From Kushneria sinocarnis (GTDB taxonomy: Bacteria > Pseudomonadota > Gammaproteobacteria > Pseudomonadales > Halomonadaceae), in assembly GCF_003633775.1 (NCBI RefSeq), contig NZ_RBIN01000005.1:186001-250000 (forward strand): a stretch of DNA of 64,000 nt. The letters are read 5' to 3'. The translations under genes and the position numbers were made by a program. Positions 1-64,000 of the stretch are shown here, piece by piece. Each line of letters starts with the position of its first letter. Position 1 is the first letter of the stretch. A model generated the notes under the pieces. The model did no database searches. It was given only the letters and a program-made list of their open reading frames with translations, and was not told the origin of the DNA.

Positions 1-525
1 AGTGCCGACGAGGCCCCGGCATCAATCCGGGAGTTCGCCGAGCACTTCTTCGCGCAGGCGGCAGCCGATCATGAGGAGCATCCGGACACCGCGACCTACG
101 AGGCCCGCTTCGAGGCCGAAGTGGTCGCCGATCACGATGACCTGCTGGTCATCCGGCTCGACGATTACGTCTTCCGGGGCGGTGCCCACGGCATGCCGAC
201 CACCGGCTACATGGTGATCGACCAGCGCAACCGGCACGTGGTCACCCTCGATGACATGCTCAAGGCGGGCCAGCGCGAGGCCTTCAACCAGGCCCTGCAG
301 GCCGCCCATCAGCGCTGGCTGGACAGCCTCGATCAGCCCCTCGACACCGGTGACTGGCCCTTCGCACCCAGCGACAACGTCGCGCTCCTGCCCGAGGGCG
401 CAGTGGTGAAGTACCAGCCCTATGCCATTGCGCCCTATGCCGCCGGCCAGCCCGAGCTGCATATCCCGTACCGCGAGCTGGAAGGCATCTTCAAGCCGCG
501 CTATCTGCCGCAGGACGCATCCTGA
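1..525 (+). CDS. DUF3298-domain protein, C-terminal part (5' end outside window)
   Basis: The reading frame is open from the first base of the window, so the start is missing; 174 residues are present. The visible part has the segments DDYVFRGGAHGMPTT and VTLDDML and ends with a PYAIAPYAAGQPELHIPYREL segment, which is the typical C-terminal layout of DUF3298/RsiV-like periplasmic domains (a GG-AHG motif followed by an A-Y-A-G turn). Such proteins are usually lipoproteins or membrane-anchored and of unknown function. A GTG at 121 lies inside the domain and is not a plausible start. A strong terminator follows 35 bases after the stop, so this is the last gene of its transcription unit. The family call is fairly firm; the role is unknown. 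Confidence 0.8.
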   Translation, partial: SADEAPASIREFAEHFFAQAAADHEEHPDTATYEARFEAEVVADHDDLLVIRLDDYVFRGGAHGMPTTGYMVIDQRNRHVVTLDDMLKAGQREAFNQALQAAHQRWLDSLDQPLDTGDWPFAPSDNVALLPEGAVVKYQPYAIAPYAAGQPELHIPYRELEGIFKPRYLPQDAS

Positions 526-560
526 GGTCCCGCTGTTCCCGGTTACATCCGCGCCCATCA

Positions 561-598
561 ACCGGCCATACCTCTCTCGGTATGGCCGGTTCTTTTCT
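561..598 (+). terminator. Rho-independent terminator after the DUF3298 gene
   Basis: A perfect 12-bp stem (ACCGGCCATACC at 561-572 with GGTATGGCCGGT at 579-590), a six-base loop and then TCTTTTCT. It separates the upstream gene from the pobA promoter. Confidence 0.92.
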
Positions 599-666
599 GT
601 CTGGGACCAAAGTCTCCATTGCGCTCTCCGATGGCGCCGCCTAGCTTGGTTCGCATTGCAAATTAT

Positions 667-683
667 TGTTCAACTGACGAACA
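667..683. promoter_or_regulatory. PcaR/PcaU-type operator before pobA
   Basis: The 17-bp site TGTTCA-ACTGA-CGAACA is one base from a perfect palindrome of the form TGTTCG-N5-CGAACA and ends 25 bp before the pobA start codon. A further GGTTCG half-site lies 19 bp upstream (648-653). A palindrome plus a direct-repeat half-site is the layout reported for PcaU of Acinetobacter. Related sites occur at 2056, 5818 and 10328. Binding by the IclR regulator encoded at 4972-5775 is inferred. Confidence 0.65.
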
Positions 684-708
684 AGGCGCCACGACAGGGA
701 GAGCCAAC

Positions 709-1917
709 ATGACTTCTGTACACCGCACCCGTGTCGCCATCATTGGAGCCGGTCCCGCCGGACTGGTGCTGTCGCACATGCTCACACGACAGGGTATCGA
801 CTGTACGGTACTGGAGCGGCGTTCACGCGGGTATGTCGAATCCCGGCTCCGTGCCGGAGTACTCGAGCAGAACACGGTCGAACTGATCCGTGAACTGGGA
901 CTCAATGCGCACATGGATCGCGATGGGCTCGAGCACCATGGCATCTATCTGCAGCACGATGGTCAGCGCTTCCACATCCCCATGACCGAACTCTGTGGAC
1001 GCAGTGTCACGGTCTACGGCCAGACCGAACTGACCCGCGATCTGATCGCTGCTCGGCTGGAAAGCGGCGGCGCACTGCACTTCGAGGCCGAGGTCGAGGG
1101 CGTTCACGACCCCGACAGTGATCATCCGGCCATCAGCTATCGGTTCGACGGCGAAGAGCATCGCCTCGAGTGCGATTTCATCATCGGCTGTGACGGCTTT
1201 CACGGCCCCTGTCGCAACGCCATACCCGAGCATCGTCAGCGGCTGTTCGACAACCACTACCCCTACGGCTGGCTGGGTATTCTGGCACGGGTACCGCCTT
1301 CCACCGACGAGCTGATCTACGCCGCTCATCGCGATGGCTTTGCCATGCACAGCATGCGCTCGCCCGAGATCAGTCGGCTCTACCTGCAGGTTACGCACGA
1401 TGATCACCCCGACAACTGGTCGGACGATCGGATCTGGGAGGCCCTGGAAGCCCGTCTGGGCACCCCCGGCTGGACGCTGCAGCGTGGGCCAATCCTCGAT
1501 CGCAGCATCACCCCGATGCGCAGTTTCGTGGCCGAAACCATGCAGTACGGTCGGCTCTTCCTCGCCGGCGACAGCGCCCATATCGTGCCACCCACCGGAG
1601 CCAAGGGGCTCAACCTGGCGATTGCCGACATCCGGGTACTGGGGGATGCGCTGATTGCACACTACCTCGACGATGATGAGCACCCGCTGAAGGATTACAA
1701 CGCCCGGGTGCTGTGGCGAGTCTGGCGGGCCAATGCCTTTTCCAACTTCATGACCGGACTGTTGCACAACGCGCCCGAGGAGAACCCCTACGAGCATCAG
1801 CTGCGCATGAGTCGCATTGACTATCTGCATCGCTCGACCGCAGCAGCGACCGCTCTGGCGGAAAACTACACCGGCATGCCGTTTGACGCCTCGCAGCGCT
1901 TCATGACGCCACCCTGA
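709..1917 (+). CDS. pobA: 4-hydroxybenzoate 3-monooxygenase
   Basis: A flavoprotein of 402 residues that hydroxylates 4-hydroxybenzoate to protocatechuate with NAD(P)H and O2. It has the N-terminal FAD motif IIGAGPAGLVLS, the CDGFHG segment (the DG motif of flavin hydroxylases) and LFLAGDSAHIVPPTGAKGLN, the second FAD-binding segment typical of PobA. The length is close to the usual 390-400. The frame is open further upstream to 619, but the ATG at 709 is chosen because it follows an AGGGAGAG ribosome site and begins directly before the FAD motif. It stands alone between a terminator and the TRAP operon, and an operator-like palindrome at 667-683 suggests control by the PcaR-like regulator. 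Product identification is confident. Confidence 0.95.
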   Translation: MTSVHRTRVAIIGAGPAGLVLSHMLTRQGIDCTVLERRSRGYVESRLRAGVLEQNTVELIRELGLNAHMDRDGLEHHGIYLQHDGQRFHIPMTELCGRSVTVYGQTELTRDLIAARLESGGALHFEAEVEGVHDPDSDHPAISYRFDGEEHRLECDFIIGCDGFHGPCRNAIPEHRQRLFDNHYPYGWLGILARVPPSTDELIYAAHRDGFAMHSMRSPEISRLYLQVTHDDHPDNWSDDRIWEALEARLGTPGWTLQRGPILDRSITPMRSFVAETMQYGRLFLAGDSAHIVPPTGAKGLNLAIADIRVLGDALIAHYLDDDEHPLKDYNARVLWRVWRANAFSNFMTGLLHNAPEENPYEHQLRMSRIDYLHRSTAAATALAENYTGMPFDASQRFMTPP

Positions 1918-1971
1918 TGATCGACCATGACAGCGCGCCGATCTGATGTCCCCGCCCGCCGGGTCTGCGCT

Positions 1972-1988
1972 GGCATATGCGATATGCC
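1972..1988. repeat. Inverted repeat downstream of pobA
   Basis: GGCATAT-GCG-ATATGCC forms a perfect 7-bp stem with a 3-base loop. There is no T-run, so it is not a standard terminator. It may be an RNA-end hairpin or a protein site between pobA and the TRAP operon; the role is unknown. Confidence 0.4.
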
Positions 1989-2055
1989 CGGAGTGCGACG
2001 ACCAACGTCTAACGGTGCACTTCGCCGATTGCTGTAAAATCATTTAACGAACATT

Positions 2056-2072
2056 GATTCGCTGTGCGAACA
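2056..2072. promoter_or_regulatory. PcaR/PcaU-type operator before the TRAP operon
   Basis: GATTCG-CTGTG-CGAACA matches the pattern TGTTCG-N5-CGAACA in 10 of 12 arm positions. A further CGAACA half-site lies at 2048-2053 and a TCGAAC at 2079-2084. It lies 46 bp before the first transporter gene. This links the TRAP transporter to the same regulator as pobA and pca, by inference. Confidence 0.55.
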
Positions 2073-2118
2073 GCAGAATCGAACGGCACCGCTGCCCGGC
2101 TCAGGTGGCAGACATATC

Positions 2119-3171
2119 ATGGCGAGGTCACTCATGCGCGTCAGATGGCTGCACACTGCTCTTTTATCCGGTGTCCTGGCACTGGGCATGCTGCCGATGA
2201 GCGCTGACGCCGCCACGACACTGCGCCTTGCTCATTTCTGGCCGGCCGGTTCGGCCATCAATCAGCAGGTCTTCAGGGTCTGGGCCGATGCCATCGAACA
2301 GGCATCCGATGGCGAGCTGGAGGTACAGATCTTTCCTTCAGAGACACTTGCGGGAGCCGATCACGCCTACCGAGCCACGGTCGACGGCATTGCTGACATT
2401 ACCGCCACGGCTCAGGGCTATACCGCAGGACGCTTCCCGCTGACCCAGATCATCGAGCTGCCCGGCGTCTCGAGTGATGCCGAGCAGGGCTCCTGTATCG
2501 CACAGACACTGTTCAGCGAGAACCGGGCCCTGGCCCGTGAGTATCGTGACAGTCATGTCCTGTTCCTGTTTACCACCGGTCCGGGGTTCATCAACACACG
2601 TGCAAGACCGGTGCGCGCACCTGATGACCTTGCCGGACTGCGTATCCGCCGTCCCACGGTGGTAGTAGGAGAACTGCTCGAGTCACTGGGCGCCCAACCG
2701 GTGGGCATGCCGGCCCCCGCCACCTATACCGCCATGCAGCGTGGAGTGATCGATGGGGTCACGCTCCCCTGGGAGGGCATGAAGACTTTTCGCCTGAACG
2801 AACTGGCACACCAGCACACGGTCATGCCGCTCTATACCCTGACCTTCGTGGCCACCATGAACCGGCAGACCTATCAGCGTCTGCCCGCTCATCTGCAGCA
2901 GGTGATCGATGACCACAGCGGCATGCAGTGGGCACGCCGCGCCGGTCGGGTCTTCCAGGCTCAGGATACGGCGGGACGCCAGCAGGTCCAGGGCGACGAC
3001 CATCACGTCATCGAAATTCAGCACCCGCTTGACGATCCGCGCTGGGGACCACCGCTGCACGGGGCAATCAACGGTTATCTGCAACAGCTGGAACAGCAGG
3101 GTCTGCCCGCCCGGAAGCTCTACCGGCAGGCCCGCGAAGCGGCACGGGAATGTAGCGGAGGGCACGCATGA
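2119..3171 (+). CDS. dctP: TRAP transporter substrate-binding protein (DctP family)
   Basis: A periplasmic solute receptor of 350 residues. A basic start followed by a hydrophobic stretch and ADA-ATT gives a Sec signal peptide of about 31 residues. The mature protein opens with TTLRLAHFWPAG, typical of DctP, and carries the conserved region LAGLRIRRPT with the arginine that usually pairs with the carboxylate of the ligand. Its stop overlaps the next start (ATGA), so it forms an operon with the two permeases that follow. The start could also be the ATG at 2134. A PcaR-type operator upstream and the neighbouring pobA suggest an aromatic or related carboxylate as ligand (for example 4-hydroxybenzoate); this is inference. 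DctP is used as a family name. Confidence 0.9.
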   Translation: MARSLMRVRWLHTALLSGVLALGMLPMSADAATTLRLAHFWPAGSAINQQVFRVWADAIEQASDGELEVQIFPSETLAGADHAYRATVDGIADITATAQGYTAGRFPLTQIIELPGVSSDAEQGSCIAQTLFSENRALAREYRDSHVLFLFTTGPGFINTRARPVRAPDDLAGLRIRRPTVVVGELLESLGAQPVGMPAPATYTAMQRGVIDGVTLPWEGMKTFRLNELAHQHTVMPLYTLTFVATMNRQTYQRLPAHLQQVIDDHSGMQWARRAGRVFQAQDTAGRQQVQGDDHHVIEIQHPLDDPRWGPPLHGAINGYLQQLEQQGLPARKLYRQAREAARECSGGHA

Positions 3172-3680
3172 CGGTACTGAGTCGCCTGGGCACCTGGCTT
3201 GGTCACATTGCCCTGGCGTTTGCCGGGATTGCCCTGCTGGCGATGATGGCCATCACCGTCGTGGATATCGTGCTGCGCTATCTCTTTCAGCTGACCGACG
3301 GGGCCAGCCGTTTAACCTTCACCGGCGGTGTGGAACTGGTGCAGTACCTGATGCTGGGCGCCATGCTTTCCGCCATGGCAGCCCATGTGGAGCACAGCCA
3401 GGTAGTGGTAGAGCTCTTTACCCGTGCCCTGAGCGGCCCGCTCAAGGCACGTCTCGCCGGTCTTTATCTGCTGCTCTTCGCAGCGGTGGGCAGTCTGCTG
3501 GCCATGGGGCTCTTCGAAACCGCCCGTTCACTGGCCGAATTCGGCGAAGTCACCCAGGATCTCGCCATTCCCAAAGCGCCGATGTATGACACCGCAGCGG
3601 TACTGTTTGCCATTCTCGCCCTGCGCAGTGCCATTTACGGCCTGCGCGGTCTGCTGCAGGGGGTCACGCATGACGCCTGA
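3168..3680 (+). CDS. dctQ: TRAP transporter small permease (DctQ family)
   Basis: An integral membrane protein of 170 residues with four predicted hydrophobic segments and the DctQ-like segment MMAITVVDIVLRYLFQ near the N terminus. It is the small subunit that pairs with the large permease to take up the solute delivered by the binding protein. Its ATG overlaps the dctP stop, with a GGAGG ribosome site inside dctP. It also overlaps the start of the large permease by 11 bases, which indicates tight translational coupling. Confidence 0.9.
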   Translation: MTVLSRLGTWLGHIALAFAGIALLAMMAITVVDIVLRYLFQLTDGASRLTFTGGVELVQYLMLGAMLSAMAAHVEHSQVVVELFTRALSGPLKARLAGLYLLLFAAVGSLLAMGLFETARSLAEFGEVTQDLAIPKAPMYDTAAVLFAILALRSAIYGLRGLLQGVTHDA

Positions 3681-4956
3681 GATGATCGGCTATACCGGCA
3701 TGATCGCCCTGTTGGTGCTGCTGGCACTGCGCGTACCGGTGGCATTGTGCATGCTGCTGATCGGTACTTGCGGCTTTGCCGCTATCATCAGCCCGGGTGC
3801 GGCGCTTGCCATGCTGCAACTGGTCCCACTCGAAGTACTAACCAGTTACAGCTTCAGTGCCATCCCCATGTTCATACTCATGGGTGTACTGGCTTCGCAC
3901 TCGGGCATGGCCGGCAGTCTGTTCGATGCCGCACGCCGGCTGTGCGGTGGCTGGAAGGGCGGCATGGCCATCGCTGCAGTCGGTTCCTGTGGCTTGTTCT
4001 CGGCCATTTCCGGTTCATCGCTGGCGACCGCCAGTACCATGAGCCGGGTTGCGCTGCCCGAGATGGAGCGTAACGGCTACGCTGCCTCCCTGGGTGCCGG
4101 CGCCCTGGCTGCCGGGGGGACACTCGGCATCATGATCCCCCCCTCGATTGCCCTGCTGCTCTACGCCATCATTACCGAGCAGTCGGTAGGCGACATGTTC
4201 GCGGCCGGTTTCATTCCCGGTCTGCTGGGGCTGGTATTCTACATCATCACGGTAGCGATCGTGGTCAAGCTGCGCCCCGCGGCAGCGGCACCTTCCCGGC
4301 CCACCAGCCTGACCGAGAAGCTGCAGGCCACTACCGGGCTACTGCCCTTCGGCAGCATCTTCGCACTGATGGTATTGGGCATTTATGGCGGCTTGTTCAC
4401 TCCTACCGAGGGTGCCTCGGCAGGGGCCTTTGCCACTCTGATATATGCATTTATCCGCGGTCTGCGTCTACCGGGACTGTGGTCGGCAGTACAGGAAACC
4501 CTGGCGCTCTCGGCCGTGGTGTTCTTCATGATTGTCGGAGCCGAAACGCTGGGCTACTTCATCTCCGCTTCGCGGATATCGTTCACCATTACCGAGTACA
4601 TCACGGGGCTGGGGCTATCGAACCTGAGCGTACTGCTCTGCCTGCTGCTGCTTTATTTCGTGCTTGGCTGCTTTATGGACGCCATCGCCATGCTGCTGAT
4701 CACAGTGCCGGTGGTCTATCCGGTGATCACCTCGCTGGGCATCGATCCGATATGGTTCGGCATTGTCACCGTGCTGACCGTCGAACTGGGGCTGATCACT
4801 CCCCCGGTAGGCATGAATGTCTTCGTGATCAACGCGACCGCCGGACATGTCAGCATCGGCGAGATCTACCGGGGAGTCATCCCTTTCATCCTCGCCGACC
4901 TGGTACGCCTCGCCCTGCTGATCGCCTTCCCGGTGCTGACCACACTGCTACTGTAA
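3670..4956 (+). CDS. dctM: TRAP transporter large permease (DctM family)
   Basis: A membrane protein of 428 residues, the usual length for DctM. It has about a dozen hydrophobic segments, the conserved GSSLATASTMSRVALPEM region after the early helices, and GIMIPPSI and LITPPVGMNVFVI, which are characteristic of the two repeats of this subunit. It performs sodium-coupled translocation of the solute. The frame is open from 3586, but the ATG at 3670 is the sensible start because the preceding residues are the dctQ tail read in another frame. It closes the dctPQM operon and converges on the minus-strand regulator gene 15 bases later. Confidence 0.93.
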   Translation: MTPEMIGYTGMIALLVLLALRVPVALCMLLIGTCGFAAIISPGAALAMLQLVPLEVLTSYSFSAIPMFILMGVLASHSGMAGSLFDAARRLCGGWKGGMAIAAVGSCGLFSAISGSSLATASTMSRVALPEMERNGYAASLGAGALAAGGTLGIMIPPSIALLLYAIITEQSVGDMFAAGFIPGLLGLVFYIITVAIVVKLRPAAAAPSRPTSLTEKLQATTGLLPFGSIFALMVLGIYGGLFTPTEGASAGAFATLIYAFIRGLRLPGLWSAVQETLALSAVVFFMIVGAETLGYFISASRISFTITEYITGLGLSNLSVLLCLLLLYFVLGCFMDAIAMLLITVPVVYPVITSLGIDPIWFGIVTVLTVELGLITPPVGMNVFVINATAGHVSIGEIYRGVIPFILADLVRLALLIAFPVLTTLLL

Positions 4957-4971
4957 GTACTGCTGCGCAGA

Positions 4972-5775
4972 CTAGCTGATATGGCGGGAGAGAAACGCAC
5001 ACTTCTCCTGCAGGATCGGCAGAAAGCGCTGTTCCAGAGTGGCGTGATCGATACGTGCGGCATTGGTACTGAGATTGACCGCGCCCAGCAGCCGCCCGCT
5101 ACCCGAGCGCAGGGGCACTGCAAGCGAGCGAAGTCCGGAATCGAGCTCCTGATCGACGATGCAGTAGCCGTCGCGGCGCACCTGCGTCAGGGTCTCTCGC
5201 AGCTCGGCGAAGTCGGTAATGGTGTGCTCGGTCCAGGCCTGCAGGGTCTCGCCGGCGAGGCGCTGCTCCAGGGTAGCATCGTCGAGTTCGGCCAGCAGTA
5301 CCCGTCCCATGGAGGTATACATGGCCGGCAGCCGTGTCCCCACCGAAAGGCTGATCGCCATCAGTCGATGACGCGCTGCCGACCGGGCCGCGTAGACCAC
5401 CGACAGCTCATCGAGTACACCCAGCGAGGAAGACTCACCGGTCTGCTCGGTAATTTCCTCGAGCGTCTGCTGGATCACCGAATGGTAATTATTGGCCGAG
5501 AGAAAAGCGTAGCCCAGCGACAGCACCTTCGGTGACAGTTCGAAGCGGCGCTGATCGCGGCGCACGTAACCCAGTGCATGCAAAGTCAGCAGAAAGCGCC
5601 GCGCCCGGGCTCGGTTCATGCCGGTACGGGCGGCAACCTCACTCAGGGTCATGCTGCGATGATGCTCATCAAAGGCAGCAATCACCTCCAGCCCGCTGGC
5701 CAGGGCAGTGACGAAATCGCGATCCTGGGGCGTGATCCGATCCTCGTCATCGCCCTGCTCCTGTCCGTCCACCAT
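4972..5775 (-). CDS. pcaR: IclR-family regulator of the PcaR/PcaU/PobR group
   Basis: A DNA-binding regulator of 267 residues. Residues about 20-80 form the IclR winged helix (FVTALASGLEVIAAFDE, SEVAARTGMNRARARRFLLTL), and the rest is the IclR effector domain with NLSTNA near the C terminus. The sequence type, with the SxGLxVIxAF start, is that of the beta-ketoadipate regulators PcaR, PcaU and PobR. An AGGAGG site precedes the ATG at 5775. Four sites of the form TGTTCG-N5-CGAACA occur before pobA, dctP, this gene and pcaI, so it probably controls all four and itself. The effector is likely protocatechuate or beta-ketoadipate; this cannot be decided from sequence. The symbol is a group assignment. 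Confidence 0.85.
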   Translation of the reverse strand: MVDGQEQGDDEDRITPQDRDFVTALASGLEVIAAFDEHHRSMTLSEVAARTGMNRARARRFLLTLHALGYVRRDQRRFELSPKVLSLGYAFLSANNYHSVIQQTLEEITEQTGESSSLGVLDELSVVYAARSAARHRLMAISLSVGTRLPAMYTSMGRVLLAELDDATLEQRLAGETLQAWTEHTITDFAELRETLTQVRRDGYCIVDQELDSGLRSLAVPLRSGSGRLLGAVNLSTNAARIDHATLEQRFLPILQEKCAFLSRHIS

Positions 5776-5817
5776 GCCGGTCCTCCTGACGTCTCATGGT
5801 GGTCATGCTAGCACTCT

Positions 5818-5834
5818 TGTTCGCTATGCGGACA
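5818..5834. promoter_or_regulatory. PcaR/PcaU-type operator before the regulator gene
   Basis: TGTTCG-CTATG-CGGACA is one base from a perfect palindrome and lies 42 bp upstream of the regulator's start codon. It is nearly identical to the site before pcaI (10328-10344), which suggests autoregulation. Confidence 0.65.
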
Positions 5835-5845
5835 CCTTCACCCGG

Positions 5846-6853
5846 CTATTCAAAGGTGCCCTGACGCGTCGTATCGATCACCACCCGGCCGTTCGCCCGC
5901 GAGACACAGGCACACAGATGCTGGCTGCGACGCTGCTGATCGCGGGTCATGAAGACATCGCGATGATCGATTTCACCCTCGGCTGCTACCACTTCCACGG
6001 CACACAGGCCGCACTCGCCCCGCTCGCAGTCCGCGAGGATTTCCACATCGTGCTCTCGCAGGGCATCGAGCATGGAGCGATTGACCGGCACCTCGAATTC
6101 AACGCCCAGATTCTCGACCGCTACGGTGAAGGGGACGGTAGCCAGTCGGCCGCTGTTGGCAAAGGTTTCATGGCGCAGACGCCATTCGGCACGTCCCTGA
6201 CGACGCCACTCGTCACGAATGTGATCCATCAGCGCCATCGGTCCGCACATGTAGAGTTCACCCTCCGGATGCAGCTGAGCTATTTCGGCGGCCGTATCGA
6301 GACGGCTGCCCTCATCACTGATCCGGGTTTCCAGCCGATCCCCCAGCTGTGTTCGCAGTGACTCGGCAAGCGCCAGCCGATCCCGGGAGCGGGCGCAGTA
6401 GAGCAGTCGAAAGGATTTACCGGCCCGCGCCAGCGACAGCGCCATCCCATGCAGGGCGGTGATACCAATGCCTCCCGCCACCAGCAGATATTCCGGACAG
6501 GTATAACTCAGCGAGAAGAAATTGCTCGGCGGTGCCAGCGGCAGGGTATCGCCCTGACACAAGGACCACATGAAGCGACTGCCGCCCCGGCTATGAGCGA
6601 CACGCTTGACCGCAATCCGATAACATCCCTCACCAGCGGCATCCTCGATCAGCGAGTAGCTGCGGATATCGCTGTCCTGTTGGCCATCGTCATGCACGAA
6701 GGGGACCTGCACATCGACATGGCTGCCCGGCGTATACGCTGATATCGGCCCATCGGGCACCAGATCGAGCAGCCGGACATCCTCGGCAATGATTTCGCTG
6801 CGGGCGACCCGGGCAGTCTGCCAGACACGCTGTCGGCGAGCCGGAATGGTCAT
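5846..6853 (-). CDS. vanB: Vanillate O-demethylase reductase subunit
   Basis: The electron-transfer partner of the VanA oxygenase, 335 residues. The order is an FMN/FAD-binding ferredoxin-reductase domain (IRSYSL flavin-binding motif near residue 80), an NAD-binding domain (LLVAGGIGITALHGMA, MCGPMALMDHIR), and a C-terminal plant-type [2Fe-2S] domain with CERGECGLC and a last cysteine in HLCAC. It passes electrons from NAD(P)H to the Rieske centre of VanA. It is the last gene of a minus-strand vanA-vanR-vanB run. The assignment to vanillate rests on the neighbouring vanA; the reductase family itself is broader. Confidence 0.9.
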   Translation of the reverse strand: MTIPARRQRVWQTARVARSEIIAEDVRLLDLVPDGPISAYTPGSHVDVQVPFVHDDGQQDSDIRSYSLIEDAAGEGCYRIAVKRVAHSRGGSRFMWSLCQGDTLPLAPPSNFFSLSYTCPEYLLVAGGIGITALHGMALSLARAGKSFRLLYCARSRDRLALAESLRTQLGDRLETRISDEGSRLDTAAEIAQLHPEGELYMCGPMALMDHIRDEWRRQGRAEWRLRHETFANSGRLATVPFTVAVENLGVEFEVPVNRSMLDALREHDVEILADCERGECGLCAVEVVAAEGEIDHRDVFMTRDQQRRSQHLCACVSRANGRVVIDTTRQGTFE

Positions 6854-6900
6854 GTCATGTACTCCCGCCGCTCCACGGGCGGCTTCAGTAAAAAATGGGC

Positions 6901-7632
6901 TCAGTCGAGTGCAGCCCTGAGCATGGGCGCTCCGCTGATACGATCCAGAAAGGCATGATCCTGCAGGGCCACGGCCAGGTTGCGGCGGGCAATATGGGCA
7001 TGCTCCCGCGCCAGCTGTTCGGCGCGACTGCCGTCACCCGAGCGGATGGCATCACACAGGCAGCGATGCTGATCGTTGGCGATGAACAGAATGTCCCGCG
7101 AGCGCGGCAGGATGGCCTGCGCCATGACAAAGGCACTGGGAGAAGCGAAGGGACGCGCGGCAATGCGATCGAGTTCCTCCGCCAGGAGCGTACACTCCGC
7201 CAGCGCCACCAGGCGCTGATGAAATTCGGCGTTGAGCGTCATGTACTGCTCGAAATCCGCGTGGCTGAGTCGTGGCTGATCGACAATGATCGCGATGCCC
7301 TCGACGAGCTCGTCCATCGCCCCGAGCGAGGCTTCATCATGATCGCGTTCGGCGGCCCGTCGAGCCGCCATGCCCTCCAGGGTGCCACGCAGCTCGATGG
7401 CATCACGAAAATAGTCGTGATCGAATACACGCACCCGGTAACCGCTGCCTTCGGGGGCCACGATGAAACCCTCGTGCTCGAGCCGCACCAGCGCCTCCCG
7501 CAGTGGCGTGCGCGAGACGCCGATGCGACGGGCCAGCGCCGGTTCCCACAGGCGCTCACCGGATACCAGCACGCCTTCGAGAATCATTTCGCGCAGGGTG
7601 AGCAGGGCACGCTGTGTCTGTTGCATCCGCAA
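6901..7632 (-). CDS. vanR: GntR-family (FCD) regulator, probable VanR
   Basis: A regulator of 243 residues with an N-terminal winged helix (RRIGVSRTPLREALVRLEHEGFI at about residues 33-55) and a helical FCD ligand domain. It lies between vanA (15 bp upstream) and vanB (47 bp downstream) on the same strand, which points to control of vanillate demethylation; FCD-type VanR proteins are known repressors of vanAB. Placing the regulator between the two enzyme genes is unusual, since it more often follows or is divergent from vanAB. Likely operators are the two TGTATACA palindromes upstream of vanA. Confidence 0.8.
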   Translation of the reverse strand: MRMQQTQRALLTLREMILEGVLVSGERLWEPALARRIGVSRTPLREALVRLEHEGFIVAPEGSGYRVRVFDHDYFRDAIELRGTLEGMAARRAAERDHDEASLGAMDELVEGIAIIVDQPRLSHADFEQYMTLNAEFHQRLVALAECTLLAEELDRIAARPFASPSAFVMAQAILPRSRDILFIANDQHRCLCDAIRSGDGSRAEQLAREHAHIARRNLAVALQDHAFLDRISGAPMLRAALD

Positions 7633-7647
7633 CCCCTCCCGATTCCG

Positions 7648-8757
7648 TCAGCCTGCCGGCTGGGAATGAATCAGCGTCGACTCTCCGGTCCGGGCTCGGG
7701 CGGATCGAGGGATCTGCTCGGCTTCGATCATGCGATCGATCAGGCGCCTCGCCCACATCGCGCCGGCATCGATATTGAGGTTGTAGAAAGGCGCCCGATC
7801 ATAGCGATCGACCGCTTTCTGCTGGGCTTCGAGCACGGCCTCATCCTGCTGATAGACACCCTGGCCGGTATCATTGACATGGGCACAGTGCAGATATTCG
7901 GTCCATTGCGGATCAGCAAGGTGGTGATCACGCACGAAGTTCCAGAAATAGTGGCAGGTAGTGGCCGTCTCCGGGGTAATGGCGGCGAGAAAATAGCCGG
8001 TAACGCCCTGACTGCGATCCCCTTCGGGCGCCCCGGTGCCGGCGTGGGCAATACCGACATCCCCGACGACCGTCGAGGGCGCCTGAAAGTGGATCAGGTG
8101 CCAGCGATCAACCGGCGCCTCGCCGCACTCCAGCTGGCGGGCCCAGAAGGGTGGCGCATCGATGTTGCGCATCCAGCGCTCCATGGTGACCTCGCGTTCG
8201 GTATGGGTCACATCGAAGGGAGCACGGGTAATGGCGTCATGACCGATGCTGCCGGCATGCACGAAGGTTTCGTGGGTCAGATCCATGAGATTGTCGACGA
8301 CCAGCCGGTAGTCACAGGCAAGGCTGTAGAAGGTGCCGCCACGTCCGGCCAGCTGCGGATCGTCATTCCAGTGAAAATCGGGCACCCGATCGGTATCCGC
8401 CAGCGCCGGATCACCCATCCAGAGCCATACCAGGCTGTGGCGTTCGACTACCGGGAAAGCACGCACGCAGGCGGACGGATTGATGGTGGGCTGAGAGGGC
8501 ATGAAGGTGCAGCGGCCGCTGCCATCGAACTTCAGACCATGATAGCCACACATCACCTGATCGCCATCCAGCTTGCCCAGAGAGAGCGGCAAAAGCCTGT
8601 GCCAGCAGGCATCCTCCAGTGCGGTGATATCACCATCACTGCGACGATAGAGCACTACATGGGTATCGCAGAGACAGCGGGCGTTGAGTTCATGTTCGAT
8701 CTCGCTGCTCCAGGCAGCAGCATACCAGGCATTGCGGGGCCAGCTCGACTCGGTCAT
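7648..8757 (-). CDS. vanA: Vanillate O-demethylase oxygenase subunit
   Basis: A Rieske non-haem iron oxygenase of 369 residues that demethylates vanillate to protocatechuate and formaldehyde. The Rieske ligands are visible as C51-W-H53 and C70-G-Y-H73. The mononuclear iron site follows in NLMDLTHETFVHAG (H162, H167, with D159 as the bridging acidic residue). Length and layout agree with VanA. The start is fixed by AGGAG seven bases before the ATG at 8757. It is the promoter-proximal gene of vanA-vanR-vanB and is transcribed away from pcaB, whose product is used two steps further along the same pathway. Confidence 0.93.
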   Translation of the reverse strand: MTESSWPRNAWYAAAWSSEIEHELNARCLCDTHVVLYRRSDGDITALEDACWHRLLPLSLGKLDGDQVMCGYHGLKFDGSGRCTFMPSQPTINPSACVRAFPVVERHSLVWLWMGDPALADTDRVPDFHWNDDPQLAGRGGTFYSLACDYRLVVDNLMDLTHETFVHAGSIGHDAITRAPFDVTHTEREVTMERWMRNIDAPPFWARQLECGEAPVDRWHLIHFQAPSTVVGDVGIAHAGTGAPEGDRSQGVTGYFLAAITPETATTCHYFWNFVRDHHLADPQWTEYLHCAHVNDTGQGVYQQDEAVLEAQQKAVDRYDRAPFYNLNIDAGAMWARRLIDRMIEAEQIPRSARARTGESTLIHSQPAG

Positions 8758-8835
8758 GTCGGACTCCTCTGATCATTGCCACGGAAAAGCAGTACCCGCG
8801 ATAGCGCCACTGTCCTCAGCTCATCGCGCACTGCA

Positions 8836-8843
8836 TGTATACA
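8836..8843. promoter_or_regulatory. TGTATACA palindrome upstream of vanA
   Basis: A perfect 8-bp palindrome within ATGTATACA, 78 bp upstream of the vanA start. The GTATAC core suits FCD-type GntR regulators (core GT-N2-3-AC). The same nine bases recur at 8920-8928, nearer pcaB. Assignment to the VanR-like protein is inferred. Confidence 0.5.
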
Positions 8844-8920
8844 GATAAACGCTGCAGACGATGGATGAGCATTGATCTTTGGTTTTAATTGCGACCAAAG
8901 GCGCACCTTTTCAGCGATGA

Positions 8921-8928
8921 TGTATACA
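8921..8928. promoter_or_regulatory. TGTATACA palindrome upstream of pcaB
   Basis: The second copy of ATGTATACA, 85 bp (about eight helical turns) from the first and 67 bp upstream of the pcaB start. Two phased sites between divergent genes could allow joint control of vanA and pcaB by one regulator. Confidence 0.5.
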
Positions 8929-8995
8929 CCGACACTCCCCGGCAGTGACCGCCATCGGGTGCCACCACGAGCCATCACCGTTCCGGAGTACCAGC

Positions 8996-10162
8996 ATGTA
9001 TAACCGTTTCACCCAGACACCTTTCATGTCGGCCGCCGCCCGTGAAGCCTTCGATGCCGGGGCGCTCGTGCAGGCCATGCTTGACTTCGAACTGGCGCTG
9101 GTCGCCGTTCGTGAAAGGCATGGCCTGATCCCCGATGGCAGCCATGGCGCCATCGCCAACGCCCTGACGGGACATGAGTTCGATCTCGCCGATATCGAGG
9201 CCGGCGTGCAGCGTGGCGGCAACGCCGCCATCCCCCTTGTCGCCCAGGCAAAGGCCACCCTGCCGGATACACTGCGCGATCGGTTTCACGTCGGCGCGAC
9301 CAGTCAGGACCTGATCGACAGCGCGCTGATGCTGTGCGCCCATGCCCGCCAACCTGAGCGTCTGAATCGCGGCCAACGCCTGCTGAGCGTACTACAACAG
9401 CTGATGACGACCCATGCCCGGACACCGATGATCGGCCGAACCCTTATGCAGCAGGCGCTGCCGATCACCTTCGGGGTCACCGTGGCGCACTGGAGGGACA
9501 ATCTTGATCAGGCGCTGGAACGGCTTGCCGCGGTGCGCTTTCCACTACAGTTCGGCGGCCCGGTGGGCGCACTGACCGGTCTCGACGATGGCGCCAGGCT
9601 GATGGACGATGTCGCAGCCCGCCTCGGACTCGATGCCCCCCGCATGCCGTGGCACACCAACCGCCAGCCGATCCATCAGCTGATCACGGCGCTGGACGCC
9701 GTGGCTATCGCGCTGGAGAAGATCGCCACCGATATCGCCCTGCTCGCCCAGAGCGAAATCAGCGAGCTGCGCGAACCTGCCGCCGAAGGCATGGGCGGCT
9801 CCTCCTCGATGGGTCACAAGCGCAACCCGGTACGCTGCGCGCTGATTCGTACCGCCGCCAGGCAGATTCACGGCCACACCGCCACCGTGATCAATGCTGG
9901 TGCCCAGCCGCTGGAACGCGGCCTTGGCGACTGGCATGCCGAGTGGACGCCGCTGATCGAAGCCCAGCTGCTGCTGGAGGGCGCCCTTGATCAGCTGATT
10001 CCCCTGCTCGAAGGGCTGGAGGTGAACACCACCCAGATGGAAGAGAACCTTCAAGCCAGCGGTCAGCAGTCACCCGATGAACGAGCGCTGGCCCGCTTTC
10101 GTGCACTGATCATGCAAAGTGATGCCGCCCTGTCCCGCAGCAGCCACGATGCCGGGTCCTGA
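8996..10162 (+). CDS. pcaB: 3-carboxy-cis,cis-muconate cycloisomerase
   Basis: A protein of 388 residues in the fumarase/argininosuccinate-lyase superfamily. It carries the signature GSSSMGHKRNPV (about residues 265-276) and the early motif GATSQDLIDSA. It lactonizes 3-carboxy-cis,cis-muconate to 4-carboxymuconolactone, the step after protocatechuate ring cleavage by PcaGH. The frame is open from 8945, but the ATG at 8996 has a CCGGAG ribosome site and matches the usual PcaB start. It is separated from pcaI by about 200 bp with a strong operator-like site, so it is probably a transcription unit of its own. The C terminus ends soon after the catalytic core, at the short end for PcaB proteins, which often carry an extension. 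Confidence 0.92.
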   Translation: MYNRFTQTPFMSAAAREAFDAGALVQAMLDFELALVAVRERHGLIPDGSHGAIANALTGHEFDLADIEAGVQRGGNAAIPLVAQAKATLPDTLRDRFHVGATSQDLIDSALMLCAHARQPERLNRGQRLLSVLQQLMTTHARTPMIGRTLMQQALPITFGVTVAHWRDNLDQALERLAAVRFPLQFGGPVGALTGLDDGARLMDDVAARLGLDAPRMPWHTNRQPIHQLITALDAVAIALEKIATDIALLAQSEISELREPAAEGMGGSSSMGHKRNPVRCALIRTAARQIHGHTATVINAGAQPLERGLGDWHAEWTPLIEAQLLLEGALDQLIPLLEGLEVNTTQMEENLQASGQQSPDERALARFRALIMQSDAALSRSSHDAGS

Positions 10163-10327
10163 GTTATTAGACATTGGTGGCATGACACTTCCCGCGATTG
10201 AAAGATTTTTGCACTAAAAATCATAAAGTTAATCGAAAAAAAGGCGCTGACTGGCAGCTCTCCTGGCCCTCGGTGCAATTGACGCTCGAAAGCTTCGGAG
10301 CCTATTTTGTTCGTATGGTGAATGTAA

Positions 10328-10344
10328 TGTTCGTTATGCGAACA
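10328..10344. promoter_or_regulatory. PcaR/PcaU-type operator before pcaI
   Basis: TGTTCG-TTATG-CGAACA is a perfect 17-bp palindrome (6-bp arms) that ends 19 bp before the pcaI start codon. A direct-repeat half-site TGTTCG lies 20 bp upstream (10308-10313). It is the best of the four copies in this window. Its closeness to the start codon suggests that it overlaps the promoter or the transcription start. Confidence 0.72.
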
Positions 10345-10363
10345 ACTCGACAGGGGAAATCCG

Positions 10364-11209
10364 ATGGCCGAGTTCCTGGGCCTCTCCGAGGCAATCGCCC
10401 GCCATGTGCACGATGGCGATACCGTTGCACTGGAGGGCTTTACTCATCTCATCCCGTTTGCCGCGGGTCACGAGATCATTCGTCAGCGCCGCCGCGAGCT
10501 GACTTTGATCCGCATGACGCCGGATCTGATCTTCGATCAGATGATCGGCATGGGTTGCGCCTCGAAGCTGATCTTCTCGTGGGGCGGCAATCCCGGCGTG
10601 GGCTCGCTGCATAGGCTGCGCGACGCAGTGGAACACGGTTATCCGGCACCACTGGAAATTCTCGAACACAGTCATGCCGCCATGGCCTGTGCCTGGGAGG
10701 CCGGTGCCGCCGGGCTGCCGATGGCAGTACTGCGCGGCTATGTCGGCAGCGACCTGCCGCGGGTCAATCCCGATATCCGCACCATCGAATGCCCCTTTAC
10801 CGGCGAGCAGCTCGCCGCGGTGCCCGCCAATCGCCCCGATGTTTCGATCGTGCACGCCCAGAAGGCCGACCGTGCCGGCAATGTGTTGATCGAGGGCATC
10901 ATCGGGGTGCAGAAGGAAGCCGTGCTGGCTGCCAGTCGCGCCGTGATCACGGTCGAGGAGGTGGTCGACGAACTCGACACCCACCCCAATGCCTGCGTGC
11001 TGCCGGCCTGGTGCATCAACGCCATCGCCACCGTACCCGGCGGCGCCTGGCCCTCCTACAGCCATGGCTATTACGCCCGCAACAACCGCTTCTACAAGGA
11101 GTGGGATGCCATCGCCCGCGATCGCGATACCTTCGCGCGCTGGATGGAAGACAACGTCATCAACGCCAGCTCGCCCAATGCGCAGCCCCGTGCAGGAGAA
11201 TCGGCATGA
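10364..11209 (+). CDS. pcaI: 3-oxoadipate CoA-transferase subunit A
   Basis: The alpha subunit (281 residues) of the transferase that moves CoA from succinyl-CoA to beta-ketoadipate. The family I CoA-transferase features are present: DGDTVALEGFTHLIPFAAGHE near the N terminus and WGGNPGVGSLHR. It resembles the glutaconate-transferase-like type of PcaI. An AGGGGAA ribosome site precedes the ATG. Its stop overlaps the pcaJ start (ATGA). Position at the head of a pca operon fixes the substrate; sequence alone would leave other 3-oxoacids possible. Confidence 0.9.
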   Translation: MAEFLGLSEAIARHVHDGDTVALEGFTHLIPFAAGHEIIRQRRRELTLIRMTPDLIFDQMIGMGCASKLIFSWGGNPGVGSLHRLRDAVEHGYPAPLEILEHSHAAMACAWEAGAAGLPMAVLRGYVGSDLPRVNPDIRTIECPFTGEQLAAVPANRPDVSIVHAQKADRAGNVLIEGIIGVQKEAVLAASRAVITVEEVVDELDTHPNACVLPAWCINAIATVPGGAWPSYSHGYYARNNRFYKEWDAIARDRDTFARWMEDNVINASSPNAQPRAGESA

Positions 11210-12044
11210 ACGCCTCCCCCGAAACTTCAAGCGACAGCGCTCACGACTATACCGCCGCGGAGATGATGACCGTTACCGCTTCGCGCGCGCTGGGCAACGG
11301 CACCACCTGCTTCGTGGGCATCGGCCTGCCCGGTGAGGCGGCCAATCTGGCCCGGCGGACCCACGCCCCGGATGTGGTCCTGGTGTATGAATCCGGCACC
11401 CTGCAGACCCGTCCCGATATACTGCCGCTCTCCATCGGCGACGGCGAGCTGTGTGATACCGCACTGACTACCGTGTCGGTGCCGGAGATGTTCCGCTACT
11501 GGCTGCAGGGTGGTCATATCGACGTCGGCTTCCTGGGCACTGCCCAGATCGACCGCTACGGCAACCTCAATACCACCCTGATCGGCGACTATCGCGAACC
11601 GAAGGTACGCCTGCCCGGTGGTGGGGGCGCCCCGGAGATTGCCACCAATTCGCGCGAACTGTTCGTCACCGTCAAGCACTCGACACGCACCTTCGTCGAG
11701 GCGGTCGATTTCATTACCACCCTCGGCTACGGCCGAGACGGCCGGGCGCGCGATAACCTCAATCCCGAAACCGCCCGCCACATGGGCCGCGGGCCAACCC
11801 GGGTGATCACCGATCTCTGCCTGCTTGAACCGGATCCCGACAGCCGGGAGCTGATCGTAACCTCGCTGCACCCCGGAGTGACCCGCGAACAGGTCATCGA
11901 GGCCACCGGCTGGGAGATCCGCTTCGCCGATGCGCTGGCCACCACGCCAGCCCCGAGCACGCACGAGATCGAGGTGCTGCGCGAACTCAAGAAACGCACC
12001 GATCATCATCACAGCGGAACAGAAGCCTCCGGGGAGCGCTCGTC

Positions 12045-12048
<4 letters not shown>
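11206..12048 (+). CDS. pcaJ: 3-oxoadipate CoA-transferase subunit B
   Basis: The beta subunit, 280 residues, partner of PcaI. It carries the catalytic region DVVLVYESGTLQ, where the glutamate is expected to form the CoA thioester intermediate, and the glycine-rich LPGGGGAPEIAT segment of this family. The frame is open from 10789 but those residues belong to the pcaI region; the ATG at 11206 has AGGAGA upstream and overlaps the pcaI stop. It overlaps pcaF by the same ATGA arrangement, so pcaIJF are translationally coupled. Confidence 0.9.
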
Positions 12049-13259
<1,211 letters not shown>

Positions 13260-13291
13260 CAGCAACAGGTCATCTGGAAAAGGTCCATCCG

Positions 13292-14608
13292 ATGGAAGCG
13301 GTGACTCAATTTTCCGTACGTATCGTACAGCGCTATCTGCCCAGCGCCTTTGTGTTGGCGGTAATCCTGACCGCCGTCGTTCTTGTCCTCGGCGTGGCGC
13401 TGGGCGGCGAGTCACCGTTAGCGATGGCAGGCTACTGGGGTGAGGGGTTTTCATCGCTGTTCAAATTCGGCATGCAGATGGTACTGGTACTGATGACCGG
13501 CTACGTGCTGGCACTGACACCAGTCATGCAGCGAATGCTTACCAGACTGACCCGGCAGGCGGGTACCCCGCGTCAGGCACTGGTACTGACCATCGTCGTC
13601 AGCTTCGTCTGCTACTACCTCAACTGGGGTTTCGGCATGGTCGCCGGCGCCATTCTTGCGCGCGAGATGGGCCGTCGGGTAGCCATTCATTTCCCACTGA
13701 TCGTGGCCGCAGCCTATGGCGGTGAGCTGGTCCGCGGGCCATCGTCCTCGATTCCGCTGGTGATCGCCACGCCGGGACACTTCATGGAGCAGGCCATCGG
13801 CATCGTGCCGGTCTCCGAGACGCTCTACTCAAGCTGGAATATTGCGTTGACGCTAGCACTACTGGCGCTGCTGGTGTTGTTTTTCCTGCTGCAGAAGCAC
13901 CCCGAACGTAGCGTGCGACTGGAGACACCTGAAGCCGATGAGGCAGACGCCCCCTCGGTTCATCATCATGATGGCAGTTTCTCCGATCGAATCGAGAACA
14001 GCCGTCTACCTACCCTGTTCATGGGATTGCTGGCAGCAAGCTATCTGATTGAACAGGCCATTACCGAAGGTTTCAGCATCAACCTGAACACCATCATCCT
14101 GATCTTTTTGGCGCTCGGCCTGCTGTTACACAACAGCCCTGCCGCCTACATCGGTGCAGTGGAGAAGGCGGTTGGCGCGGCACGCGGCATTATCGTGCAG
14201 TTTCCACTCTATGCGGGAATCGCCGGGATGATGACCCACGCCGGACTGGTAACTCAATTTTCGCAGGCGATCATATCGCTGGCGACACCCGAGAGTTTTC
14301 CGCTGTGGACCTTTCTGTCTGCCGGGGTGGTGAACTTCTTCATTCCCTCCGGCGGGGGCCAATGGGCCATTCAGGGCCCGATCATGATGGAGGCTGCAGC
14401 AGCAATCGGCGCCGATCCGGCACGCACCATCATGGCCTTTACCTGGGGCGATGGCTGGACCAATCAGATCCAGCCCTTCTGGGCGCTGCCACTGCTTGGC
14501 GTCGCCGGACTCTCGGCCCGCGACATCATGGGCTATCTGCTGATCTGGCTGATTATCTCCGGTACCGCCATTGCAGGCACTTTCGTCGCTCTGGCGACGT
14601 TTGCCTAG
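13292..14608 (+). CDS. Short-chain fatty acid transporter (AtoE family)
   Basis: A polytopic membrane protein of 438 residues with about twelve hydrophobic segments. It matches the AtoE/short-chain fatty acid uptake family (SSIPLVIATPGHFMEQAIG, FFIPSGGGQWAIQGPIMMEAA). The start at 13292 follows GAAAAGG and lies 32 bases after pcaF. Its place inside the pca operon, between pcaF and pcaDC, suggests that it imports beta-ketoadipate or another pathway acid rather than acetoacetate or butyrate. This is inference, but the co-transcription is clear from the spacing. Confidence 0.85.
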   Translation: MEAVTQFSVRIVQRYLPSAFVLAVILTAVVLVLGVALGGESPLAMAGYWGEGFSSLFKFGMQMVLVLMTGYVLALTPVMQRMLTRLTRQAGTPRQALVLTIVVSFVCYYLNWGFGMVAGAILAREMGRRVAIHFPLIVAAAYGGELVRGPSSSIPLVIATPGHFMEQAIGIVPVSETLYSSWNIALTLALLALLVLFFLLQKHPERSVRLETPEADEADAPSVHHHDGSFSDRIENSRLPTLFMGLLAASYLIEQAITEGFSINLNTIILIFLALGLLLHNSPAAYIGAVEKAVGAARGIIVQFPLYAGIAGMMTHAGLVTQFSQAIISLATPESFPLWTFLSAGVVNFFIPSGGGQWAIQGPIMMEAAAAIGADPARTIMAFTWGDGWTNQIQPFWALPLLGVAGLSARDIMGYLLIWLIISGTAIAGTFVALATFA

Positions 14609-14633
14609 TCACGCAATCCTGCAGGAGTGCGAT

Positions 14634-15821
14634 ATGCATTTCACTACCATCAACAACCGCCTGATCGCCTGGCGTCTGATCGGTCCGCCGGCCGCACCGC
14701 TGGTAGTACTGGCTCATCCGCTGGGCATGAATCAGGGCGTCTGGGACGAGCTGCTGGGCGCGCTGGTGCCACGCTATCGGGTGCTGACCTGGGATCTACC
14801 CGGTCATGGTTCCAGCGCGCCCGTCGAACAGGCGTTGAGTGCTGCCGATCTCGCCGATGAAGTCCGGGCGCTGATCGCTGCCGCCGGCGCCGAGCACTGC
14901 CACTTCGTGGGTACCTCGATCGGTGGAATGATCGGTCTGCAGCTGCTGCATGACTGCCCAGAGATGATCGAGCACATGGTGCTGACCAATACCGGGCTAC
15001 AGATCGGCGCCCCCGACAACTGGCACGAGCGCGCCGCCCGGGTACGCCGCGAGGGTCTGGAGCACATGGCCGGCGAGCTGGCACCACGCTGGTTCTCCCC
15101 GGCTACCCGCCAGACAGTCCCCGAGCTGGTTGACGGCTGGACCCGCCAGCTCGAACGAGTCGACGACGAGAGCTACGCCCGATTGTGCGAGCTACTTGCC
15201 GCGACGGATTTTCGCCAGCAGGAGTGGCCGGCGCCACTGCCCGCCCTTCAGCTGATCGGCGGCCGGGAGGATGGTGCCACACCGCCGGAAACCCTGCAGA
15301 CGCTGGCGCACGGTTTGCACGACGCCCCGTTGGACATCTTCGACGACGTCGGTCATGTCCCCTCCGTGGAGGCGCCGGAAAACATGACGACACTGCTTTT
15401 GCGCCATCTTTTCGTGCAGCGCGGCGGCGAGCAGGGCGTGGATTTCGAGACCGGGCTGGCAGTACGCCAGCGGGTGCTGGGTCACGAGCATGTCGAGCGC
15501 TCACTGTCCGCCGCCACGCCCTTCAATCTGCCTTTCCAGCAGTTGATCACCCGTTTTGCCTGGGGCGAACTGTGGGGCGACGACACCTTCAGCGTGACCC
15601 AGCGCAGTCTGATCACACTGGCGATTCTGGCGGCACTGGGACGCGACGGCGAACTTCGCCTGCATCTGAAGACCGCCTACCGTACCGGCGTCAGCGAAAC
15701 CGAGCTGCGTCAGGTGCTGATGCATGTAGCGACCTACGCCGGCGTGCCGGCTGCCAATCACGCCTTTTCGCTCGCCCGCGAGTACGGCTGGGGAGACGAA
15801 CATCAGGGAGAACACTCATGA
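14634..15821 (+). CDS. pcaL: Fused 3-oxoadipate enol-lactonase / 4-carboxymuconolactone decarboxylase
   Basis: A two-domain protein of 395 residues. Residues 1 to about 262 form an alpha/beta hydrolase (HPLGMNQGVWD oxyanion region, nucleophile S95 in GTSIGGM, catalytic His in DDVGHVPSVE), the PcaD lactonase. Residues about 270-393 form a carboxymuconolactone decarboxylase domain (RSLITLAILAALGR, HVATYAGVPAANHAF), i.e. PcaC. The fusion carries out two consecutive steps, 4-carboxymuconolactone to enol-lactone to beta-ketoadipate. Such fusions are known as PcaL or PcaDC. The ATG at 14634 is preceded by CAGGAG. Its stop overlaps the pcaH start. Confidence 0.93.
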   Translation: MHFTTINNRLIAWRLIGPPAAPLVVLAHPLGMNQGVWDELLGALVPRYRVLTWDLPGHGSSAPVEQALSAADLADEVRALIAAAGAEHCHFVGTSIGGMIGLQLLHDCPEMIEHMVLTNTGLQIGAPDNWHERAARVRREGLEHMAGELAPRWFSPATRQTVPELVDGWTRQLERVDDESYARLCELLAATDFRQQEWPAPLPALQLIGGREDGATPPETLQTLAHGLHDAPLDIFDDVGHVPSVEAPENMTTLLLRHLFVQRGGEQGVDFETGLAVRQRVLGHEHVERSLSAATPFNLPFQQLITRFAWGELWGDDTFSVTQRSLITLAILAALGRDGELRLHLKTAYRTGVSETELRQVLMHVATYAGVPAANHAFSLAREYGWGDEHQGEHS

Positions 15822-16537
15822 GCAGTCTCGATTTCGATCGCGATTTCGATCCGCGACTCAATGGTCCGGTAGAGACCCATCAGCCGCCTCAGGTCTTTGA
15901 CCCCTATGTCTCCACTCGTCTGCGCGGTCCGCGCAACGGGCTGATTCCAATTCATTCCGGTCTTACCGAACGCACCGCACCGGTCTACGGCTTTCACAAT
16001 ATCGGTGGTGAGGACAATGATCTCACGGTACAGCACGAGGGCACCCCGCTGGGCCAGAAGATCATCGTGGCCGGACGTATCCGCGACACTCACGGTCAAC
16101 CGATTCCGCATGCGCTGATCGAGCTCTGGCAGGCCAATTCCGCCGGGCGCTATATCCACAAGCGCGATCAGCATCCGGCACCGCTGGACCCCAATTTCAC
16201 TGGCGCCGGACGTACCTTTGCCGACGCTCATGGCTACTACAGCTTCACCACCATTCGTCCCGGCGCCTATCCATGGGGCAATCACTACAATGCCTGGCGG
16301 CCGGCGCACATCCACTTTTCAGTACTCGGACAGGGCTTTCGCCAGCGCCTGATCACCCAGATGTACTTCCCCGACGATCCATTGCTGGAAATCGATCCGA
16401 TCTACATGGCCAACCCTGACCGGCGCGTGCGCGATCTGCTGATCGCCCGCTATGACCGGCGCTTCGACATCCCGGATAACGCCCTGGGCTTTCGCTTCGA
16501 CATGTTCCTGGGGCCCAATGGCACCCCGCTGGAGTAG
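15818..16537 (+). CDS. pcaH: Protocatechuate 3,4-dioxygenase beta subunit
   Basis: The iron-bearing subunit (239 residues) of the enzyme that cleaves protocatechuate between its hydroxyls to 3-carboxy-cis,cis-muconate. The four Fe(III) ligands are Y112, Y151, H164 and H166 (AHIHFSV); the spacing of 39, 13 and 2 residues equals that of the Pseudomonas enzyme. The frame is open far upstream, but the ATG at 15818 overlaps the pcaL stop, has CAGGGAGAA before it and gives the usual length. pcaG follows after 5 bases, so the two subunits are made together. Confidence 0.95.
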   Translation: MSSLDFDRDFDPRLNGPVETHQPPQVFDPYVSTRLRGPRNGLIPIHSGLTERTAPVYGFHNIGGEDNDLTVQHEGTPLGQKIIVAGRIRDTHGQPIPHALIELWQANSAGRYIHKRDQHPAPLDPNFTGAGRTFADAHGYYSFTTIRPGAYPWGNHYNAWRPAHIHFSVLGQGFRQRLITQMYFPDDPLLEIDPIYMANPDRRVRDLLIARYDRRFDIPDNALGFRFDMFLGPNGTPLE

Positions 16538-16542
16538 ATCTC

Positions 16543-17187
16543 ATGGTTCATCGCAGCTCTCCCTTCGAAGGCCTCTCACCCCGGGAAATCATGCGCCGGG
16601 AGCAGGAGGAGGCCACGCGGCAGCCGGCCTGGCTACCGACCGGCACCCAGACGGTCGGGCCGTACTTTCACTTCGGCATGGTCGAACGCGGCGATGTGCC
16701 GCTGATTCGTGGTGACAATCTGCCACCCGGCCAGCGCATTCGCCTTACCGGTGCCGTGCTCGACGGTGCCGGCGCCCCGATCAACGACGCCCTGCTGGAA
16801 ATCTGGCAGGCCGATGGCCGCGGTCGATTTCATACCGAGCGGGCCGAACCCGATTTCGACGGCTTCGGCCGCTTTGCCACCGATGCCGATGGCGCCTTCA
16901 CCATCGACACCCTCAAGCCCGGGGTAAGCGATGATGCGCTGCCGGCCGCACCGCATCTCGACGTACACCTTTTCGCCCGCGGCGTACTGCATACGCTGTT
17001 CACACGCATCTATTTCGATGACGAACACAATCAGCACGATCCGCTGCTGGCACAGGTGCCCGAGGAGCGCCGGGATACCCTGATTGCCAGACGGAGCACT
17101 ACCTCCAGCGAGGATGTGGTGACCTATCACTTCAATTTTTACATGCAGGGTGCCGCAGAAACGGTCTTTCTGATCGAGCAGGAGTGA
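16543..17187 (+). CDS. pcaG: Protocatechuate 3,4-dioxygenase alpha subunit
   Basis: The structural subunit (214 residues) that pairs with PcaH. It has the intradiol dioxygenase fold with TGTQTVGPYFHFGM near the start and LLEIWQADGRGRFH, but lacks the tyrosine/histidine iron ligands, as expected for the alpha subunit. The N terminus is about 15 residues longer than in many PcaG proteins. It follows pcaH by 5 bp. Confidence 0.93.
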   Translation: MVHRSSPFEGLSPREIMRREQEEATRQPAWLPTGTQTVGPYFHFGMVERGDVPLIRGDNLPPGQRIRLTGAVLDGAGAPINDALLEIWQADGRGRFHTERAEPDFDGFGRFATDADGAFTIDTLKPGVSDDALPAAPHLDVHLFARGVLHTLFTRIYFDDEHNQHDPLLAQVPEERRDTLIARRSTTSSEDVVTYHFNFYMQGAAETVFLIEQE

Positions 17188-17247
17188 TTCCCGGCCCTGC
17201 CCCGCACTCGTCAGGGCTCGGGCTCGCGACTACAGGGGAAACAGCCA

Positions 17248-18096
17248 ATGATCAAACTGGGTCTCATCGGTCAGGGGATACGTCAGTCCCGCTCCCCCGA
17301 TCTACACGAACGACTGGGGCGACTGGTCGGTCAGCCCGTGCAATACGATATTGTCGAAGCCGGCGATCAAACGGATTTTTCCCTTTCCCGCCAGCTCGAT
17401 ACGCTCCGGGCTCAGGGTTATCGCGGCACCAATATCACCTACCCCTTCAAGGAACAGGCCCTGAATTTCGCCGATCGGGTTGGCGAAGGGGCACGTCGGG
17501 TGGGAGCGACCAATACCCTGATTTTCGAGGGTGACCGGATCAGTGCCGAAAACACCGATTTCACCGGCTTCATCAGTGCCTGGCGTTTCAGCTTTGCCGA
17601 CCGCCAGCCAGACGAGGTGATCCAGATCGGCGCCGGCGGGGTGGGGCGAGCTGTCGCCCATGGCCTGGCTCAGCTGGGCGCCTTGTCCATATCCATCGTC
17701 GATACCGATTCGGCACGTGCCCACGCGCTCGCTGATGAGCTGGGAAGCGTGGCACGAGTCACGCCCCCTGACAGAGTGTCAGCGGCCATTCGCAGGGGCA
17801 ATGGGCTGGTCAACTGCTCTCCCGTGGGCCATGTCGATCATCCTGGCTGTCCGATCGATCCATCGGATCTTCATGAAAGACTATGGATATTCGATGCGGT
17901 TTATACACCACCCGTAACCCAGCTTGTTCAATGCGCCATGGACAAACAGATCGATATACTTTCCGGCGTGGATCTTTTCCTTTTTCAGGGTGTGGATGCT
18001 TTCAAATTCTTTATCGGCGAATCACGAATCAAACAGGATATTGACCGTGAAATTCCCGAACTCAGACGCCATTACCATTCAACCTCGGGTTTCTGA
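17248..18096 (+). CDS. Quinate/shikimate dehydrogenase (AroE/YdiB superfamily)
   Basis: A protein of 282 residues in the shikimate dehydrogenase superfamily. Substrate-site motifs are GQGIRQSRSPDLH, NITYPFK (catalytic Lys) and ENTDFTG; the nucleotide-binding loop is IGAGGVGRAV, followed by IVDTDS, where an acidic residue after the second strand favours NAD over NADP. A biosynthetic AroE would normally have NRT-type NADP residues there. Located 60 bp after pcaG and upstream of quiC, it probably oxidizes quinate or shikimate to the dehydro acid, which QuiC turns into protocatechuate. It has an AGGGGAA ribosome site. Cofactor and direction are inferred. Confidence 0.82.
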   Translation: MIKLGLIGQGIRQSRSPDLHERLGRLVGQPVQYDIVEAGDQTDFSLSRQLDTLRAQGYRGTNITYPFKEQALNFADRVGEGARRVGATNTLIFEGDRISAENTDFTGFISAWRFSFADRQPDEVIQIGAGGVGRAVAHGLAQLGALSISIVDTDSARAHALADELGSVARVTPPDRVSAAIRRGNGLVNCSPVGHVDHPGCPIDPSDLHERLWIFDAVYTPPVTQLVQCAMDKQIDILSGVDLFLFQGVDAFKFFIGESRIKQDIDREIPELRRHYHSTSGF

Positions 18097-18387
18097 AAGG
18101 ACATATTGGCGCTTGCCTTTTGCCACCATAAACAGCCGTCAGCAGGAAAAAATAAGTGGCAAATAATTATTCGGTCATGCCGACAGTTCTGCCCGTAACA
18201 GGGATGTATTATTCAATGAAAAAATACAGCTGAAATTGCATAACACCCTCAACATTAAACCTTGGTACAACAAGCCCGATTCTTGATTGACACGGTCTAC
18301 CCACTTGCATGGATCATGACCGAATAAAGCAACCGTCTTAATTACTCATGGACAACAAGACCCGATCAAAAGGGGGGAGAAATTATC

Positions 18388-19389
18388 ATGATCAGGATTC
18401 TGTTAACCGGCCTGGCTGTCATGGTCGGTACACTGGGTATCACTTCTGAAACACTCGCCGACTACCCGGAACGCAATATTGAAGGCATCATTCAATGGGG
18501 CGCAGGAGGCGCAACCGACAATGTGGCCAGAAGCCTGACACCCCATGTCGAAAAGGCTCTGGACACGGATATCGTGCTGAACAATCGCCCCGGAGGCACC
18601 GGCGTCATCGGCATGAACGCCGTCATGCACAAACCGGCCAACGGCTATACCCTGCTTTATGGTGCAGAAAACCCCCAGCTCTATCCCGTTCTGGATCTGG
18701 CCAGTTACGATTACAGCGACATGACACCGATCAACATCATCGGTCAGGGCCTGGTTGTCATCGCTGCTCCAGCCGACAAGGACTGGGATAATCTCGGTGA
18801 TCTGCTCGATTACGCCCATCAGCATCCCGGAGAGCTGAGAATGGGCAGTACGGGCAAGGGTGGTCTGCCGGATACGGTTCTTGCCATGATCAATTCGGTC
18901 GATAGCCTGGATGTCCGTAATGTCACATTCGGTGGCGATGGTCCGGGCATTACTGCCCTGCTGGGGGGACATATCGATTTCATGCCACTCAGTCTTGCCG
19001 GAGCCCAGGAGCAGATAGAGGCTGGCCGACTCAAGCCTTTGGCAGTTGTAGCCAAGGAGCCGGTGGATGCTCTTCCGGATGCACCCCCCATTACCCAGGC
19101 ACTGCCTGAAATGGAGAGTTATTTACCCTGGGGGCCTTTCTGGGCTGTATCCGTGCACAAGGATACACCTGATCAGATCGTAAAGACCCTGTCTGAAGCC
19201 TATCGGAAGGGAGTTGCCAATCGCGAGTTCCAGCAATTCCTGAAAAACAACGGGGCCGAGCCTCTCAATCTGCAGGGTGAGGAGGCCAGGGATTTCCTGA
19301 AGAACTGGCAATCCGTTACAGCCTGGGCACTGGAGAATGCAGGCTCGGCAAAGGTTTCTCCCGAGGAACTCGGCATCCCCAAACCCTGA
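18388..19389 (+). CDS. tctC: Tripartite tricarboxylate transporter substrate-binding protein (TctC/Bug family)
   Basis: A periplasmic receptor of 333 residues with a signal peptide of about 24 residues ending near LADYP. It has the Bug-family start YPERNIEGIIQWGAGGATDNVARSL and the conserved second-domain segments seen in TctC. A strong AAGGGGGGAG ribosome site precedes it. It heads a tctC-tctB-tctA operon; a 9-bp hairpin right after its stop may stabilize its part of the message. The 291-bp upstream gap is AT-rich and probably holds the promoter. The ligand is unknown; quiC after the permeases suggests quinate, shikimate or dehydroshikimate. Confidence 0.88.
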   Translation: MIRILLTGLAVMVGTLGITSETLADYPERNIEGIIQWGAGGATDNVARSLTPHVEKALDTDIVLNNRPGGTGVIGMNAVMHKPANGYTLLYGAENPQLYPVLDLASYDYSDMTPINIIGQGLVVIAAPADKDWDNLGDLLDYAHQHPGELRMGSTGKGGLPDTVLAMINSVDSLDVRNVTFGGDGPGITALLGGHIDFMPLSLAGAQEQIEAGRLKPLAVVAKEPVDALPDAPPITQALPEMESYLPWGPFWAVSVHKDTPDQIVKTLSEAYRKGVANREFQQFLKNNGAEPLNLQGEEARDFLKNWQSVTAWALENAGSAKVSPEELGIPKP

Positions 19390-19410
19390 ATTCAATCCCT
19401 GATATTCACC

Positions 19411-19437
19411 ATGGCGGCCCGTAATGAAGGCCGCCAT
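19411..19437 (+). repeat. Hairpin between tctC and tctB
   Basis: A perfect 9-bp stem, ATGGCGGCC with GGCCGCCAT, and a 9-base loop, without a T-run. Such hairpins after the binding-protein gene often protect the upstream message or attenuate read-through so that the receptor exceeds the permeases; the role here is inferred. Confidence 0.6.
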
Positions 19438-19451
19438 ATCAGGAGTATGGC

Positions 19452-19922
19452 ATGTCACAGGAAAAGTTACTCAAGCCAGGAGAGCGAACTTTCAACCTCC
19501 TGTTACTCGTTCTCAGTGCAGGTGTTCTATATGAAGCCTATCAGATTTCCGGGTTTGACCTGCTGAACGCCCCCGGGGCCTTTCCACTGATATTGGGCAT
19601 GATCATGATCATCGCCATGCTGGTCATTCTTGCCGAACAGCGTCACCGATCCGGCACGGCTACCAGCGGGGTCGGCAACGCCGCAAAACAGTTCATTCAG
19701 TGTTGCTGCCCCCGGGAAATGACCGTTTTCACGGCAATGGCAATCATCTACCTGGCATTGCTGCACCCCCTGGGTTTCCTGCCAGCCACGATACTCTTCC
19801 TGTTCCTGTCACAACTCTATCTACGCAGTGGGAAAATGATGGCATCGGGCATTATCACGATCATTACAACAATAGTGATATACGCCCTGTTCAAGATTAT
19901 CTTCCAGGTTTATCTGCCCTGA
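19452..19922 (+). CDS. tctB: Tripartite tricarboxylate transporter small subunit (TctB)
   Basis: A membrane protein of 156 residues with four hydrophobic segments, typical of TctB: LLLLVLSAGVLYEAYQISGF at the first helix and HPLGFLPATILFLF in the third. It forms the permease with TctA. It starts 62 bases after tctC and ends 18 bases before tctA. Confidence 0.85.
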   Translation: MSQEKLLKPGERTFNLLLLVLSAGVLYEAYQISGFDLLNAPGAFPLILGMIMIIAMLVILAEQRHRSGTATSGVGNAAKQFIQCCCPREMTVFTAMAIIYLALLHPLGFLPATILFLFLSQLYLRSGKMMASGIITIITTIVIYALFKIIFQVYLP

Positions 19923-19940
19923 AATCACAAGGAGATTACC

Positions 19941-21437
19941 GTGCCCGAGACGGTTAGCTACTTCCTGATGGCCTGGACCGATCCCTCGCTACTGCTATTG
20001 ACAGCTGCAGGCACCCTGGCCGGTATTTATGTCGGCGCACTTCCCGGCCTTTCGGTCACCATGGCAACCTCCATCCTGATCTCCTTCACCTTTGCCTGGG
20101 ATATCAATCAGGCCCTGGCATTGATCGTGGGTATTTACTGTGGTGGCGTCTACGGCGGATCGCGCACGGCCATCCTGCTCAATATTCCCGGTGCTCCCTC
20201 AGCTGTCGCCACCTCCTTTGACGGCTATCCGCTTGCCCAGAGAGGCGAAGTCGGTCAGGCCATCGGCCTGAGCACGGTCATGTCGGTGATCGGCGGTCTG
20301 ATTGGCGTGCTGGTGCTGGCCAGTGTTGCCCCTTTCCTTGCCGAAATGTCACTGCAATTCGCACCCCGGGATTATTTCCTGATTGCAGGTCTGGGCCTAT
20401 TGCTGGTAGGCAGCCTGTCAGCGCAGTCCCTGGCACGGGGCATCTTCGCAGCAGCACTGGGAGGCGTGATCGGGTTAATCGGGCTCGATCCGGTGACTGC
20501 CGAGCCACGTTTCACACTCGGCTTCACGAATCTGATGGGCGGGATCCACTATGTGGTCGTCATGATCGGCATGTTCGGCGTCGCCGAAGCCCTGTTTCAG
20601 CTTCATCAGCTCAATGCCGAAACCGTACGCCAGAAGGTGGACCGGATCGTGCCCTCGCTGAATCTGGTGCTCAAGTTCCTGCCCCTGTCGATCCGCACTT
20701 CCATCATCGGAGTCATTGTTGGCGCACTGCCCGGCACAGGAGGCGATATCGCCTCGCTGTTTGCCTACGATCATGCCAAAAGAAGTGTCAAGAACCCTGC
20801 CCAACCCTTCGGCAAGGGGGCCTATGAAGGCCTGGTCGCCCCCGAAACCGCCAACAATGCAGCCGTGGGCGGCGCTTATGTGCCGATGCTGACTCTGGGC
20901 ATGCCGGGTGATGCGGTAACCGCCATCATCATCGGAGCACTGGTCATCCACGGGCTCAATCCCGGACCGATGCTGATGATCCAGACCCCTCATATCTTCT
21001 GGTTTACCGTCGGCAATCTGGTGCTGGCCAACCTCTTCCTGCTGATATTCGGTCTGACCGGCATCAGGATCTTTGCCCGGATCGTGGAGCTGCCCCGAGC
21101 CATACTGATTCCCACCATCATGGTGCTCTGTGTTGTCGGCACCTATTCCCTCAACAGCAGCATGACGGAAGTCTACTGGATGCTGGGCTTCGGCCTGGTC
21201 GGCTATTTCATGAAAATCTACGGCTTTCAGATGGGCCCCGTTATCCTCGGCGTCATTCTCGGCCCGCTGATGGACAAGAGCTATCGCCAAGCGATGTCAT
21301 CGGTAGGCAATGATGGCACTGCCTTTCTGCTGGATCTGGTTACCAATCCGCTATCGCTGATACTGACCAGCGCAGTGATTCTGCTGCTGCTTTCCAATAC
21401 TCCCCTGCGCCGTGTCCTGTCACGCCGGAGCCGCTGA
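19941..21437 (+). CDS. tctA: Tripartite tricarboxylate transporter large subunit (TctA)
   Basis: A permease of 498 residues, the normal size for TctA, with about twelve hydrophobic segments. Conserved parts are GALPGLSVTMA near residue 33, CGGVYGGSRTAILLNIPGAP, and GALPGTGGDIASLFAYDHAKR in the second half-repeat. The start is a GTG preceded by AAGGAG. It works with TctB and the TctC receptor as a secondary transporter for carboxylates. Confidence 0.92.
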   Translation: MPETVSYFLMAWTDPSLLLLTAAGTLAGIYVGALPGLSVTMATSILISFTFAWDINQALALIVGIYCGGVYGGSRTAILLNIPGAPSAVATSFDGYPLAQRGEVGQAIGLSTVMSVIGGLIGVLVLASVAPFLAEMSLQFAPRDYFLIAGLGLLLVGSLSAQSLARGIFAAALGGVIGLIGLDPVTAEPRFTLGFTNLMGGIHYVVVMIGMFGVAEALFQLHQLNAETVRQKVDRIVPSLNLVLKFLPLSIRTSIIGVIVGALPGTGGDIASLFAYDHAKRSVKNPAQPFGKGAYEGLVAPETANNAAVGGAYVPMLTLGMPGDAVTAIIIGALVIHGLNPGPMLMIQTPHIFWFTVGNLVLANLFLLIFGLTGIRIFARIVELPRAILIPTIMVLCVVGTYSLNSSMTEVYWMLGFGLVGYFMKIYGFQMGPVILGVILGPLMDKSYRQAMSSVGNDGTAFLLDLVTNPLSLILTSAVILLLLSNTPLRRVLSRRSR

Positions 21438-21599
21438 TGATATTGCAAGAAGGGACATCGCTGGCAGCCGCTCGCTTTTATTTCCCTGCCCTTTCTGCTG
21501 CTGATGCTTCGGACCGGCTGATACGGCAGGCAGGCCTGCTCGAGCTGCATCAGATTCAGGTCAACTGTACAGATCACTACTCTCGCGGAAGGAGGTGAC

Positions 21600-23465
21600 A
21601 TGCGCGCAATAGCAACCGTATCCATCAGTGGCGATCTTTCAGACAAACTCGAGGCCATTGCGCGAGCAGGCTTCGAGGGGGTCGAGATCTTTGAAAATGA
21701 TCTGCTCTCATGGGGCGGGACCCCGGAAGAAGTCCGTGAACTTGCACAATCACTGGGGCTTAAGATCATTGCGCTGCAGCCGTTTCGTGACTTCGAGGCC
21801 ATGCCGGAACCACAACGAACGCGCAACCTCGAACGCGCCGAGCGCAAGTTCGAATTGATGAAGGCGCTGGGCACCGATTTCCTGCTGGTGTGCAGCAATA
21901 CTTCCAATCACGCCGTCGATGATCCCGAGCGGGCAGCGGCCGATCTGAGGGAGATGGCCGAACGGGCCCAGGCACACGGCTTGCGCATCGGCTTCGAAGC
22001 CCTGGCCTGGGGCCGTCACATCTCGGACTATCGCGATGCCTGGGATATCGTGCAGCGTGCCGATCATCCGGCGCTTGGCCTGGTACTGGACAGCTTCCAT
22101 ACCCTGGCGCTTGATCTGCCGACCGACCCCATCGCTGCTATACCGGGGGAGCGTATCTTTCTCGTGCAGCTGGCGGATGCACCCGTAATGGACATGGACG
22201 TGCTCAGCTGGAGCCGTCACCACCGCTGTTTCCCCGGGCAGGGGCGCTTTTCCATGGCAAGCTTCATGCAGGCTCTGGCCGACACCGGTTACAACGGGCC
22301 ACTCTCGCACGAGATCTTCAACGACAGTTTCCGAGCCGCTCCGCCGCGTGAAACGGCTCTGGATGGCATGCGCTCCCTGATCCTGATGGAGAACATGGCC
22401 GAACACAGCCCCTTCTTTCAATCATTACCCTCGCCGCCGGTCTGCGATGGTGTGCACTTCATGGAATTCACCCTCGATGAGGAGAGTGCCGCGCCACTGT
22501 CACACTGGCTGGCGGCCATGGGCTTTTGCCGGATCGGTCGTCACCGCTCCAAGAACATCGATCTCTGGCAGCAGGGGGACATGCATGTGGTACTCAACTT
22601 CGAAACGGACAGCTTCGCCCATACCTATCGCCTGATTCATGGCATCTCGGTGTGTGCCATGGGCTTTCGCGTCAACGACCCCGAACTGGTGATGGCCCGC
22701 GCCAGCGCCTTTCAGGCCCGCTCCTACTCCGGCCCGATCGGTGCAGGCGAACTGAAGATCCCCGCACTGCGTGGTATCGAGGGCAGCCTGATCTATCTGG
22801 TCGATCCGGAAACGGCACGTGACAGGCAATGGCGTACCGATTTCGAGCTGTCGGCCCATGACGAGCAGCCGGATGCAGGGCTGGCCCGTATCGACCATAT
22901 TTCTCAGGTCATGCCAAGTACCCAGTTGCTGAGCTGGCAGCTGTTCTACAAGACCATCTTCGACTTCGAGGCCGGCAGTGAGCATGAACTGGCAGACCCC
23001 CGCGGACTGGTGCTCAGCCAGGCCATGACCAGCCGGGATGGCACCATCCGGCTGCCCCTCAATGCTTCCCAGGCCACTGAAACACTGCCGGGACGCTTTC
23101 AGGCGGAGCACAAGGGTGGAGTACAGCAGATAGCACTGGCCACCGAGGATATCTTCGCGACCGTTGATCAGCTGATAGCCAATGGCCTCCCCCTGCTCGA
23201 CATCCCCGCCAACTACTACGATGACCTGGCGGCTCGCATGGACATGGATCCGGAGCTGTTACAAGCCATGCAGGATCGCAATATTCTTTATGATCGCAAC
23301 GAGGATGGCGAGTTCTTCCAGGCTTATACGCCACTGTTTGCCGATCGGTTCTATTTCGAAATCCTCGAACGACGGGGCAACTATCAGCAGTTCGGGGCAG
23401 TCAATGCCCCCATCCGTCTGGCAGCCCAGTCCCGGCAGGTGAGTCAGTCCGGATCACGCAGGTAA
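21600..23465 (+). CDS. quiC: 3-dehydroshikimate dehydratase fused to an HPPD-like domain (QuiC)
   Basis: A protein of 621 residues. Residues 1 to about 270 are a sugar-phosphate-isomerase-like TIM barrel (ARAGFEGVEIFENDLL, LGLVLDSFHTL, DTGYNGPLSHEIFND), the dehydratase that makes protocatechuate from 3-dehydroshikimate. Residues about 285-605 resemble 4-hydroxyphenylpyruvate dioxygenase. Of the three expected metal ligands, H433 (IDHIS) and E587 (FEILERRG) are in place, but the middle histidine is Q510 (GVQQIAL), so the second domain is probably not an active dioxygenase. A GGAAGGAGGTGAC ribosome site precedes the ATG. The N-terminal domain has a separate paralogue at 38595-39407. Confidence 0.9.
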   Translation: MRAIATVSISGDLSDKLEAIARAGFEGVEIFENDLLSWGGTPEEVRELAQSLGLKIIALQPFRDFEAMPEPQRTRNLERAERKFELMKALGTDFLLVCSNTSNHAVDDPERAAADLREMAERAQAHGLRIGFEALAWGRHISDYRDAWDIVQRADHPALGLVLDSFHTLALDLPTDPIAAIPGERIFLVQLADAPVMDMDVLSWSRHHRCFPGQGRFSMASFMQALADTGYNGPLSHEIFNDSFRAAPPRETALDGMRSLILMENMAEHSPFFQSLPSPPVCDGVHFMEFTLDEESAAPLSHWLAAMGFCRIGRHRSKNIDLWQQGDMHVVLNFETDSFAHTYRLIHGISVCAMGFRVNDPELVMARASAFQARSYSGPIGAGELKIPALRGIEGSLIYLVDPETARDRQWRTDFELSAHDEQPDAGLARIDHISQVMPSTQLLSWQLFYKTIFDFEAGSEHELADPRGLVLSQAMTSRDGTIRLPLNASQATETLPGRFQAEHKGGVQQIALATEDIFATVDQLIANGLPLLDIPANYYDDLAARMDMDPELLQAMQDRNILYDRNEDGEFFQAYTPLFADRFYFEILERRGNYQQFGAVNAPIRLAAQSRQVSQSGSRR

Positions 23466-23669
23466 GGCCAGGCCCAGCTCGCGCAGCGGCGGGCCTGACC
23501 GCTGGTGCGCGAGCCCTCCTTGTGAGCCGGCGGCTCGGATTTCATCATGCAACCCTTGAACGCCAGCTCGCCTTTCTGGTGCGCCACCAGGAAGCTCATC
23601 AGCGTCGAGGACACTACCCGCCGGAACGGGCTCACTACCTGCTGCTGCTCGAGGCGCAAGCGCCGCAAT

Positions 23670-23700
23670 AAAAAACGGCCCGCACCAGGGGTGCGGGCCG
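23670..23700 (-). terminator. Rho-independent terminator of ppsA
   Basis: Read on the minus strand: CGGCCCGCAC, a 5-base loop, GTGCGGGCCG and then six Ts (A-run at 23670-23675 on the plus strand). The stem is a perfect 10 bp and lies 28 bp after the ppsA stop. Confidence 0.93.
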
Positions 23701-23727
23701 GCGGTGGGCCGAGCCGGTCGGCCGGGG

Positions 23728-26163
23728 TTACCGGGAGAGCGCCGGATCGGCTGCGGTGCCCGGCGCGGCCTGTCCGCCCGGAGCTGCCACCTGTTCGCCC
23801 AGGGCAAGCCAGGTCGGCAGCACGGTGTCGGGGTTGAGCGAGAGGCTGTCGATGCCCTGGGCCATCAGCCAGGCCGCGAAATCGGGATAGTCCGACGGCC
23901 CCTGGCCACAGATGCCGACATACTTGCCGTGGCGCTTCGCCGCAGCAATCGCCATGGTCAGCAGCGCCTTCACCGCCTCGTTGCGTTCGTCGAACTGCTC
24001 GGAGACGGTGCCCGAGTCGCGATCCAGCCCTAGGGTGAGCTGGGTCATGTCGTTGGAACCGATCGAGAAGCCGTCGAAGTACTCGAGGAACTGATCGGCC
24101 AGCAGGGCATTGGAGGGCAGCTCGCACATCATGATCACGCGCAGCCCGTTCTCGCCGCGCGAAAGCCCCTGTTCGCCCAGTACCTCGCTGACACCGCGCG
24201 CATCCTCGAGTGTGCGCACGAACGGGATCATGATCTCGACATTGGTCAGCCCCATGGTATCCCGCACTCGCTTCACCGCCTGACACTCCAGCGCAAAGGC
24301 CTCGCGGAACTCCGGCGACACATAGCGGCCCGCGCCGCGAAAGCCCAGCATCGGGTTCTCTTCATGCGGCTCGTACTGCTCGCCGCCGACCAGGTTGGCG
24401 TACTCGTTGGTCTTGAAATCGGACAGCCGCACGATCACCCGCTGCGGCCAGAACGCCGCGGCCAGCGTCGCCATGCCTTCGGTCAGCCGGGCCACGTAGA
24501 ACTCCACCGGATCGTCGTAGCCGGCGATCCGGCGACGGATCTCGGCCTGCAGCTCGGGAGACTGCCGGTCGAACTCCAGTGCCGCGCGCGGATGGATGCC
24601 GATCATGCGGTTGATGATGAACTCCAGTCGCGCCAGTCCGATGCCCTCGTTGGGCAGGGTGGCGAAGTCGAAGGCGCGATCGGGGTTGCCCACATTCATC
24701 ATCAGCTTCAGCGGCAGCTCGGGCAGATCATCGATGGCGGCACTCTTCACCTCGAATGCGAGTTCGCCCTCGTAGATATAGCCGGTATCGCCCTCGGCGC
24801 AGGAGACCGTCACCCGGTCGGTACGCGCCAGCCGCTCGGTCGCGTCGCCGCAGCCGACCACCGCCGGAATACCCAGCTCGCGGGCGATGATCGCCGCATG
24901 GCAGGTGCGCCCGCCGCGGTTGGTGACGATCGCCGAGGCCCGCTTCATGATCGGCTCCCAGTCCGGGTCGGTCATGTCGGTGACCAGCACATCGCCCTGT
25001 TCGACGCGATGCATCTCGCTGATGTCGTCAATGATCTTCACGGCCCCGGCGCCGATGCGCTGGCCGATGGCCCGGCCCTCGGCCAGCAGCGGGCCGCGTG
25101 CGGAAAGCTGGTAGCGCTCCATCACCTGCTGGCGCGAGCGCACCGTCTCCGGTCGTGCCTGGACGATGAAGAGCTCGCCGCTGCGGCCATCCTTCGCCCA
25201 TTCGATATCCATCGGCCGGCCGTAGTGCTGCTCGATCAGCACGGCCTGGCGGGCCAGCGACTCGATATCTGCGTCATCGAGACAGAAACGCTGACGCTGG
25301 GCCTCGGGCACCGGCTCGATGCGCACCTGCCTGCCGTGCTCGCGGTCATCGGCGTAGACCATCCGCTCGGCCTTGGAGCCCAGGCTGCGGCGTACCACCG
25401 CCGGTCTGTCGGCGGCCAGGGTCGGCTTGTGCACATAGAACTCGTCGGGATTGACGGCGCCCTGGACCACCATTTCGCCCAGCCCCCAGGCGGCGGTCAC
25501 GAACACCACCTGGTCGAAGCCGGACTCGGTGTCGATGGTGAACATCACCCCCGAGCTCGCCTGGTCGGAGCGCACCATGCGCTGCACTCCGGCGGAGAGC
25601 GACACTTCCTTGTGATCGAAGCCCTGATGCACCCGATAGGAGATCGCCCGATCGTTGAACAGCGAAGCGAACACATGCTTGATCGCCAGCCGGATGGCCT
25701 CGAGCCCCTCGACATTGAGGAAGGTCTCCTGCTGGCCGGCGAAGGACGCCTCGGGCATGTCCTCGGCCGTGGCCGAGGAGCGCACCGCGAACGAGGCCCC
25801 GGGGTTGTCCGCTTCCAGCCGGGCGCAGGCCTCGGCAATGGCGTCATCGAGTGCCGCCGGAAAGGGCGTGTCGATGATCCACTGCCGAATGCGTGCCCCG
25901 GCATCGGCCAGCGCCCGGGTATCCTCGATATCGGTCTCATCGAGCAGGGCGTGGATGCGCTGATCCACGCCACTCTGTTCAAGGAAACGGCGCCACGCTG
26001 CCGCGGTGGTCGCGAATCCTCCGGGAACCCGCACCCCCACATCCTTCAGATTGGCGATCATTTCCCCCAGGGAAGCATTCTTGCCGCCGACCCGATCGAC
26101 GTCACTCATGCCTACTTCGTGGTACCAGACCACATCCTTGTCGTTAACTTTACGAGTTGTCAT
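23728..26163 (-). CDS. ppsA: Phosphoenolpyruvate synthase
   Basis: A protein of 811 residues that makes PEP from pyruvate and ATP at the start of gluconeogenesis, which is needed when aromatic acids are the carbon source. The order is an ATP-grasp nucleotide domain ([12 protein letters not shown] at the start, [21 protein letters not shown]), the phosphohistidine domain with H422 in [15 protein letters not shown], and a PEP-utilizing TIM barrel ([19 protein letters not shown]). The frame runs 12 codons further upstream, but the ATG at 26163 is preferred by comparison with other PpsA starts. It is divergent from its regulator ppsR and ends in a strong terminator. Confidence 0.95.
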
Positions 26164-26555
26164 GGCGTCTCTCTCTCGACAGGCTCTCTCGACAGCCATA
26201 TTCGAATCGGTATCGTCGTTTTTTTACGGGCATTGCGGGGCACTTCATGGCGGCGGCATTGCCCCGTCCCTGGCAGCCCCGATGCCCGCACAAGGCTAGC
26301 GTTTTTCGAGCCACTACAATAGTCTGATCTGATCTTTTAACGGCTAACAAGCTTTTGAAATACTACTACATTTTATTAGACCTCAATGCCCGTCACGGGC
26401 CGATTTGCGCGCAGTCATTTTTCATTAAGGGCGTGACCAAGCGACACTGATTATCGTCACAGCGACCCTTAAAACCTGCATCAAAAGGACTGAAAAACGA
26501 GCAGATTTCCCGCGCAAAAGACGGAATATCCAGCGTCCTTCGGGGAGCCAACATC
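26164..26555. other. Divergent promoter region ppsA/ppsR
   Basis: 392 bp without a gene. The part nearest ppsR (about 26300-26500) is AT-rich and should hold both promoters. No clear operator palindrome was recognised. Confidence 0.5.
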
Positions 26556-27395
26556 ATGGAGAACGATCAGGTGGGGCAGAAGAATGTCTTCTATATTTCC
26601 GATGGCACGGCGATCACCATGGAGGTGCTGGGGCACGCCGTACTCTCCCAGTTTCCCATCGAATTCGTGCAGAAAACCTACCCTTTCGTGGAGAGCCGGG
26701 AGCGTGCCGAACAGATCCGGGCGCAGATCGACGCCCTGTTCGAGAGCACCGGCGAACGACCGATCGTCTTCCATTCGATCGTCTCCGACGAGATCAAGCG
26801 CATCATTCTGGCCAGTGGCGGCTTCTGTCATGACGTGATCGAATCGCTGATCACGCCGCTGAGCGAAGAGCTCGACATGACCCCCCAGGCCACCCTGCAC
26901 CGGACACACGGCCTGACCCGTCAGAATCTGGCGCGCTACGACGCCCGGATTGCCGCGGTCGAGTATGCGCTGGCGCACGACGACGGCCTGTCGCTGCGCC
27001 AGCTCGACGAAGCGCAGGTGATTCTGGTGGGGGTCTCGCGCTGCGGCAAGACGCCCACCAGTCTCTATCTCGCCCTGCAGTTCGGCCTGCGCGTGGCCAA
27101 CTATCCCTTCATCGCCGAGGACATGACCTCGCTCGACCTGCCCCGGACGCTGCAGCCGTATCGCCAGCGCCTGTTCGGGCTGACCATCAGCCCCGAGCGC
27201 CTCTCGCGGATCCGCACCGAACGGCGCAGCGGCAGCCGCTACGCCTCGCTCCGCCAGTGTCGGCTGGAGCTCGATGAGGTCGAGCAGCTCTTCCGGCGCT
27301 ATCGGATCCCCTGGCTGGATACCACCAACTACTCGGTCGAGGAGATCGCCACCCGGCTGATCGACACGATGGGCATCGACCGCCGGATCTTCTGA
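26556..27395 (+). CDS. ppsR: PEP synthase regulatory protein (bifunctional kinase/pyrophosphorylase)
   Basis: A protein of 279 residues of the DUF299 family, which switches PEP synthase off by ADP-dependent phosphorylation and on again by phosphate-dependent removal. It has the family start [21 protein letters not shown] and the nucleotide loop GVSRCGKT (residues 159-166) followed by TSLYLA. Placement divergent from ppsA is the classic arrangement and confirms the partner. Confidence 0.94.
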
Positions 27396-27422
27396 GCGAA
27401 AGCCCGCTCCCCTCGCACCCGT

Positions 27423-27650
27423 TCAGCGGGCCGAACGCCGCTCGCCCGGCGCCGGCCCGCGAGCGGTCAGCGGCAACCGGGCGCACAGCCGCTCCTTCAG
27501 CGAGGGCGCCGCAATCCGACGGACATCCTGCCAGGCACAGCGGATGGTCCGACCATGAATCTCGACCAGACACTCTTCTCCCAGCCGGCTGAGCGGATGA
27601 ATGCCCTTGCGTTCCAGACGTTCGAGTTCCTGTGGGGTCAGTTCCATCAT
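27423..27650 (-). CDS. Small hypothetical protein, 75 residues
   Basis: A short charged protein that begins MMELTPQELERLERKG and contains CLVEIHGRTIRCAWQDVRRIA. There is no signal peptide or membrane segment. The ATG at 27650 is chosen over a longer start at 27683 because GGGAGG lies eight bases before it. It is convergent with ppsR. The good ribosome site and the orderly amphipathic N terminus support a real gene; the function is unknown. Confidence 0.6.
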   Translation of the reverse strand: MMELTPQELERLERKGIHPLSRLGEECLVEIHGRTIRCAWQDVRRIAAPSLKERLCARLPLTARGPAPGERRSAR

Positions 27651-27858
27651 GTCGAAAACCTCCCGGGTGGTAGAACCCTGCAAGCCGGCAGCCGCGCCTT
27701 CAGTACCGCGCTGCCGGAGACAGTCTGCCCCGCCGTGATGTCGTTTTGATGACGCCAGCCCGGTGAGCGGTGATCAACAGCGGCGCTGTAACACGTCATA
27801 ATGGCCGCCATGCCGGCTACCGCATGCCGGCCGCCGCTCCCTGGGACAAGAGGCCTTC

Positions 27859-29022
27859 ATGGACATCATCGAAGTACACAGCCGGGCCGAGAAGAAGCGC
27901 TTCGTCGACCTGCAATTCAGACTCAACCGGGACGATCCGGCCTGGGTGCCGCCCCTTCGGGACGAGATGATGGGCCTGATCAGCGAGGGGAAGAATCCCT
28001 GGTTCGGTCACGGCACCGCCGGCTTCTTCATTGCCGTGCGGGAGGGGGTCGATGTGGGCCGGATTTCGGCACAGATCGACCGGCTCTGGACCGAAATGCC
28101 CGAACATCAGGGGGGCGGCCGGGACACCGGCAACTGGGGCATGTTCGAAGCCGAGGATGAGGCGGTCGCCGCAGCGCTGATCGCCCACGCCGAGCAGTGG
28201 CTGCGGGCGCGGGGGGTCCGCCGGGCGATCGGGCCGATCTCGATCTCGATCTGGGATGAGCCGGGGCTGCTGGTGGAGGGGCACGATCAACCGCCGACCG
28301 TCATGCTGGGGCACCATCGGGCGGTCTATCAGCAGTGGATCGAGCAGGCCGGCTATGCGGGCATCAAGGATCTGAACACCTACGAGGTGGACGTTTCGAC
28401 CCCGTTTCCGCCCCTGATCCAGCGCATTGTCGAGGCCGGTGAGCGCAATTCGCGCATCCGCATCCGCCGGATCGACAAGAAACGCTTCGAAGAGGAAGCG
28501 GCGCTGATCCTGTCACTGCTCAATGACGCCTGGTCGGACAACTGGGGCTTCGTGCCGCTGACCGATGCGGAAATCGCCTATGCGGGCAAGAAGCTCAAGC
28601 CGATCGTCTTTCGGGAACTGATCTACATCGCGGAGCTCGATGGCGACCCCGTCGCCTTCATGCTCACCCTGCCGGACCTGAACGAACTGCAGCGGGATCT
28701 CGATGGGCGGCTCTATCCGTTCGGCTTTCTCAAGCTGCTGTGGCGTCTCAACGGCGGTCTGTCCGGACGTCCCGATGTCAGTCGGATACGCGTGCCGCTG
28801 ATGGGCGTCAAGAAGGAGCTGCAGGCCTCGCGGCTGGCCTCCCAGATCGCCTTCATGATGATCGAATACACCCGCCGGGCTTCCTTCGAACACTTCGGCG
28901 CCACCCGCGCGGAGATCGGCTGGATCCTCGAGGACAACCAGGGGATGGTCTCCATCGCCGACGCCATCGAGAGCCGTCTCAATCGGGTGTATCGCATCCA
29001 CGAGCGCTCGATTGCCGAGTGA
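27859..29022 (+). CDS. GNAT-like acetyltransferase-fold protein
   Basis: A cytoplasmic protein of 387 residues with no signal peptide. The N-terminal part (IIEVHSRAEKKRFVDLQFRLNRDDPAWVPPL) and the C-terminal part look like members of a proteobacterial family annotated as GNAT-superfamily or hypothetical. Conserved-looking segments are PISISIWDEPGLLVEG near the middle and RIRVPLMGVKKELQASRLA, which could be the acetyl-CoA pyrophosphate region. The substrate is unknown. It is followed by a CBS-domain gene on the same strand, 97 bp downstream. Confidence 0.6.
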   Translation: MDIIEVHSRAEKKRFVDLQFRLNRDDPAWVPPLRDEMMGLISEGKNPWFGHGTAGFFIAVREGVDVGRISAQIDRLWTEMPEHQGGGRDTGNWGMFEAEDEAVAAALIAHAEQWLRARGVRRAIGPISISIWDEPGLLVEGHDQPPTVMLGHHRAVYQQWIEQAGYAGIKDLNTYEVDVSTPFPPLIQRIVEAGERNSRIRIRRIDKKRFEEEAALILSLLNDAWSDNWGFVPLTDAEIAYAGKKLKPIVFRELIYIAELDGDPVAFMLTLPDLNELQRDLDGRLYPFGFLKLLWRLNGGLSGRPDVSRIRVPLMGVKKELQASRLASQIAFMMIEYTRRASFEHFGATRAEIGWILEDNQGMVSIADAIESRLNRVYRIHERSIAE

Positions 29023-29119
29023 CGCCCGGGGCGCGCCGCTTCAGGCCGGCCCCACCGGTGCCGATATCAGACAGCAACGGCACACGGTGCGTCAGCTGAC
29101 CGGCTTACAGGAGCCCCGC

Positions 29120-29563
29120 ATGAATACAACCAGCCCCGCCCTTGTCGCGGACATCATGATTCGCGAGGTGATCACCCTGCGCGTGGAACAGAGCCTGCAT
29201 GACGGCCACGAACTGATGCGCGAGCACCGCATCCGCCATCTGCCGGTCGTCGATGGCGAGGGCCGGCTGGTCGGACTGCTCAACCAGAAGATCGTGCTGC
29301 GCGAGTCCCTGCACATCGCCGATGGCTACGGCACCCGCCGGCTGAATCACCATCTCGCGCAGATTCCGCTCGACACGGTCATCTCCCGCGATGTACTGAC
29401 CCTGGCGGCCGGCATGCCGCTGGCCGAGGCCGGTCGGCACCTGCTGGCCTCCCGGCAGGGGGCGATGCCGGTGCTGGACGAGGCAGCACACCTGGTGGGC
29501 ATCCTCTCCTCGGTGGATTTCGTGAAGCTGGCGGTACAGCTGCTCGACACGAACGGCAGCTGA
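29120..29563 (+). CDS. CBS-domain pair protein
   Basis: A protein of 147 residues made of two CBS motifs: residues about 8-60 (ADIMIREVITLRVEQSLHDG, IRHLPVVDGEGRLVGLL) and about 83-142 (TVISRDVLTLAAGMPLAEAG, GAMPVLDEAAHLVGILSSVDFV). Such pairs usually bind adenine nucleotides and act as regulatory sensors. The start at 29120 follows CAGGAGC; the frame is open from 29012 but without a better start. The partner is unknown. Confidence 0.85.
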   Translation: MNTTSPALVADIMIREVITLRVEQSLHDGHELMREHRIRHLPVVDGEGRLVGLLNQKIVLRESLHIADGYGTRRLNHHLAQIPLDTVISRDVLTLAAGMPLAEAGRHLLASRQGAMPVLDEAAHLVGILSSVDFVKLAVQLLDTNGS

Positions 29564-29597
29564 ACCGTCGCGACGGGCCGGCCGTCTCCCCCGTGGC

Positions 29598-31394
29598 TCA
29601 CGCCGACCGGTCCCGATCGGCGTCGATGCGTGCCAGGGTCTCGCCGGCGGTCAGCGTGCTGCCTTCCCGGGCCTCGATGACCAGGGTGCCGGCACGCGTC
29701 GCCTGCACCCGGGTTTCCATCTTCATCGCTTCCATGATGGCGATCACCTCACCGGCCTCGACGTGGCTGCCGTCGGCCACCTGCCAGGCGTAGAGATGCC
29801 CGCTGATCGGTGCCGTCACGACGCCCTCGTCGGCCTCCGGCGCCGTCTCGGCGGGCGCCTCGGGCACGCCGGATCCGAGACCCTGTAGCAGCGTCGCCGG
29901 CAGGCCGATCCGGTGACGCCGGCCATCGAGCTCGATCACGGAATGCAGCATCCCGGGCTCGTCCGCCGGTGCCTGACGTGCGTCCCAGTCGAGCGGCGTA
30001 TCGAACTCGGTCTCGATCCAGCGGGTATGCACGCGAAAACCGGTTTCATCATGCTCACCGCCGGTGAAATCCGCATGCTGCATCACCGCGCGGTGAAACG
30101 GCAGCACCGACGCCACCCCCTCGATGTGAAACGCTGCCAGCGCGCGTCTTGCCCGGGCAATCGCCTGTGTCCGGGTGGCCCCGGTCACGATCAGCTTGGC
30201 CATCAGGGAATCGAAGTGTCCGGAGACCAGGTCGCCACTGTCCACTCCGGTGTCCAGTCGGATCCCGGGGCCGGCGGGGGCCCCGAATGTCCCGAGCCGT
30301 CCCGGCGTCGGCAGAAAGCCCTTGGCGGCATCCTCGGCATTGATCCGGAACTCGAAGCTGTGGCCGCGCGGTGCCGGGGTCTCGGTGAAGGAGAGCGGGT
30401 GGCCCTCGGCAATGCGCAGCTGCTCGATCACCAGGTCGACACCGGCGGTCTCCTCGGTGACCGGGTGCTCGACCTGCAATCGCGTATTGACCTCCAGAAA
30501 CGACAGCGTGTCATCGCTGCCCAGCAGAAACTCCACCGTGCCGGCACTGACATAGCCTGCCCGGGCGCAGATATCGTGGGCGGCCTGATGAATCCGGCGA
30601 AGCTGTTCGTCGCTCAGAAAGGGCGCCGGCGCCTCCTCGACGAGCTTCTGATTGCGTCGCTGCAGTGAGCAGTCACGCGTGCCGACCACCACCACGTTGC
30701 CGTGGTGATCGCCCATGATCTGAGCCTCGATATGCCGCGGCCGGTCGAGATACTGCTCGACAAAGCACTCGCCGCGACCGAAGGCGGCCTCGGCCTCGCG
30801 CACCGCCGAGTGATAGCACTCGGTGACCTCGTCCATGCGCCAGGCCACCTTCAGCCCGCGTCCGCCGCCGCCAAAGGCCGCCTTGATGGCAATCGGCAGG
30901 CCGACCTCGTCGGCAAAGGCCACCACCTCCTCGGCACTGTCCACCGGGTTTTCGGTGCCGCGCGCCAGCGGGGCGCCTACCTCGAGCGCCAGCCGGCGCG
31001 CCTCGACCTTGTCCCCCAGCACCTCGATGGTGTCCGGATCGGGACCGATCCAGACCAGCCCAGCAGCCTGGACCGCCCGGGCAAAATCGGCGCGCTCGGA
31101 GAGAAAGCCATAGCCGGGATGGATGGCATCGGCCCCCGAGCGACGCGCGACCTCCAGCAGCTGATCGATCGACAGATAGCCCCGGACGGGCGGGTCCCCT
31201 GCCAGGGCAAAGGCTTCATCGGCGAGCCGCACGTGCAGCGCCTCCAGCTCGCCCTCGGCATAAACGGCGACCGAGCCGATCCCGTAGTCCCGGCAAGCAT
31301 GAATCACGCGCACCGCGATCTCGCCGCGATTGGCGATCAGGACCTTCTTCAGCGGCTGGCGGGAAGCGGTGTCGTGGGAAACGGAATGGTTCAT
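29598..31394 (-). CDS. Biotin carboxylase fused to biotin carboxyl carrier domain
   Basis: A protein of 598 residues. Residues about 15-460 are a biotin carboxylase (VLIANRGEIAVRVIHACRD, the ATP loop AAFGGGGRGLKVA, FLEVNTRLQVEHPVTE) and residues about 520-590 are a biotinyl domain with the biotin lysine K558 in EAMKMETRV. There is no carboxyltransferase domain. Its start overlaps the stop of the KipI-KipA fusion. In urea carboxylase the carboxyltransferase is built from the same two folds, so the two adjacent proteins together match a split biotin-dependent carboxylase. The substrate is not known; the PxpA neighbour suggests a lactam or amide. Confidence 0.85.
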   Translation of the reverse strand: MNHSVSHDTASRQPLKKVLIANRGEIAVRVIHACRDYGIGSVAVYAEGELEALHVRLADEAFALAGDPPVRGYLSIDQLLEVARRSGADAIHPGYGFLSERADFARAVQAAGLVWIGPDPDTIEVLGDKVEARRLALEVGAPLARGTENPVDSAEEVVAFADEVGLPIAIKAAFGGGGRGLKVAWRMDEVTECYHSAVREAEAAFGRGECFVEQYLDRPRHIEAQIMGDHHGNVVVVGTRDCSLQRRNQKLVEEAPAPFLSDEQLRRIHQAAHDICARAGYVSAGTVEFLLGSDDTLSFLEVNTRLQVEHPVTEETAGVDLVIEQLRIAEGHPLSFTETPAPRGHSFEFRINAEDAAKGFLPTPGRLGTFGAPAGPGIRLDTGVDSGDLVSGHFDSLMAKLIVTGATRTQAIARARRALAAFHIEGVASVLPFHRAVMQHADFTGGEHDETGFRVHTRWIETEFDTPLDWDARQAPADEPGMLHSVIELDGRRHRIGLPATLLQGLGSGVPEAPAETAPEADEGVVTAPISGHLYAWQVADGSHVEAGEVIAIMEAMKMETRVQATRAGTLVIEAREGSTLTAGETLARIDADRDRSA

Positions 31395-33013
31395 GCAGCC
31401 CCCTCGGTGGTCTCTCGGGAATCGTCGGCACAGGGCGCGAAAGCACTGATCGGATTGAAGCGGATCCTCGCACCGGCGGGAATCTGCCCTGCCAGGTCGA
31501 GGTGATGGTCGGCGACACAGGCAATGACCGGGTAGCCGCCGGTCAGCGGATGATCGGCGAGAAACAGCACCGGCTGCCCGCTGGGCGGTACCTGAAGGGC
31601 CCCGCTGACCGTGCCTTCGCTGGGCAGTTCGCTGGTGTCACTGCGTTCGAGCGCCGCTTCGCCGGCCAGCCGGAGGCCGACCCGATCCGACTGCGGCGTG
31701 ACCTGCCAGACCTGCTGGCAGAGCCGTTCGAGGGCCGGTTCGGTGAACCAGTCGCTGCGCGGCCCCATGAGGATATCCAGGGTGACGGTGTCGCCGGGTG
31801 ACGGCAGCTCGAACGCCGGTGCCTCGTGCAGTGCGACCGCGCTCACCGGCAGGCCGGCCGTGTACAGCCGGTCTCCGCCCGCCAGCGGCGCCGGCCCCAG
31901 CCGGGCCAGGGTATCGGTGGCACAGCTGCCCAGCACCGGCGTGACCTCGAATCCGCCCCGCAGGGCCAGATAGCTGCGTACGCCGGCGGTCACGGCGCCC
32001 AGCGTCAGGGTGTCGCCCGCCGCCAGCTCGATCGGCTGCCAGCCCGGCACCTGGTGTGCCGCGCCCTCGGCGGGCTGGCGGGTGAGCGACAGCTTCGCCC
32101 CGGTTACACCGACCACCGTCGGGCGGTGGCAGTAGAGTGTCAGGCCGCCCTGGGCAATCTCGAGGGCGGTGGCATCCGAGTGATTGCCCACCAGCCGGTT
32201 GGCCGCGCGAAAGGCCGCCCGATCCATCGCCCCGGCGGCCGAAACGCCCTGGTGCGTCTGCCCCGTGCGGCCGAGATCCTGAAAGAGACTCTGCAGGCCG
32301 GGCTGGAGAACCTCCAGCGTCGGGGGCGCGCCACGGTGCGAGGGGGCGGTATCGGCAGCGGCAGTGGCCGCCGGGCGCGTCGGCTGCTCGTCCAGCGGCG
32401 TGAAGCGTACCCGCATGCCGGGCTGCAGCAGCGCCGCCGGCTCCCGGTTCACGTCCCACATCGTCAGCGGTGTCACGCCGATCAGCTGCCAGCCTCCGGG
32501 ACTGTCGGTGGGGTAAATCCCGCTGAAGGGCCCGGCCAGCCCGACGGCGCCTGCCGGAATGCGCGTGCGCGGCGTCGGGCGACGCGGCACTTCCAGCCCG
32601 GCATCGCCGGTGAGATAGGCAAACCCCGGCGCAAAGCCGCAGAAGGCCACCTGGTATTCGGTCGCGCAGTGACGGCGGATGACCTCGTCGGTCGTGAGCT
32701 CGAGCAGTTGTGCGACCTCGGCGAGATCCTCGCCGTTGTAGTACACGGGAATCTCGACGAGCTCGCCGTGCTCGCGGCGGTGGCCGGTCAGCGGATACCG
32801 GCGCAGTGCTGCGGCCAGCGTTCGGGCGCTGATCCGCCCCGGATCGAAGTGCACCAGCAGGGTGCGCGCCGCCGGGATGATGGCGGTAATGCCCTCGATC
32901 GGGCTGCTGTCGAGCTGCTCGAACAGCCCCAGCGTCTGCGGCAGATCGTCCAGCTCGACCAGCAGCGCACTCAGATTGACGGGGAAAATGTTCAAAAAGC
33001 CTCCTGAAGGCAT
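31391..33013 (-). CDS. pxpBC: Fused 5-oxoprolinase subunits B and C (KipI-KipA type)
   Basis: A protein of 540 residues. The N-terminal third (about 1-215) is the KipI/AHS1 domain (ALLVELDDLPQTLG, GFAPGFAYLTG, RIPAGAVGLAG, SPGGWQLIG). The remainder (about 235-520) is the KipA/AHS2 domain (LFQDLGRTGQTHQGVSAAGAMDR, VLFLADHPLTGGYPVIACV). The usual separate PxpB and PxpC genes are here one chain. With PxpA they form an ATP-dependent 5-oxoprolinase; with a biotin carboxylase they could act as a carboxyltransferase. It follows the DUF1445 gene after 17 bases. No strong ribosome site is seen, so the start is less sure. Confidence 0.88.
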   Translation of the reverse strand: MPSGGFLNIFPVNLSALLVELDDLPQTLGLFEQLDSSPIEGITAIIPAARTLLVHFDPGRISARTLAAALRRYPLTGHRREHGELVEIPVYYNGEDLAEVAQLLELTTDEVIRRHCATEYQVAFCGFAPGFAYLTGDAGLEVPRRPTPRTRIPAGAVGLAGPFSGIYPTDSPGGWQLIGVTPLTMWDVNREPAALLQPGMRVRFTPLDEQPTRPAATAAADTAPSHRGAPPTLEVLQPGLQSLFQDLGRTGQTHQGVSAAGAMDRAAFRAANRLVGNHSDATALEIAQGGLTLYCHRPTVVGVTGAKLSLTRQPAEGAAHQVPGWQPIELAAGDTLTLGAVTAGVRSYLALRGGFEVTPVLGSCATDTLARLGPAPLAGGDRLYTAGLPVSAVALHEAPAFELPSPGDTVTLDILMGPRSDWFTEPALERLCQQVWQVTPQSDRVGLRLAGEAALERSDTSELPSEGTVSGALQVPPSGQPVLFLADHPLTGGYPVIACVADHHLDLAGQIPAGARIRFNPISAFAPCADDSRETTEGAA

Positions 33014-33030
33014 GTCTCCGGTAGTCCGGA

Positions 33031-33828
33031 TCAGACGTGATAGCGACTGTCCGGCACGTCGGTGATGAACATGTGCCCCGGCGCATGCGTCAGTGCAAAG
33101 GGCACGCTTGATGCCATGACCGCAGCCTGTGGGGTTACGCCACAGGCCCAGAACACCGGGGTTTCGCCGCGCTCAAGGCGCACGGGGTCACCGAAATCGG
33201 GGCGGTCGAGATCCACAATACCCAGCGCCTTCGGGTCGCCCACGTGAATCGGCGCGCCATGGACACCGGGGTAGCGTGCGGTAATGGTGCTTGCCCTGGC
33301 GATATGAGCCGCCGGCAGCGGGCGCATCGAAACCACCACGTTCCCCTGCAGTCGTCCGGCCGGACGGCAGGGCAGCGTGGTGCGATACATCGGCACGTTG
33401 GTGTTGTCGGTGATGTGACGCACCTCGATGCCGGCCTCGAGCAGGGCGTTTTCAAAGGTGAAGCTGCAGCCGATCAGAAAGGTGACCAGATTGGGGTGCG
33501 CTTCCCAGCAGGCGCGGGCGTCGTTGATTTCCTCGGCCAGCGCGCCGTCGCGCCAGAGTCGGTAGCGCGGCAGGTCGGTACGGAGATCGGCGCCCTCGGC
33601 CATCGGCGTGCGCCAGTCGCTGGGGTCACTGACCTCAAGCACCGGGCAGGCCTGCGGGTTGCGCTGGGCGTAGAGCAGAAAATCCCACGCCCAGTCACCC
33701 GGCAGGGCGATCAGGTTGGCCTGGGTCATGCCCGGGGCCAGACCGGCGGTAGGGCGACACTCCCCGGCACGAAAGCGTTCGCGAGCCTGGCGGGCGGCGA
33801 CCAGTGACGGATGCACGTTCGTCGTCAT
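33031..33828 (-). CDS. DUF1445 protein (YcsI / putative hydro-lyase, D-glutamate cyclase-like)
   Basis: A protein of 265 residues that matches the YcsI/DUF1445 family, usually annotated as a putative hydro-lyase and related to the mitochondrial D-glutamate cyclase. Family segments are [43 protein letters not shown] and [13 protein letters not shown]-glutamate cyclase makes 5-oxo-D-proline, so a link to the adjacent 5-oxoprolinase is attractive, but this is inference. Its ATG overlaps the pxpA stop. Confidence 0.85.
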
Positions 33829-34595
33829 GAGCGGGCCCCGGCAAAGGCACGCAGTTCGATGCCGGCCGCGACAAGCCGGTCGCGGACTGCCTGCGCCAGC
33901 GCCACGGCATCGGGGCTGTCCCCGTGCACACAGATCGAATCCGCCGCCACGGCGATGTCGTCCCCGTCGCGGCTGGTCACCACGCCCTCGTGGGCCAGTC
34001 GCAGCATCCGCTCGGTGACCACCCCGGCATCATGCAGCATGGCCCCGGGCTCGCGGCGGGAGACCAGGCTGCCGTCGCTTTCATAGGCGCGATCGGCGAA
34101 GGCCTCGGCCACCGTGTTCAGCCCCGCCGCCCCGGCCCAGCCGGTCAGCGGCGTGCCCGCCAGCGTCATCAGCACCAGCGCGGGATCGACGGCGAGCACC
34201 GCCTCGATCACGGCGCGGGCCTGACGCTCGTCGCGGGCGATGGTGTTGTAGAGGGCACCATGCGGCTTGACGTAGCGCACCCGGGTCCCGGCCGCCCGCG
34301 CCAGCCCCTTGAGCGCGCCGATCTGATAGATCACGTCGGCGCGCAGGTCCTCGCTGGCGATATCCATGGCCCGGCGGCCGAAGCCCACCAGGTCGGGATA
34401 GGCCACGTGCGCTCCGATCGCCACGCCCCGGTCGGCGGCGGCCTTCAGCGTGCGCAGGATGCCGGCGGGATCGCCGGCGTGAAAGCCACAGGCCACGTTG
34501 GCACTGGTGACGATGCCCAGCATGGCGTCGTCATCCCCCATGCGCCACTGACCGAGGCTCTCTCCGAGATCGCTGTTGAGATCGATATGTGCCAT
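33825..34595 (-). CDS. pxpA: 5-oxoprolinase subunit A (LamB/YcsF family)
   Basis: A cytoplasmic protein of 256 residues with the LamB/YcsF hallmarks: [19 protein letters not shown] at the start, [21 protein letters not shown] and VKPHGALYN. With PxpB and PxpC it hydrolyses 5-oxoproline to glutamate using ATP. A GGGGAG ribosome site precedes the ATG. It lies 15 bp downstream of the NRAMP-like gene and overlaps the DUF1445 gene. Confidence 0.92.
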
Positions 34596-34610
34596 GTGTG
34601 AACTCCCCTG

Positions 34611-35849
34611 TCAGGCACTCGGCGTGAGAAAGGCAAAGATGGGACCGATGGACTGATAGCCCATGTACCAGGTCATGAGGCTGACGACGGCGCCCGCCAC
34701 CAGCAGCCAGCGCGGATAACGGTAGCCCGCCATCAGATCCTGACGCCGCCAGGCCACCCACAAAAAGAGCGTCAGCCCCAGCGGCAGGATCAGCCCGTTG
34801 AAGCCGCCGGCGAAGACCAGCAGGGCGGCGGGCGGGGTCCCCAGCAGCATGAAGACGACCAGCGACACCGCGATGAACACCACCGTGGCACGATTGCGCA
34901 TGGCCTCGCCGATGCCGGGGCGGAAGGCCCCGAGAAACGTCATGGACGTATAGGCGGCGCCGATGATGCTGGTGATCCCGGCCGCCCACAGGATCAGGCC
35001 GAAGGCGCGCAGGCCGAACTCGCCCGCGGCGACCTGGAAGGCCTGTGCCGCGGGGTTGGCGCCCTGGCTGGAGATGTCGATGGTCACCCCGCTGGCGACC
35101 ACTCCCAGAATCGCCAGAAACAGCACGTAGCGCATCACCCCGGTCACCAGGATGCCGCGCAGTGCCGCCTTCGACACGGTCTCGACATGCTCGACGCCGC
35201 CCACGCCGCGATCCAGGATGCGGTGTGCGCCGGCATAGGTGATATAGCCGCCCACCGTGCCGCCCACGATGGTGGTGATGGTGGCAAAGCTGATGCTGTC
35301 GGGCATGACGGTCTGGCGCAGCGCCTCACCCACCGGCGGGTCGGAAGCAATGGCGACGAACACCGTCAGCGCCAGCATCAGCACCCCCAGCGCCATCACG
35401 ATGCGATCAATGGCCACCCCGGCACGATGCGACAGAAAGATGCCGATGGCGATCAGCCCGCTCAGCGCGCCGCCCCACCGGGGGTCGAGCCCGGTCAGGG
35501 CATTGAACCCCAGCCCGGCGCCGGCGATGTTGCCGACGTTGAACACCAGCCCGCCGAAGATCACCAGCACCGCCAGCAGATAGCCGCTGCCGGGCAGCGC
35601 CGCGTTGGCCACCTCGTGCGCGCGCATGCCCGTCACGGTCACCACCCGCCAGATGTTCAGCTGGACCACGAAGTCGATCACGATCGACGCCAGGATGCCG
35701 AAGGCAAAGGCCGCCCCCATCAGCGACGTGAAGGTCGCGGTCTGGGTAATGAATCCGGGGCCGACCGCCGAGGTGGCCATCATGAAGACGGCGCCGAGCA
35801 GCGACGCCTGTCTCGTCTTCATGGGATGTGCTTTGGTGCGGCTCGTCAT
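34611..35849 (-). CDS. NRAMP-like transporter (YcsG family)
   Basis: A polytopic membrane protein of 412 residues of the NRAMP superfamily with about eleven hydrophobic segments (VGPGFITQTATFTS, GGLVFNVGNIAGAG, IIGAAYTSMTFL). The canonical metal-binding DPGN of true NRAMP proteins is not present in the first helix, where GPGFITQ stands instead, so it may carry an organic solute rather than a metal. In Bacillus the homologue ycsG sits with ycsF, ycsI and kipI-kipA, the same set as here. The frame is open to 36026, but the ATG at 35849 gives the normal N terminus. It is the first gene of the pxp operon. Confidence 0.8.
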   Translation of the reverse strand: MTSRTKAHPMKTRQASLLGAVFMMATSAVGPGFITQTATFTSLMGAAFAFGILASIVIDFVVQLNIWRVVTVTGMRAHEVANAALPGSGYLLAVLVIFGGLVFNVGNIAGAGLGFNALTGLDPRWGGALSGLIAIGIFLSHRAGVAIDRIVMALGVLMLALTVFVAIASDPPVGEALRQTVMPDSISFATITTIVGGTVGGYITYAGAHRILDRGVGGVEHVETVSKAALRGILVTGVMRYVLFLAILGVVASGVTIDISSQGANPAAQAFQVAAGEFGLRAFGLILWAAGITSIIGAAYTSMTFLGAFRPGIGEAMRNRATVVFIAVSLVVFMLLGTPPAALLVFAGGFNGLILPLGLTLFLWVAWRRQDLMAGYRYPRWLLVAGAVVSLMTWYMGYQSIGPIFAFLTPSA

Positions 35850-35944
35850 GGCGGCGGGACTCCGGGGTCGGGTGGATGATGCCGTATCGACGCAATTTGC
35901 ATGCCAGAATGAACAGCACGCCTGATATCGTGCACTGATCACGC

Positions 35945-35965
35945 CTTTATTGTTCAACAATAAAG
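35945..35965. promoter_or_regulatory. 21-bp operator palindrome between the pxp operon and the GntR gene
   Basis: Two perfect 10-base arms (CTTTATTGTT and AACAATAAAG) around a single central base. The core TTGTTCAACAA fits FCD-type GntR operators (TTGT-N3-ACAA). It lies 96 bp from the transporter start and 179 bp from the GntR gene, which is transcribed the other way. The GntR protein is the likely ligand, by inference. Confidence 0.7.
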
Positions 35966-36143
35966 GAGACTCCGCTGAACCTGGATACGACTTGCGTTCA
36001 ATAATGGGGCGTTTCACGGCTGCCATGCGCCATGAGCGTGCATCACCGCCCCCGGGGCGCGGCCGTGCCCTTGTCGCCTGCGGCAGGAATCGGGGACCAT
36101 TCGGGACAGACGATCATGAAACACGAGCGGGAACTGCATCGAG

Positions 36144-36842
36144 ATGAGAGAGCCAATTGCGGGTGAGACCGGCAGGACCCTGGGGGAAACCGTCACGAAC
36201 CGCGTGCGCCGCATGCTGGTCGAGGGAGAACTGATTCCGGGCCAGCGGCTCTCGGAGGCGGGGCTGAGCGAACAGCTGGGCATCTCCCGCAACACCCTGC
36301 GCGAAGCGTTTCGCAGCCTGGCGCATGAAGGGCTGGTCACCCATCACCCCAACCGGGGGGTCTTTGTCACCACGCCCAGCATGGCCTCCATCGTGGACAT
36401 CTACCGGCTGCGGCGCTTTATCGAGTGTCGGGCCCTGGCGGAAGCCTGGCCCGGTCACCCGGGGGCCCGGGCGATGCGTGCCGCGGTCGCGGACGCCGGC
36501 ACCCATCGCGAGACGCAGGACTGGAATGCCGTGGGCACCGCCAACATGGCCTTCCACGCCGCCATCGTCGAACTGGCCGACAGCGAGCGGCTCAACGTCT
36601 TCTTCCGCCGGCTGGCCGCCGAGCTGCGGCTGGCCTTCGGACTGATCGCCGACCCCGAGATGCTGCATGAGCCCTATGTGGCGATGAACCGGCGTGTCCT
36701 GGACACGCTGGAAGCCGGCCGGCCGCGGGAAGCCTCGGAGCTGCTCGAGCACTACCTGGTGCAGTCGGAGCGGCTCGTGCTGGCGGCCTATACGCGCTAT
36801 GAAGAGGGCGCCAACATCGCGTCAACGCCCGGGATGGACTGA
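36144..36842 (+). CDS. GntR-family (FCD) regulator of the pxp operon
   Basis: A regulator of 232 residues. The N-terminal winged helix (RRMLVEGELIPGQRLSEAGL, EQLGISRNTLREAFRSLAHEGLV, residues about 20-65) is followed by an FCD domain with the likely metal/ligand histidine in MAFHAAIVELADSERL. It is divergent from the 5-oxoprolinase operon, with a 21-bp palindrome between them, which suggests repression relieved by a pathway compound. It takes the place of KipR (IclR type) in the Bacillus version of the cluster. It starts at an ATG with a weak ribosome site. Confidence 0.83.
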   Translation: MREPIAGETGRTLGETVTNRVRRMLVEGELIPGQRLSEAGLSEQLGISRNTLREAFRSLAHEGLVTHHPNRGVFVTTPSMASIVDIYRLRRFIECRALAEAWPGHPGARAMRAAVADAGTHRETQDWNAVGTANMAFHAAIVELADSERLNVFFRRLAAELRLAFGLIADPEMLHEPYVAMNRRVLDTLEAGRPREASELLEHYLVQSERLVLAAYTRYEEGANIASTPGMD

Positions 36843-36843
36843 G

Positions 36844-36875
36844 AAAAACAAAGGCGTCGGCTCCCGGAGGCCGAC
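36844..36875 (-). terminator. Probable terminator of the minus-strand SDR gene
   Basis: On the minus strand: GTCGGC, an 8-base loop, GCCGAC, then GCCTTTGTTTTT. The stem is 6 bp. It lies 11 bp beyond the SDR stop, where the gene converges with the GntR regulator. Confidence 0.6.
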
Positions 36876-36885
36876 TGCCGCGAGA

Positions 36886-37635
36886 TCAGCGCTGCATCAG
36901 CGGACCGTTCATGCGTTCGAACCAGGCGTCGAGTTCCGCTCGGGAGGCGCGGCGGCGCTCTTCCGAACCCCCATAGCCGACCTCCACTTCACCCGCGGCG
37001 ATCCGCTGCATCACCGAGTCGGCAAACGCATCGACCGGCTCACCATTGACGTGCACACCCACGCCACCCAGATCCGTATTGACCGCAGGGGGCGCGATCT
37101 CGATGACCTCGATGGGCGTATGGGCCAGCTCACCGCGCAGGGAGAGGGAGAAGGAGTGCAGGGCAGCCTTGGTCGCCGAATAGACTGGCGCGAATAGCCC
37201 CGGCACAAAGGCCAGCCCCGAGGAGACGTTGATGACAGCCGCACGCGGCCGGGTCCGAAAATGGTCCAGTACCAGCGACGCCAGATGCACCGGTGCTTCG
37301 AAATTGATGGTGATCTCCTGCTGGCGCTCCGACCAGGGCGCGTCATCCTCGGCAAAGCGGTGCCGACGCTGCAGGCCGGCGTTATTGACCAGCACGTTGA
37401 AGTTCGGAAACTCCCGGGTGATCTGCTCGATCAGTGTCTCACGCCCCTGCTGATGCTCGACATCACCCACACGCACATGCAATGCCGGATGCTGCTGCTG
37501 TGCTTCACGCAGCCGATCTTCGCGCCGCCCACAAATGATCACTTCACTGCCGGCGGCCAGAAAACGCTCGGCGATGGCCAGACCAATGCCACTACCACCA
37601 CCCGTCACCAGTACCGTGTTGCCTGAAAGATCCAT
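36886..37635 (-). CDS. Short-chain dehydrogenase (DltE-like)
   Basis: An SDR of 249 residues with TGGGSGIGLAIAE (cofactor loop), NNAG, the catalytic serine in NVSSGLAFVPG and the YSATK catalytic motif (YxxxK). The sequence after the core (LRGELAHTPIEVIEIAPPAVNTDL) resembles proteins annotated as DltE-type oxidoreductases. The arginine after the first strand of the fold (CGRREDR) suggests NADP. The substrate is unknown and no operon partner is evident. Confidence 0.85.
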   Translation of the reverse strand: MDLSGNTVLVTGGGSGIGLAIAERFLAAGSEVIICGRREDRLREAQQQHPALHVRVGDVEHQQGRETLIEQITREFPNFNVLVNNAGLQRRHRFAEDDAPWSERQQEITINFEAPVHLASLVLDHFRTRPRAAVINVSSGLAFVPGLFAPVYSATKAALHSFSLSLRGELAHTPIEVIEIAPPAVNTDLGGVGVHVNGEPVDAFADSVMQRIAAGEVEVGYGGSEERRRASRAELDAWFERMNGPLMQR

Positions 37636-37714
37636 ACCTGCTCCATATCATGCCACTTCACCATAACGTCCAGGATAGCAAACACCCGGAAGCAGGCGGC
37701 AGCAGCCCGATCCT

Positions 37715-38323
37715 TCAGTCGTCGTTGCGCGACTCTCGGGTTTTGCCCGGCGGGTGCAGGTTTTCACCCCAGCGCGGCATGCCCTCGATCTCGATGTCGA
37801 ACAGGTCCAGCGCCCGCGCCACGCTATGATCGATCATGCTCTCCAGCGAATCGGGCCGGGCGTAGAAGGCCGGCACCGGCGGGAACATGATCGCGCCCAT
37901 TTCGGTCAGGGCGGTCATGGTCCGCAGGTGGCCCAGATGCAGCGGCGTCTCGCGCAGCATCAGCACCAGCCGGCGCCGCTCCTTGAGCACCACGTCGGCC
38001 GCCCGGGAGATCAGGTTGGTGGTAGCGCCACTGGCGATCTCGGACATCGTCTTCACCGAACAGGGCGCCACCAGCATGCCCAGGGTGCGAAACGAGCCCG
38101 AGGAGAGCGAGGCGCCGATATCCCCCACCGGATGCACCTCATCGGCCAGCTCATGCAGCGCCTCACGCGTGATCCCGGTCTCGTAGTGCCGGGTCAGATC
38201 GGCGGATTTCGACAGGATCAGGTGGGTTTCCACCTCCAGCGGCCGCAGCAGCTCCAGCGCTCTTGCCCCGTAGACGAAGCCGCTGGCGCCGGTGATGGCG
38301 ACGATCAGCCGACGACGGCTCAT
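37715..38323 (-). CDS. ubiX: Flavin prenyltransferase UbiX
   Basis: A protein of 202 residues that makes prenylated FMN, the cofactor of UbiD-type decarboxylases in ubiquinone synthesis. Family features are VAITGASGFVYGARALELL, the PCSVKTMSEIASG segment, RETPLHLGHLRTM and the C-terminal P-V-P-A-F-Y. The ATG at 38323 gives the normal UbiX N terminus; the longer open frame to 38968 is not coding. No UbiD homologue is in the window, so whether it serves ubiquinone or an aromatic-acid decarboxylase cannot be told. Confidence 0.92.
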   Translation of the reverse strand: MSRRRLIVAITGASGFVYGARALELLRPLEVETHLILSKSADLTRHYETGITREALHELADEVHPVGDIGASLSSGSFRTLGMLVAPCSVKTMSEIASGATTNLISRAADVVLKERRRLVLMLRETPLHLGHLRTMTALTEMGAIMFPPVPAFYARPDSLESMIDHSVARALDLFDIEIEGMPRWGENLHPPGKTRESRNDD

Positions 38324-38594
38324 GACGGCGTACCTCCCTGAACCGGCGTCATTCTGCCCGCCCGCACCGGGGCCGGGTGGGGTGCACCGGGCAGGCGCGT
38401 GAAATGTCCGGATGCGTCTTGCATGGGCGTCAGGTACCGTCCGCTCGGAAGTGAGCCTGCAGGATACACCCTTGCCGTACCGCTCGGGAGGGGCCTTCAG
38501 CCGAACGGCAGGCGCGCGGCCCGCCCTGCACCGAGCTGTCGTTGGCACCGCGCGCCGACTATGGTCGAACGAAAGCCATGACCGGAGAGCAACG

Positions 38595-39407
38595 ATGAGA
38601 GCGATCGCCACCGTGTCGCTGGGCGGGCGCCTGGCCGACAAGCTCGAAGCCGTGGCCGCTGCCGGGTTCGGCGGCGTCGAGCTGTTCGAACCGGATGTCC
38701 GCGAGGCCGAGGAGTCGCCGCGGGCGATTGCCGAACTGGCCGCCCGGCTGGGCCTGACCATCGTGGCGCTGCAGCCGTGGCCGGATGCGCTGGGCGCTCC
38801 GGATTTCGACACCTTCGCGCTGGCCCGCCTCGACGGCCAGCTCGCGCTGATGGCGGAACTCGGGACCGACCGGCTGTTGATGTGTACCAGCACCCGCAAG
38901 GATGCCCTGACCGATTTCGCCACCAACCGGGCGCAGCTTGCCGCCATCGCCGAACGCGCCCACGCCACCGGCGTGCGGGTGGGCGTGGAGGCCCTGAGCT
39001 GGGGGCATCTGAGCGATTACCGCCAGGTCTGGCCGCTGATCGAGGCCGTCGATCATCCCGCGCTGGGCATCGTCATCGACAGCTTCCACATCCTCGCCCG
39101 TGGCGAACCGCTCGACCTGCTGACGAGCCTGCCCGGCGAGCGGATTACCCTCGTGCAGCTGGCCGACGCTCACCCCCGCGCCGAACGAGGGCTGCTCGAC
39201 TGGAGCCGGCACGGCCGCTGCTTTCCCGGTGAAGGCACGCTGCTGAACGAGGCGTTCCTCGCGGCGCTGCAGCAGACCGGCTACAACGGGCCGTGGTCGC
39301 TGGAGATCTTCAGTGATGACACCAGCCGGCGGCCGGTCGATGAGGTCGCCCGCGCCGGCTACCGCTCGCTGGATAACATCGACCGGGGAGCGAACAACAG
39401 CGGCTGA
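38595..39407 (+). CDS. Stand-alone sugar-phosphate-isomerase-like protein, QuiC paralogue
   Basis: A TIM-barrel protein of 270 residues that is closely similar to the N-terminal domain of QuiC at 21600: both begin MRAIATVS and share AGFxGVExFE, the ALxWGxHxSDYR region, ALGxVxDSFHxLA and the WSRHxRCFPGxG motif near the C-terminal side. It lacks the HPPD-like domain. It is likely another 3-dehydroshikimate dehydratase, or acts on a related sugar acid. The ATG at 38595 follows CGGAGAG. It is divergent from ubiX and not linked to the main aromatic cluster. Confidence 0.8.
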   Translation: MRAIATVSLGGRLADKLEAVAAAGFGGVELFEPDVREAEESPRAIAELAARLGLTIVALQPWPDALGAPDFDTFALARLDGQLALMAELGTDRLLMCTSTRKDALTDFATNRAQLAAIAERAHATGVRVGVEALSWGHLSDYRQVWPLIEAVDHPALGIVIDSFHILARGEPLDLLTSLPGERITLVQLADAHPRAERGLLDWSRHGRCFPGEGTLLNEAFLAALQQTGYNGPWSLEIFSDDTSRRPVDEVARAGYRSLDNIDRGANNSG

Positions 39408-39452
39408 CCGGCCATGCAATCGCGTGTGCCGTCAGCCGCGCCGGCCGGGTGG

Positions 39453-40043
39453 TCAGGGCAGCCGGGTGCGCGCCGACGGCATCGGTTCATCCGGCGAGCG
39501 CAGTACGCCGCTGTAGTCGCGCACGTTCTCGACCACCCAGTCATCGCTCGACAGGTCCCGACCGTGACCGTGCAGGATATGAACGTTGCCGGTGCCCTCG
39601 ATGATCACCGCCTGGACCTGGCCCGGATCGAGCACATTGGCCTTGCGCAGCTGCTGGCGCAGGTCATCCTCGGTGACGCGCGCCACCGCCATGTTCTCCC
39701 ACAGCAGGCGGCCGCCCTGCCCCATCACCAGGATCGGGGCATTGTCCACCGTGGCCTGCAGCCGGTGGGAGCGCAACCGCAGCAGCGACACCACCAGCTG
39801 GACCGCATAGAGGCCGAACAGCGCCGTCATGCCCTGCAGCAGGGAGGGGGTGGCGGCCGCAATGGTGGTGGCGATCACCGAGCCGATGGCGATGGTAATG
39901 GCGATGTCGAAGGCCGACATCTGCGCAAAGCTGCGTACACCCGCCCAGCGGGCCAGCAGCAGTGCCGTGAGGTACATGCCCAGGGTGCTGGCCAGTACGG
40001 CCAGCAGCGTCATGGGCGGATTGAGCAGCCACTCCTTCCACAT
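39453..40043 (-). CDS. DUF421 membrane protein (YetF family)
   Basis: A protein of 196 residues with three N-terminal membrane segments (LLAVLASTLGMYLTALLLA, a DIAITIAIGSVIATTIAAAT segment, and one at about 75-90) and a cytoplasmic C-terminal domain (APILVMGQGGRLLWENMAVARVTEDDLRQQLR). This is the layout of YetF/DUF421 proteins, whose function is poorly known. The start follows GGGAG. Confidence 0.85.
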   Translation of the reverse strand: MWKEWLLNPPMTLLAVLASTLGMYLTALLLARWAGVRSFAQMSAFDIAITIAIGSVIATTIAAATPSLLQGMTALFGLYAVQLVVSLLRLRSHRLQATVDNAPILVMGQGGRLLWENMAVARVTEDDLRQQLRKANVLDPGQVQAVIIEGTGNVHILHGHGRDLSSDDWVVENVRDYSGVLRSPDEPMPSARTRLP

Positions 40044-40158
40044 GCCAGACTCCCATTGGTGTATCGGGTACAGGGCACCCTAACCTGCCGACCGGGATCG
40101 GGTCGCGCACAGTCATGTGCCACTTCGGCCGGCAGCGCCACCCCGGCCCGTCATCACA

Positions 40159-41556
40159 TCAGGCCGAAGGGCGCTCCGGCTCGGCGGCGTCCTCCGCAGC
40201 CGGCGCACTGCCCTGCACCGGCAGCAGCACATTGAGCAGGATCGCGGTAATGCTGCCGGCACTGATCGACGAGCCGATCAGCTGACCGAGCAGGTCCGGC
40301 AGCTGGTCGAAGATCTCCGGCCGGCTCTCGACGCCCAGTCCGATGCCGAACGCCACCGCCATGATGGTGAGGCTGCGACGGTCGAGCGTGACCCGGGCGA
40401 GGATGCGAATGCCGGCGGCGGCCACGCTGCCGAACATCATCAGCAGCGCCCCGCCCAGCACCGGCCGCGGGATCTGCATCAGCACTGCGCCCAGCACCGG
40501 GAACAGCCCCAGCAGCAGCAGGACCACGCCCACGTACTGCCCCACGTAACGGCTGGCCACGCCGCTGAGCTGAATCACCCCGTTGTTCTGGGAGAAGGTG
40601 GTGTTGGGAAAGGTGTTGAAGACCGCCGCCAGCAGCGAGTTGACGCCGTCGCCCAGCACCCCGCCGCTGATCCGTTCGAGATAGCGCGGCCCCTCGATCG
40701 GCTGGCGCGAGATGATGCAGTTGGCGGTGAGATCGCCCACCGACTCGATCGAGGTGATCAGATAGATCAGCGCCACCGGGATGAACACCGACCAGTCGAA
40801 ATCGAAGCCGTAGCGAAACGGAATGGGCACGCTGACCAGCGGCCGGTCGGCCAGGGCGGTGAAACCGGCCACCCCGGTCGCCCAGGCCACCAGGGTGCCC
40901 ACTGCCAGCCCGATCACGATCGACGACAGGCGCAGCCAGGCGCTGCGGGCGTGGTTGAGGATGACGATGATCAGCAGGGTCAGGCCGCCCACCGCCAGAT
41001 AGCCGGGGGCTCCGAAATCCTCGACACTGCTGCCCCCGCCGAGATTGGTCATGCCCACCCGGATCAGGCTGATGCCGATGATGGTGATCACGATACCGGT
41101 TACCAGCGGCGTGAAGACGCGCTTCAGCTGGCCCAGAAAGCGGCTCAGCACGATCTCGACGAAGGCGCCGAAAAAGCAGATGCCGAAGATCATGGCGAGC
41201 ATGTCGTCGGGGCTGCCGCCCTGCTGTCTGACCAGCATGCCGGCAGCGGTAATCGCGCTGAGAAAGGAGAAGCTGGTGCCCTGGATGCAGATCATGCCGG
41301 CACCGATGCCCAGCGGCCGGCGCGCCTGGATAAAGGTGCCGACGCCGGACACCATCAGTCCCATGCTGATCAGATAGGGCAGCTGCCGGTCGAGGCCGAG
41401 AATGCCGGCGATCACCAGGGTCGGTGTGACCACGGCAACGAAGCAGGCCAGCACATGCTGAACGGCTGCCAGCAGCGCGGCGCCCGGTGACGGTCGATCT
41501 TCGAGCGCGTAGATCAGCTCGTGGGCGGGAGCGTTATCCGGGGTGTTGTGCGCCAT
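40159..41556 (-). CDS. Purine permease of the NCS2 family (xanthine/urate type)
   Basis: A nucleobase-cation symporter of 465 residues with about fourteen membrane segments. NCS2 motifs are LAAVQHVLACFVAVVTPTLVI at the first helix, ICIQGTSFSFLSAITAAG, SIESVGDLTA (family substrate-binding glutamate) and FNTFPNTTFSQNNGVIQLSGVASR. The QNNG form of the last motif is typical of xanthine and urate carriers (XanP, UacT) rather than uracil carriers. It is divergent from a urate hydroxylase gene, which makes urate or xanthine the likely cargo. Confidence 0.88.
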   Translation of the reverse strand: MAHNTPDNAPAHELIYALEDRPSPGAALLAAVQHVLACFVAVVTPTLVIAGILGLDRQLPYLISMGLMVSGVGTFIQARRPLGIGAGMICIQGTSFSFLSAITAAGMLVRQQGGSPDDMLAMIFGICFFGAFVEIVLSRFLGQLKRVFTPLVTGIVITIIGISLIRVGMTNLGGGSSVEDFGAPGYLAVGGLTLLIIVILNHARSAWLRLSSIVIGLAVGTLVAWATGVAGFTALADRPLVSVPIPFRYGFDFDWSVFIPVALIYLITSIESVGDLTANCIISRQPIEGPRYLERISGGVLGDGVNSLLAAVFNTFPNTTFSQNNGVIQLSGVASRYVGQYVGVVLLLLGLFPVLGAVLMQIPRPVLGGALLMMFGSVAAAGIRILARVTLDRRSLTIMAVAFGIGLGVESRPEIFDQLPDLLGQLIGSSISAGSITAILLNVLLPVQGSAPAAEDAAEPERPSA

Positions 41557-41911
41557 GGCGGGAGCTTCCGTGAAGAGTGGTCGTCATGACCCTCCCATGC
41601 AAAACCTCGGCCAGCCTCGCCGAGCCCGGGCCTGCCGGTACGCCTCCGGCATCCGCCCGGCCGGCCCCTGCTCCCCTCCGGGCCCGATGAGCGCCGCCCG
41701 TTGAAACGTTGGTTTCATGATGACCCGAACCGCCTTCCATGCACCACCATGTCACAGCCATGCACCACAAGAGAGCGCCTCAAGCCATTGAAAATCGGGA
41801 GTCATGACCGTACCGGCGCCGATGAATCGATCGTTTCAAAAACCGCCATCAGAGAGGTAATCTGTCACCACTACCCTCGCTGTCATCTTCCAACAACAAG
41901 CAGGTGGAGCC
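41557..41911. other. Divergent region between the purine permease and hpxO
   Basis: 355 bp without a gene. It contains the inverted repeat TGAAAC-GTTG-GTTTCA (41702-41717) and a related CGTTTCA at 41829-41835, which may be operator half-sites for a purine-responsive regulator encoded elsewhere. Nothing else was recognised. Confidence 0.4.
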
Positions 41912-43087
41912 ATGGATATCGTGATCATCGGCGCCGGCATGGGCGGTCTGACCGCCGCGCTGGCCCTCCAGCAGAGTGGTCATCGGGTACAGGTGCATGA
42001 TCGGGTCGGCGAACTGCGTCCCATCGGGGCAGCCCTGTCGGTCTGGTCCAACGGCGCGAAGATCCTCCACCGTCTCGGTCTCGGCCATGCCATCGAGCAG
42101 GCCAGCGGCGACATGCGCGCGATGCGCTATCTCACCGCCGCGGGCCGCGTGCTGACCGATTTCAGTCTGACGCCGCTCTATCACGCCGTCGGCCAGCCCG
42201 CCTGCCCCATCGCGCGCGCCGAACTGCAGCGCCAGCTGCTCGAGGCCGTGGGCCCGGAGTGCGTGCATCTCGGCGACGAGTGTGTCGATTTCGAAGCCGA
42301 CCCGACCGGGGTGACGGTGCGCTTCGCCGCCGGCCATGAGCGCCGCGCCGAGCTGCTGATCATCGCCGACGGCACCCACTCCCGGCTGCGCAATCGGGTG
42401 GCCGGACGCACCATCGAGCGGCACTACTGCGGCTACGTCAACTGGAACGTGCGGGTTCCGGCCAGCGAGGATCTCGCGCCCCTGCAGCACTGGGATCAGT
42501 ACGTCGGCGATCATCAGCGCGTCTCGCTGATGCCGATGGGCAGCGGCGCTCGTGAGGACGGCCGGCCGGAATTCTACTGCTTCTTCGATGTCCCGCTGGC
42601 AGGCGAGAATCTGACCGACAGCGGCGACTACCGGACGGAACTGCGCCACCACTTTGCCGGCTGGGCCGAGCCGGTGCAGCGGCTGATCGAGCGGCTCGAC
42701 CCCGAACTGATGGCACGCATCCCGATCCACGATATCGACCCGCTGCCGAGCCTGGTGGGAGAGCGGGTCGCCCTGCTCGGCGATGCCGCCCATGCCATGG
42801 CGCCGGATCTCGGTCAGGGCGGCTGTCAGGCCATGGAGGATGGCTGGGTGCTGGCGCGCGCGCTGGAGGCCCACGGCGGCGACCTGGCCGGCGCGCTGGC
42901 GAGCTATGATCACCAGCGCGTCGAGCGGGTCGGCGATATCATCCTGCGCGCCCGCAAGCGCGCCGCCATGAGCCACGGCCACGACCCGGACGTGACCGCG
43001 CAGTGGTATCGGGAGCTGGCCGCCGAGGACGGCCATCACATCATGGCGGGGATGCAGAAGACCATCGAGGGTGGCCCGCTCGGCTGA
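41912..43087 (+). CDS. hpxO: FAD-dependent urate hydroxylase
   Basis: A flavin monooxygenase of 391 residues that converts urate to 5-hydroxyisourate with NADH and O2. It shows the FAD motif IVIIGAGMGGLTAALAL, the HpxO-like ALSVWSNGAKIL, YVNWNVRV in the substrate region and VALLGDAAHAMAPDLGQGGCQAMEDG, the second FAD segment. The length fits HpxO. An AGGTGGAG ribosome site precedes the ATG. The divergent NCS2 permease supports the role in purine use; the later steps (HpxT, HpxQ types) are not in the window. Confidence 0.88.
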   Translation: MDIVIIGAGMGGLTAALALQQSGHRVQVHDRVGELRPIGAALSVWSNGAKILHRLGLGHAIEQASGDMRAMRYLTAAGRVLTDFSLTPLYHAVGQPACPIARAELQRQLLEAVGPECVHLGDECVDFEADPTGVTVRFAAGHERRAELLIIADGTHSRLRNRVAGRTIERHYCGYVNWNVRVPASEDLAPLQHWDQYVGDHQRVSLMPMGSGAREDGRPEFYCFFDVPLAGENLTDSGDYRTELRHHFAGWAEPVQRLIERLDPELMARIPIHDIDPLPSLVGERVALLGDAAHAMAPDLGQGGCQAMEDGWVLARALEAHGGDLAGALASYDHQRVERVGDIILRARKRAAMSHGHDPDVTAQWYRELAAEDGHHIMAGMQKTIEGGPLG

Positions 43088-43156
43088 GCGCCGGCTGAAG
43101 CCGTGCTGCCCGACGCCCGGACTCTGCTAGAGTGAACCGGAGATCATCTTCAAGGC

Positions 43157-43603
43157 ATGTTTCACATGAAACACTGGTTGCTCTGCGCCATGATGGCGGC
43201 CGGCATCGGCGTCGCCGGAGGCGCCTCGGCCGCCGACCCGGCCAACCCGCTGGTCGGCGACAGGTGGACCTTCCGGCCACTGATCATCGTCACACCCTCG
43301 GTGGACAATCCGGATTACCAGCGCATGCGCGGCATCCTCGCGAGTCACCACAAGGCGTTCGAGGATCGCGACATGCTGCTCTACACCGTCGAGAACGGCG
43401 AGGGCGAACGCGCAGGCCAACCCATGACGGACGCCGAAACCACGGCCCTGTTGAATGCCCTCGAACTCGACCCGCACGGCGAGCTGACCACGGTGCTGGT
43501 GGGCAAGGACGGCGGCAGGAAGGTCCAGCAGACCGGCCCTGTCGACCCGATGACGATCTTCGACACCATCGACCGCATGCCGATGCGCCAGGCCGGTGAC
43601 TGA
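43157..43603 (+). CDS. Secreted DUF4174-like protein
   Basis: A protein of 148 residues with a signal peptide (MKHWLLCAMMAAGIGVAGGASA, cleavage near AADP). The mature part contains FRPLIIVTPSVDNPDYQRM and TTVLVGKDGGRKVQQTGPVDPMTIFDTIDRMPMR, which is the thioredoxin-like DUF4174 pattern but without a CxxC. It probably acts in the periplasm; the function is unknown. The start may be the ATG at 43157 or 43166. Confidence 0.75.
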   Translation: MFHMKHWLLCAMMAAGIGVAGGASAADPANPLVGDRWTFRPLIIVTPSVDNPDYQRMRGILASHHKAFEDRDMLLYTVENGEGERAGQPMTDAETTALLNALELDPHGELTTVLVGKDGGRKVQQTGPVDPMTIFDTIDRMPMRQAGD

Positions 43604-43802
43604 CCGGACCGGCGACCTTTCGTCCAGCTGCCGTGTAGCTGATCGCACAGGCAGTTCCCGGTGGCCTGTCGATCACTCATGTCATGCGCTCCGCTTGCCG
43701 GTTGTCCTGCAAGTACCGACCCGGTAGCGCGCCCCTGCCAGCCCATGACAGAGCCGGGACTGCTAACTTGAAGGCACATCCATCGGCTATCGGACTCCCG
43801 CC

Positions 43803-44195
43803 ATGAGCCTTGAACTCTACCTGCTGGGCTGGACCCTGGTGCTGGCGATCATTCAGATCCTGCTGCCCGCCATGCTGCGCAACCGGGAAACGGGCATCGA
43901 ATACAATACCGGACCGCGCGATGAACCCGGACCGCCGATGGGGCGGTTGACCGGACGCCTGACCCGGGCGGAAAAGAACCTGTTCGAGACCCTGCCGCTG
44001 TTCATCGGCGCCATCCTGATCGCACATGTCGGCGGTCAGGAGGGGGCACTGACCGCCTGGGGCGCCTGGCTCTATCTGCTGGCGCGGATCGTCTATGTCC
44101 CGCTCTACGCCATGGGCATCCCCTGGCTACGCTCGCTGGTGTGGGCGGTTTCGCTGCTGGGACTGGTGCTGGTGCTGCTGGCCGTGCTGTTCTGA
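43803..44195 (+). CDS. MAPEG-family membrane protein
   Basis: A protein of 130 residues with four hydrophobic segments and the MAPEG-like pattern RLTRAEKNLFETLPLFIGAILI and GAWLYLLARIVYVPLYAMGIPWLRSL. Bacterial members are of uncertain function, possibly glutathione-linked detoxification at the membrane. It is followed by a strong terminator. Confidence 0.85.
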   Translation: MSLELYLLGWTLVLAIIQILLPAMLRNRETGIEYNTGPRDEPGPPMGRLTGRLTRAEKNLFETLPLFIGAILIAHVGGQEGALTAWGAWLYLLARIVYVPLYAMGIPWLRSLVWAVSLLGLVLVLLAVLF

Positions 44196-44278
44196 CGCCT
44201 CCGACGCCGGACGGCCGGCACCGGCCCGATACGCGACGCAACCCCACCCGCCAGCAGTCGAACGCTGCACCCTCATGC

Positions 44279-44304
44279 AACCGCCTCCCCCGAGGCGGTT
44301 TTTT
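44279..44304 (+). terminator. Rho-independent terminator after the MAPEG gene
   Basis: AACCGCCTC, a CCCC loop, GAGGCGGTT, and four more Ts (six in a row). The 9-bp stem is perfect. Confidence 0.93.
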
Positions 44305-44444
44305 CATGCCCCTCACCCCGTAACTGCATCAATCCGAGTGATATCCACCTTTGACAGGTTCGATTCGTCCCGGGCGCTTTCGAGGCTCAGACTATCACCA
44401 TCAGCTCGACAAGAGCTTCCATCTATCATGGCAAGGAGATCCTC

Positions 44445-44921
44445 ATGAGCCATATCACTCGCACCAATACGCTGGCCGCCGTTATTCTCGCAGCCGCCCT
44501 GCCGACAGCAGCACTGGCCAACCCGCTCGACGCCGGTCAGGGCGAAAGCGCAGCCATGGCGGCACATTTCGACCGGCAGAGCCAGACGGTCAGTGTCGAG
44601 GACAGCACCCCGAGCGGCCCGTTTGCCGCAGAGCCCGCGAACCTGCAGCCCGGCCAGGGCCAGAGTGCGGCCATGGCCGCCACCTATCGGCACAACACCC
44701 AGCCGCTCAATCTCGGTCATGCAGCGGTCGCCGATCAAAACGGCGACTATCGCCACAGCCGGGGTCGCGACATTCGTCATATCGCCCGCTTCGGGAGTGG
44801 CGAAAGCCCGGCAATGGCCGAAACGTATCGCCATATCAGCGAGCCGCTGCGGGTCGATGACGGCTCGCTGGTCTATCGGCATGCCGACCGGCCGGCCGCC
44901 TCGAGCGAAGCGGACGCCTGA
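44445..44921 (+). CDS. Secreted hypothetical protein with three internal repeats
   Basis: A protein of 158 residues with a clear signal peptide ending at ALA-NP (about residue 26). The mature chain carries three copies of a unit of about 21 residues, GxGxSxAMAxxYRHxxxPL: residues 31-51 (GQGESAAMAAHFDRQSQTV), 70-90 (GQGQSAAMAATYRHNTQPL) and 117-137 (GSGESPAMAETYRHISEPL). The linkers are rich in small, polar and acidic residues and it has no cysteine. AAGGAG precedes the ATG. No family is recognised; it probably is a periplasmic protein. Its neighbours give no hint of function. Confidence 0.75.
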   Translation: MSHITRTNTLAAVILAAALPTAALANPLDAGQGESAAMAAHFDRQSQTVSVEDSTPSGPFAAEPANLQPGQGQSAAMAATYRHNTQPLNLGHAAVADQNGDYRHSRGRDIRHIARFGSGESPAMAETYRHISEPLRVDDGSLVYRHADRPAASSEADA

Positions 44922-44968
44922 CAGACGCCCGCCGTCCCCAGCCGATCGCGCCCGCAAGCGGTGCGATC

Positions 44969-45013
44969 ATGACACGGGCCCCGTCCGGCATCGCCGGGCG
45001 GGGCCCGTGTCAT
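44969..45013. repeat. Long hairpin between convergent genes
   Basis: Arms of 15 bases (ATGACACGGGCCCCG and its exact complement) enclose a second perfect 5-bp stem (CCGGC/GCCGG) with a 3-base loop; one T-G pair joins them. The stem is 21 bp in total. It lies between the plus-strand repeat protein and the minus-strand glycosyltransferase, so it may end or protect both messages, although no T-run follows on either side. Confidence 0.8.
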
Positions 45014-45029
45014 GTCGGGGGGCGCGGCG

Positions 45030-46172
45030 CTACGCCGGCCCGGCGGCCGGCGGCACATGGCCGGCCACGCGACTGTCGGACGGCCGGCGGGACAAGCCGA
45101 GACATTCCAGCACCTCATCAACCGAAGGCTCCCACAGCGTGCGATCATGGTCACCGCGAGGCACAAACCGCAGCGACTTGCGACGCCGGACCAGGGGCAC
45201 GACGGGCACATCGACGGCCGCTGCCAGATGCATCGGCCCGGAATCCGGCGTGACCAGACAGCGCGCCGGCAGCAGCATTGCCGCCAGCTGTCGCAGCGGC
45301 TGCGGCTGGCAGAGCACCCCGTGCGAGGCCATCACCTGCTGACGCTTGAGCCAGTCGCCGAGAGCGTGCTCCTCGGGGCCGAGCACAACAAGATAGCGCT
45401 TGCCCGCGGCTTCCAGTGCCGCGATCAGCTCACGCCAGAAGTCGCGGGAGAAGCGCTTGTCGAGATGACCGCCCACGAACAGGGCGATAAAGGGGAGCGG
45501 CTCGCCGGCGTCGTTCACCGCCAGGCCCAGCGCCTGCAGGGCTGCCCGCCCCCGGCGTTGCTCCGTCTCCGTCAGGGTCATCAGCGGCTGCTGCCGACAG
45601 GGCACGCCCAGCGCAGCCGCGAATCGCGGTACCAGCTCGTAGGCGTGTGACTGGCTGCCGCCGACCTCGATATCGAACCAGCGCGATTCGCCGCGGCTCA
45701 TCCCCATGGTGAATCGGCTGCCGATGAAACGGGTAAAGATGAAGCCGGTCTGCGAGCTCGAACCGACCTGGACGGCCAGATCGTAGCGTCGCCGGCGCAG
45801 TCGCCACAGCAGCCCGACGAACTGCCAGGGCCTGAGGATGGCCCGCCGTGACAGCGCATGACAGCGATCAAGCGGGCGCCCCTCGAACAGCCCGGCGGTG
45901 GTATCGGTCACCAGGCAGTCGAGCTCGGCATGGGGGAAGCGTGCGCGGAAGGCATCGATGGCCGGGGTCATGATCAGCGCATTGCCGATGCGGTAGTTGG
46001 GCCGGATCAGCAGAATGCGATGCACTGGCATGACCCGATCGATCGAGGTCGGCTCGGGTTGACGCAGGCAGCGCCATATCAGCGCCATCAGGTGTCGCCT
46101 GAGGGCCTTTTCGGCGCGCTGCGCCACTCTCTTGAGTACCGTATTGGTGCGAATTCGTGCCAGCAGCGACAT
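45030..46172 (-). CDS. Family 9 glycosyltransferase (heptosyltransferase-like)
   Basis: A protein of 380 residues that probably adds a heptose or related sugar in lipopolysaccharide core assembly on the cytoplasmic side of the inner membrane. The N-terminal domain has ILLIRPNYRIGNALIMTPAIDAFR, the C-terminal one has FVGGHLDKRFSRDFWRELI and the donor-site motif VTPDSGPMHLAAAVDVPVVPL typical of GT9. The ATG at 46172 is preferred to 46235 on weak grounds (GGGGTG upstream). An unusually basic N-terminal stretch of about 45 residues precedes the fold. Confidence 0.85.
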   Translation of the reverse strand: MSLLARIRTNTVLKRVAQRAEKALRRHLMALIWRCLRQPEPTSIDRVMPVHRILLIRPNYRIGNALIMTPAIDAFRARFPHAELDCLVTDTTAGLFEGRPLDRCHALSRRAILRPWQFVGLLWRLRRRRYDLAVQVGSSSQTGFIFTRFIGSRFTMGMSRGESRWFDIEVGGSQSHAYELVPRFAAALGVPCRQQPLMTLTETEQRRGRAALQALGLAVNDAGEPLPFIALFVGGHLDKRFSRDFWRELIAALEAAGKRYLVVLGPEEHALGDWLKRQQVMASHGVLCQPQPLRQLAAMLLPARCLVTPDSGPMHLAAAVDVPVVPLVRRRKSLRFVPRGDHDRTLWEPSVDEVLECLGLSRRPSDSRVAGHVPPAAGPA

Positions 46173-46310
46173 GCAACACCCCGTCATCCGGATCCGGGGA
46201 GCCGGGACGCGCCCGGCTCCCGGCGGGAACATCAAAGCGCGCAGTCTGCCGCTGAAAGCTTAACGCGGTTTTAGAGAGGCCCACCGCGGGCCTCTGCGGT
46301 CACTGACGCC

Positions 46311-48131
46311 TCAGTGCTCCTGCCGGGATTCGGCCGGCTGCTCGCCGAGCCGATGCGCCCGGGCCAGGTTGTGGGCACTGTTGATCAGCCCGACATGGGA
46401 GAAGGCCTGCGGGAAGTTGCCCAGCAGACACTGCTGGATGGGGTGATACTCCTCGGACATCAGTCCGAGATCGTTGCGCACGCCGAGCAGGCGATCAAAC
46501 AGTTCACGGGCCTCATCCCGCCGATCGAGCAGCAGCAGGTTGTCGACCAGCCAGAAACCGCACACCAGAAAGGCTCCTTCCCCTTCGGCCAGGTCGTGCT
46601 TCTTTTTATCCGTGACGAAGCGATAGACGAAGCCGTCTTCCATCAGATCCTGCTGAATCGCCTCGATGGTGCCGACCATGCGGGGATCATCGGCAGGCAG
46701 GAAGCCGACCAGCGGAATCAGCAGCAGCGAGGCATCCAGCGCCTCACCGCCGTAGTACTGCACGAAGGTATTGCGCTCGCGATTGAAGCCGTGTTCACAG
46801 ACATCGTCATGAATCTGCTGGCGCAGCGCCTTCCAGCGCTCCACGTCACCCTCGAGCCCGTGATCCTCGACGCCCTTGATGGCACGATCGATGGCTACCC
46901 ACGCCATCACCTTTGAGTGGGTATAGTGCCGCTCGGGACCGCGCAGCTCCCACAGCCCGGCGCCGGTATCCTGCCAGTGCTGCTCGAGATAGCTCACCAA
47001 CTGACACTGCACCTGCCAGAGATCCTCGTCGGGCTCGAGGTCATGAATACGTCCGACATGCAGGCCGTCCATGACCTCGCCATGAATATCGAGCTGTACC
47101 TGACGATAGGCGCCGTTGCCGATGCGTACCGGGCTGCAGCCGTTGAAGCCGGCAAGCCAGGGCAGCTGCTGCTCGGGCAGACGTCGTTCGCCGGCGATGC
47201 CGTAGATCGGCTGCAGCTTGCCGGGCTCACCGGCTGCCACCCGCAGCAGCCATTGCCGCCAGGCGTAGGCTTCCTCCGTGTAGCCGGAAGAGAGCAGGGC
47301 GTAGAGGGTAAAGGTGGTATCGCGCAGCCAGGTGTAGCGATAGTCCCAGTTGGCCTCGCCGTTGATGCGCTCCGGTAGCGAGCAACTGGCTGCGCCGACC
47401 ATGCCGCCGGTCTGGGCGTCGGTCAGCGCCTTGAGGGTGATCAGCGAGCGCACCACCGGTTCGCGAAACTCGTCATCGACATCGCACCGGGCGCTCCAGT
47501 CGCGCCACCACTGCTCGACCTCCTCCAGCGCCTGCAGGGCATCGCCGACTTCCGGCTCGTCGTTGTGGGACTCGTACCAGGTCAGCACGAAGGGCACCTG
47601 CTCCCCCTCGTTGACGGTAAAGCTGGCCCGCGAGTGGCCATCGCCATCCTCCAGCGGAAACGGTGCCCACAGGCGCAGGACATCCGGTCCGGAGATGGCC
47701 GACATGCCGTGCTCGCCATGACGCACCAGCGGCGTGACATCGCCGTAATCGAAGCGAAACAGGGTATCGCACTGCATCTCCACGCTGCCGCTGCGTCCCT
47801 CGACGACCCGCATCAGATCGATGGTGGTTTCGCCATCCTGACACACCGGCATGAAATCGATGACCGCCACACGGCCATCAGCGGTTTCGAACTGCGTTTC
47901 CAGCACCAGCGTCTCGCCCCGATAGCGACGCGAGCGAGCGGTCACCTCCGCGGTCGGCGCAATCTGCCAAAAGCCGTTGTCCCGGGTGCCGAGCAGCGAG
48001 GCACAACAGGCATCGGAATCGAAACGAGGCATGCACAGCCATTCGACCGAGGCATCGCGATCGATCAGCGCGCTGGTGCGCATGTTGCCAATGAAGCCGT
48101 AATCCTCGATCCGCTTGTCAGCAGCCTCCAT
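46311..48131 (-). CDS. Glycoside hydrolase family 15 protein
   Basis: A cytoplasmic protein of 606 residues. It starts with IEDYGFIGNMRTSALIDRDASVEWLCMPRFDSDACCASLLG, the conserved N-terminal domain of bacterial GH15 proteins, and the (alpha/alpha)6 part has NWDYRYTWLRDTTFTLYALL with the expected catalytic acid region later. Members hydrolyse alpha-glucosides (glucoamylase, glucodextranase) or trehalose. The ATG at 48131 has AGGAG nine bases upstream and is preferred to 48257. It is divergent from the ThDP-enzyme operon. The substrate is undecided between trehalose and an alpha-glucan. Confidence 0.88.
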   Translation of the reverse strand: MEAADKRIEDYGFIGNMRTSALIDRDASVEWLCMPRFDSDACCASLLGTRDNGFWQIAPTAEVTARSRRYRGETLVLETQFETADGRVAVIDFMPVCQDGETTIDLMRVVEGRSGSVEMQCDTLFRFDYGDVTPLVRHGEHGMSAISGPDVLRLWAPFPLEDGDGHSRASFTVNEGEQVPFVLTWYESHNDEPEVGDALQALEEVEQWWRDWSARCDVDDEFREPVVRSLITLKALTDAQTGGMVGAASCSLPERINGEANWDYRYTWLRDTTFTLYALLSSGYTEEAYAWRQWLLRVAAGEPGKLQPIYGIAGERRLPEQQLPWLAGFNGCSPVRIGNGAYRQVQLDIHGEVMDGLHVGRIHDLEPDEDLWQVQCQLVSYLEQHWQDTGAGLWELRGPERHYTHSKVMAWVAIDRAIKGVEDHGLEGDVERWKALRQQIHDDVCEHGFNRERNTFVQYYGGEALDASLLLIPLVGFLPADDPRMVGTIEAIQQDLMEDGFVYRFVTDKKKHDLAEGEGAFLVCGFWLVDNLLLLDRRDEARELFDRLLGVRNDLGLMSEEYHPIQQCLLGNFPQAFSHVGLINSAHNLARAHRLGEQPAESRQEH

Positions 48132-48694
48132 GCCGAATTCTCCTGTCAGTGATGAAGCGGTGAAGCGCTCATCTGCGCTCGTGAGCATGGCGTTCGAATG
48201 ACCCCGGATAACGCAGACACTGTCATTTTGGAAAGACATGCCCTGAAGAAGGTGCATGCGTCCTGGCTGAAAGTTCGGTGTCGATGCGGCTGCAGGGCTT
48301 CGATAGTGAAGCAGCTGTATAGCAACACCACGAGGCGATTCGCTGCCCGGTTCGAAACGGGAAACGCCCTTTGGACCCCTTTCACCCTTCGAATTCCCTT
48401 GTAACCGGTACGATGCAGACGATACACCGGCTGCGAGACATCATTTACCTAACGATACATGAAGCCACCAGGATGATTCGAAAGGCCATTCTTTCTCAAC
48501 CATCGAGCCGCGCACAGTGGTTGAATTTTTTTCATTTCATGTTTTCCGGAACCATCATCTTAAATTGATTTTAAGCTAGGCTCGCGTGCAATGAACACCC
48601 GAGCAGCCACACTCACACACGGCAATCTTCGCATCAGCACAGGGCCATCGCTGCCCTGCACATGACTATCGTGACCCTGCATGGAGGCAACGGC
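48132..48694. other. Divergent intergenic region
   Basis: 563 bp between the GH15 gene and the ThDP enzyme without a convincing gene. A 17-bp palindrome CTTAAA-TTGAT-TTTAAG lies at 48559-48575, about 120 bp before the ThDP gene, and could be an operator or part of the promoter. The rest shows no clear feature. Confidence 0.45.
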
Positions 48695-50497
48695 ATGAGT
48701 GACACGGAAAACGTCAGTGACTTTCTGCTCAATCGACTATCGCAATGGGGCATTCATCGCATCTACGGCTATGCCGGTGATGGCATCAACGACATCATGG
48801 GGGCACTGGATCGAGCCGGTGATCGCTTTGATTTCATTCAGACCCGTCATGAGGAAATGGCAGCCTTCATGGCCACTGCGCATGCCAAGTTTACCGATGA
48901 AGTCGGCGTATGCATGGCAACTTCCGGCCCGGGCGCGATCCATCTGCTCAATGGTCTTTACGATGCCAAGAAGGACCATCGCCCGGTGGTCGCCATCATC
49001 GGTCAGCAGGCCCGCTCGGCACTGGGCGGCGACTATCAGCAGGAAGTCGATCTGACGGCGCTTTACAAGGATGTCGCCAACGAGTACGTCCACCGCGCCA
49101 ATACGCCGGCTCAGGTACGCCATCTGATCGATCGCTGCTTTCGCATTGCGATGTCGGCCCGTACGGTAACGGCGCTGATCATTCCCAACGATCTGCAGAC
49201 CCAGCCGGCGGTGGAAACGCCCGCGCATGCCCACGGCACGGTGCACTCCGGCGTGGGGACGCCGACACCCTATACGGTGCCTCAGCAGGAGGATCTCAAG
49301 CGCGCCGCCCAGGTACTCAACGAAGGACAGCGCGTGGGTATTCTGGTCGGTGCCGGCGCGCTGCATGCCACTGATGAAGTAATGCAGCTGGCCGATGTAC
49401 TGGGCGCCGGAGTTGCCAAGGCACTGCTGGGTCGAGCCGCGCTGCCCGATGATCTACCGTACGTGACCGGCTCGATCGGCCTGCTGGGCACCAATCCCAG
49501 CTGGGAGATGATGGCCAATTGCGACACCCTGTTGATGATTGGTTCGACCTTCCCGTACTCGGAATTTCTGCCCGAGGAAGGCCAGGCCCGCGGGGTGCAG
49601 ATCGATATCGACGGTCGCATGCTGAGCATGCGCTACCCCATGGAGGTCAATCTGGTCGGCGACAGCGCCGCCACCATCCGCGAGCTGCTGCCGTATCTCG
49701 AACGCAAGCAGGATCGCAGCTGGCGCGAACACATCGAACACAGCGTCAGCCGCTGGTGGGAGGTGCTCGAGGAGCGCGCCATGGCCGATGCCGATCCGGT
49801 CAATCCGCAGCGCGTCTTTTGGGAACTGTCGCCAAAGCTGCCCGATAACTGCATTCTCACCAGCGACTCCGGCTCGGCGGCCAACTGGTACGCCCGTGAT
49901 CTCAAGCTGCGCCGCGGCATGATGGCCTCGCTGTCGGGTGGTCTGGCCACCATGGGCAACGGCGTGCCCTACGCCATCGCTGCCAAGTTCGCCTATCCCG
50001 ATCGGCCGGTAATTGCGCTGGTCGGCGACGGCGCCATGCAGATGGCCGGCAACGCCGAGCTGATCACTATCGCCAATTTCTGGAAGCGCTGGGATGATCC
50101 GCGGCTGGTGATCATGGTGCTCAACAACCAGGACCTGAACCAGGTGACCTGGGAGATGCGCGCCCAGGTGGGCGATCCCAAGTATCCCGGCTCGCAGGAT
50201 CTGCCGGACTTCCCCTACGCCCAGTACGCCGAGCTGCTGGGGTTGCAGGGCATTCGCGTCGACGAACCCGATGCCCTTGCCGACGCCTGGGAGCGGGCGC
50301 TGAATGCCGATCGGCCCACGGTACTGGAGGTAATCACCGACCCGAACGTGCCGCCGATTCCGCCACACATCAAACGCGCCCAGGCCAAAGCCTACATGTC
50401 GGCGCTGATTCACGGTGATCCGGACTCGATGGGCATCGTCAAGGAGTCGTTCCGGCAGTTCTCCAACAGTATCGTGCCGAAGCTTCGCGGTCACTGA
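48695..50497 (+). CDS. Thiamine-diphosphate enzyme, pyruvate-oxidase-like
   Basis: A protein of 600 residues with the three domains of the acetolactate-synthase/pyruvate-oxidase family. The activating glutamate lies in RHEEMAAFMA (residues 51-60) and the ThDP/Mg loop is GDGAMQMAGNAELITIANF with the later N-N pair (VLNNQDLNQ). The closest type is the group called pyruvate oxidase or thiamine-pyrophosphate-requiring protein (YdaP/PoxB-like). It probably decarboxylates a 2-oxo acid. GGAGG seven bases before the ATG at 48695 decides the start over 48662. It heads a run with an enolase-superfamily gene 15 bp downstream. Confidence 0.85.
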   Translation: MSDTENVSDFLLNRLSQWGIHRIYGYAGDGINDIMGALDRAGDRFDFIQTRHEEMAAFMATAHAKFTDEVGVCMATSGPGAIHLLNGLYDAKKDHRPVVAIIGQQARSALGGDYQQEVDLTALYKDVANEYVHRANTPAQVRHLIDRCFRIAMSARTVTALIIPNDLQTQPAVETPAHAHGTVHSGVGTPTPYTVPQQEDLKRAAQVLNEGQRVGILVGAGALHATDEVMQLADVLGAGVAKALLGRAALPDDLPYVTGSIGLLGTNPSWEMMANCDTLLMIGSTFPYSEFLPEEGQARGVQIDIDGRMLSMRYPMEVNLVGDSAATIRELLPYLERKQDRSWREHIEHSVSRWWEVLEERAMADADPVNPQRVFWELSPKLPDNCILTSDSGSAANWYARDLKLRRGMMASLSGGLATMGNGVPYAIAAKFAYPDRPVIALVGDGAMQMAGNAELITIANFWKRWDDPRLVIMVLNNQDLNQVTWEMRAQVGDPKYPGSQDLPDFPYAQYAELLGLQGIRVDEPDALADAWERALNADRPTVLEVITDPNVPPIPPHIKRAQAKAYMSALIHGDPDSMGIVKESFRQFSNSIVPKLRGH

Positions 50498-50512
50498 AGG
50501 GAGTACGGCGAC

Positions 50513-51613
50513 ATGAGCCGGACACACGTACCCGTCGAGGACGTGGCGGTCAGTGCCTATACGATTCCCACCGACGAGCCGGAATCCGATGGCACCCTGG
50601 CGTGGGACTCGACCACCATGGTGCTGGTCGAGCTCACCGCCGGGGGCTGCACCGGGCTGGGTTACACCTATGGGGACCCGGCCTGCGCCACCCTGATCCG
50701 CGACAAGCTCGCCGCTATCGTGCGCGGTCGCAACGCAATGGCCCAGCGCGAATGCTGGCTGAAGATGGTCGAGGCGATTCGCAATCTCGGTCGCCCGGGG
50801 ATCTGCTCGATGGCGATCGCCGCGGTCGATATCGCCCTGTGGGACCTCAAGGCCCGACTGCTGAAAGTCCCCCTGGTCACACTGCTGGGCGCCCTCCGTG
50901 AATCGGTGCCGATCTATGGCAGCGGCGGCTTCACCTCCTGTTCGCTGGATCGGCTGCGCGAGCAGCTGGGCGGCTGGGTAGCCGCCGATATCCCGCGGGT
51001 AAAGATGAAGATCGGCCGGCATCCCGATCAGGATCCGGAGCGCATTCGCGAGGCCCGCGATGCGATTGGCCCGGATGCCGAGCTCTACGTCGACGCCAAT
51101 GGCGCCTACACGCGCAAGCAGGCACTGGCCATGGCGGAGCGGGAGTTCGTCACCCACGGGGTGAGCTGGTACGAGGAGCCGGTCTCCTCCGACGATCCGG
51201 AAGGATTGAAACTGCTGCGTGACCGCTGCCCCGGCGGCATCGAGATCTCCACCGGCGAATACGGCTACGACCTTCCGTACTTCCGTCATCTGCTCGAAGG
51301 GCAGAGGGTGGATGTGCTGCAGGCCGATGCCACTCGCTGCGGCGGGATTACCGGCTTTCTCGATGTCGCCGCACTGTGCGATGCGTGGAACATTCCGCTG
51401 TCATCGCACACCGCGCCGGCCGTTCATCTCCACCCGGGCTGCTGCGCCAAACAGGTTCGCCATCTGGAGTACTTTCACGACCACGCCCGGATCGAGTCGA
51501 TGCTGTTCGAGGACAACATCGGCCCGGTCGAGGGGCGGCTGCGCCCCAATCTTGCCCGTCCCGGGCTGGGCCTGACGCTGCGTCGCGAGGAGGCCGAGCG
51601 CTACCGAATCTGA
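50513..51613 (+). CDS. Enolase-superfamily protein (mandelate racemase type)
   Basis: A protein of 366 residues. The N-terminal capping domain is followed by a TIM barrel with the residues expected of the mandelate racemase subgroup: K164-M-K166, metal ligands D194, E221 and E249, and the D272/H299 pair (SSHT). With both the KxK lysine and the D-H dyad, it could be a racemase or a sugar-acid dehydratase. The sequence does not match a subgroup I can name. It lies 15 bp after the ThDP enzyme and 97 bp before an FAD/Fe-S oxidoreductase, so a sugar-acid pathway is possible. Confidence 0.83.
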   Translation: MSRTHVPVEDVAVSAYTIPTDEPESDGTLAWDSTTMVLVELTAGGCTGLGYTYGDPACATLIRDKLAAIVRGRNAMAQRECWLKMVEAIRNLGRPGICSMAIAAVDIALWDLKARLLKVPLVTLLGALRESVPIYGSGGFTSCSLDRLREQLGGWVAADIPRVKMKIGRHPDQDPERIREARDAIGPDAELYVDANGAYTRKQALAMAEREFVTHGVSWYEEPVSSDDPEGLKLLRDRCPGGIEISTGEYGYDLPYFRHLLEGQRVDVLQADATRCGGITGFLDVAALCDAWNIPLSSHTAPAVHLHPGCCAKQVRHLEYFHDHARIESMLFEDNIGPVEGRLRPNLARPGLGLTLRREEAERYRI

Positions 51614-51710
51614 CACTCCCGGATCGACCTGACCGCCGCGCCCTCAGCCAGGCGCGGCCAACCCGGGCGGTGTCCTCATCAGTCGATCATCACCACAATG
51701 CAAGGAGGCC

Positions 51711-54700
51711 ATGGTGAGCGAAGTACAAGGCAGCGCGCCCAAGGAGCGCGTTTCGCATGACTACCAGGATCTGGCCGAGGAACTCGCCGCGAACATCGAG
51801 GGCGAAGCGCGTTTCGATGCCGGTTCGCGCGCCCTCTATGCCAACGACGCCTCGAACTATCGACAGCCGCCGATCGGCGTCACCCTGCCCCGCACCGTCG
51901 ACGACATTCTCGCCATCCACCGCATCTGTCACGCCCGTGGCGTCCCCATCCTGTCTCGTGGCGCAGGCACCAGCCTCTCCGGCGAGACGGTCAATCACGC
52001 CGTGGTCATCGATCACTCCAGGTATCTCGATCACGTGGTCAGCATCGATGCCGACCATCGGCTGGTCACGGTGGAAGGCGGTACCGTCAACGACAAGGTC
52101 AATCAGGCGCTGGCGCCCTGGAACCTGCTTTTCCCGCCCGACCCCTCCACCCACGAGTGGTGCACCATCGGCGGCAACGTCGGCAACAACTCCTGCGGCG
52201 TGCACTCGGTTCAGGCCCAGTTCTACGGCCACGGCCCGCGCACCTGCGATAACGTGCATTCGCTCGACATCGTCACCTACGACGGTGTGCGCATGACGCT
52301 GAAGGATCACTACAGCGAGGAGGAGATTGAGCAGGTCATTCAGGCCGGCGGGCGTCAGGGCGAAATCTTTGCGAAGCTGCGCGATCTGCGCGACCGCTAC
52401 GCCGATCGCATCCGCGAGCGTTTCCCGAAGATCGAGCACATGCCGCGGCGCGTGTCGGGCTATAACCTCGACAATCTGCTGCCGGAGAACGGGTTCAACC
52501 TCGCTGCTGCGCTGTGCGGCACCGAGGGCACCTGCGCCACCCTGCTGCATGCGACCCTCAAACTGACCGAGAATGTCCACCATCGCACCCTGGTGGTGAT
52601 CGGTTTCGAGGATGTCGGCGCCGCCGGCGACCATGTGCCGGCAATCATGAAGTCCAGACCGATCGCGCTGGAGGCGATCGACAAGCTGCTGTTCGACGAT
52701 GAGAAACAGCAGCACATGCACGAGGAAGAACTCCAGCGGCTGCCGGATGGCAACGCCTACCTGATGGTCGAGTTCGGCGGCCGCGACAGGGAAGACACCC
52801 ACCGCCAGGCCAATGCCCTGCTCGATGAGATGCGGCGTGAAAAGGGCAAAAGCGCGCCGAAGGGCCATCAGATCGTCGATGACCCCACCCAGGCCGGCAA
52901 GATCTGGGCCGTGCGCAAGGCCGGACTGGGCGCTACCGCCTTTCCACCGCCGGATCAGGACTCGCACTGGCCCGGCTGGGAAGATTCCGCGGTCCCGCCG
53001 GATCAGGTCGGCGACTACGTGCGCGATCTGCACAAGCTCTATGACAAGTATGACTACAAGGGAGCGCTCTACGGCCACTTCGGCCAGGGCTGCATTCACT
53101 CGCGCATCAATTTCGACCTGCAGTCCGAGGAAGGCGCGCGCCAGTATCGCGCCTTTGCCGAGGAAGCTGCCGACCTGGTGACCGCCTACGGCGGCTCGCT
53201 CTCCGGTGAGCACGGCGATGGTCAGGCACGCGGTGAACTGCTGAATCGCATGTACGGCAATGAGCTGGTCGACGCCTTTCGCGAGTTCAAGGCGATCTGG
53301 GACCCGCAGTGGAAGATGAACCCCGGCAAGGTGGTCGATCCGTGGCGGATGGACGAAAACCTGCGCATGATCGAGTACAGCCCGCGCGAGCCGAGTACCC
53401 GGTTCGCCTTTCCGCAGGATCACCGCCACTTCTCCAACGTGGCGATGCGCTGCGTCGGCGTCGGCAAGTGCCGCAGCGATGACAGCGGCACCATGTGTCC
53501 GAGTTACATGGTCACCCACGAGGAGAAACACTCAACCCGCGGCCGCGCCCGGCTGCTGATGGAGATGATGCAGGGTGATGTCATCACCGACGGCTGGCAG
53601 TCGGAAGAGGTGCGCGAGTCGCTCGATCTCTGTCTGGCATGCAAGGGGTGCAAGAACGACTGTCCGGTCAACGTCGACATGGCGACCTACAAGGCCGAGT
53701 TCCTGTCGCACTACTACGAACAGCATCGCCGACCACGCAACCACTATATCTTCGGTTTCATTGATCGCTGGTCGCGGCTGGCCTCGAAACTGCCGGCAGT
53801 CACCAACTTCGTCACCCGCACCCCGGGATTGCGCCACCTGGTCAGGAAGGCCGCCAGCGTACCGCAGCAGCGCGCCATGCCGCAGTATGCGCCGGAGACC
53901 TTCAAGACGTGGTTTGCCAAACGCCCGCTGGTCAATCCCGAAGCCATGCCGGTGATGCTGTGGGCGGACACCTTCACCAACCACTTCTATCCCGACACTG
54001 CCCAAGCAGCGGTCGAGGTACTCGAGGACGCCGGCTACCAGGTGATCATTCCCTCCGAGGGGATCTGCTGCGGCCGACCGCTGTATGACTTCGGCCTGTT
54101 GGATAACGCCAAAGCCTATCTGCAGCGACTGATGACCCAGCTGGGCAACGTGATCGATGCCGAAATCCCCATCGTCGGGCTGGAACCCTCCTGTATTTCG
54201 GTGTTCCGCGACGAGCTCGCCAATCTCTTCCCCGACGATCCCCGGGCGCAGAAGCTCAGCCGCAACAGCCTGATGTTCAGCGAGTTTCTAATGGAGCGGG
54301 TCGACGACTACCAGCCGCCGAAGCTCGATCGCAAGGCGCTGGTGCATGGCCACTGCCACCACAAGTCCGCACTGCACATGCAGGCGGAAAACCGGCTGCT
54401 CGAGCGCATGGGGCTGGATTACGAGGTGCTCGATTCGGGCTGCTGCGGCATGGCCGGCTCGTTCGGCTTCGAGGAGGGCAAGTACGACGTCTCCATCGGC
54501 GCCGGTGAACGGGTGCTGTTGCCGCGGGTGCGCGAAGCCGACGATCAGACCCTGATCATTGCCAACGGCTTCAGCTGCCGCGAGCAGATCGAGCAGACCA
54601 CACCGCGCAGTGCCCTGCACATCGCCGAGGTGATGCAGATGGCCCTGCACCAGCGGCCCGTCACCCATGAGCCGCCCGAACGCGAGATCACCCGCAACCG

Positions 54701-54800
54701 CGCCCGGGCCCAGAGTCGTGCCAATCAGCGCGCCGCGCTGGCCACCGGGGCGATCGCCGCCGGCGGTCTGCTACTCTGGAAACTGAGCCGCCGGAATTGA
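51711..54800 (+). CDS. FAD/Fe-S oxidoreductase with a C-terminal membrane anchor
   Basis: A protein of 1029 residues. The order is an FAD-binding PCMH domain (LSRGAGTSLSGETVNHAVVID, GNVGNNSCGVHS), an FAD-oxidase C domain (LSGEHGDGQARGELL), two ferredoxin cysteine clusters (CVGVGKC with C-P-S-Y, then CLACKGCKNDCP), and CCG domains (GICCGRPLYDFG, SGCCGMAGSFGF). This is the fused GlcD/GlcF or YdiJ-type layout that oxidizes a 2-hydroxy acid such as lactate or 2-hydroxyglutarate. It ends with a basic stretch and a hydrophobic segment (ATGAIAAGGLLLW) before SRRN, a probable membrane anchor. AAGGAGG lies only two bases before the ATG, so the GTG at 51714 is a good alternative start. Confidence 0.88.
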   Translation: MVSEVQGSAPKERVSHDYQDLAEELAANIEGEARFDAGSRALYANDASNYRQPPIGVTLPRTVDDILAIHRICHARGVPILSRGAGTSLSGETVNHAVVIDHSRYLDHVVSIDADHRLVTVEGGTVNDKVNQALAPWNLLFPPDPSTHEWCTIGGNVGNNSCGVHSVQAQFYGHGPRTCDNVHSLDIVTYDGVRMTLKDHYSEEEIEQVIQAGGRQGEIFAKLRDLRDRYADRIRERFPKIEHMPRRVSGYNLDNLLPENGFNLAAALCGTEGTCATLLHATLKLTENVHHRTLVVIGFEDVGAAGDHVPAIMKSRPIALEAIDKLLFDDEKQQHMHEEELQRLPDGNAYLMVEFGGRDREDTHRQANALLDEMRREKGKSAPKGHQIVDDPTQAGKIWAVRKAGLGATAFPPPDQDSHWPGWEDSAVPPDQVGDYVRDLHKLYDKYDYKGALYGHFGQGCIHSRINFDLQSEEGARQYRAFAEEAADLVTAYGGSLSGEHGDGQARGELLNRMYGNELVDAFREFKAIWDPQWKMNPGKVVDPWRMDENLRMIEYSPREPSTRFAFPQDHRHFSNVAMRCVGVGKCRSDDSGTMCPSYMVTHEEKHSTRGRARLLMEMMQGDVITDGWQSEEVRESLDLCLACKGCKNDCPVNVDMATYKAEFLSHYYEQHRRPRNHYIFGFIDRWSRLASKLPAVTNFVTRTPGLRHLVRKAASVPQQRAMPQYAPETFKTWFAKRPLVNPEAMPVMLWADTFTNHFYPDTAQAAVEVLEDAGYQVIIPSEGICCGRPLYDFGLLDNAKAYLQRLMTQLGNVIDAEIPIVGLEPSCISVFRDELANLFPDDPRAQKLSRNSLMFSEFLMERVDDYQPPKLDRKALVHGHCHHKSALHMQAENRLLERMGLDYEVLDSGCCGMAGSFGFEEGKYDVSIGAGERVLLPRVREADDQTLIIANGFSCREQIEQTTPRSALHIAEVMQMALHQRPVTHEPPEREITRNRARAQSRANQRAALATGAIAAGGLLLWKLSRRN

Positions 54801-54834
54801 CACTACAGGACAGGCAATGCAGGAGTAATCTCTC

Positions 54835-55797
54835 TTGAATGCGCGTACGCTACTGGCACTGGGCAGCGTAAATGCCGACTTTCAGGTTCGGATTGATGAC
54901 ACTCCGGGCAGCGCGGAAACCCTGCTCGCTCATGATCAGCGCCGACTATCGGGCGGCAAGGCCTCCAATGCAGCCTATATAGGCTGCACCTTCGGCTGCC
55001 GCTCCGTATTGCTGGCCTGTGTTGGCGACGATGATCTGGCTACTCATGCGTTGTCACCCCTGCACCGAGCCGGAGTGGATATCAGCCGGGTTGCACGTGC
55101 CGAAGGTGAATCGACCGGCGTTTCGATGATCATGGTGCCTCCGACGGGTAAAAAACAGATCGTGCTGGCAACCAATGCCAACGATCACTGGCCCGAGGAG
55201 TCGATCCAGGCATTACAGGACGAAATCGGCCGAACACCGCTCCCCGCTCTGCTGTCAGTCAATTACGAAGTACCTGCTGATGTGGTCCATCAGGCCATTG
55301 TCATGGCGCATCACCATAACATTCCCATCGTGCTTGACCCCTCCTTTCCCGAGCGGGTCGAGCAGGCGCTGCTCGATCGAATTACCGCCATTACTCCCAA
55401 TGTTGCCGAGGCCAAGGCACTGACCGGGATCGAGGTTGATGGCCCGGAAACAGCCGCCAGGGCGGCGCGCCGACTACTGGATGCCGGGGTTGGAATGGCC
55501 TGCGTCAAGCTGGCCGATGGCGGTTGCGTGCTGGGAACAGGCACAACCCTCTCGCTGATTCCGTCCTGCGATGCCGAGGTTGTCGATACCACCGGTGCCG
55601 GGGATGCTTTCACCGGAGTGCTGGCCGTTGCCCTGCTGGAAGGTTGCGAACCCCTGACAGCTGCGAGCCGCGCGGTCGCCGCCGCCAGCCTGGCAGTGAC
55701 CGCCTATGGCTCGCAGCCCTCCTATCCGGCCCGTGAGTGCATCGAAAAGAGGGTGCCGACACTGTTGCAACATGCAAGGGCGCTGGATGAGCGGTAA
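54835..55797 (+). CDS. PfkB-family sugar kinase (ribokinase-like)
   Basis: A protein of 320 residues with the two PfkB signatures: LSGGKASNAAYIGCTFGC near residue 40 and DTTGAGDAFTGVLAVALL near residue 250, the latter with the catalytic aspartate. It probably phosphorylates a sugar or nucleoside. The start is a TTG with AGGAG nine bases before it. It overlaps the GH65 gene by 11 bases, so the kinase and the phosphorylase are coupled; the kinase may act on the free sugar released by phosphorolysis. Confidence 0.87.
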   Translation: MNARTLLALGSVNADFQVRIDDTPGSAETLLAHDQRRLSGGKASNAAYIGCTFGCRSVLLACVGDDDLATHALSPLHRAGVDISRVARAEGESTGVSMIMVPPTGKKQIVLATNANDHWPEESIQALQDEIGRTPLPALLSVNYEVPADVVHQAIVMAHHHNIPIVLDPSFPERVEQALLDRITAITPNVAEAKALTGIEVDGPETAARAARRLLDAGVGMACVKLADGGCVLGTGTTLSLIPSCDAEVVDTTGAGDAFTGVLAVALLEGCEPLTAASRAVAAASLAVTAYGSQPSYPARECIEKRVPTLLQHARALDER

Positions 55798-58231
55798 CCG
55801 TGCCCCTTCCCGAGAGATCGTGTTTGATACCCATGATCCCACCGATGAGCGACGCCGCGAAGCCTTGCTGACGCTTGGCAATGGTTGTCTGTCCTTGCGT
55901 GCCAGCGCCCCGGAGGCAGCTTCAACGGTAGAACATGGACAGGAACACTATGCGGGCTTCTATCGGGCTGGCTGGTACGACCAGGCACCGCGTATAGTCA
56001 ACGGTCAAACCGTATCACTGGCAGCGCTGGTCAATCTGCCCAACCCCTTTGCATTGAGTTTTGCCGTCGGAAACGAAGAGTGGTTCAACCTGGCAAACAG
56101 CGAGCTGCTCGATTACCACCAGGCGCTTTCACTGGAAAACGGGCTGCTCTCCCGCGAGCTGACCATCAGATCGCCGGGCGGCTGGAAGTTGCAACTTGTC
56201 GAGACGCGACTGGTCAGCATGGCATCGCCCCAGGTGGGGGCGCTACGCTGGTGCCTGTGCCCACTGGGGTGGGAGGGTCAGCTTCGTCTTCGTTCGGTAC
56301 TCGATGCCGGTGTTCACAACGCGGCGATCACACGCCAGGCCGATTATGAAGGGCCGCGTCTGCGGCGTGTCGTGGCGCACCACAATACGGCGGGAGAAGC
56401 TGCTGTAGGTGCGCAACTATATGATCCCGGACAGCGAGTAACGGTAGCAGCGCACTCCCGACTCGGGAGCGCTCACGGCGTTATTCGACCCGAGTGGCAT
56501 AGCGTGTGGGACGGCACGCGAGTGGTGCAGGAAACCGAGATCCCGGTGTCGGATGGCCAGTCGGTAACGCTCGACAGGATTGCCGCAGTACACGTCGATG
56601 ACGAGATTTCCACTGGCCCCCGAGACCCACAGGGTCTGCACTACGCCATGGCCAGTCACCACGAGACGCCGGGATTCGACACGCTGATGGCAGCCCATGT
56701 CCGGGCATGGCAGCATTTGTGGGCACAGATGCCGCTCACGGCGATGTCACTCTCGCCATCTCAGGCGCTGCATCTGCATCGCTTTCACCTGCTACAGACG
56801 CTGTCACCACACAGCGTGACGCAGGATCTCGGTTTTCCTCCACGAGGCTGGCAGGAAGGTTATTTCGGCCAGGTCTTCTGGGACGAACTGTTTGCCTTTC
56901 CCTTTCTGGCCAGCCACTTCCCCGCGATCGCCCGGAGCCTGCTGCATTATCGTCACCGCCGGCTGGAGACGGCACGTGCTCGGGCACGGCGTGCCGGATA
57001 CCGGGGCGCCATGTTTCCATGGCGCAGCGCGCGCAGCGGCGAGGAAGAGACGCCGCCCTTCCAGTTCAACCCTCTGACCAGAAGCTGGAAATCGGACCAC
57101 TCCTTTCTTCAGCGCCATATCGGTACAGCCATCGCCTACAACGCCTGGCATTACTGGCAGGCCACCGGTGACCGAACCATGCTGGCCGGCGAAGGAGGCG
57201 AACTGCTGCTGGAAATCGCCCGCTTCTGGGCCAGCATGGCGCAGTATGACGACTCGCTGCAGCGTTATGTCATTCGCGGGGTACTGGGCCCGGATGAATA
57301 CCACGACGCCTACCCCGGCCGCGAAACCCCCGGTTTCGATAACAACGCCTATACCAATGTCATGGCGGTCTGGACGCTGAGTCAGGCCTGCGACGTCATG
57401 GACCAGCTTCTGCCCGAAGAAGCAGCGGCGCTATGTGATCGACTGACCATTACACCGGATGAGCTGACGCACTGGGACCACGTAAGTCGTCACATGTACA
57501 TCCCCTTCATCGGCACCGAGGTAATCAGTCAGTTCGAAGGCTTCGAGAAGCTGGCATCACCGCCGGCAATGGTATTCAGCACCGACCATCCACGCGCCGA
57601 TTGGTGGCTGGCTTCACAAGGCAGAAGCGTGGATGAATATCAGCTTACCAAGCAGGCCGATGTACTGATGCTGCTGTATCTGTTGTCACCGGATGGTTTG
57701 CAGGCTTTACTCGCGCGGCTCGGCTATACGTTTGACAGCAGGGCATGCCGGCACACTACGGACTACTACATGGCCCGCATCACCCATGAGTCGAGCCTGT
57801 CACGGGTAGTCTGTGCCGGCGCGCTGATCCAGCTCGATCCGCAAACTTCATGGCACTTCTTCTGCCAGAGTCTGCATACCGATCTCCAGGCCCCGGGCAA
57901 TCTCGGCACGCGGGAAGGCGTTCATCTGGGTGCCATGGCCGGCACCCTTGATGTATTACAGCGGCACTATCTGGGGATCAACCCCGCCGAAGACGGGTTG
58001 CATGTAACTCCGACGCCACCGCCCGAACTGGGCGATGTATCCATGACGATGACCTATCATGGCAACCACCTGATGCTGGCGCTGACGAAAGACGAACTGC
58101 ACCTGACCGCCAGCACGGACAGCGACGGCGTTATCCCGGTGATTCACAGCAAGGGCATCTCACAACTACACCCGGGGGAAACATGCTGCATAGCGGTGGA
58201 AGTGAAGCACGCCGGCCATGAGCAGCAGTAA
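55787..58231 (+). CDS. Glycoside hydrolase family 65 phosphorylase
   Basis: A protein of 814 residues in the family of maltose, trehalose and kojibiose phosphorylases. It has an N-terminal beta-sandwich (TLGNGCLSLRASAPE, HYAGFYRAGWYD), an alpha/alpha barrel with the catalytic acid E504 in GVLGPDEYHDAYPG, and the phosphate-site region KQADVLMLLYLL. It splits an alpha-linked disaccharide into a glucose 1-phosphate and a sugar. The ATG at 55787 overlaps the kinase gene; the frame is open to 55706 and 55772 is possible. A beta-phosphoglucomutase, the usual partner, is not in the window. Which disaccharide is used cannot be read from the sequence. Confidence 0.88.
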   Translation: MSGNRAPSREIVFDTHDPTDERRREALLTLGNGCLSLRASAPEAASTVEHGQEHYAGFYRAGWYDQAPRIVNGQTVSLAALVNLPNPFALSFAVGNEEWFNLANSELLDYHQALSLENGLLSRELTIRSPGGWKLQLVETRLVSMASPQVGALRWCLCPLGWEGQLRLRSVLDAGVHNAAITRQADYEGPRLRRVVAHHNTAGEAAVGAQLYDPGQRVTVAAHSRLGSAHGVIRPEWHSVWDGTRVVQETEIPVSDGQSVTLDRIAAVHVDDEISTGPRDPQGLHYAMASHHETPGFDTLMAAHVRAWQHLWAQMPLTAMSLSPSQALHLHRFHLLQTLSPHSVTQDLGFPPRGWQEGYFGQVFWDELFAFPFLASHFPAIARSLLHYRHRRLETARARARRAGYRGAMFPWRSARSGEEETPPFQFNPLTRSWKSDHSFLQRHIGTAIAYNAWHYWQATGDRTMLAGEGGELLLEIARFWASMAQYDDSLQRYVIRGVLGPDEYHDAYPGRETPGFDNNAYTNVMAVWTLSQACDVMDQLLPEEAAALCDRLTITPDELTHWDHVSRHMYIPFIGTEVISQFEGFEKLASPPAMVFSTDHPRADWWLASQGRSVDEYQLTKQADVLMLLYLLSPDGLQALLARLGYTFDSRACRHTTDYYMARITHESSLSRVVCAGALIQLDPQTSWHFFCQSLHTDLQAPGNLGTREGVHLGAMAGTLDVLQRHYLGINPAEDGLHVTPTPPPELGDVSMTMTYHGNHLMLALTKDELHLTASTDSDGVIPVIHSKGISQLHPGETCCIAVEVKHAGHEQQ

Positions 58232-58258
58232 TCCCGGGAGATGAGGCAAGGAGTCCCC

Positions 58259-59287
58259 ATGACAGTCAGCAAACAACAGGAAATTGTCGTCATCACCGGC
58301 GCCGGCGCCGGACTGGGGCGCGCCACGGCGCGCGAATTTGCCCGCCGCGGCGCCCATCTCGGATTGATTTCACGCGATGAAACGCGCCTGGCGGTGGTGA
58401 AGAGCGAAGCCGAAGCACTGGGCGCCCGCGTCGTCACCGTGGCCACCGATGTCGCCGAGGCCGCGCAGATCGAAGCGGCGGCCGATCGCATCGAGAACGA
58501 GCTCGGCCCCATCGATATCTGGGTCAATGATGCCATGACCACCGTGTTCTCGCCGCTGCATGCAATGAGTGCCGAGGAGTTCAAGCGGGTCACCGAAGTC
58601 ACCTATCTGGGCAACGTCAACGGCGCCATGGCCGCCCTCAAGCGCATGCGTCCGCGCGATCACGGCACCATCGTTCAGGTCGGATCAGCACTCGCCTACC
58701 GCCCGGTTCCCCTGCAGACGGCCTACTGCGGTGCCAAGCACGCCATCAAGGGGTATACCGAAGGATTGCGCTGCGAACTGCTCAACGAGGGCAGTCGGGT
58801 GCATGTCACCATCGTCGAAATGCCGGGCCTCAATACACCCCAGTTCGACTGGTGCCGCAGTCATCTCTCTCATCGCGCCCGCCCGGTGGCACCGGTCTAT
58901 CAGCCGGAGGTCGGCGCCCGGGCGATCTACTGGGCCGCGCACCATCGCCGCCGTCAGCTCTACGTAGGCATCCCCTCGGTGCTGACCATCTGGGGCAACA
59001 AGATCGCTCCCGGGCTGATGGATCGCTATCTCGCCCGCAATGCCGTCAGCGGTCAGCAGACCGCCGCGCCGGAAGATCCTGACCGCGCCGACAATCTGTG
59101 GCAGCCGGTCGCCGGCGACAAGGGCGCGCACGGCCGCTTCAATCACGAAGCACACGCCAGCAGTGCCCAGCTGTGGGCCACCACCCATCGACGTGAAATC
59201 GGTCTGGTTGCCGGTGCGGCAGTGGTACTGGGCGCAGTGCTGGGCGGCGCCGGTCGGGCGCGTCGCCGACGGCTGACACGCCGCTGA
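58259..59287 (+). CDS. Short-chain dehydrogenase with a C-terminal membrane segment
   Basis: A protein of 342 residues. Residues about 8-250 are a classical SDR (VITGAGAGLGRATAREFARRG, catalytic YCGAKH in the place of YxxxK, GSALAYRPVPLQ). The C-terminal 35 residues hold a hydrophobic segment (IGLVAGAAVVLGAVLGG) followed by a basic tail, so it is probably anchored in the membrane. AAGGAG five bases before the ATG at 58259 decides the start. Such long SDRs are common but poorly characterised. It follows the GH65 gene by 27 bp. Confidence 0.85.
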   Translation: MTVSKQQEIVVITGAGAGLGRATAREFARRGAHLGLISRDETRLAVVKSEAEALGARVVTVATDVAEAAQIEAAADRIENELGPIDIWVNDAMTTVFSPLHAMSAEEFKRVTEVTYLGNVNGAMAALKRMRPRDHGTIVQVGSALAYRPVPLQTAYCGAKHAIKGYTEGLRCELLNEGSRVHVTIVEMPGLNTPQFDWCRSHLSHRARPVAPVYQPEVGARAIYWAAHHRRRQLYVGIPSVLTIWGNKIAPGLMDRYLARNAVSGQQTAAPEDPDRADNLWQPVAGDKGAHGRFNHEAHASSAQLWATTHRREIGLVAGAAVVLGAVLGGAGRARRRRLTRR

Positions 59288-59381
59288 GCCGGCGGGCCGG
59301 TCAGCCATTCGTTCATCGCCGGAAGACAGTGTGCAGCATGCACGGTTATGCTGAAGGCCACTTCCGACAGGAGCGCGCACA

Positions 59382-60221
59382 GTGAGAGAACGAGACGTTG
59401 ATTGCTGGCTGACCGACATGGACGGCGTGCTGGTTCACGAGAACAAGGCGCTGCCCGGGGCTGCGGAACTGATCGAGCAGTGGCGCAGCCAGAGCAAGCC
59501 CTTTCTGGTGCTGACCAACAACTCCATCTATACCCCGCGCGATCTCAGCGCCCGGCTGGGCCGCAGCGGTCTCGAGGTCCCCGAGGACAGCATCTGGACC
59601 TCGGCGCTGGCCACCGCCACCTTCCTGCGCGATCAGTCGCCCAATGGCTCGGCCTTCGTGATCGGCGAGGCCGGCATTACCACCGCCATGCACGAAGCCG
59701 GCTTCGTGATGACCGACGTGGCACCGGATTTCGTGGTGCTCGGCGAGACCCGCACCTACTCCTTCGAGGCGATTACCCGGGCGATCCGGCTGATCAATGA
59801 CGGCGCGCGCTTCATTGCCACCAACCCCGATGTCACCAGTCCCAGCGCCGATGGCCCGCTGCCGGCCACCGGGGCCGTGGCAGCGCTGATCACCAGTGCC
59901 ACCCGGCGTGAGCCCTATGTGATCGGCAAGCCCAACCCGATGATGTTCCGTTCGGCCATGAACCGGCTGGGCGCGCACTCCGAGCGCACCGGCATGATCG
60001 GTGATCGCATGGATACCGACGTGGTGGCCGGCATCGAGGCGGGGCTGCATACCGTGCTGGTGCTCTCCGGCATTGCCGATCGCGCCGAGGTCGAGCGCTA
60101 TCCCTTCCGGCCCAAGGAGATTCTCGATTCGGTGGCCGACCTGCTCGATGAGCCTGCCAGCGGCAACAGCCGCAAATCGAATTCGAAGGAAGCCAAAAAC
60201 ACACGGAAAAGCGAGCAGTAA
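59382..60221 (+). CDS. HAD-IIA family phosphatase (NagD-like)
   Basis: A protein of 279 residues with the HAD motifs DMDGVL (nucleophile Asp near residue 12), LTNNS (motif II) and MIGDRMDTDVVAG (motif IV), and a C2 cap region between them, as in NagD and pyridoxal or sugar phosphatases. The C-terminal 20 residues are rich in Ser, Lys and Asn and look disordered. The start is a GTG with AGGAG eight bases upstream. It follows the SDR by 94 bp. The substrate is unknown. Confidence 0.87.
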   Translation: MRERDVDCWLTDMDGVLVHENKALPGAAELIEQWRSQSKPFLVLTNNSIYTPRDLSARLGRSGLEVPEDSIWTSALATATFLRDQSPNGSAFVIGEAGITTAMHEAGFVMTDVAPDFVVLGETRTYSFEAITRAIRLINDGARFIATNPDVTSPSADGPLPATGAVAALITSATRREPYVIGKPNPMMFRSAMNRLGAHSERTGMIGDRMDTDVVAGIEAGLHTVLVLSGIADRAEVERYPFRPKEILDSVADLLDEPASGNSRKSNSKEAKNTRKSEQ

Positions 60222-60457
60222 CCACTCGGCCTGCGGGCCTCGCCGCAAGCGGGGTCCGGCACCCTCCTCTACGGGATTACCCGGACAGCCGGGATACCGG
60301 CATGGTTATCCCGCTTCCCCTGAGCGCACTGTGAATGATTTTTGATACCGGGATGACGATTTGCGGTCACGGAAGTTCACGAACAGGCGGGATTCTGCCA
60401 GGATGATACTACCCTGCGCTCGGCGCCCTGGGACCCTCGAGGGGTAACAGGCAAGAT
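60222..60457. other. Non-coding region downstream of the HAD gene
   Basis: No gene is recognised. It contains CGGGATA...TATCCCG (about 60291-60314) and a perfect CCCTCGAGGG at 60434-60443, which may be RNA-end structures. It could include the 3' part of the minus-strand regulatory RNA, whose terminator is not evident. Confidence 0.4.
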
Positions 60458-60668
60458 GCAGCGGCCGAACGCTCCCGGACCTGACCGTCAGAAGCGCTGG
60501 CCGCTGCGAGGGTTTTGCATCATCCTGACGCATGGACTTCCTGTCCGACGTACTTCCCTGTACGCCACTGCACGGCCTCCTGCCGTGGTTTCTGACGCAC
60601 TTCCTGTGCGTTCTCAACTCCTGTTGAAGAGCAGCCTTCCCTGCTGCTCCATGGCGTCCCTGCCATGA
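60458..60668 (-). ncRNA. Candidate CsrB/RsmZ-type RNA that sequesters CsrA/RsmA
   Basis: On the minus strand, eight hairpins follow one another at 60650-60667, 60629-60649, 60614-60627, 60595-60611, 60571-60587, 60549-60564, 60534-60546 and 60517-60531. Stems are 4-7 bp, and every loop contains AGGA or AGGGA (AGGGAC, AGGGAAG, AGGA, AGGAA, AGGAG, AGGGAA, AGGAA, AGGAT). Exposed GGA in hairpin loops is the binding signal of CsrA/RsmA, and tandem copies are the hallmark of CsrB, RsmY and RsmZ. A larger hairpin with 9-bp arms (GGCCGCTGC/GCAGCGGCC, 60458-60507) follows. The ends are estimates: no clear promoter, GacA-type box or T-run terminator was seen. There is no protein-coding frame with a plausible product here. 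Confidence 0.8.
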
Positions 60669-60855
60669 ATTCTAACGATAACGCAGAAACACCTCTCTAT
60701 AACTAAACAATGTTATAACTGGGAATGAAGTTTTTTCATGGCGAACACCATTTCCAAATCAAACCTTTCTTCTTATATGAAAGGATTAATACTAATACGT
60801 GCTTAATGCCTAAAAAGGTCAATTAATGTTATTAAGTGTAAACAAGTCTATGGGA
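60669..60855. other. AT-rich region upstream of the RNA
   Basis: 187 bp, markedly AT-rich compared with the window, between the Crp-family gene and the RNA candidate. It should contain the RNA promoter and the end of the Crp transcript. No clear -35/-10 pair can be named; TATCGT (minus strand, 60680-60675) is a weak -10 candidate. Confidence 0.4.
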
Positions 60856-61599
60856 TTAAATTCCTCCCAAAAGGTCTGACATCCTTTCCGAGCGCTCCAG
60901 ATGAAGATAGAGAGGATCGAAGTCGGCAAATTCCGTCAGCCCCTGCCAGTCATGAACGCTCAGCGTGCGCCCGCGCAGAGTGAGCAGGCCCTCCCGGCGC
61001 AGTTTCTGCAGCACCCGATTGGTGTGCACCGTGCTCAACCCCATGGCGTCACTCAACTCATCCTGGGTCAGGGGCAGTTCCATGCAGTGATTCTCCGTCA
61101 GCCCGGCTACTCTGGCACGCACCAGCAATTCGCAGAAAAGATGCGCCAATCGCTGATCGGCCGGGCGATGGCCCTCGTTGACCAGCCATTCCCGCAGGGT
61201 GGCCTCATCCACCAGCGTGGACCAGAACAGTGCCCGGGTAAGCTCGGGGTGATGAGCATAGATATGATCCAGCGCCTGACGCGGAATCCCCGCCACGTGG
61301 GCCCTGGTCAGGATGCCGATGGAGTGATCCATGCGATTCAGCAGGGTGATGTGAATGTCACAGAGGTCACCCGGCATCAGATAGGCCATGATGTGGCGCT
61401 GGCCATCGGCGAGCAGCTTGTAGCGGCACGCCCAGCCGTCGATCATCAGATGGACATGCTCCGGCCGCTCCCCCTCGCTGATGACATCTTCACCCCTGTC
61501 CATCCGGACAGGTGGGGTCAGGGCCTGTTGCAATACCCTTCGATCCTCATCAGCAAGTGGCTGGAAGTTTTCCAGCCGGCATAGCAGGGTTTCGATCAT
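60856..61599 (-). CDS. Crp/Fnr-family transcription regulator
   Basis: A regulator of 247 residues with an N-terminal cyclic-nucleotide-type beta-roll (about 25-120, LLADGQRHIMAYLMPGDLCDIH) and a C-terminal winged helix (LPLTQDELSDAMGLSTVHTNRVLQKLRREGLL, about 175-207). The N terminus lacks the cysteine cluster of FNR, so it is not a classical oxygen sensor. This type is common in Halomonas and Pseudomonas relatives and usually uncharacterised. It is transcribed toward the RNA candidate. Confidence 0.87.
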   Translation of the reverse strand: MIETLLCRLENFQPLADEDRRVLQQALTPPVRMDRGEDVISEGERPEHVHLMIDGWACRYKLLADGQRHIMAYLMPGDLCDIHITLLNRMDHSIGILTRAHVAGIPRQALDHIYAHHPELTRALFWSTLVDEATLREWLVNEGHRPADQRLAHLFCELLVRARVAGLTENHCMELPLTQDELSDAMGLSTVHTNRVLQKLRREGLLTLRGRTLSVHDWQGLTEFADFDPLYLHLERSERMSDLLGGI

Positions 61600-62078
61600 G
61601 TGCGCTCCCCGGGTGTTTTAATACAACATGGCGATAGCCACCGGACTCCCCGAGCTCCGACTCAACAAGCTGCAGTGGAACCTCAGCAGTTCCTTTGCAC
61701 ACAGTGATATGACCGAAAAATATATATGGCAGCAGAATGGCCTGAAGCTTTATCTCCCTGCTGATTCGGATAAATGAGTTTTCACATTAACATTTATTAC
61801 CAGGAATGCCCACGCATATATTTTGCTGATCCAGTATTCCCGTACCATTACCGCCAAAAGATCGTTCGCTTGTCGTCCTTGCCGAATGACTTTGGAAACC
61901 ATGCAGTTGCCCCGGGCAGTCACTTCTCGATGCGCCCTGGTCCTGGCGCAATGACCTTCTGGGCCTATTCGAAAAAATGAGATAGCCACGGCATCTTTTT
62001 GCGCTGGTCCTTGATGGGGGCGAGTGCAATGCTGGCGTTCACCCCCCGCATTCGCCCTTTTCCGACCAGGAGAGCCCC
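61600..62078. other. Intergenic region between the Crp-type regulator and pirin
   Basis: 479 bp between divergent genes, AT-rich near 61690-61860. No gene, operator or RNA structure could be supported. Confidence 0.4.
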
Positions 62079-62777
62079 ATGCAGACCCTGCGACCCGCTC
62101 AGGAACGCGGCCACGCCGATCACGGCTGGCTCGAGAGCTATCACTCGTTTTCGTTTGCCGACTATCACGATCCCGACCACATGCAGTTCAGCGCCCTGCG
62201 GGTCATCAACGAGGATCGGGTCGCCCCGGGCGGTGGCTTCGGGCTGCACGGCCATCGCGACATGGAGATCTTCTCCTATGTGCTCGCCGGCGAGCTCGCC
62301 CATCGCGATACGCTGGGCAACGGCTCGGCAATCGGTCCGGGGCGGGTCCAGCTGATGACCACCGGCACCGGCGTTCAGCACAGCGAGTACAACCACTCCG
62401 AGCGCGAGCCGGTGCACTTTCTGCAGATCTGGCTGCGGCCGCGTGAGCGCGGTCTGGCACCCCGCTACAGCGAGGCCGACTTCACGCCCGCCGACAAGCG
62501 GGGCCGCCTCTGCCCGATCGTCTCTTCTGACGGCCGCGAGGGGTCGCTGATCCTGCAGCAGGATGCGGTGGTCTACGCCACCCTGCTCGATGGCGATGAG
62601 CGCGTGACGCACGAGCTCGCCTCCGGCCGGCAGGCTTACGTGCACGTGATTCGCGGGCGGGTCAGCGTCAATGAGCAGCCACTCTCGGGTGGTGACGCCC
62701 TGATGCTCAGCGATGAACCGGCTATCCGCCTGACAGCCGGCGAGGATGCCGAAGTGCTGCTATTCGATCTGCCCTGA
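62079..62777 (+). CDS. Pirin-family bicupin protein
   Basis: A protein of 232 residues of the pirin/YhaK type. It opens with HGWLESYHSFSFADYHDP, and the N-terminal cupin has the metal ligands in GLHGHRDMEIFSYVL and GTGVQHSEYNHSE. Members act as quercetin dioxygenases or redox-sensitive regulators. AGGAGAG precedes the ATG. No operon partner is evident. Confidence 0.9.
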   Translation: MQTLRPAQERGHADHGWLESYHSFSFADYHDPDHMQFSALRVINEDRVAPGGGFGLHGHRDMEIFSYVLAGELAHRDTLGNGSAIGPGRVQLMTTGTGVQHSEYNHSEREPVHFLQIWLRPRERGLAPRYSEADFTPADKRGRLCPIVSSDGREGSLILQQDAVVYATLLDGDERVTHELASGRQAYVHVIRGRVSVNEQPLSGGDALMLSDEPAIRLTAGEDAEVLLFDLP

Positions 62778-62926
62778 GCGGGCGATTCGACCAGGGGCGC
62801 ACTCCGCGCGGCTCGTCACCCCCGGTGACGAGCTCCGGCTTGCCTCACTGAACCAAAGCGCAATCGCACCTGCCGGTTTTTGCCGTCATGCTGGCCCTTC
62901 ATTTTTCCAGCTCCCGGAAGACGACC

Positions 62927-63334
62927 GTGAAGAAAGCCGGCCTGCTCAATGCCCCGCTGAACACCCTGATCGCCGAGCTCGGCCATACCGATGTGATCGC
63001 CATTGCCGATGCCGGGCTGCCGATCCCCGCTCATGTCCCCCGGATCGACCTGGCCATCACACCCGGCTTTCCCGACTTTCTCGGTGTGCTCGATGCCATG
63101 CTCGCCGAGCTCTGCATCGAGGGCGCCACCCTGGCCGAGGAGATCACCACCCGCAATGCCGGACTGGAACGGCAGCTCCGCCAGCGCCTGGACCGACTCA
63201 CGCCGGCCATCACCCCCGTTCACCTTGCGCACGAGCACTTCAAGGCTCGCCTGCAGGAAGTCCGCGGCGTGGTGCGTACCGGCGAATGTACGCCCTATGC
63301 CAATATCCTGTTGCACTGCGGCGTGCCCTTCTGA
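62927..63334 (+). CDS. rbsD: D-ribose pyranase
   Basis: A protein of 135 residues that interconverts pyran and furan forms of D-ribose before phosphorylation. Family features are KKAGLLNAPLNTLIAELGHTD at the start, IADAGLPIP, and the C-terminal RTGECTPYANILLHCGVPF. The usual start is MKKAGLL; here a GTG at 62927 gives that N terminus, with GGAAG six bases upstream, so the longer frame from 62888 is not used. It is followed by a ribokinase gene 61 bp downstream. Confidence 0.92.
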   Translation: MKKAGLLNAPLNTLIAELGHTDVIAIADAGLPIPAHVPRIDLAITPGFPDFLGVLDAMLAELCIEGATLAEEITTRNAGLERQLRQRLDRLTPAITPVHLAHEHFKARLQEVRGVVRTGECTPYANILLHCGVPF

Positions 63335-63395
63335 AACATGCGCGGCTCCGGTAGCACCGCTCACCCTCATGCCCCGACAGCTTCCAGGTAATCCC

Positions 63396-64000
63396 ATGAC
63401 CACCCGCTTTCACCTGCACAACTACGGCTCGATCAACATCGATCATGTCTACCGCGTCCCCCACCTGGTGCGCCCCGGCGAGACGCTGGCCAGCCGGGAG
63501 TATCGCCCGGTACTGGGCGGCAAGGGCGCCAACCAGAGCCTGGCGATGGCGCGCGCCGGGGGTGATGTCACCCACTGGGGCCGGCTCGGCGAGAGTGACC
63601 GCTGGGCACTGGCGCCCCTGCGGGAAGCCGGCGTCAACGATGAGCAGCTCGAACTCATCGACGGCCCCAGCGGCCACACGGTCATCCAGGTCGATGATGA
63701 CGGCGAGAACGCCATCGTGCTGTTCGGCGGCGCCAATCAGGGCTTTGACGCCGACCGGCTGGATACGCTGTTCGCCACCACGAGCCCGGGCGACTGGCTG
63801 CTGTTGCAGAACGAGTGCAATGACACCGCCGCCGTGATCGAGCGCGCCCTCGAGGCCGACCTGCAGGTCGCCTTCAACCCCGCTCCCATGGTCGATGCCA
63901 TCCGCCAGCTGCCGCTGACCCGGCTGGCGCTGCTGTTTCTCAATCGCGGCGAAGCGGCCGCGCTGGCCGAGTGCGACGACAGCACCCCGACCGAAACCCT
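63396..64000 (+). CDS. rbsK: Ribokinase, N-terminal part (runs off the window)
   Basis: 201 residues are visible and the frame is open at the window end. The PfkB start NYGSINIDHVYRVPHLVRPGE and the first signature LGGKGANQSLAMARAGGDV are clear. The C-terminal signature lies beyond the window. It probably phosphorylates D-ribose to ribose 5-phosphate, in line with rbsD just upstream. No ribose ABC transporter gene is seen in the window. Confidence 0.88.
   Translation, partial: MTTRFHLHNYGSINIDHVYRVPHLVRPGETLASREYRPVLGGKGANQSLAMARAGGDVTHWGRLGESDRWALAPLREAGVNDEQLELIDGPSGHTVIQVDDDGENAIVLFGGANQGFDADRLDTLFATTSPGDWLLLQNECNDTAAVIERALEADLQVAFNPAPMVDAIRQLPLTRLALLFLNRGEAAALAECDDSTPTET

Follow-up and report, generated by a model that had tools for sequence, protein, structure and literature searches.

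Does the minus strand of the window, a 64,000-nt stretch of the Kushneria sinocarnis genome, encode an RNA that titrates CsrA, and which regulator could drive such an RNA? The initial annotation had described eight tandem hairpins with AGGA or AGGGA in their loops at 60517-60667 and had proposed a CsrB/RsmZ-type CsrA sponge that could govern the switch among carbon stores, gluconeogenesis and aromatic-acid use. We consider it very probable that the locus, hereafter RNA1, is a candidate stand-alone minus-strand gene for a CsrA-titrating small RNA of roughly 210-260 nt. The proposal of a CsrB/RsmZ-type sponge is supported by the anatomy, the chance tests, the conservation in one congener (G007) and the presence of CsrA, whereas the Rfam cut-offs and the search for gacA/uvrY do not support it.

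The hairpin array and its surroundings

Folding of 60517-60669 alone gave eight hairpins in series on the minus strand, each with GGA in the loop (Table 1), and every AGGA/AGGGA within the array has its GGA in a loop. The motif is wholly unpaired in the first seven hairpins; the loop of the eighth consists of GGA only, with the A of the motif serving as part of the closing pair. In order, the cores read CAGGGA, CAGGGA, CAGGA, CAGGA, CAGGA, CAGGGA, CAGGA and CAGGA, with the ACAGG(G)A context at four of the eight motifs and with 19, 20, 17, 24, 22, 17 and 16 nt between successive motif starts. The loop cores agree and the stems differ among hairpins, so the array is no repeat family. Dinucleotide shuffles (n = 2000) produced 0-4 GGA-bearing hairpin loops (four in 5 shuffles) versus the eight of the array, and among 2504 overlapping 152-nt frames on both strands of the window the top frame (seven loops) lay at the array, the next-best place having four. 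The eight tandem hairpins are thereby borne out. A looser motif scanner proved noisy. It reported 6 hairpins on the minus strand at 27489-27668 as well, and among 21 loci of the HAD-type hydrolase gene (L053-L073) it marked clusters of 4-6 at one place or another in 16, clusters that were taken as background; the case rests on the shuffles and folds instead.

Table 1. Features of the RNA1 locus, in window coordinates.
Feature	Position	Strand	Evidence
Array of eight GGA-loop hairpins, candidate CsrA sites	60517..60667	minus	folds, shuffles
Hairpin 1	60667-60650	minus	fold of array alone
Hairpin 2	60649-60629	minus	fold of array alone
Hairpin 3	60628-60613	minus	fold of array alone
Hairpin 4	60611-60595	minus	fold of array alone
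Hairpin 5	60587-60571	minus	fold of array alone
Hairpin 6	60566-60547	minus	fold of array alone
Hairpin 7	60546-60534	minus	fold of array alone
Hairpin 8	60531-60517	minus	fold of array alone
Long GC-rich stem, likely intrinsic terminator	60458..60507	minus	folds, G007 comparison
Complete conserved unit, hairpins and terminator stem, modelled as R1	60449..60671	minus	G007 comparison
Upstream non-coding block, likely promoter/regulatory region	60692..60769	minus	local alignment with G007
Crp/Fnr-type regulator gene, upstream of RNA1	60856..61599	minus	Pfam cNMP_binding, HTH_Crp_2
HAD-type hydrolase gene, convergent with RNA1, synteny flank	59382..60221	plus	protein-family and synteny evidence

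GGA was fully unpaired in all eight hairpins when the array was folded alone. Four longer extents each kept seven of the eight GGA fully unpaired, at the cost of the first, eighth, second and eighth, respectively. Specifically, the minus strand over 60400-60720 (321 nt), the extent singled out by the initial annotation, folds with z = -7.45 (0 of 100 shuffles as stable) and keeps seven GGA hairpins, but a distal stretch near 60400-60410 takes up the eighth GGA by pairing, and read-through beyond the likely terminator could therefore mask that last site.

Concerning the binding motif, the cited part of a SELEX study gives the consensus RUACARGGAUGU for CsrA, GGA within a hairpin loop in 51 of 55 selected RNAs, and a preference for ACA/GGA in hairpin loops, with bridging of sites 10-63 nt apart and an optimum above 18 nt (PMC7652899). 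As read from the sequence, the array motifs are close to this consensus, all eight being CAGGA or CAGGGA, and the spacing of 16-24 nt falls inside the bridging range, with three gaps of 16-17 nt under the optimum. Counting against the likeness, the same part of the study describes ligands mostly with four or fewer contiguous pairs (PMC7652899), whereas stems of 6-7 pairs are found in seven of the eight array hairpins.

Outside the array, the window has a poor U-tract after the likely terminator stem and the copy of G007 a good one (CTTCTTTTTC), and the stem was not among the reports of a simple terminator scan. The HAD gene lies downstream on the opposite strand, and RNA1 is therefore no evident leader. 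The upstream block is kept in G007, where sequence farther upstream could not be aligned; this conserved block, likely a promoter or regulatory region, would be the place to seek the driver of RNA1.

Conservation and alternative readings

Among the 10 genomes of the genus, DNA similarity places RNA1 in 2, G007 and the genome of the window itself (G000), the two copies being 79% identical; a search with model R1, under stricter filters by which weak matches are lost, likewise found it in 2 of 10. In each of the two genomes the unit is flanked by the HAD gene and the pirin gene, and over its first 720 nt the HAD gene has 661 identical positions. When the structure predicted from the window only is applied to G007, 66 of 70 pairs are kept and 4 are broken, with 4 pairs changed on both sides and 10 on one side. 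The joint consensus of window and G007, derived from just the two sequences compared and thin in covariation, holds 68 pairs, 0 broken, with 5 two-sided changes (four in hairpins, one outside). All eight GGA cores are kept in G007, with six motifs exact and the other two changed from AGGA to GGGA; indels of 1, 3, 1 and 1 nt separate the two arrays. Folded alone, G007 shows hairpins 2 and 3 rearranged in one extent and hairpin 5 in another, as judged by eye. Conservation in close relatives, on which the initial annotation had staked the array, thus stands for G007 with its eight cores but was found in only one of nine congeners.

A second copy of RNA1 was not found in its own genome, where the ten other matches listed span 14-31 nt with E of at least 0.9. 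The HAD protein has its best matches (84%) in four named Kushneria genomes, and the HAD locus of these four carries no trace of RNA1 above shuffles; in the HAD loci of 21 genomes the array is absent from the matching place, according to the scanner table and nine stretches inspected. Across 42 genomes of the family, R1, a model of two sequences, gave matches in five: its two sources, G042, G017 and G012. Those in G017 and G012 (E ~0.01) look by eye like gene sequence and were set aside, and that in G042 (locus L176; E 8e-5, 25 bits) was kept as a lead.

At L176:1501-1676 (minus), in this GacA-positive genome of another genus, one more RNA resembling a sponge was noted by eye; it shows several GGA hairpins, together with a -10-like TATAACCT and a clear terminator. 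It has no GacA box within 3 mismatches on the same strand of the locus, and at its 3' end it shares 31 nt with the beginning of a listed frame that resembles PsiE (named by eye).

The Crp/Fnr gene on the same strand stops at 60856, about 190 nt ahead of the first hairpin, and no match to a sigma-70 consensus promoter was found between this stop and the array. Both facts would suit an array that is the 3' UTR of the Crp/Fnr gene, freed by processing, as the cited part of a report describes for RsmW of P. aeruginosa, which derives from a 3' UTR (PMC9308961). We regard this origin as improbable, since G007 keeps RNA1 and the block at 60692-60769 without crp upstream: the best G007 homologue of the Crp protein is 30% identical and encoded elsewhere, and the next listed gene upstream of RNA1 there (ORFs of at least 90 aa) is pirin, ~600 nt off on the opposite strand. 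The absence of crp from that place in G007 makes it not a required part of the locus, but at most a local addition.

Even less probable is a decaying remnant, a former sponge no longer made or terminated in the window's species. The poorer U-tract of the window and the failure to find RNA1 in 8 of 10 genus genomes point that way, but the eight GGA cores are intact, two-sided changes preserve the pairing, and the upstream block is conserved next to sequence that cannot be aligned. Finally, DNA-level palindromes, repeats, a short coding sequence or chance are very hard to credit as the source of the array: short ORFs do run over it (60306-60617 minus and 60456-60668 plus, with a 102-aa minus-strand ORF in G007), but the array indels shift the frame, the two minus-strand ORFs are unlike (14.6 bits, E 0.23 for a single comparison), and shuffles stop at half the observed number of loops.

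CsrA, the apparent lack of GacA and the RNA beside fdxA

A CsrA-titrating RNA thus remains the preferred reading, and we infer that RNA1 is transcribed with ends of its own. Its GGA-loop hairpins would bind several dimers of the single CsrA, this binding would leave less free CsrA, CsrA-controlled mRNAs would be released, and a regulator other than GacA would set the level of RNA1. Of the two homologues that the initial annotation had linked to a sponge, csrA was found, in one copy of normal sequence (91.9 bits) and also in 38 of 38 further genomes, and gacA/uvrY was not, none of orthologue strength being detected in the window genome or its nine congeners. NF007018, which we take to be the UvrY/GacA model, scores 241-307 bits in 48 of 61 genomes of the family and does not exceed 110 in the 13 that remain; the low scores include all four genus genomes sampled among the 61, and the other six of the genus also stay at this level. 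NF008318, presumably the BarA/GacS model, reaches at least 590 bits in every one of the 12 GacA-positive genomes tested, whereas 16 of 16 GacA-negative genomes, all 10 of the genus included, stay at or below 291 bits, over the kinase part only. The best 21 candidates per genome were scored, and no genome reached the model's own cut-off of 890. Judged by these scores, GacS/GacA of convincing homology is absent from all 10 genus genomes, which may hold a very divergent replacement.

Assignment of RNA1 to the Rfam CsrB/RsmB, RsmY or PrrB/RsmZ families, as first envisaged, failed: no family reached its gathering threshold in the window, CsrB, RsmY and PrrB_RsmZ included, and the best match of RNA1 was PrrB_RsmZ with 20.7 bits versus a cut-off of 44. 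Sub-threshold PrrB_RsmZ matches (E up to 10) also occurred in 12 of 14 unrelated control genomes, and at gathering threshold Rfam found nothing in 14 related loci, which comprise L176, the G007 locus L003 and 12 of the 30 loci at fdxA described below. In the window's own genome, the PrrB_RsmZ scan gave a match of this frequent, sub-threshold kind (21.8 bits) at C2:271841-272017. Next to this match stands a ferredoxin gene, which is followed farther out by a frame resembling mutS, and its opposite flank carries a frame resembling enolase (names by eye). Of the other sub-threshold matches, on C6, C1 and C3, those on C6 and C1 were folded and showed no evident array by eye.

All 42 genomes searched contain the ferredoxin gene fdxA, and 30 loci were returned. 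In model R2, built from 11 GacA-positive fdxA loci, 15 of 41 pairs are changed on both sides. R2 matches 24 of the 30 loci at no less than 54 bits, namely the 11 sources and 13 others, the latter including all 10 genus genomes (54-75 bits). Among the remaining loci, L167 (G016) scored 22.6 bits on the unexpected strand and L170 6.4 bits, and L165, L166, L168 and L169 gave no match. R2 matches RNA1 neither at 60449-60671 of the window nor in G007. The two RNAs share GGA-loop hairpins followed by a terminator, a likely one in RNA1, in the same genome, whereas their direct alignment is no better than chance (a fraction of 0.37 of 300 shuffles as good), and RNA1 is a second sponge candidate alongside the RsmZ-like RNA at fdxA. 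A motif common to the upstream regions of both was sought and dropped, with short matches only, the best at a shuffle p of 0.03-0.04 before any correction for the ten comparisons made.

At several GGA sites of the fdxA-linked RNA, most of the eight other genus genomes (L146-L153) were seen by eye to have TGGA, and G000 and G007 AGGA or other forms; in genomes that lack RNA1 the strength of these sites may have drifted. Apart from the genus, the unmatched loci L165 (G024), L166 (G044), L168 (G025) and L169 (G022) belong to GacA-negative genomes of three genera with CsrA present, which would suit a sponge that disappeared or changed place together with GacA. The GacA-positive L170 (G012) lacks both an R2 match beside fdxA and a nearby box (best 4 mismatches) and is an exception to the pattern.

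A GacA box, defined as TGTAAG-N6-CTTACA with up to 2 mismatches (a limit chosen after a first look), stands upstream of the R2-matched RNA in 13 of 13 GacA-positive loci, 154-199 nt ahead of where the model begins. None of the 11 GacA-negative loci, 10 from the genus and one other, has it. Left out of this count are the six loci, 5 GacA-negative and 1 GacA-positive, that R2 did not match convincingly. Shuffled upstream sequence gave the box in 5 of 480 cases, and the association with GacA has a Fisher p of 4e-7, which overstates independence because the loci are related by descent; the 11 box-negative loci may stand for one or two losses. Within 400 nt upstream of RNA1, the best match to the box has 5 mismatches in the window and 4 in G007, and the whole window holds a single 3-mismatch match, far from RNA1, at 54867.

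With GacS/GacA apparently missing from the genus and the box absent upstream of its RsmZ-like RNA, CsrA-titrating RNAs seem to outlast their usual activator. We hold it about evenly balanced whether, in Kushneria, the Csr system was freed from GacS/GacA, with CsrA and the RsmZ-like RNA staying and a sub-lineage adding RNA1 under a new activator. If true, CsrA titration would be a module open to rewiring, able to take a new input, and the loss of Gac with persistence of a sponge would be a more unusual part than RNA1 itself. Since RNAs that seem to outlive their activator offer a natural case, the driver of a sponge without GacA becomes directly testable.

Comparison with known systems

A search of the open-access literature, with subscription papers mostly outside it, returned no report of these RNAs in Halomonadaceae, and the present analysis supplies candidates for the missing sponge RNAs of this family. 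PrrB/RsmZ and RsmY/RsmX of Pseudomonas (RF00166 and relatives) likewise consist of an array of GGA-loop hairpins and then a terminator, for which RNA1 has a likely stem, with CsrA/RsmA present, whereas RNA1 differs in its score (20.7 of 44 bits), in having no GacA box and in its place in the genome. Pseudomonas rsmZ regions have fdxA, mutS and rpoS nearby, according to the cited part of PMC4353343, and it is the fdxA-linked RNA, rather than RNA1, that occupies the rsmZ-like position. CsrB and CsrC of E. coli, with 18 and 11 sites, respond to BarA-UvrY (PMC7366521, cited in part); the principle of many GGA hairpins titrating CsrA is common to them and, as proposed, to RNA1, which differs in having no Rfam match. 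RsmV and RsmW of P. aeruginosa are listed as Gac-independent (PMC7366521, Table 2, cited in part), with lengths of 192 and 224 nt, four CANGGAYG sites in RsmV and three of seven exposed in RsmW (PMC9308961, cited in part). Like RNA1, for which binding is predicted, they are extra CsrA/RsmA-binding RNAs of similar length outside Gac control, and as they are known as Gac-independent sponges, RNA1 belongs to a kind of RNA that is already known. They have fewer sites than the eight candidate sites of RNA1, and P. aeruginosa retains GacS/GacA, unlike the genus of the window with no convincing homologue.
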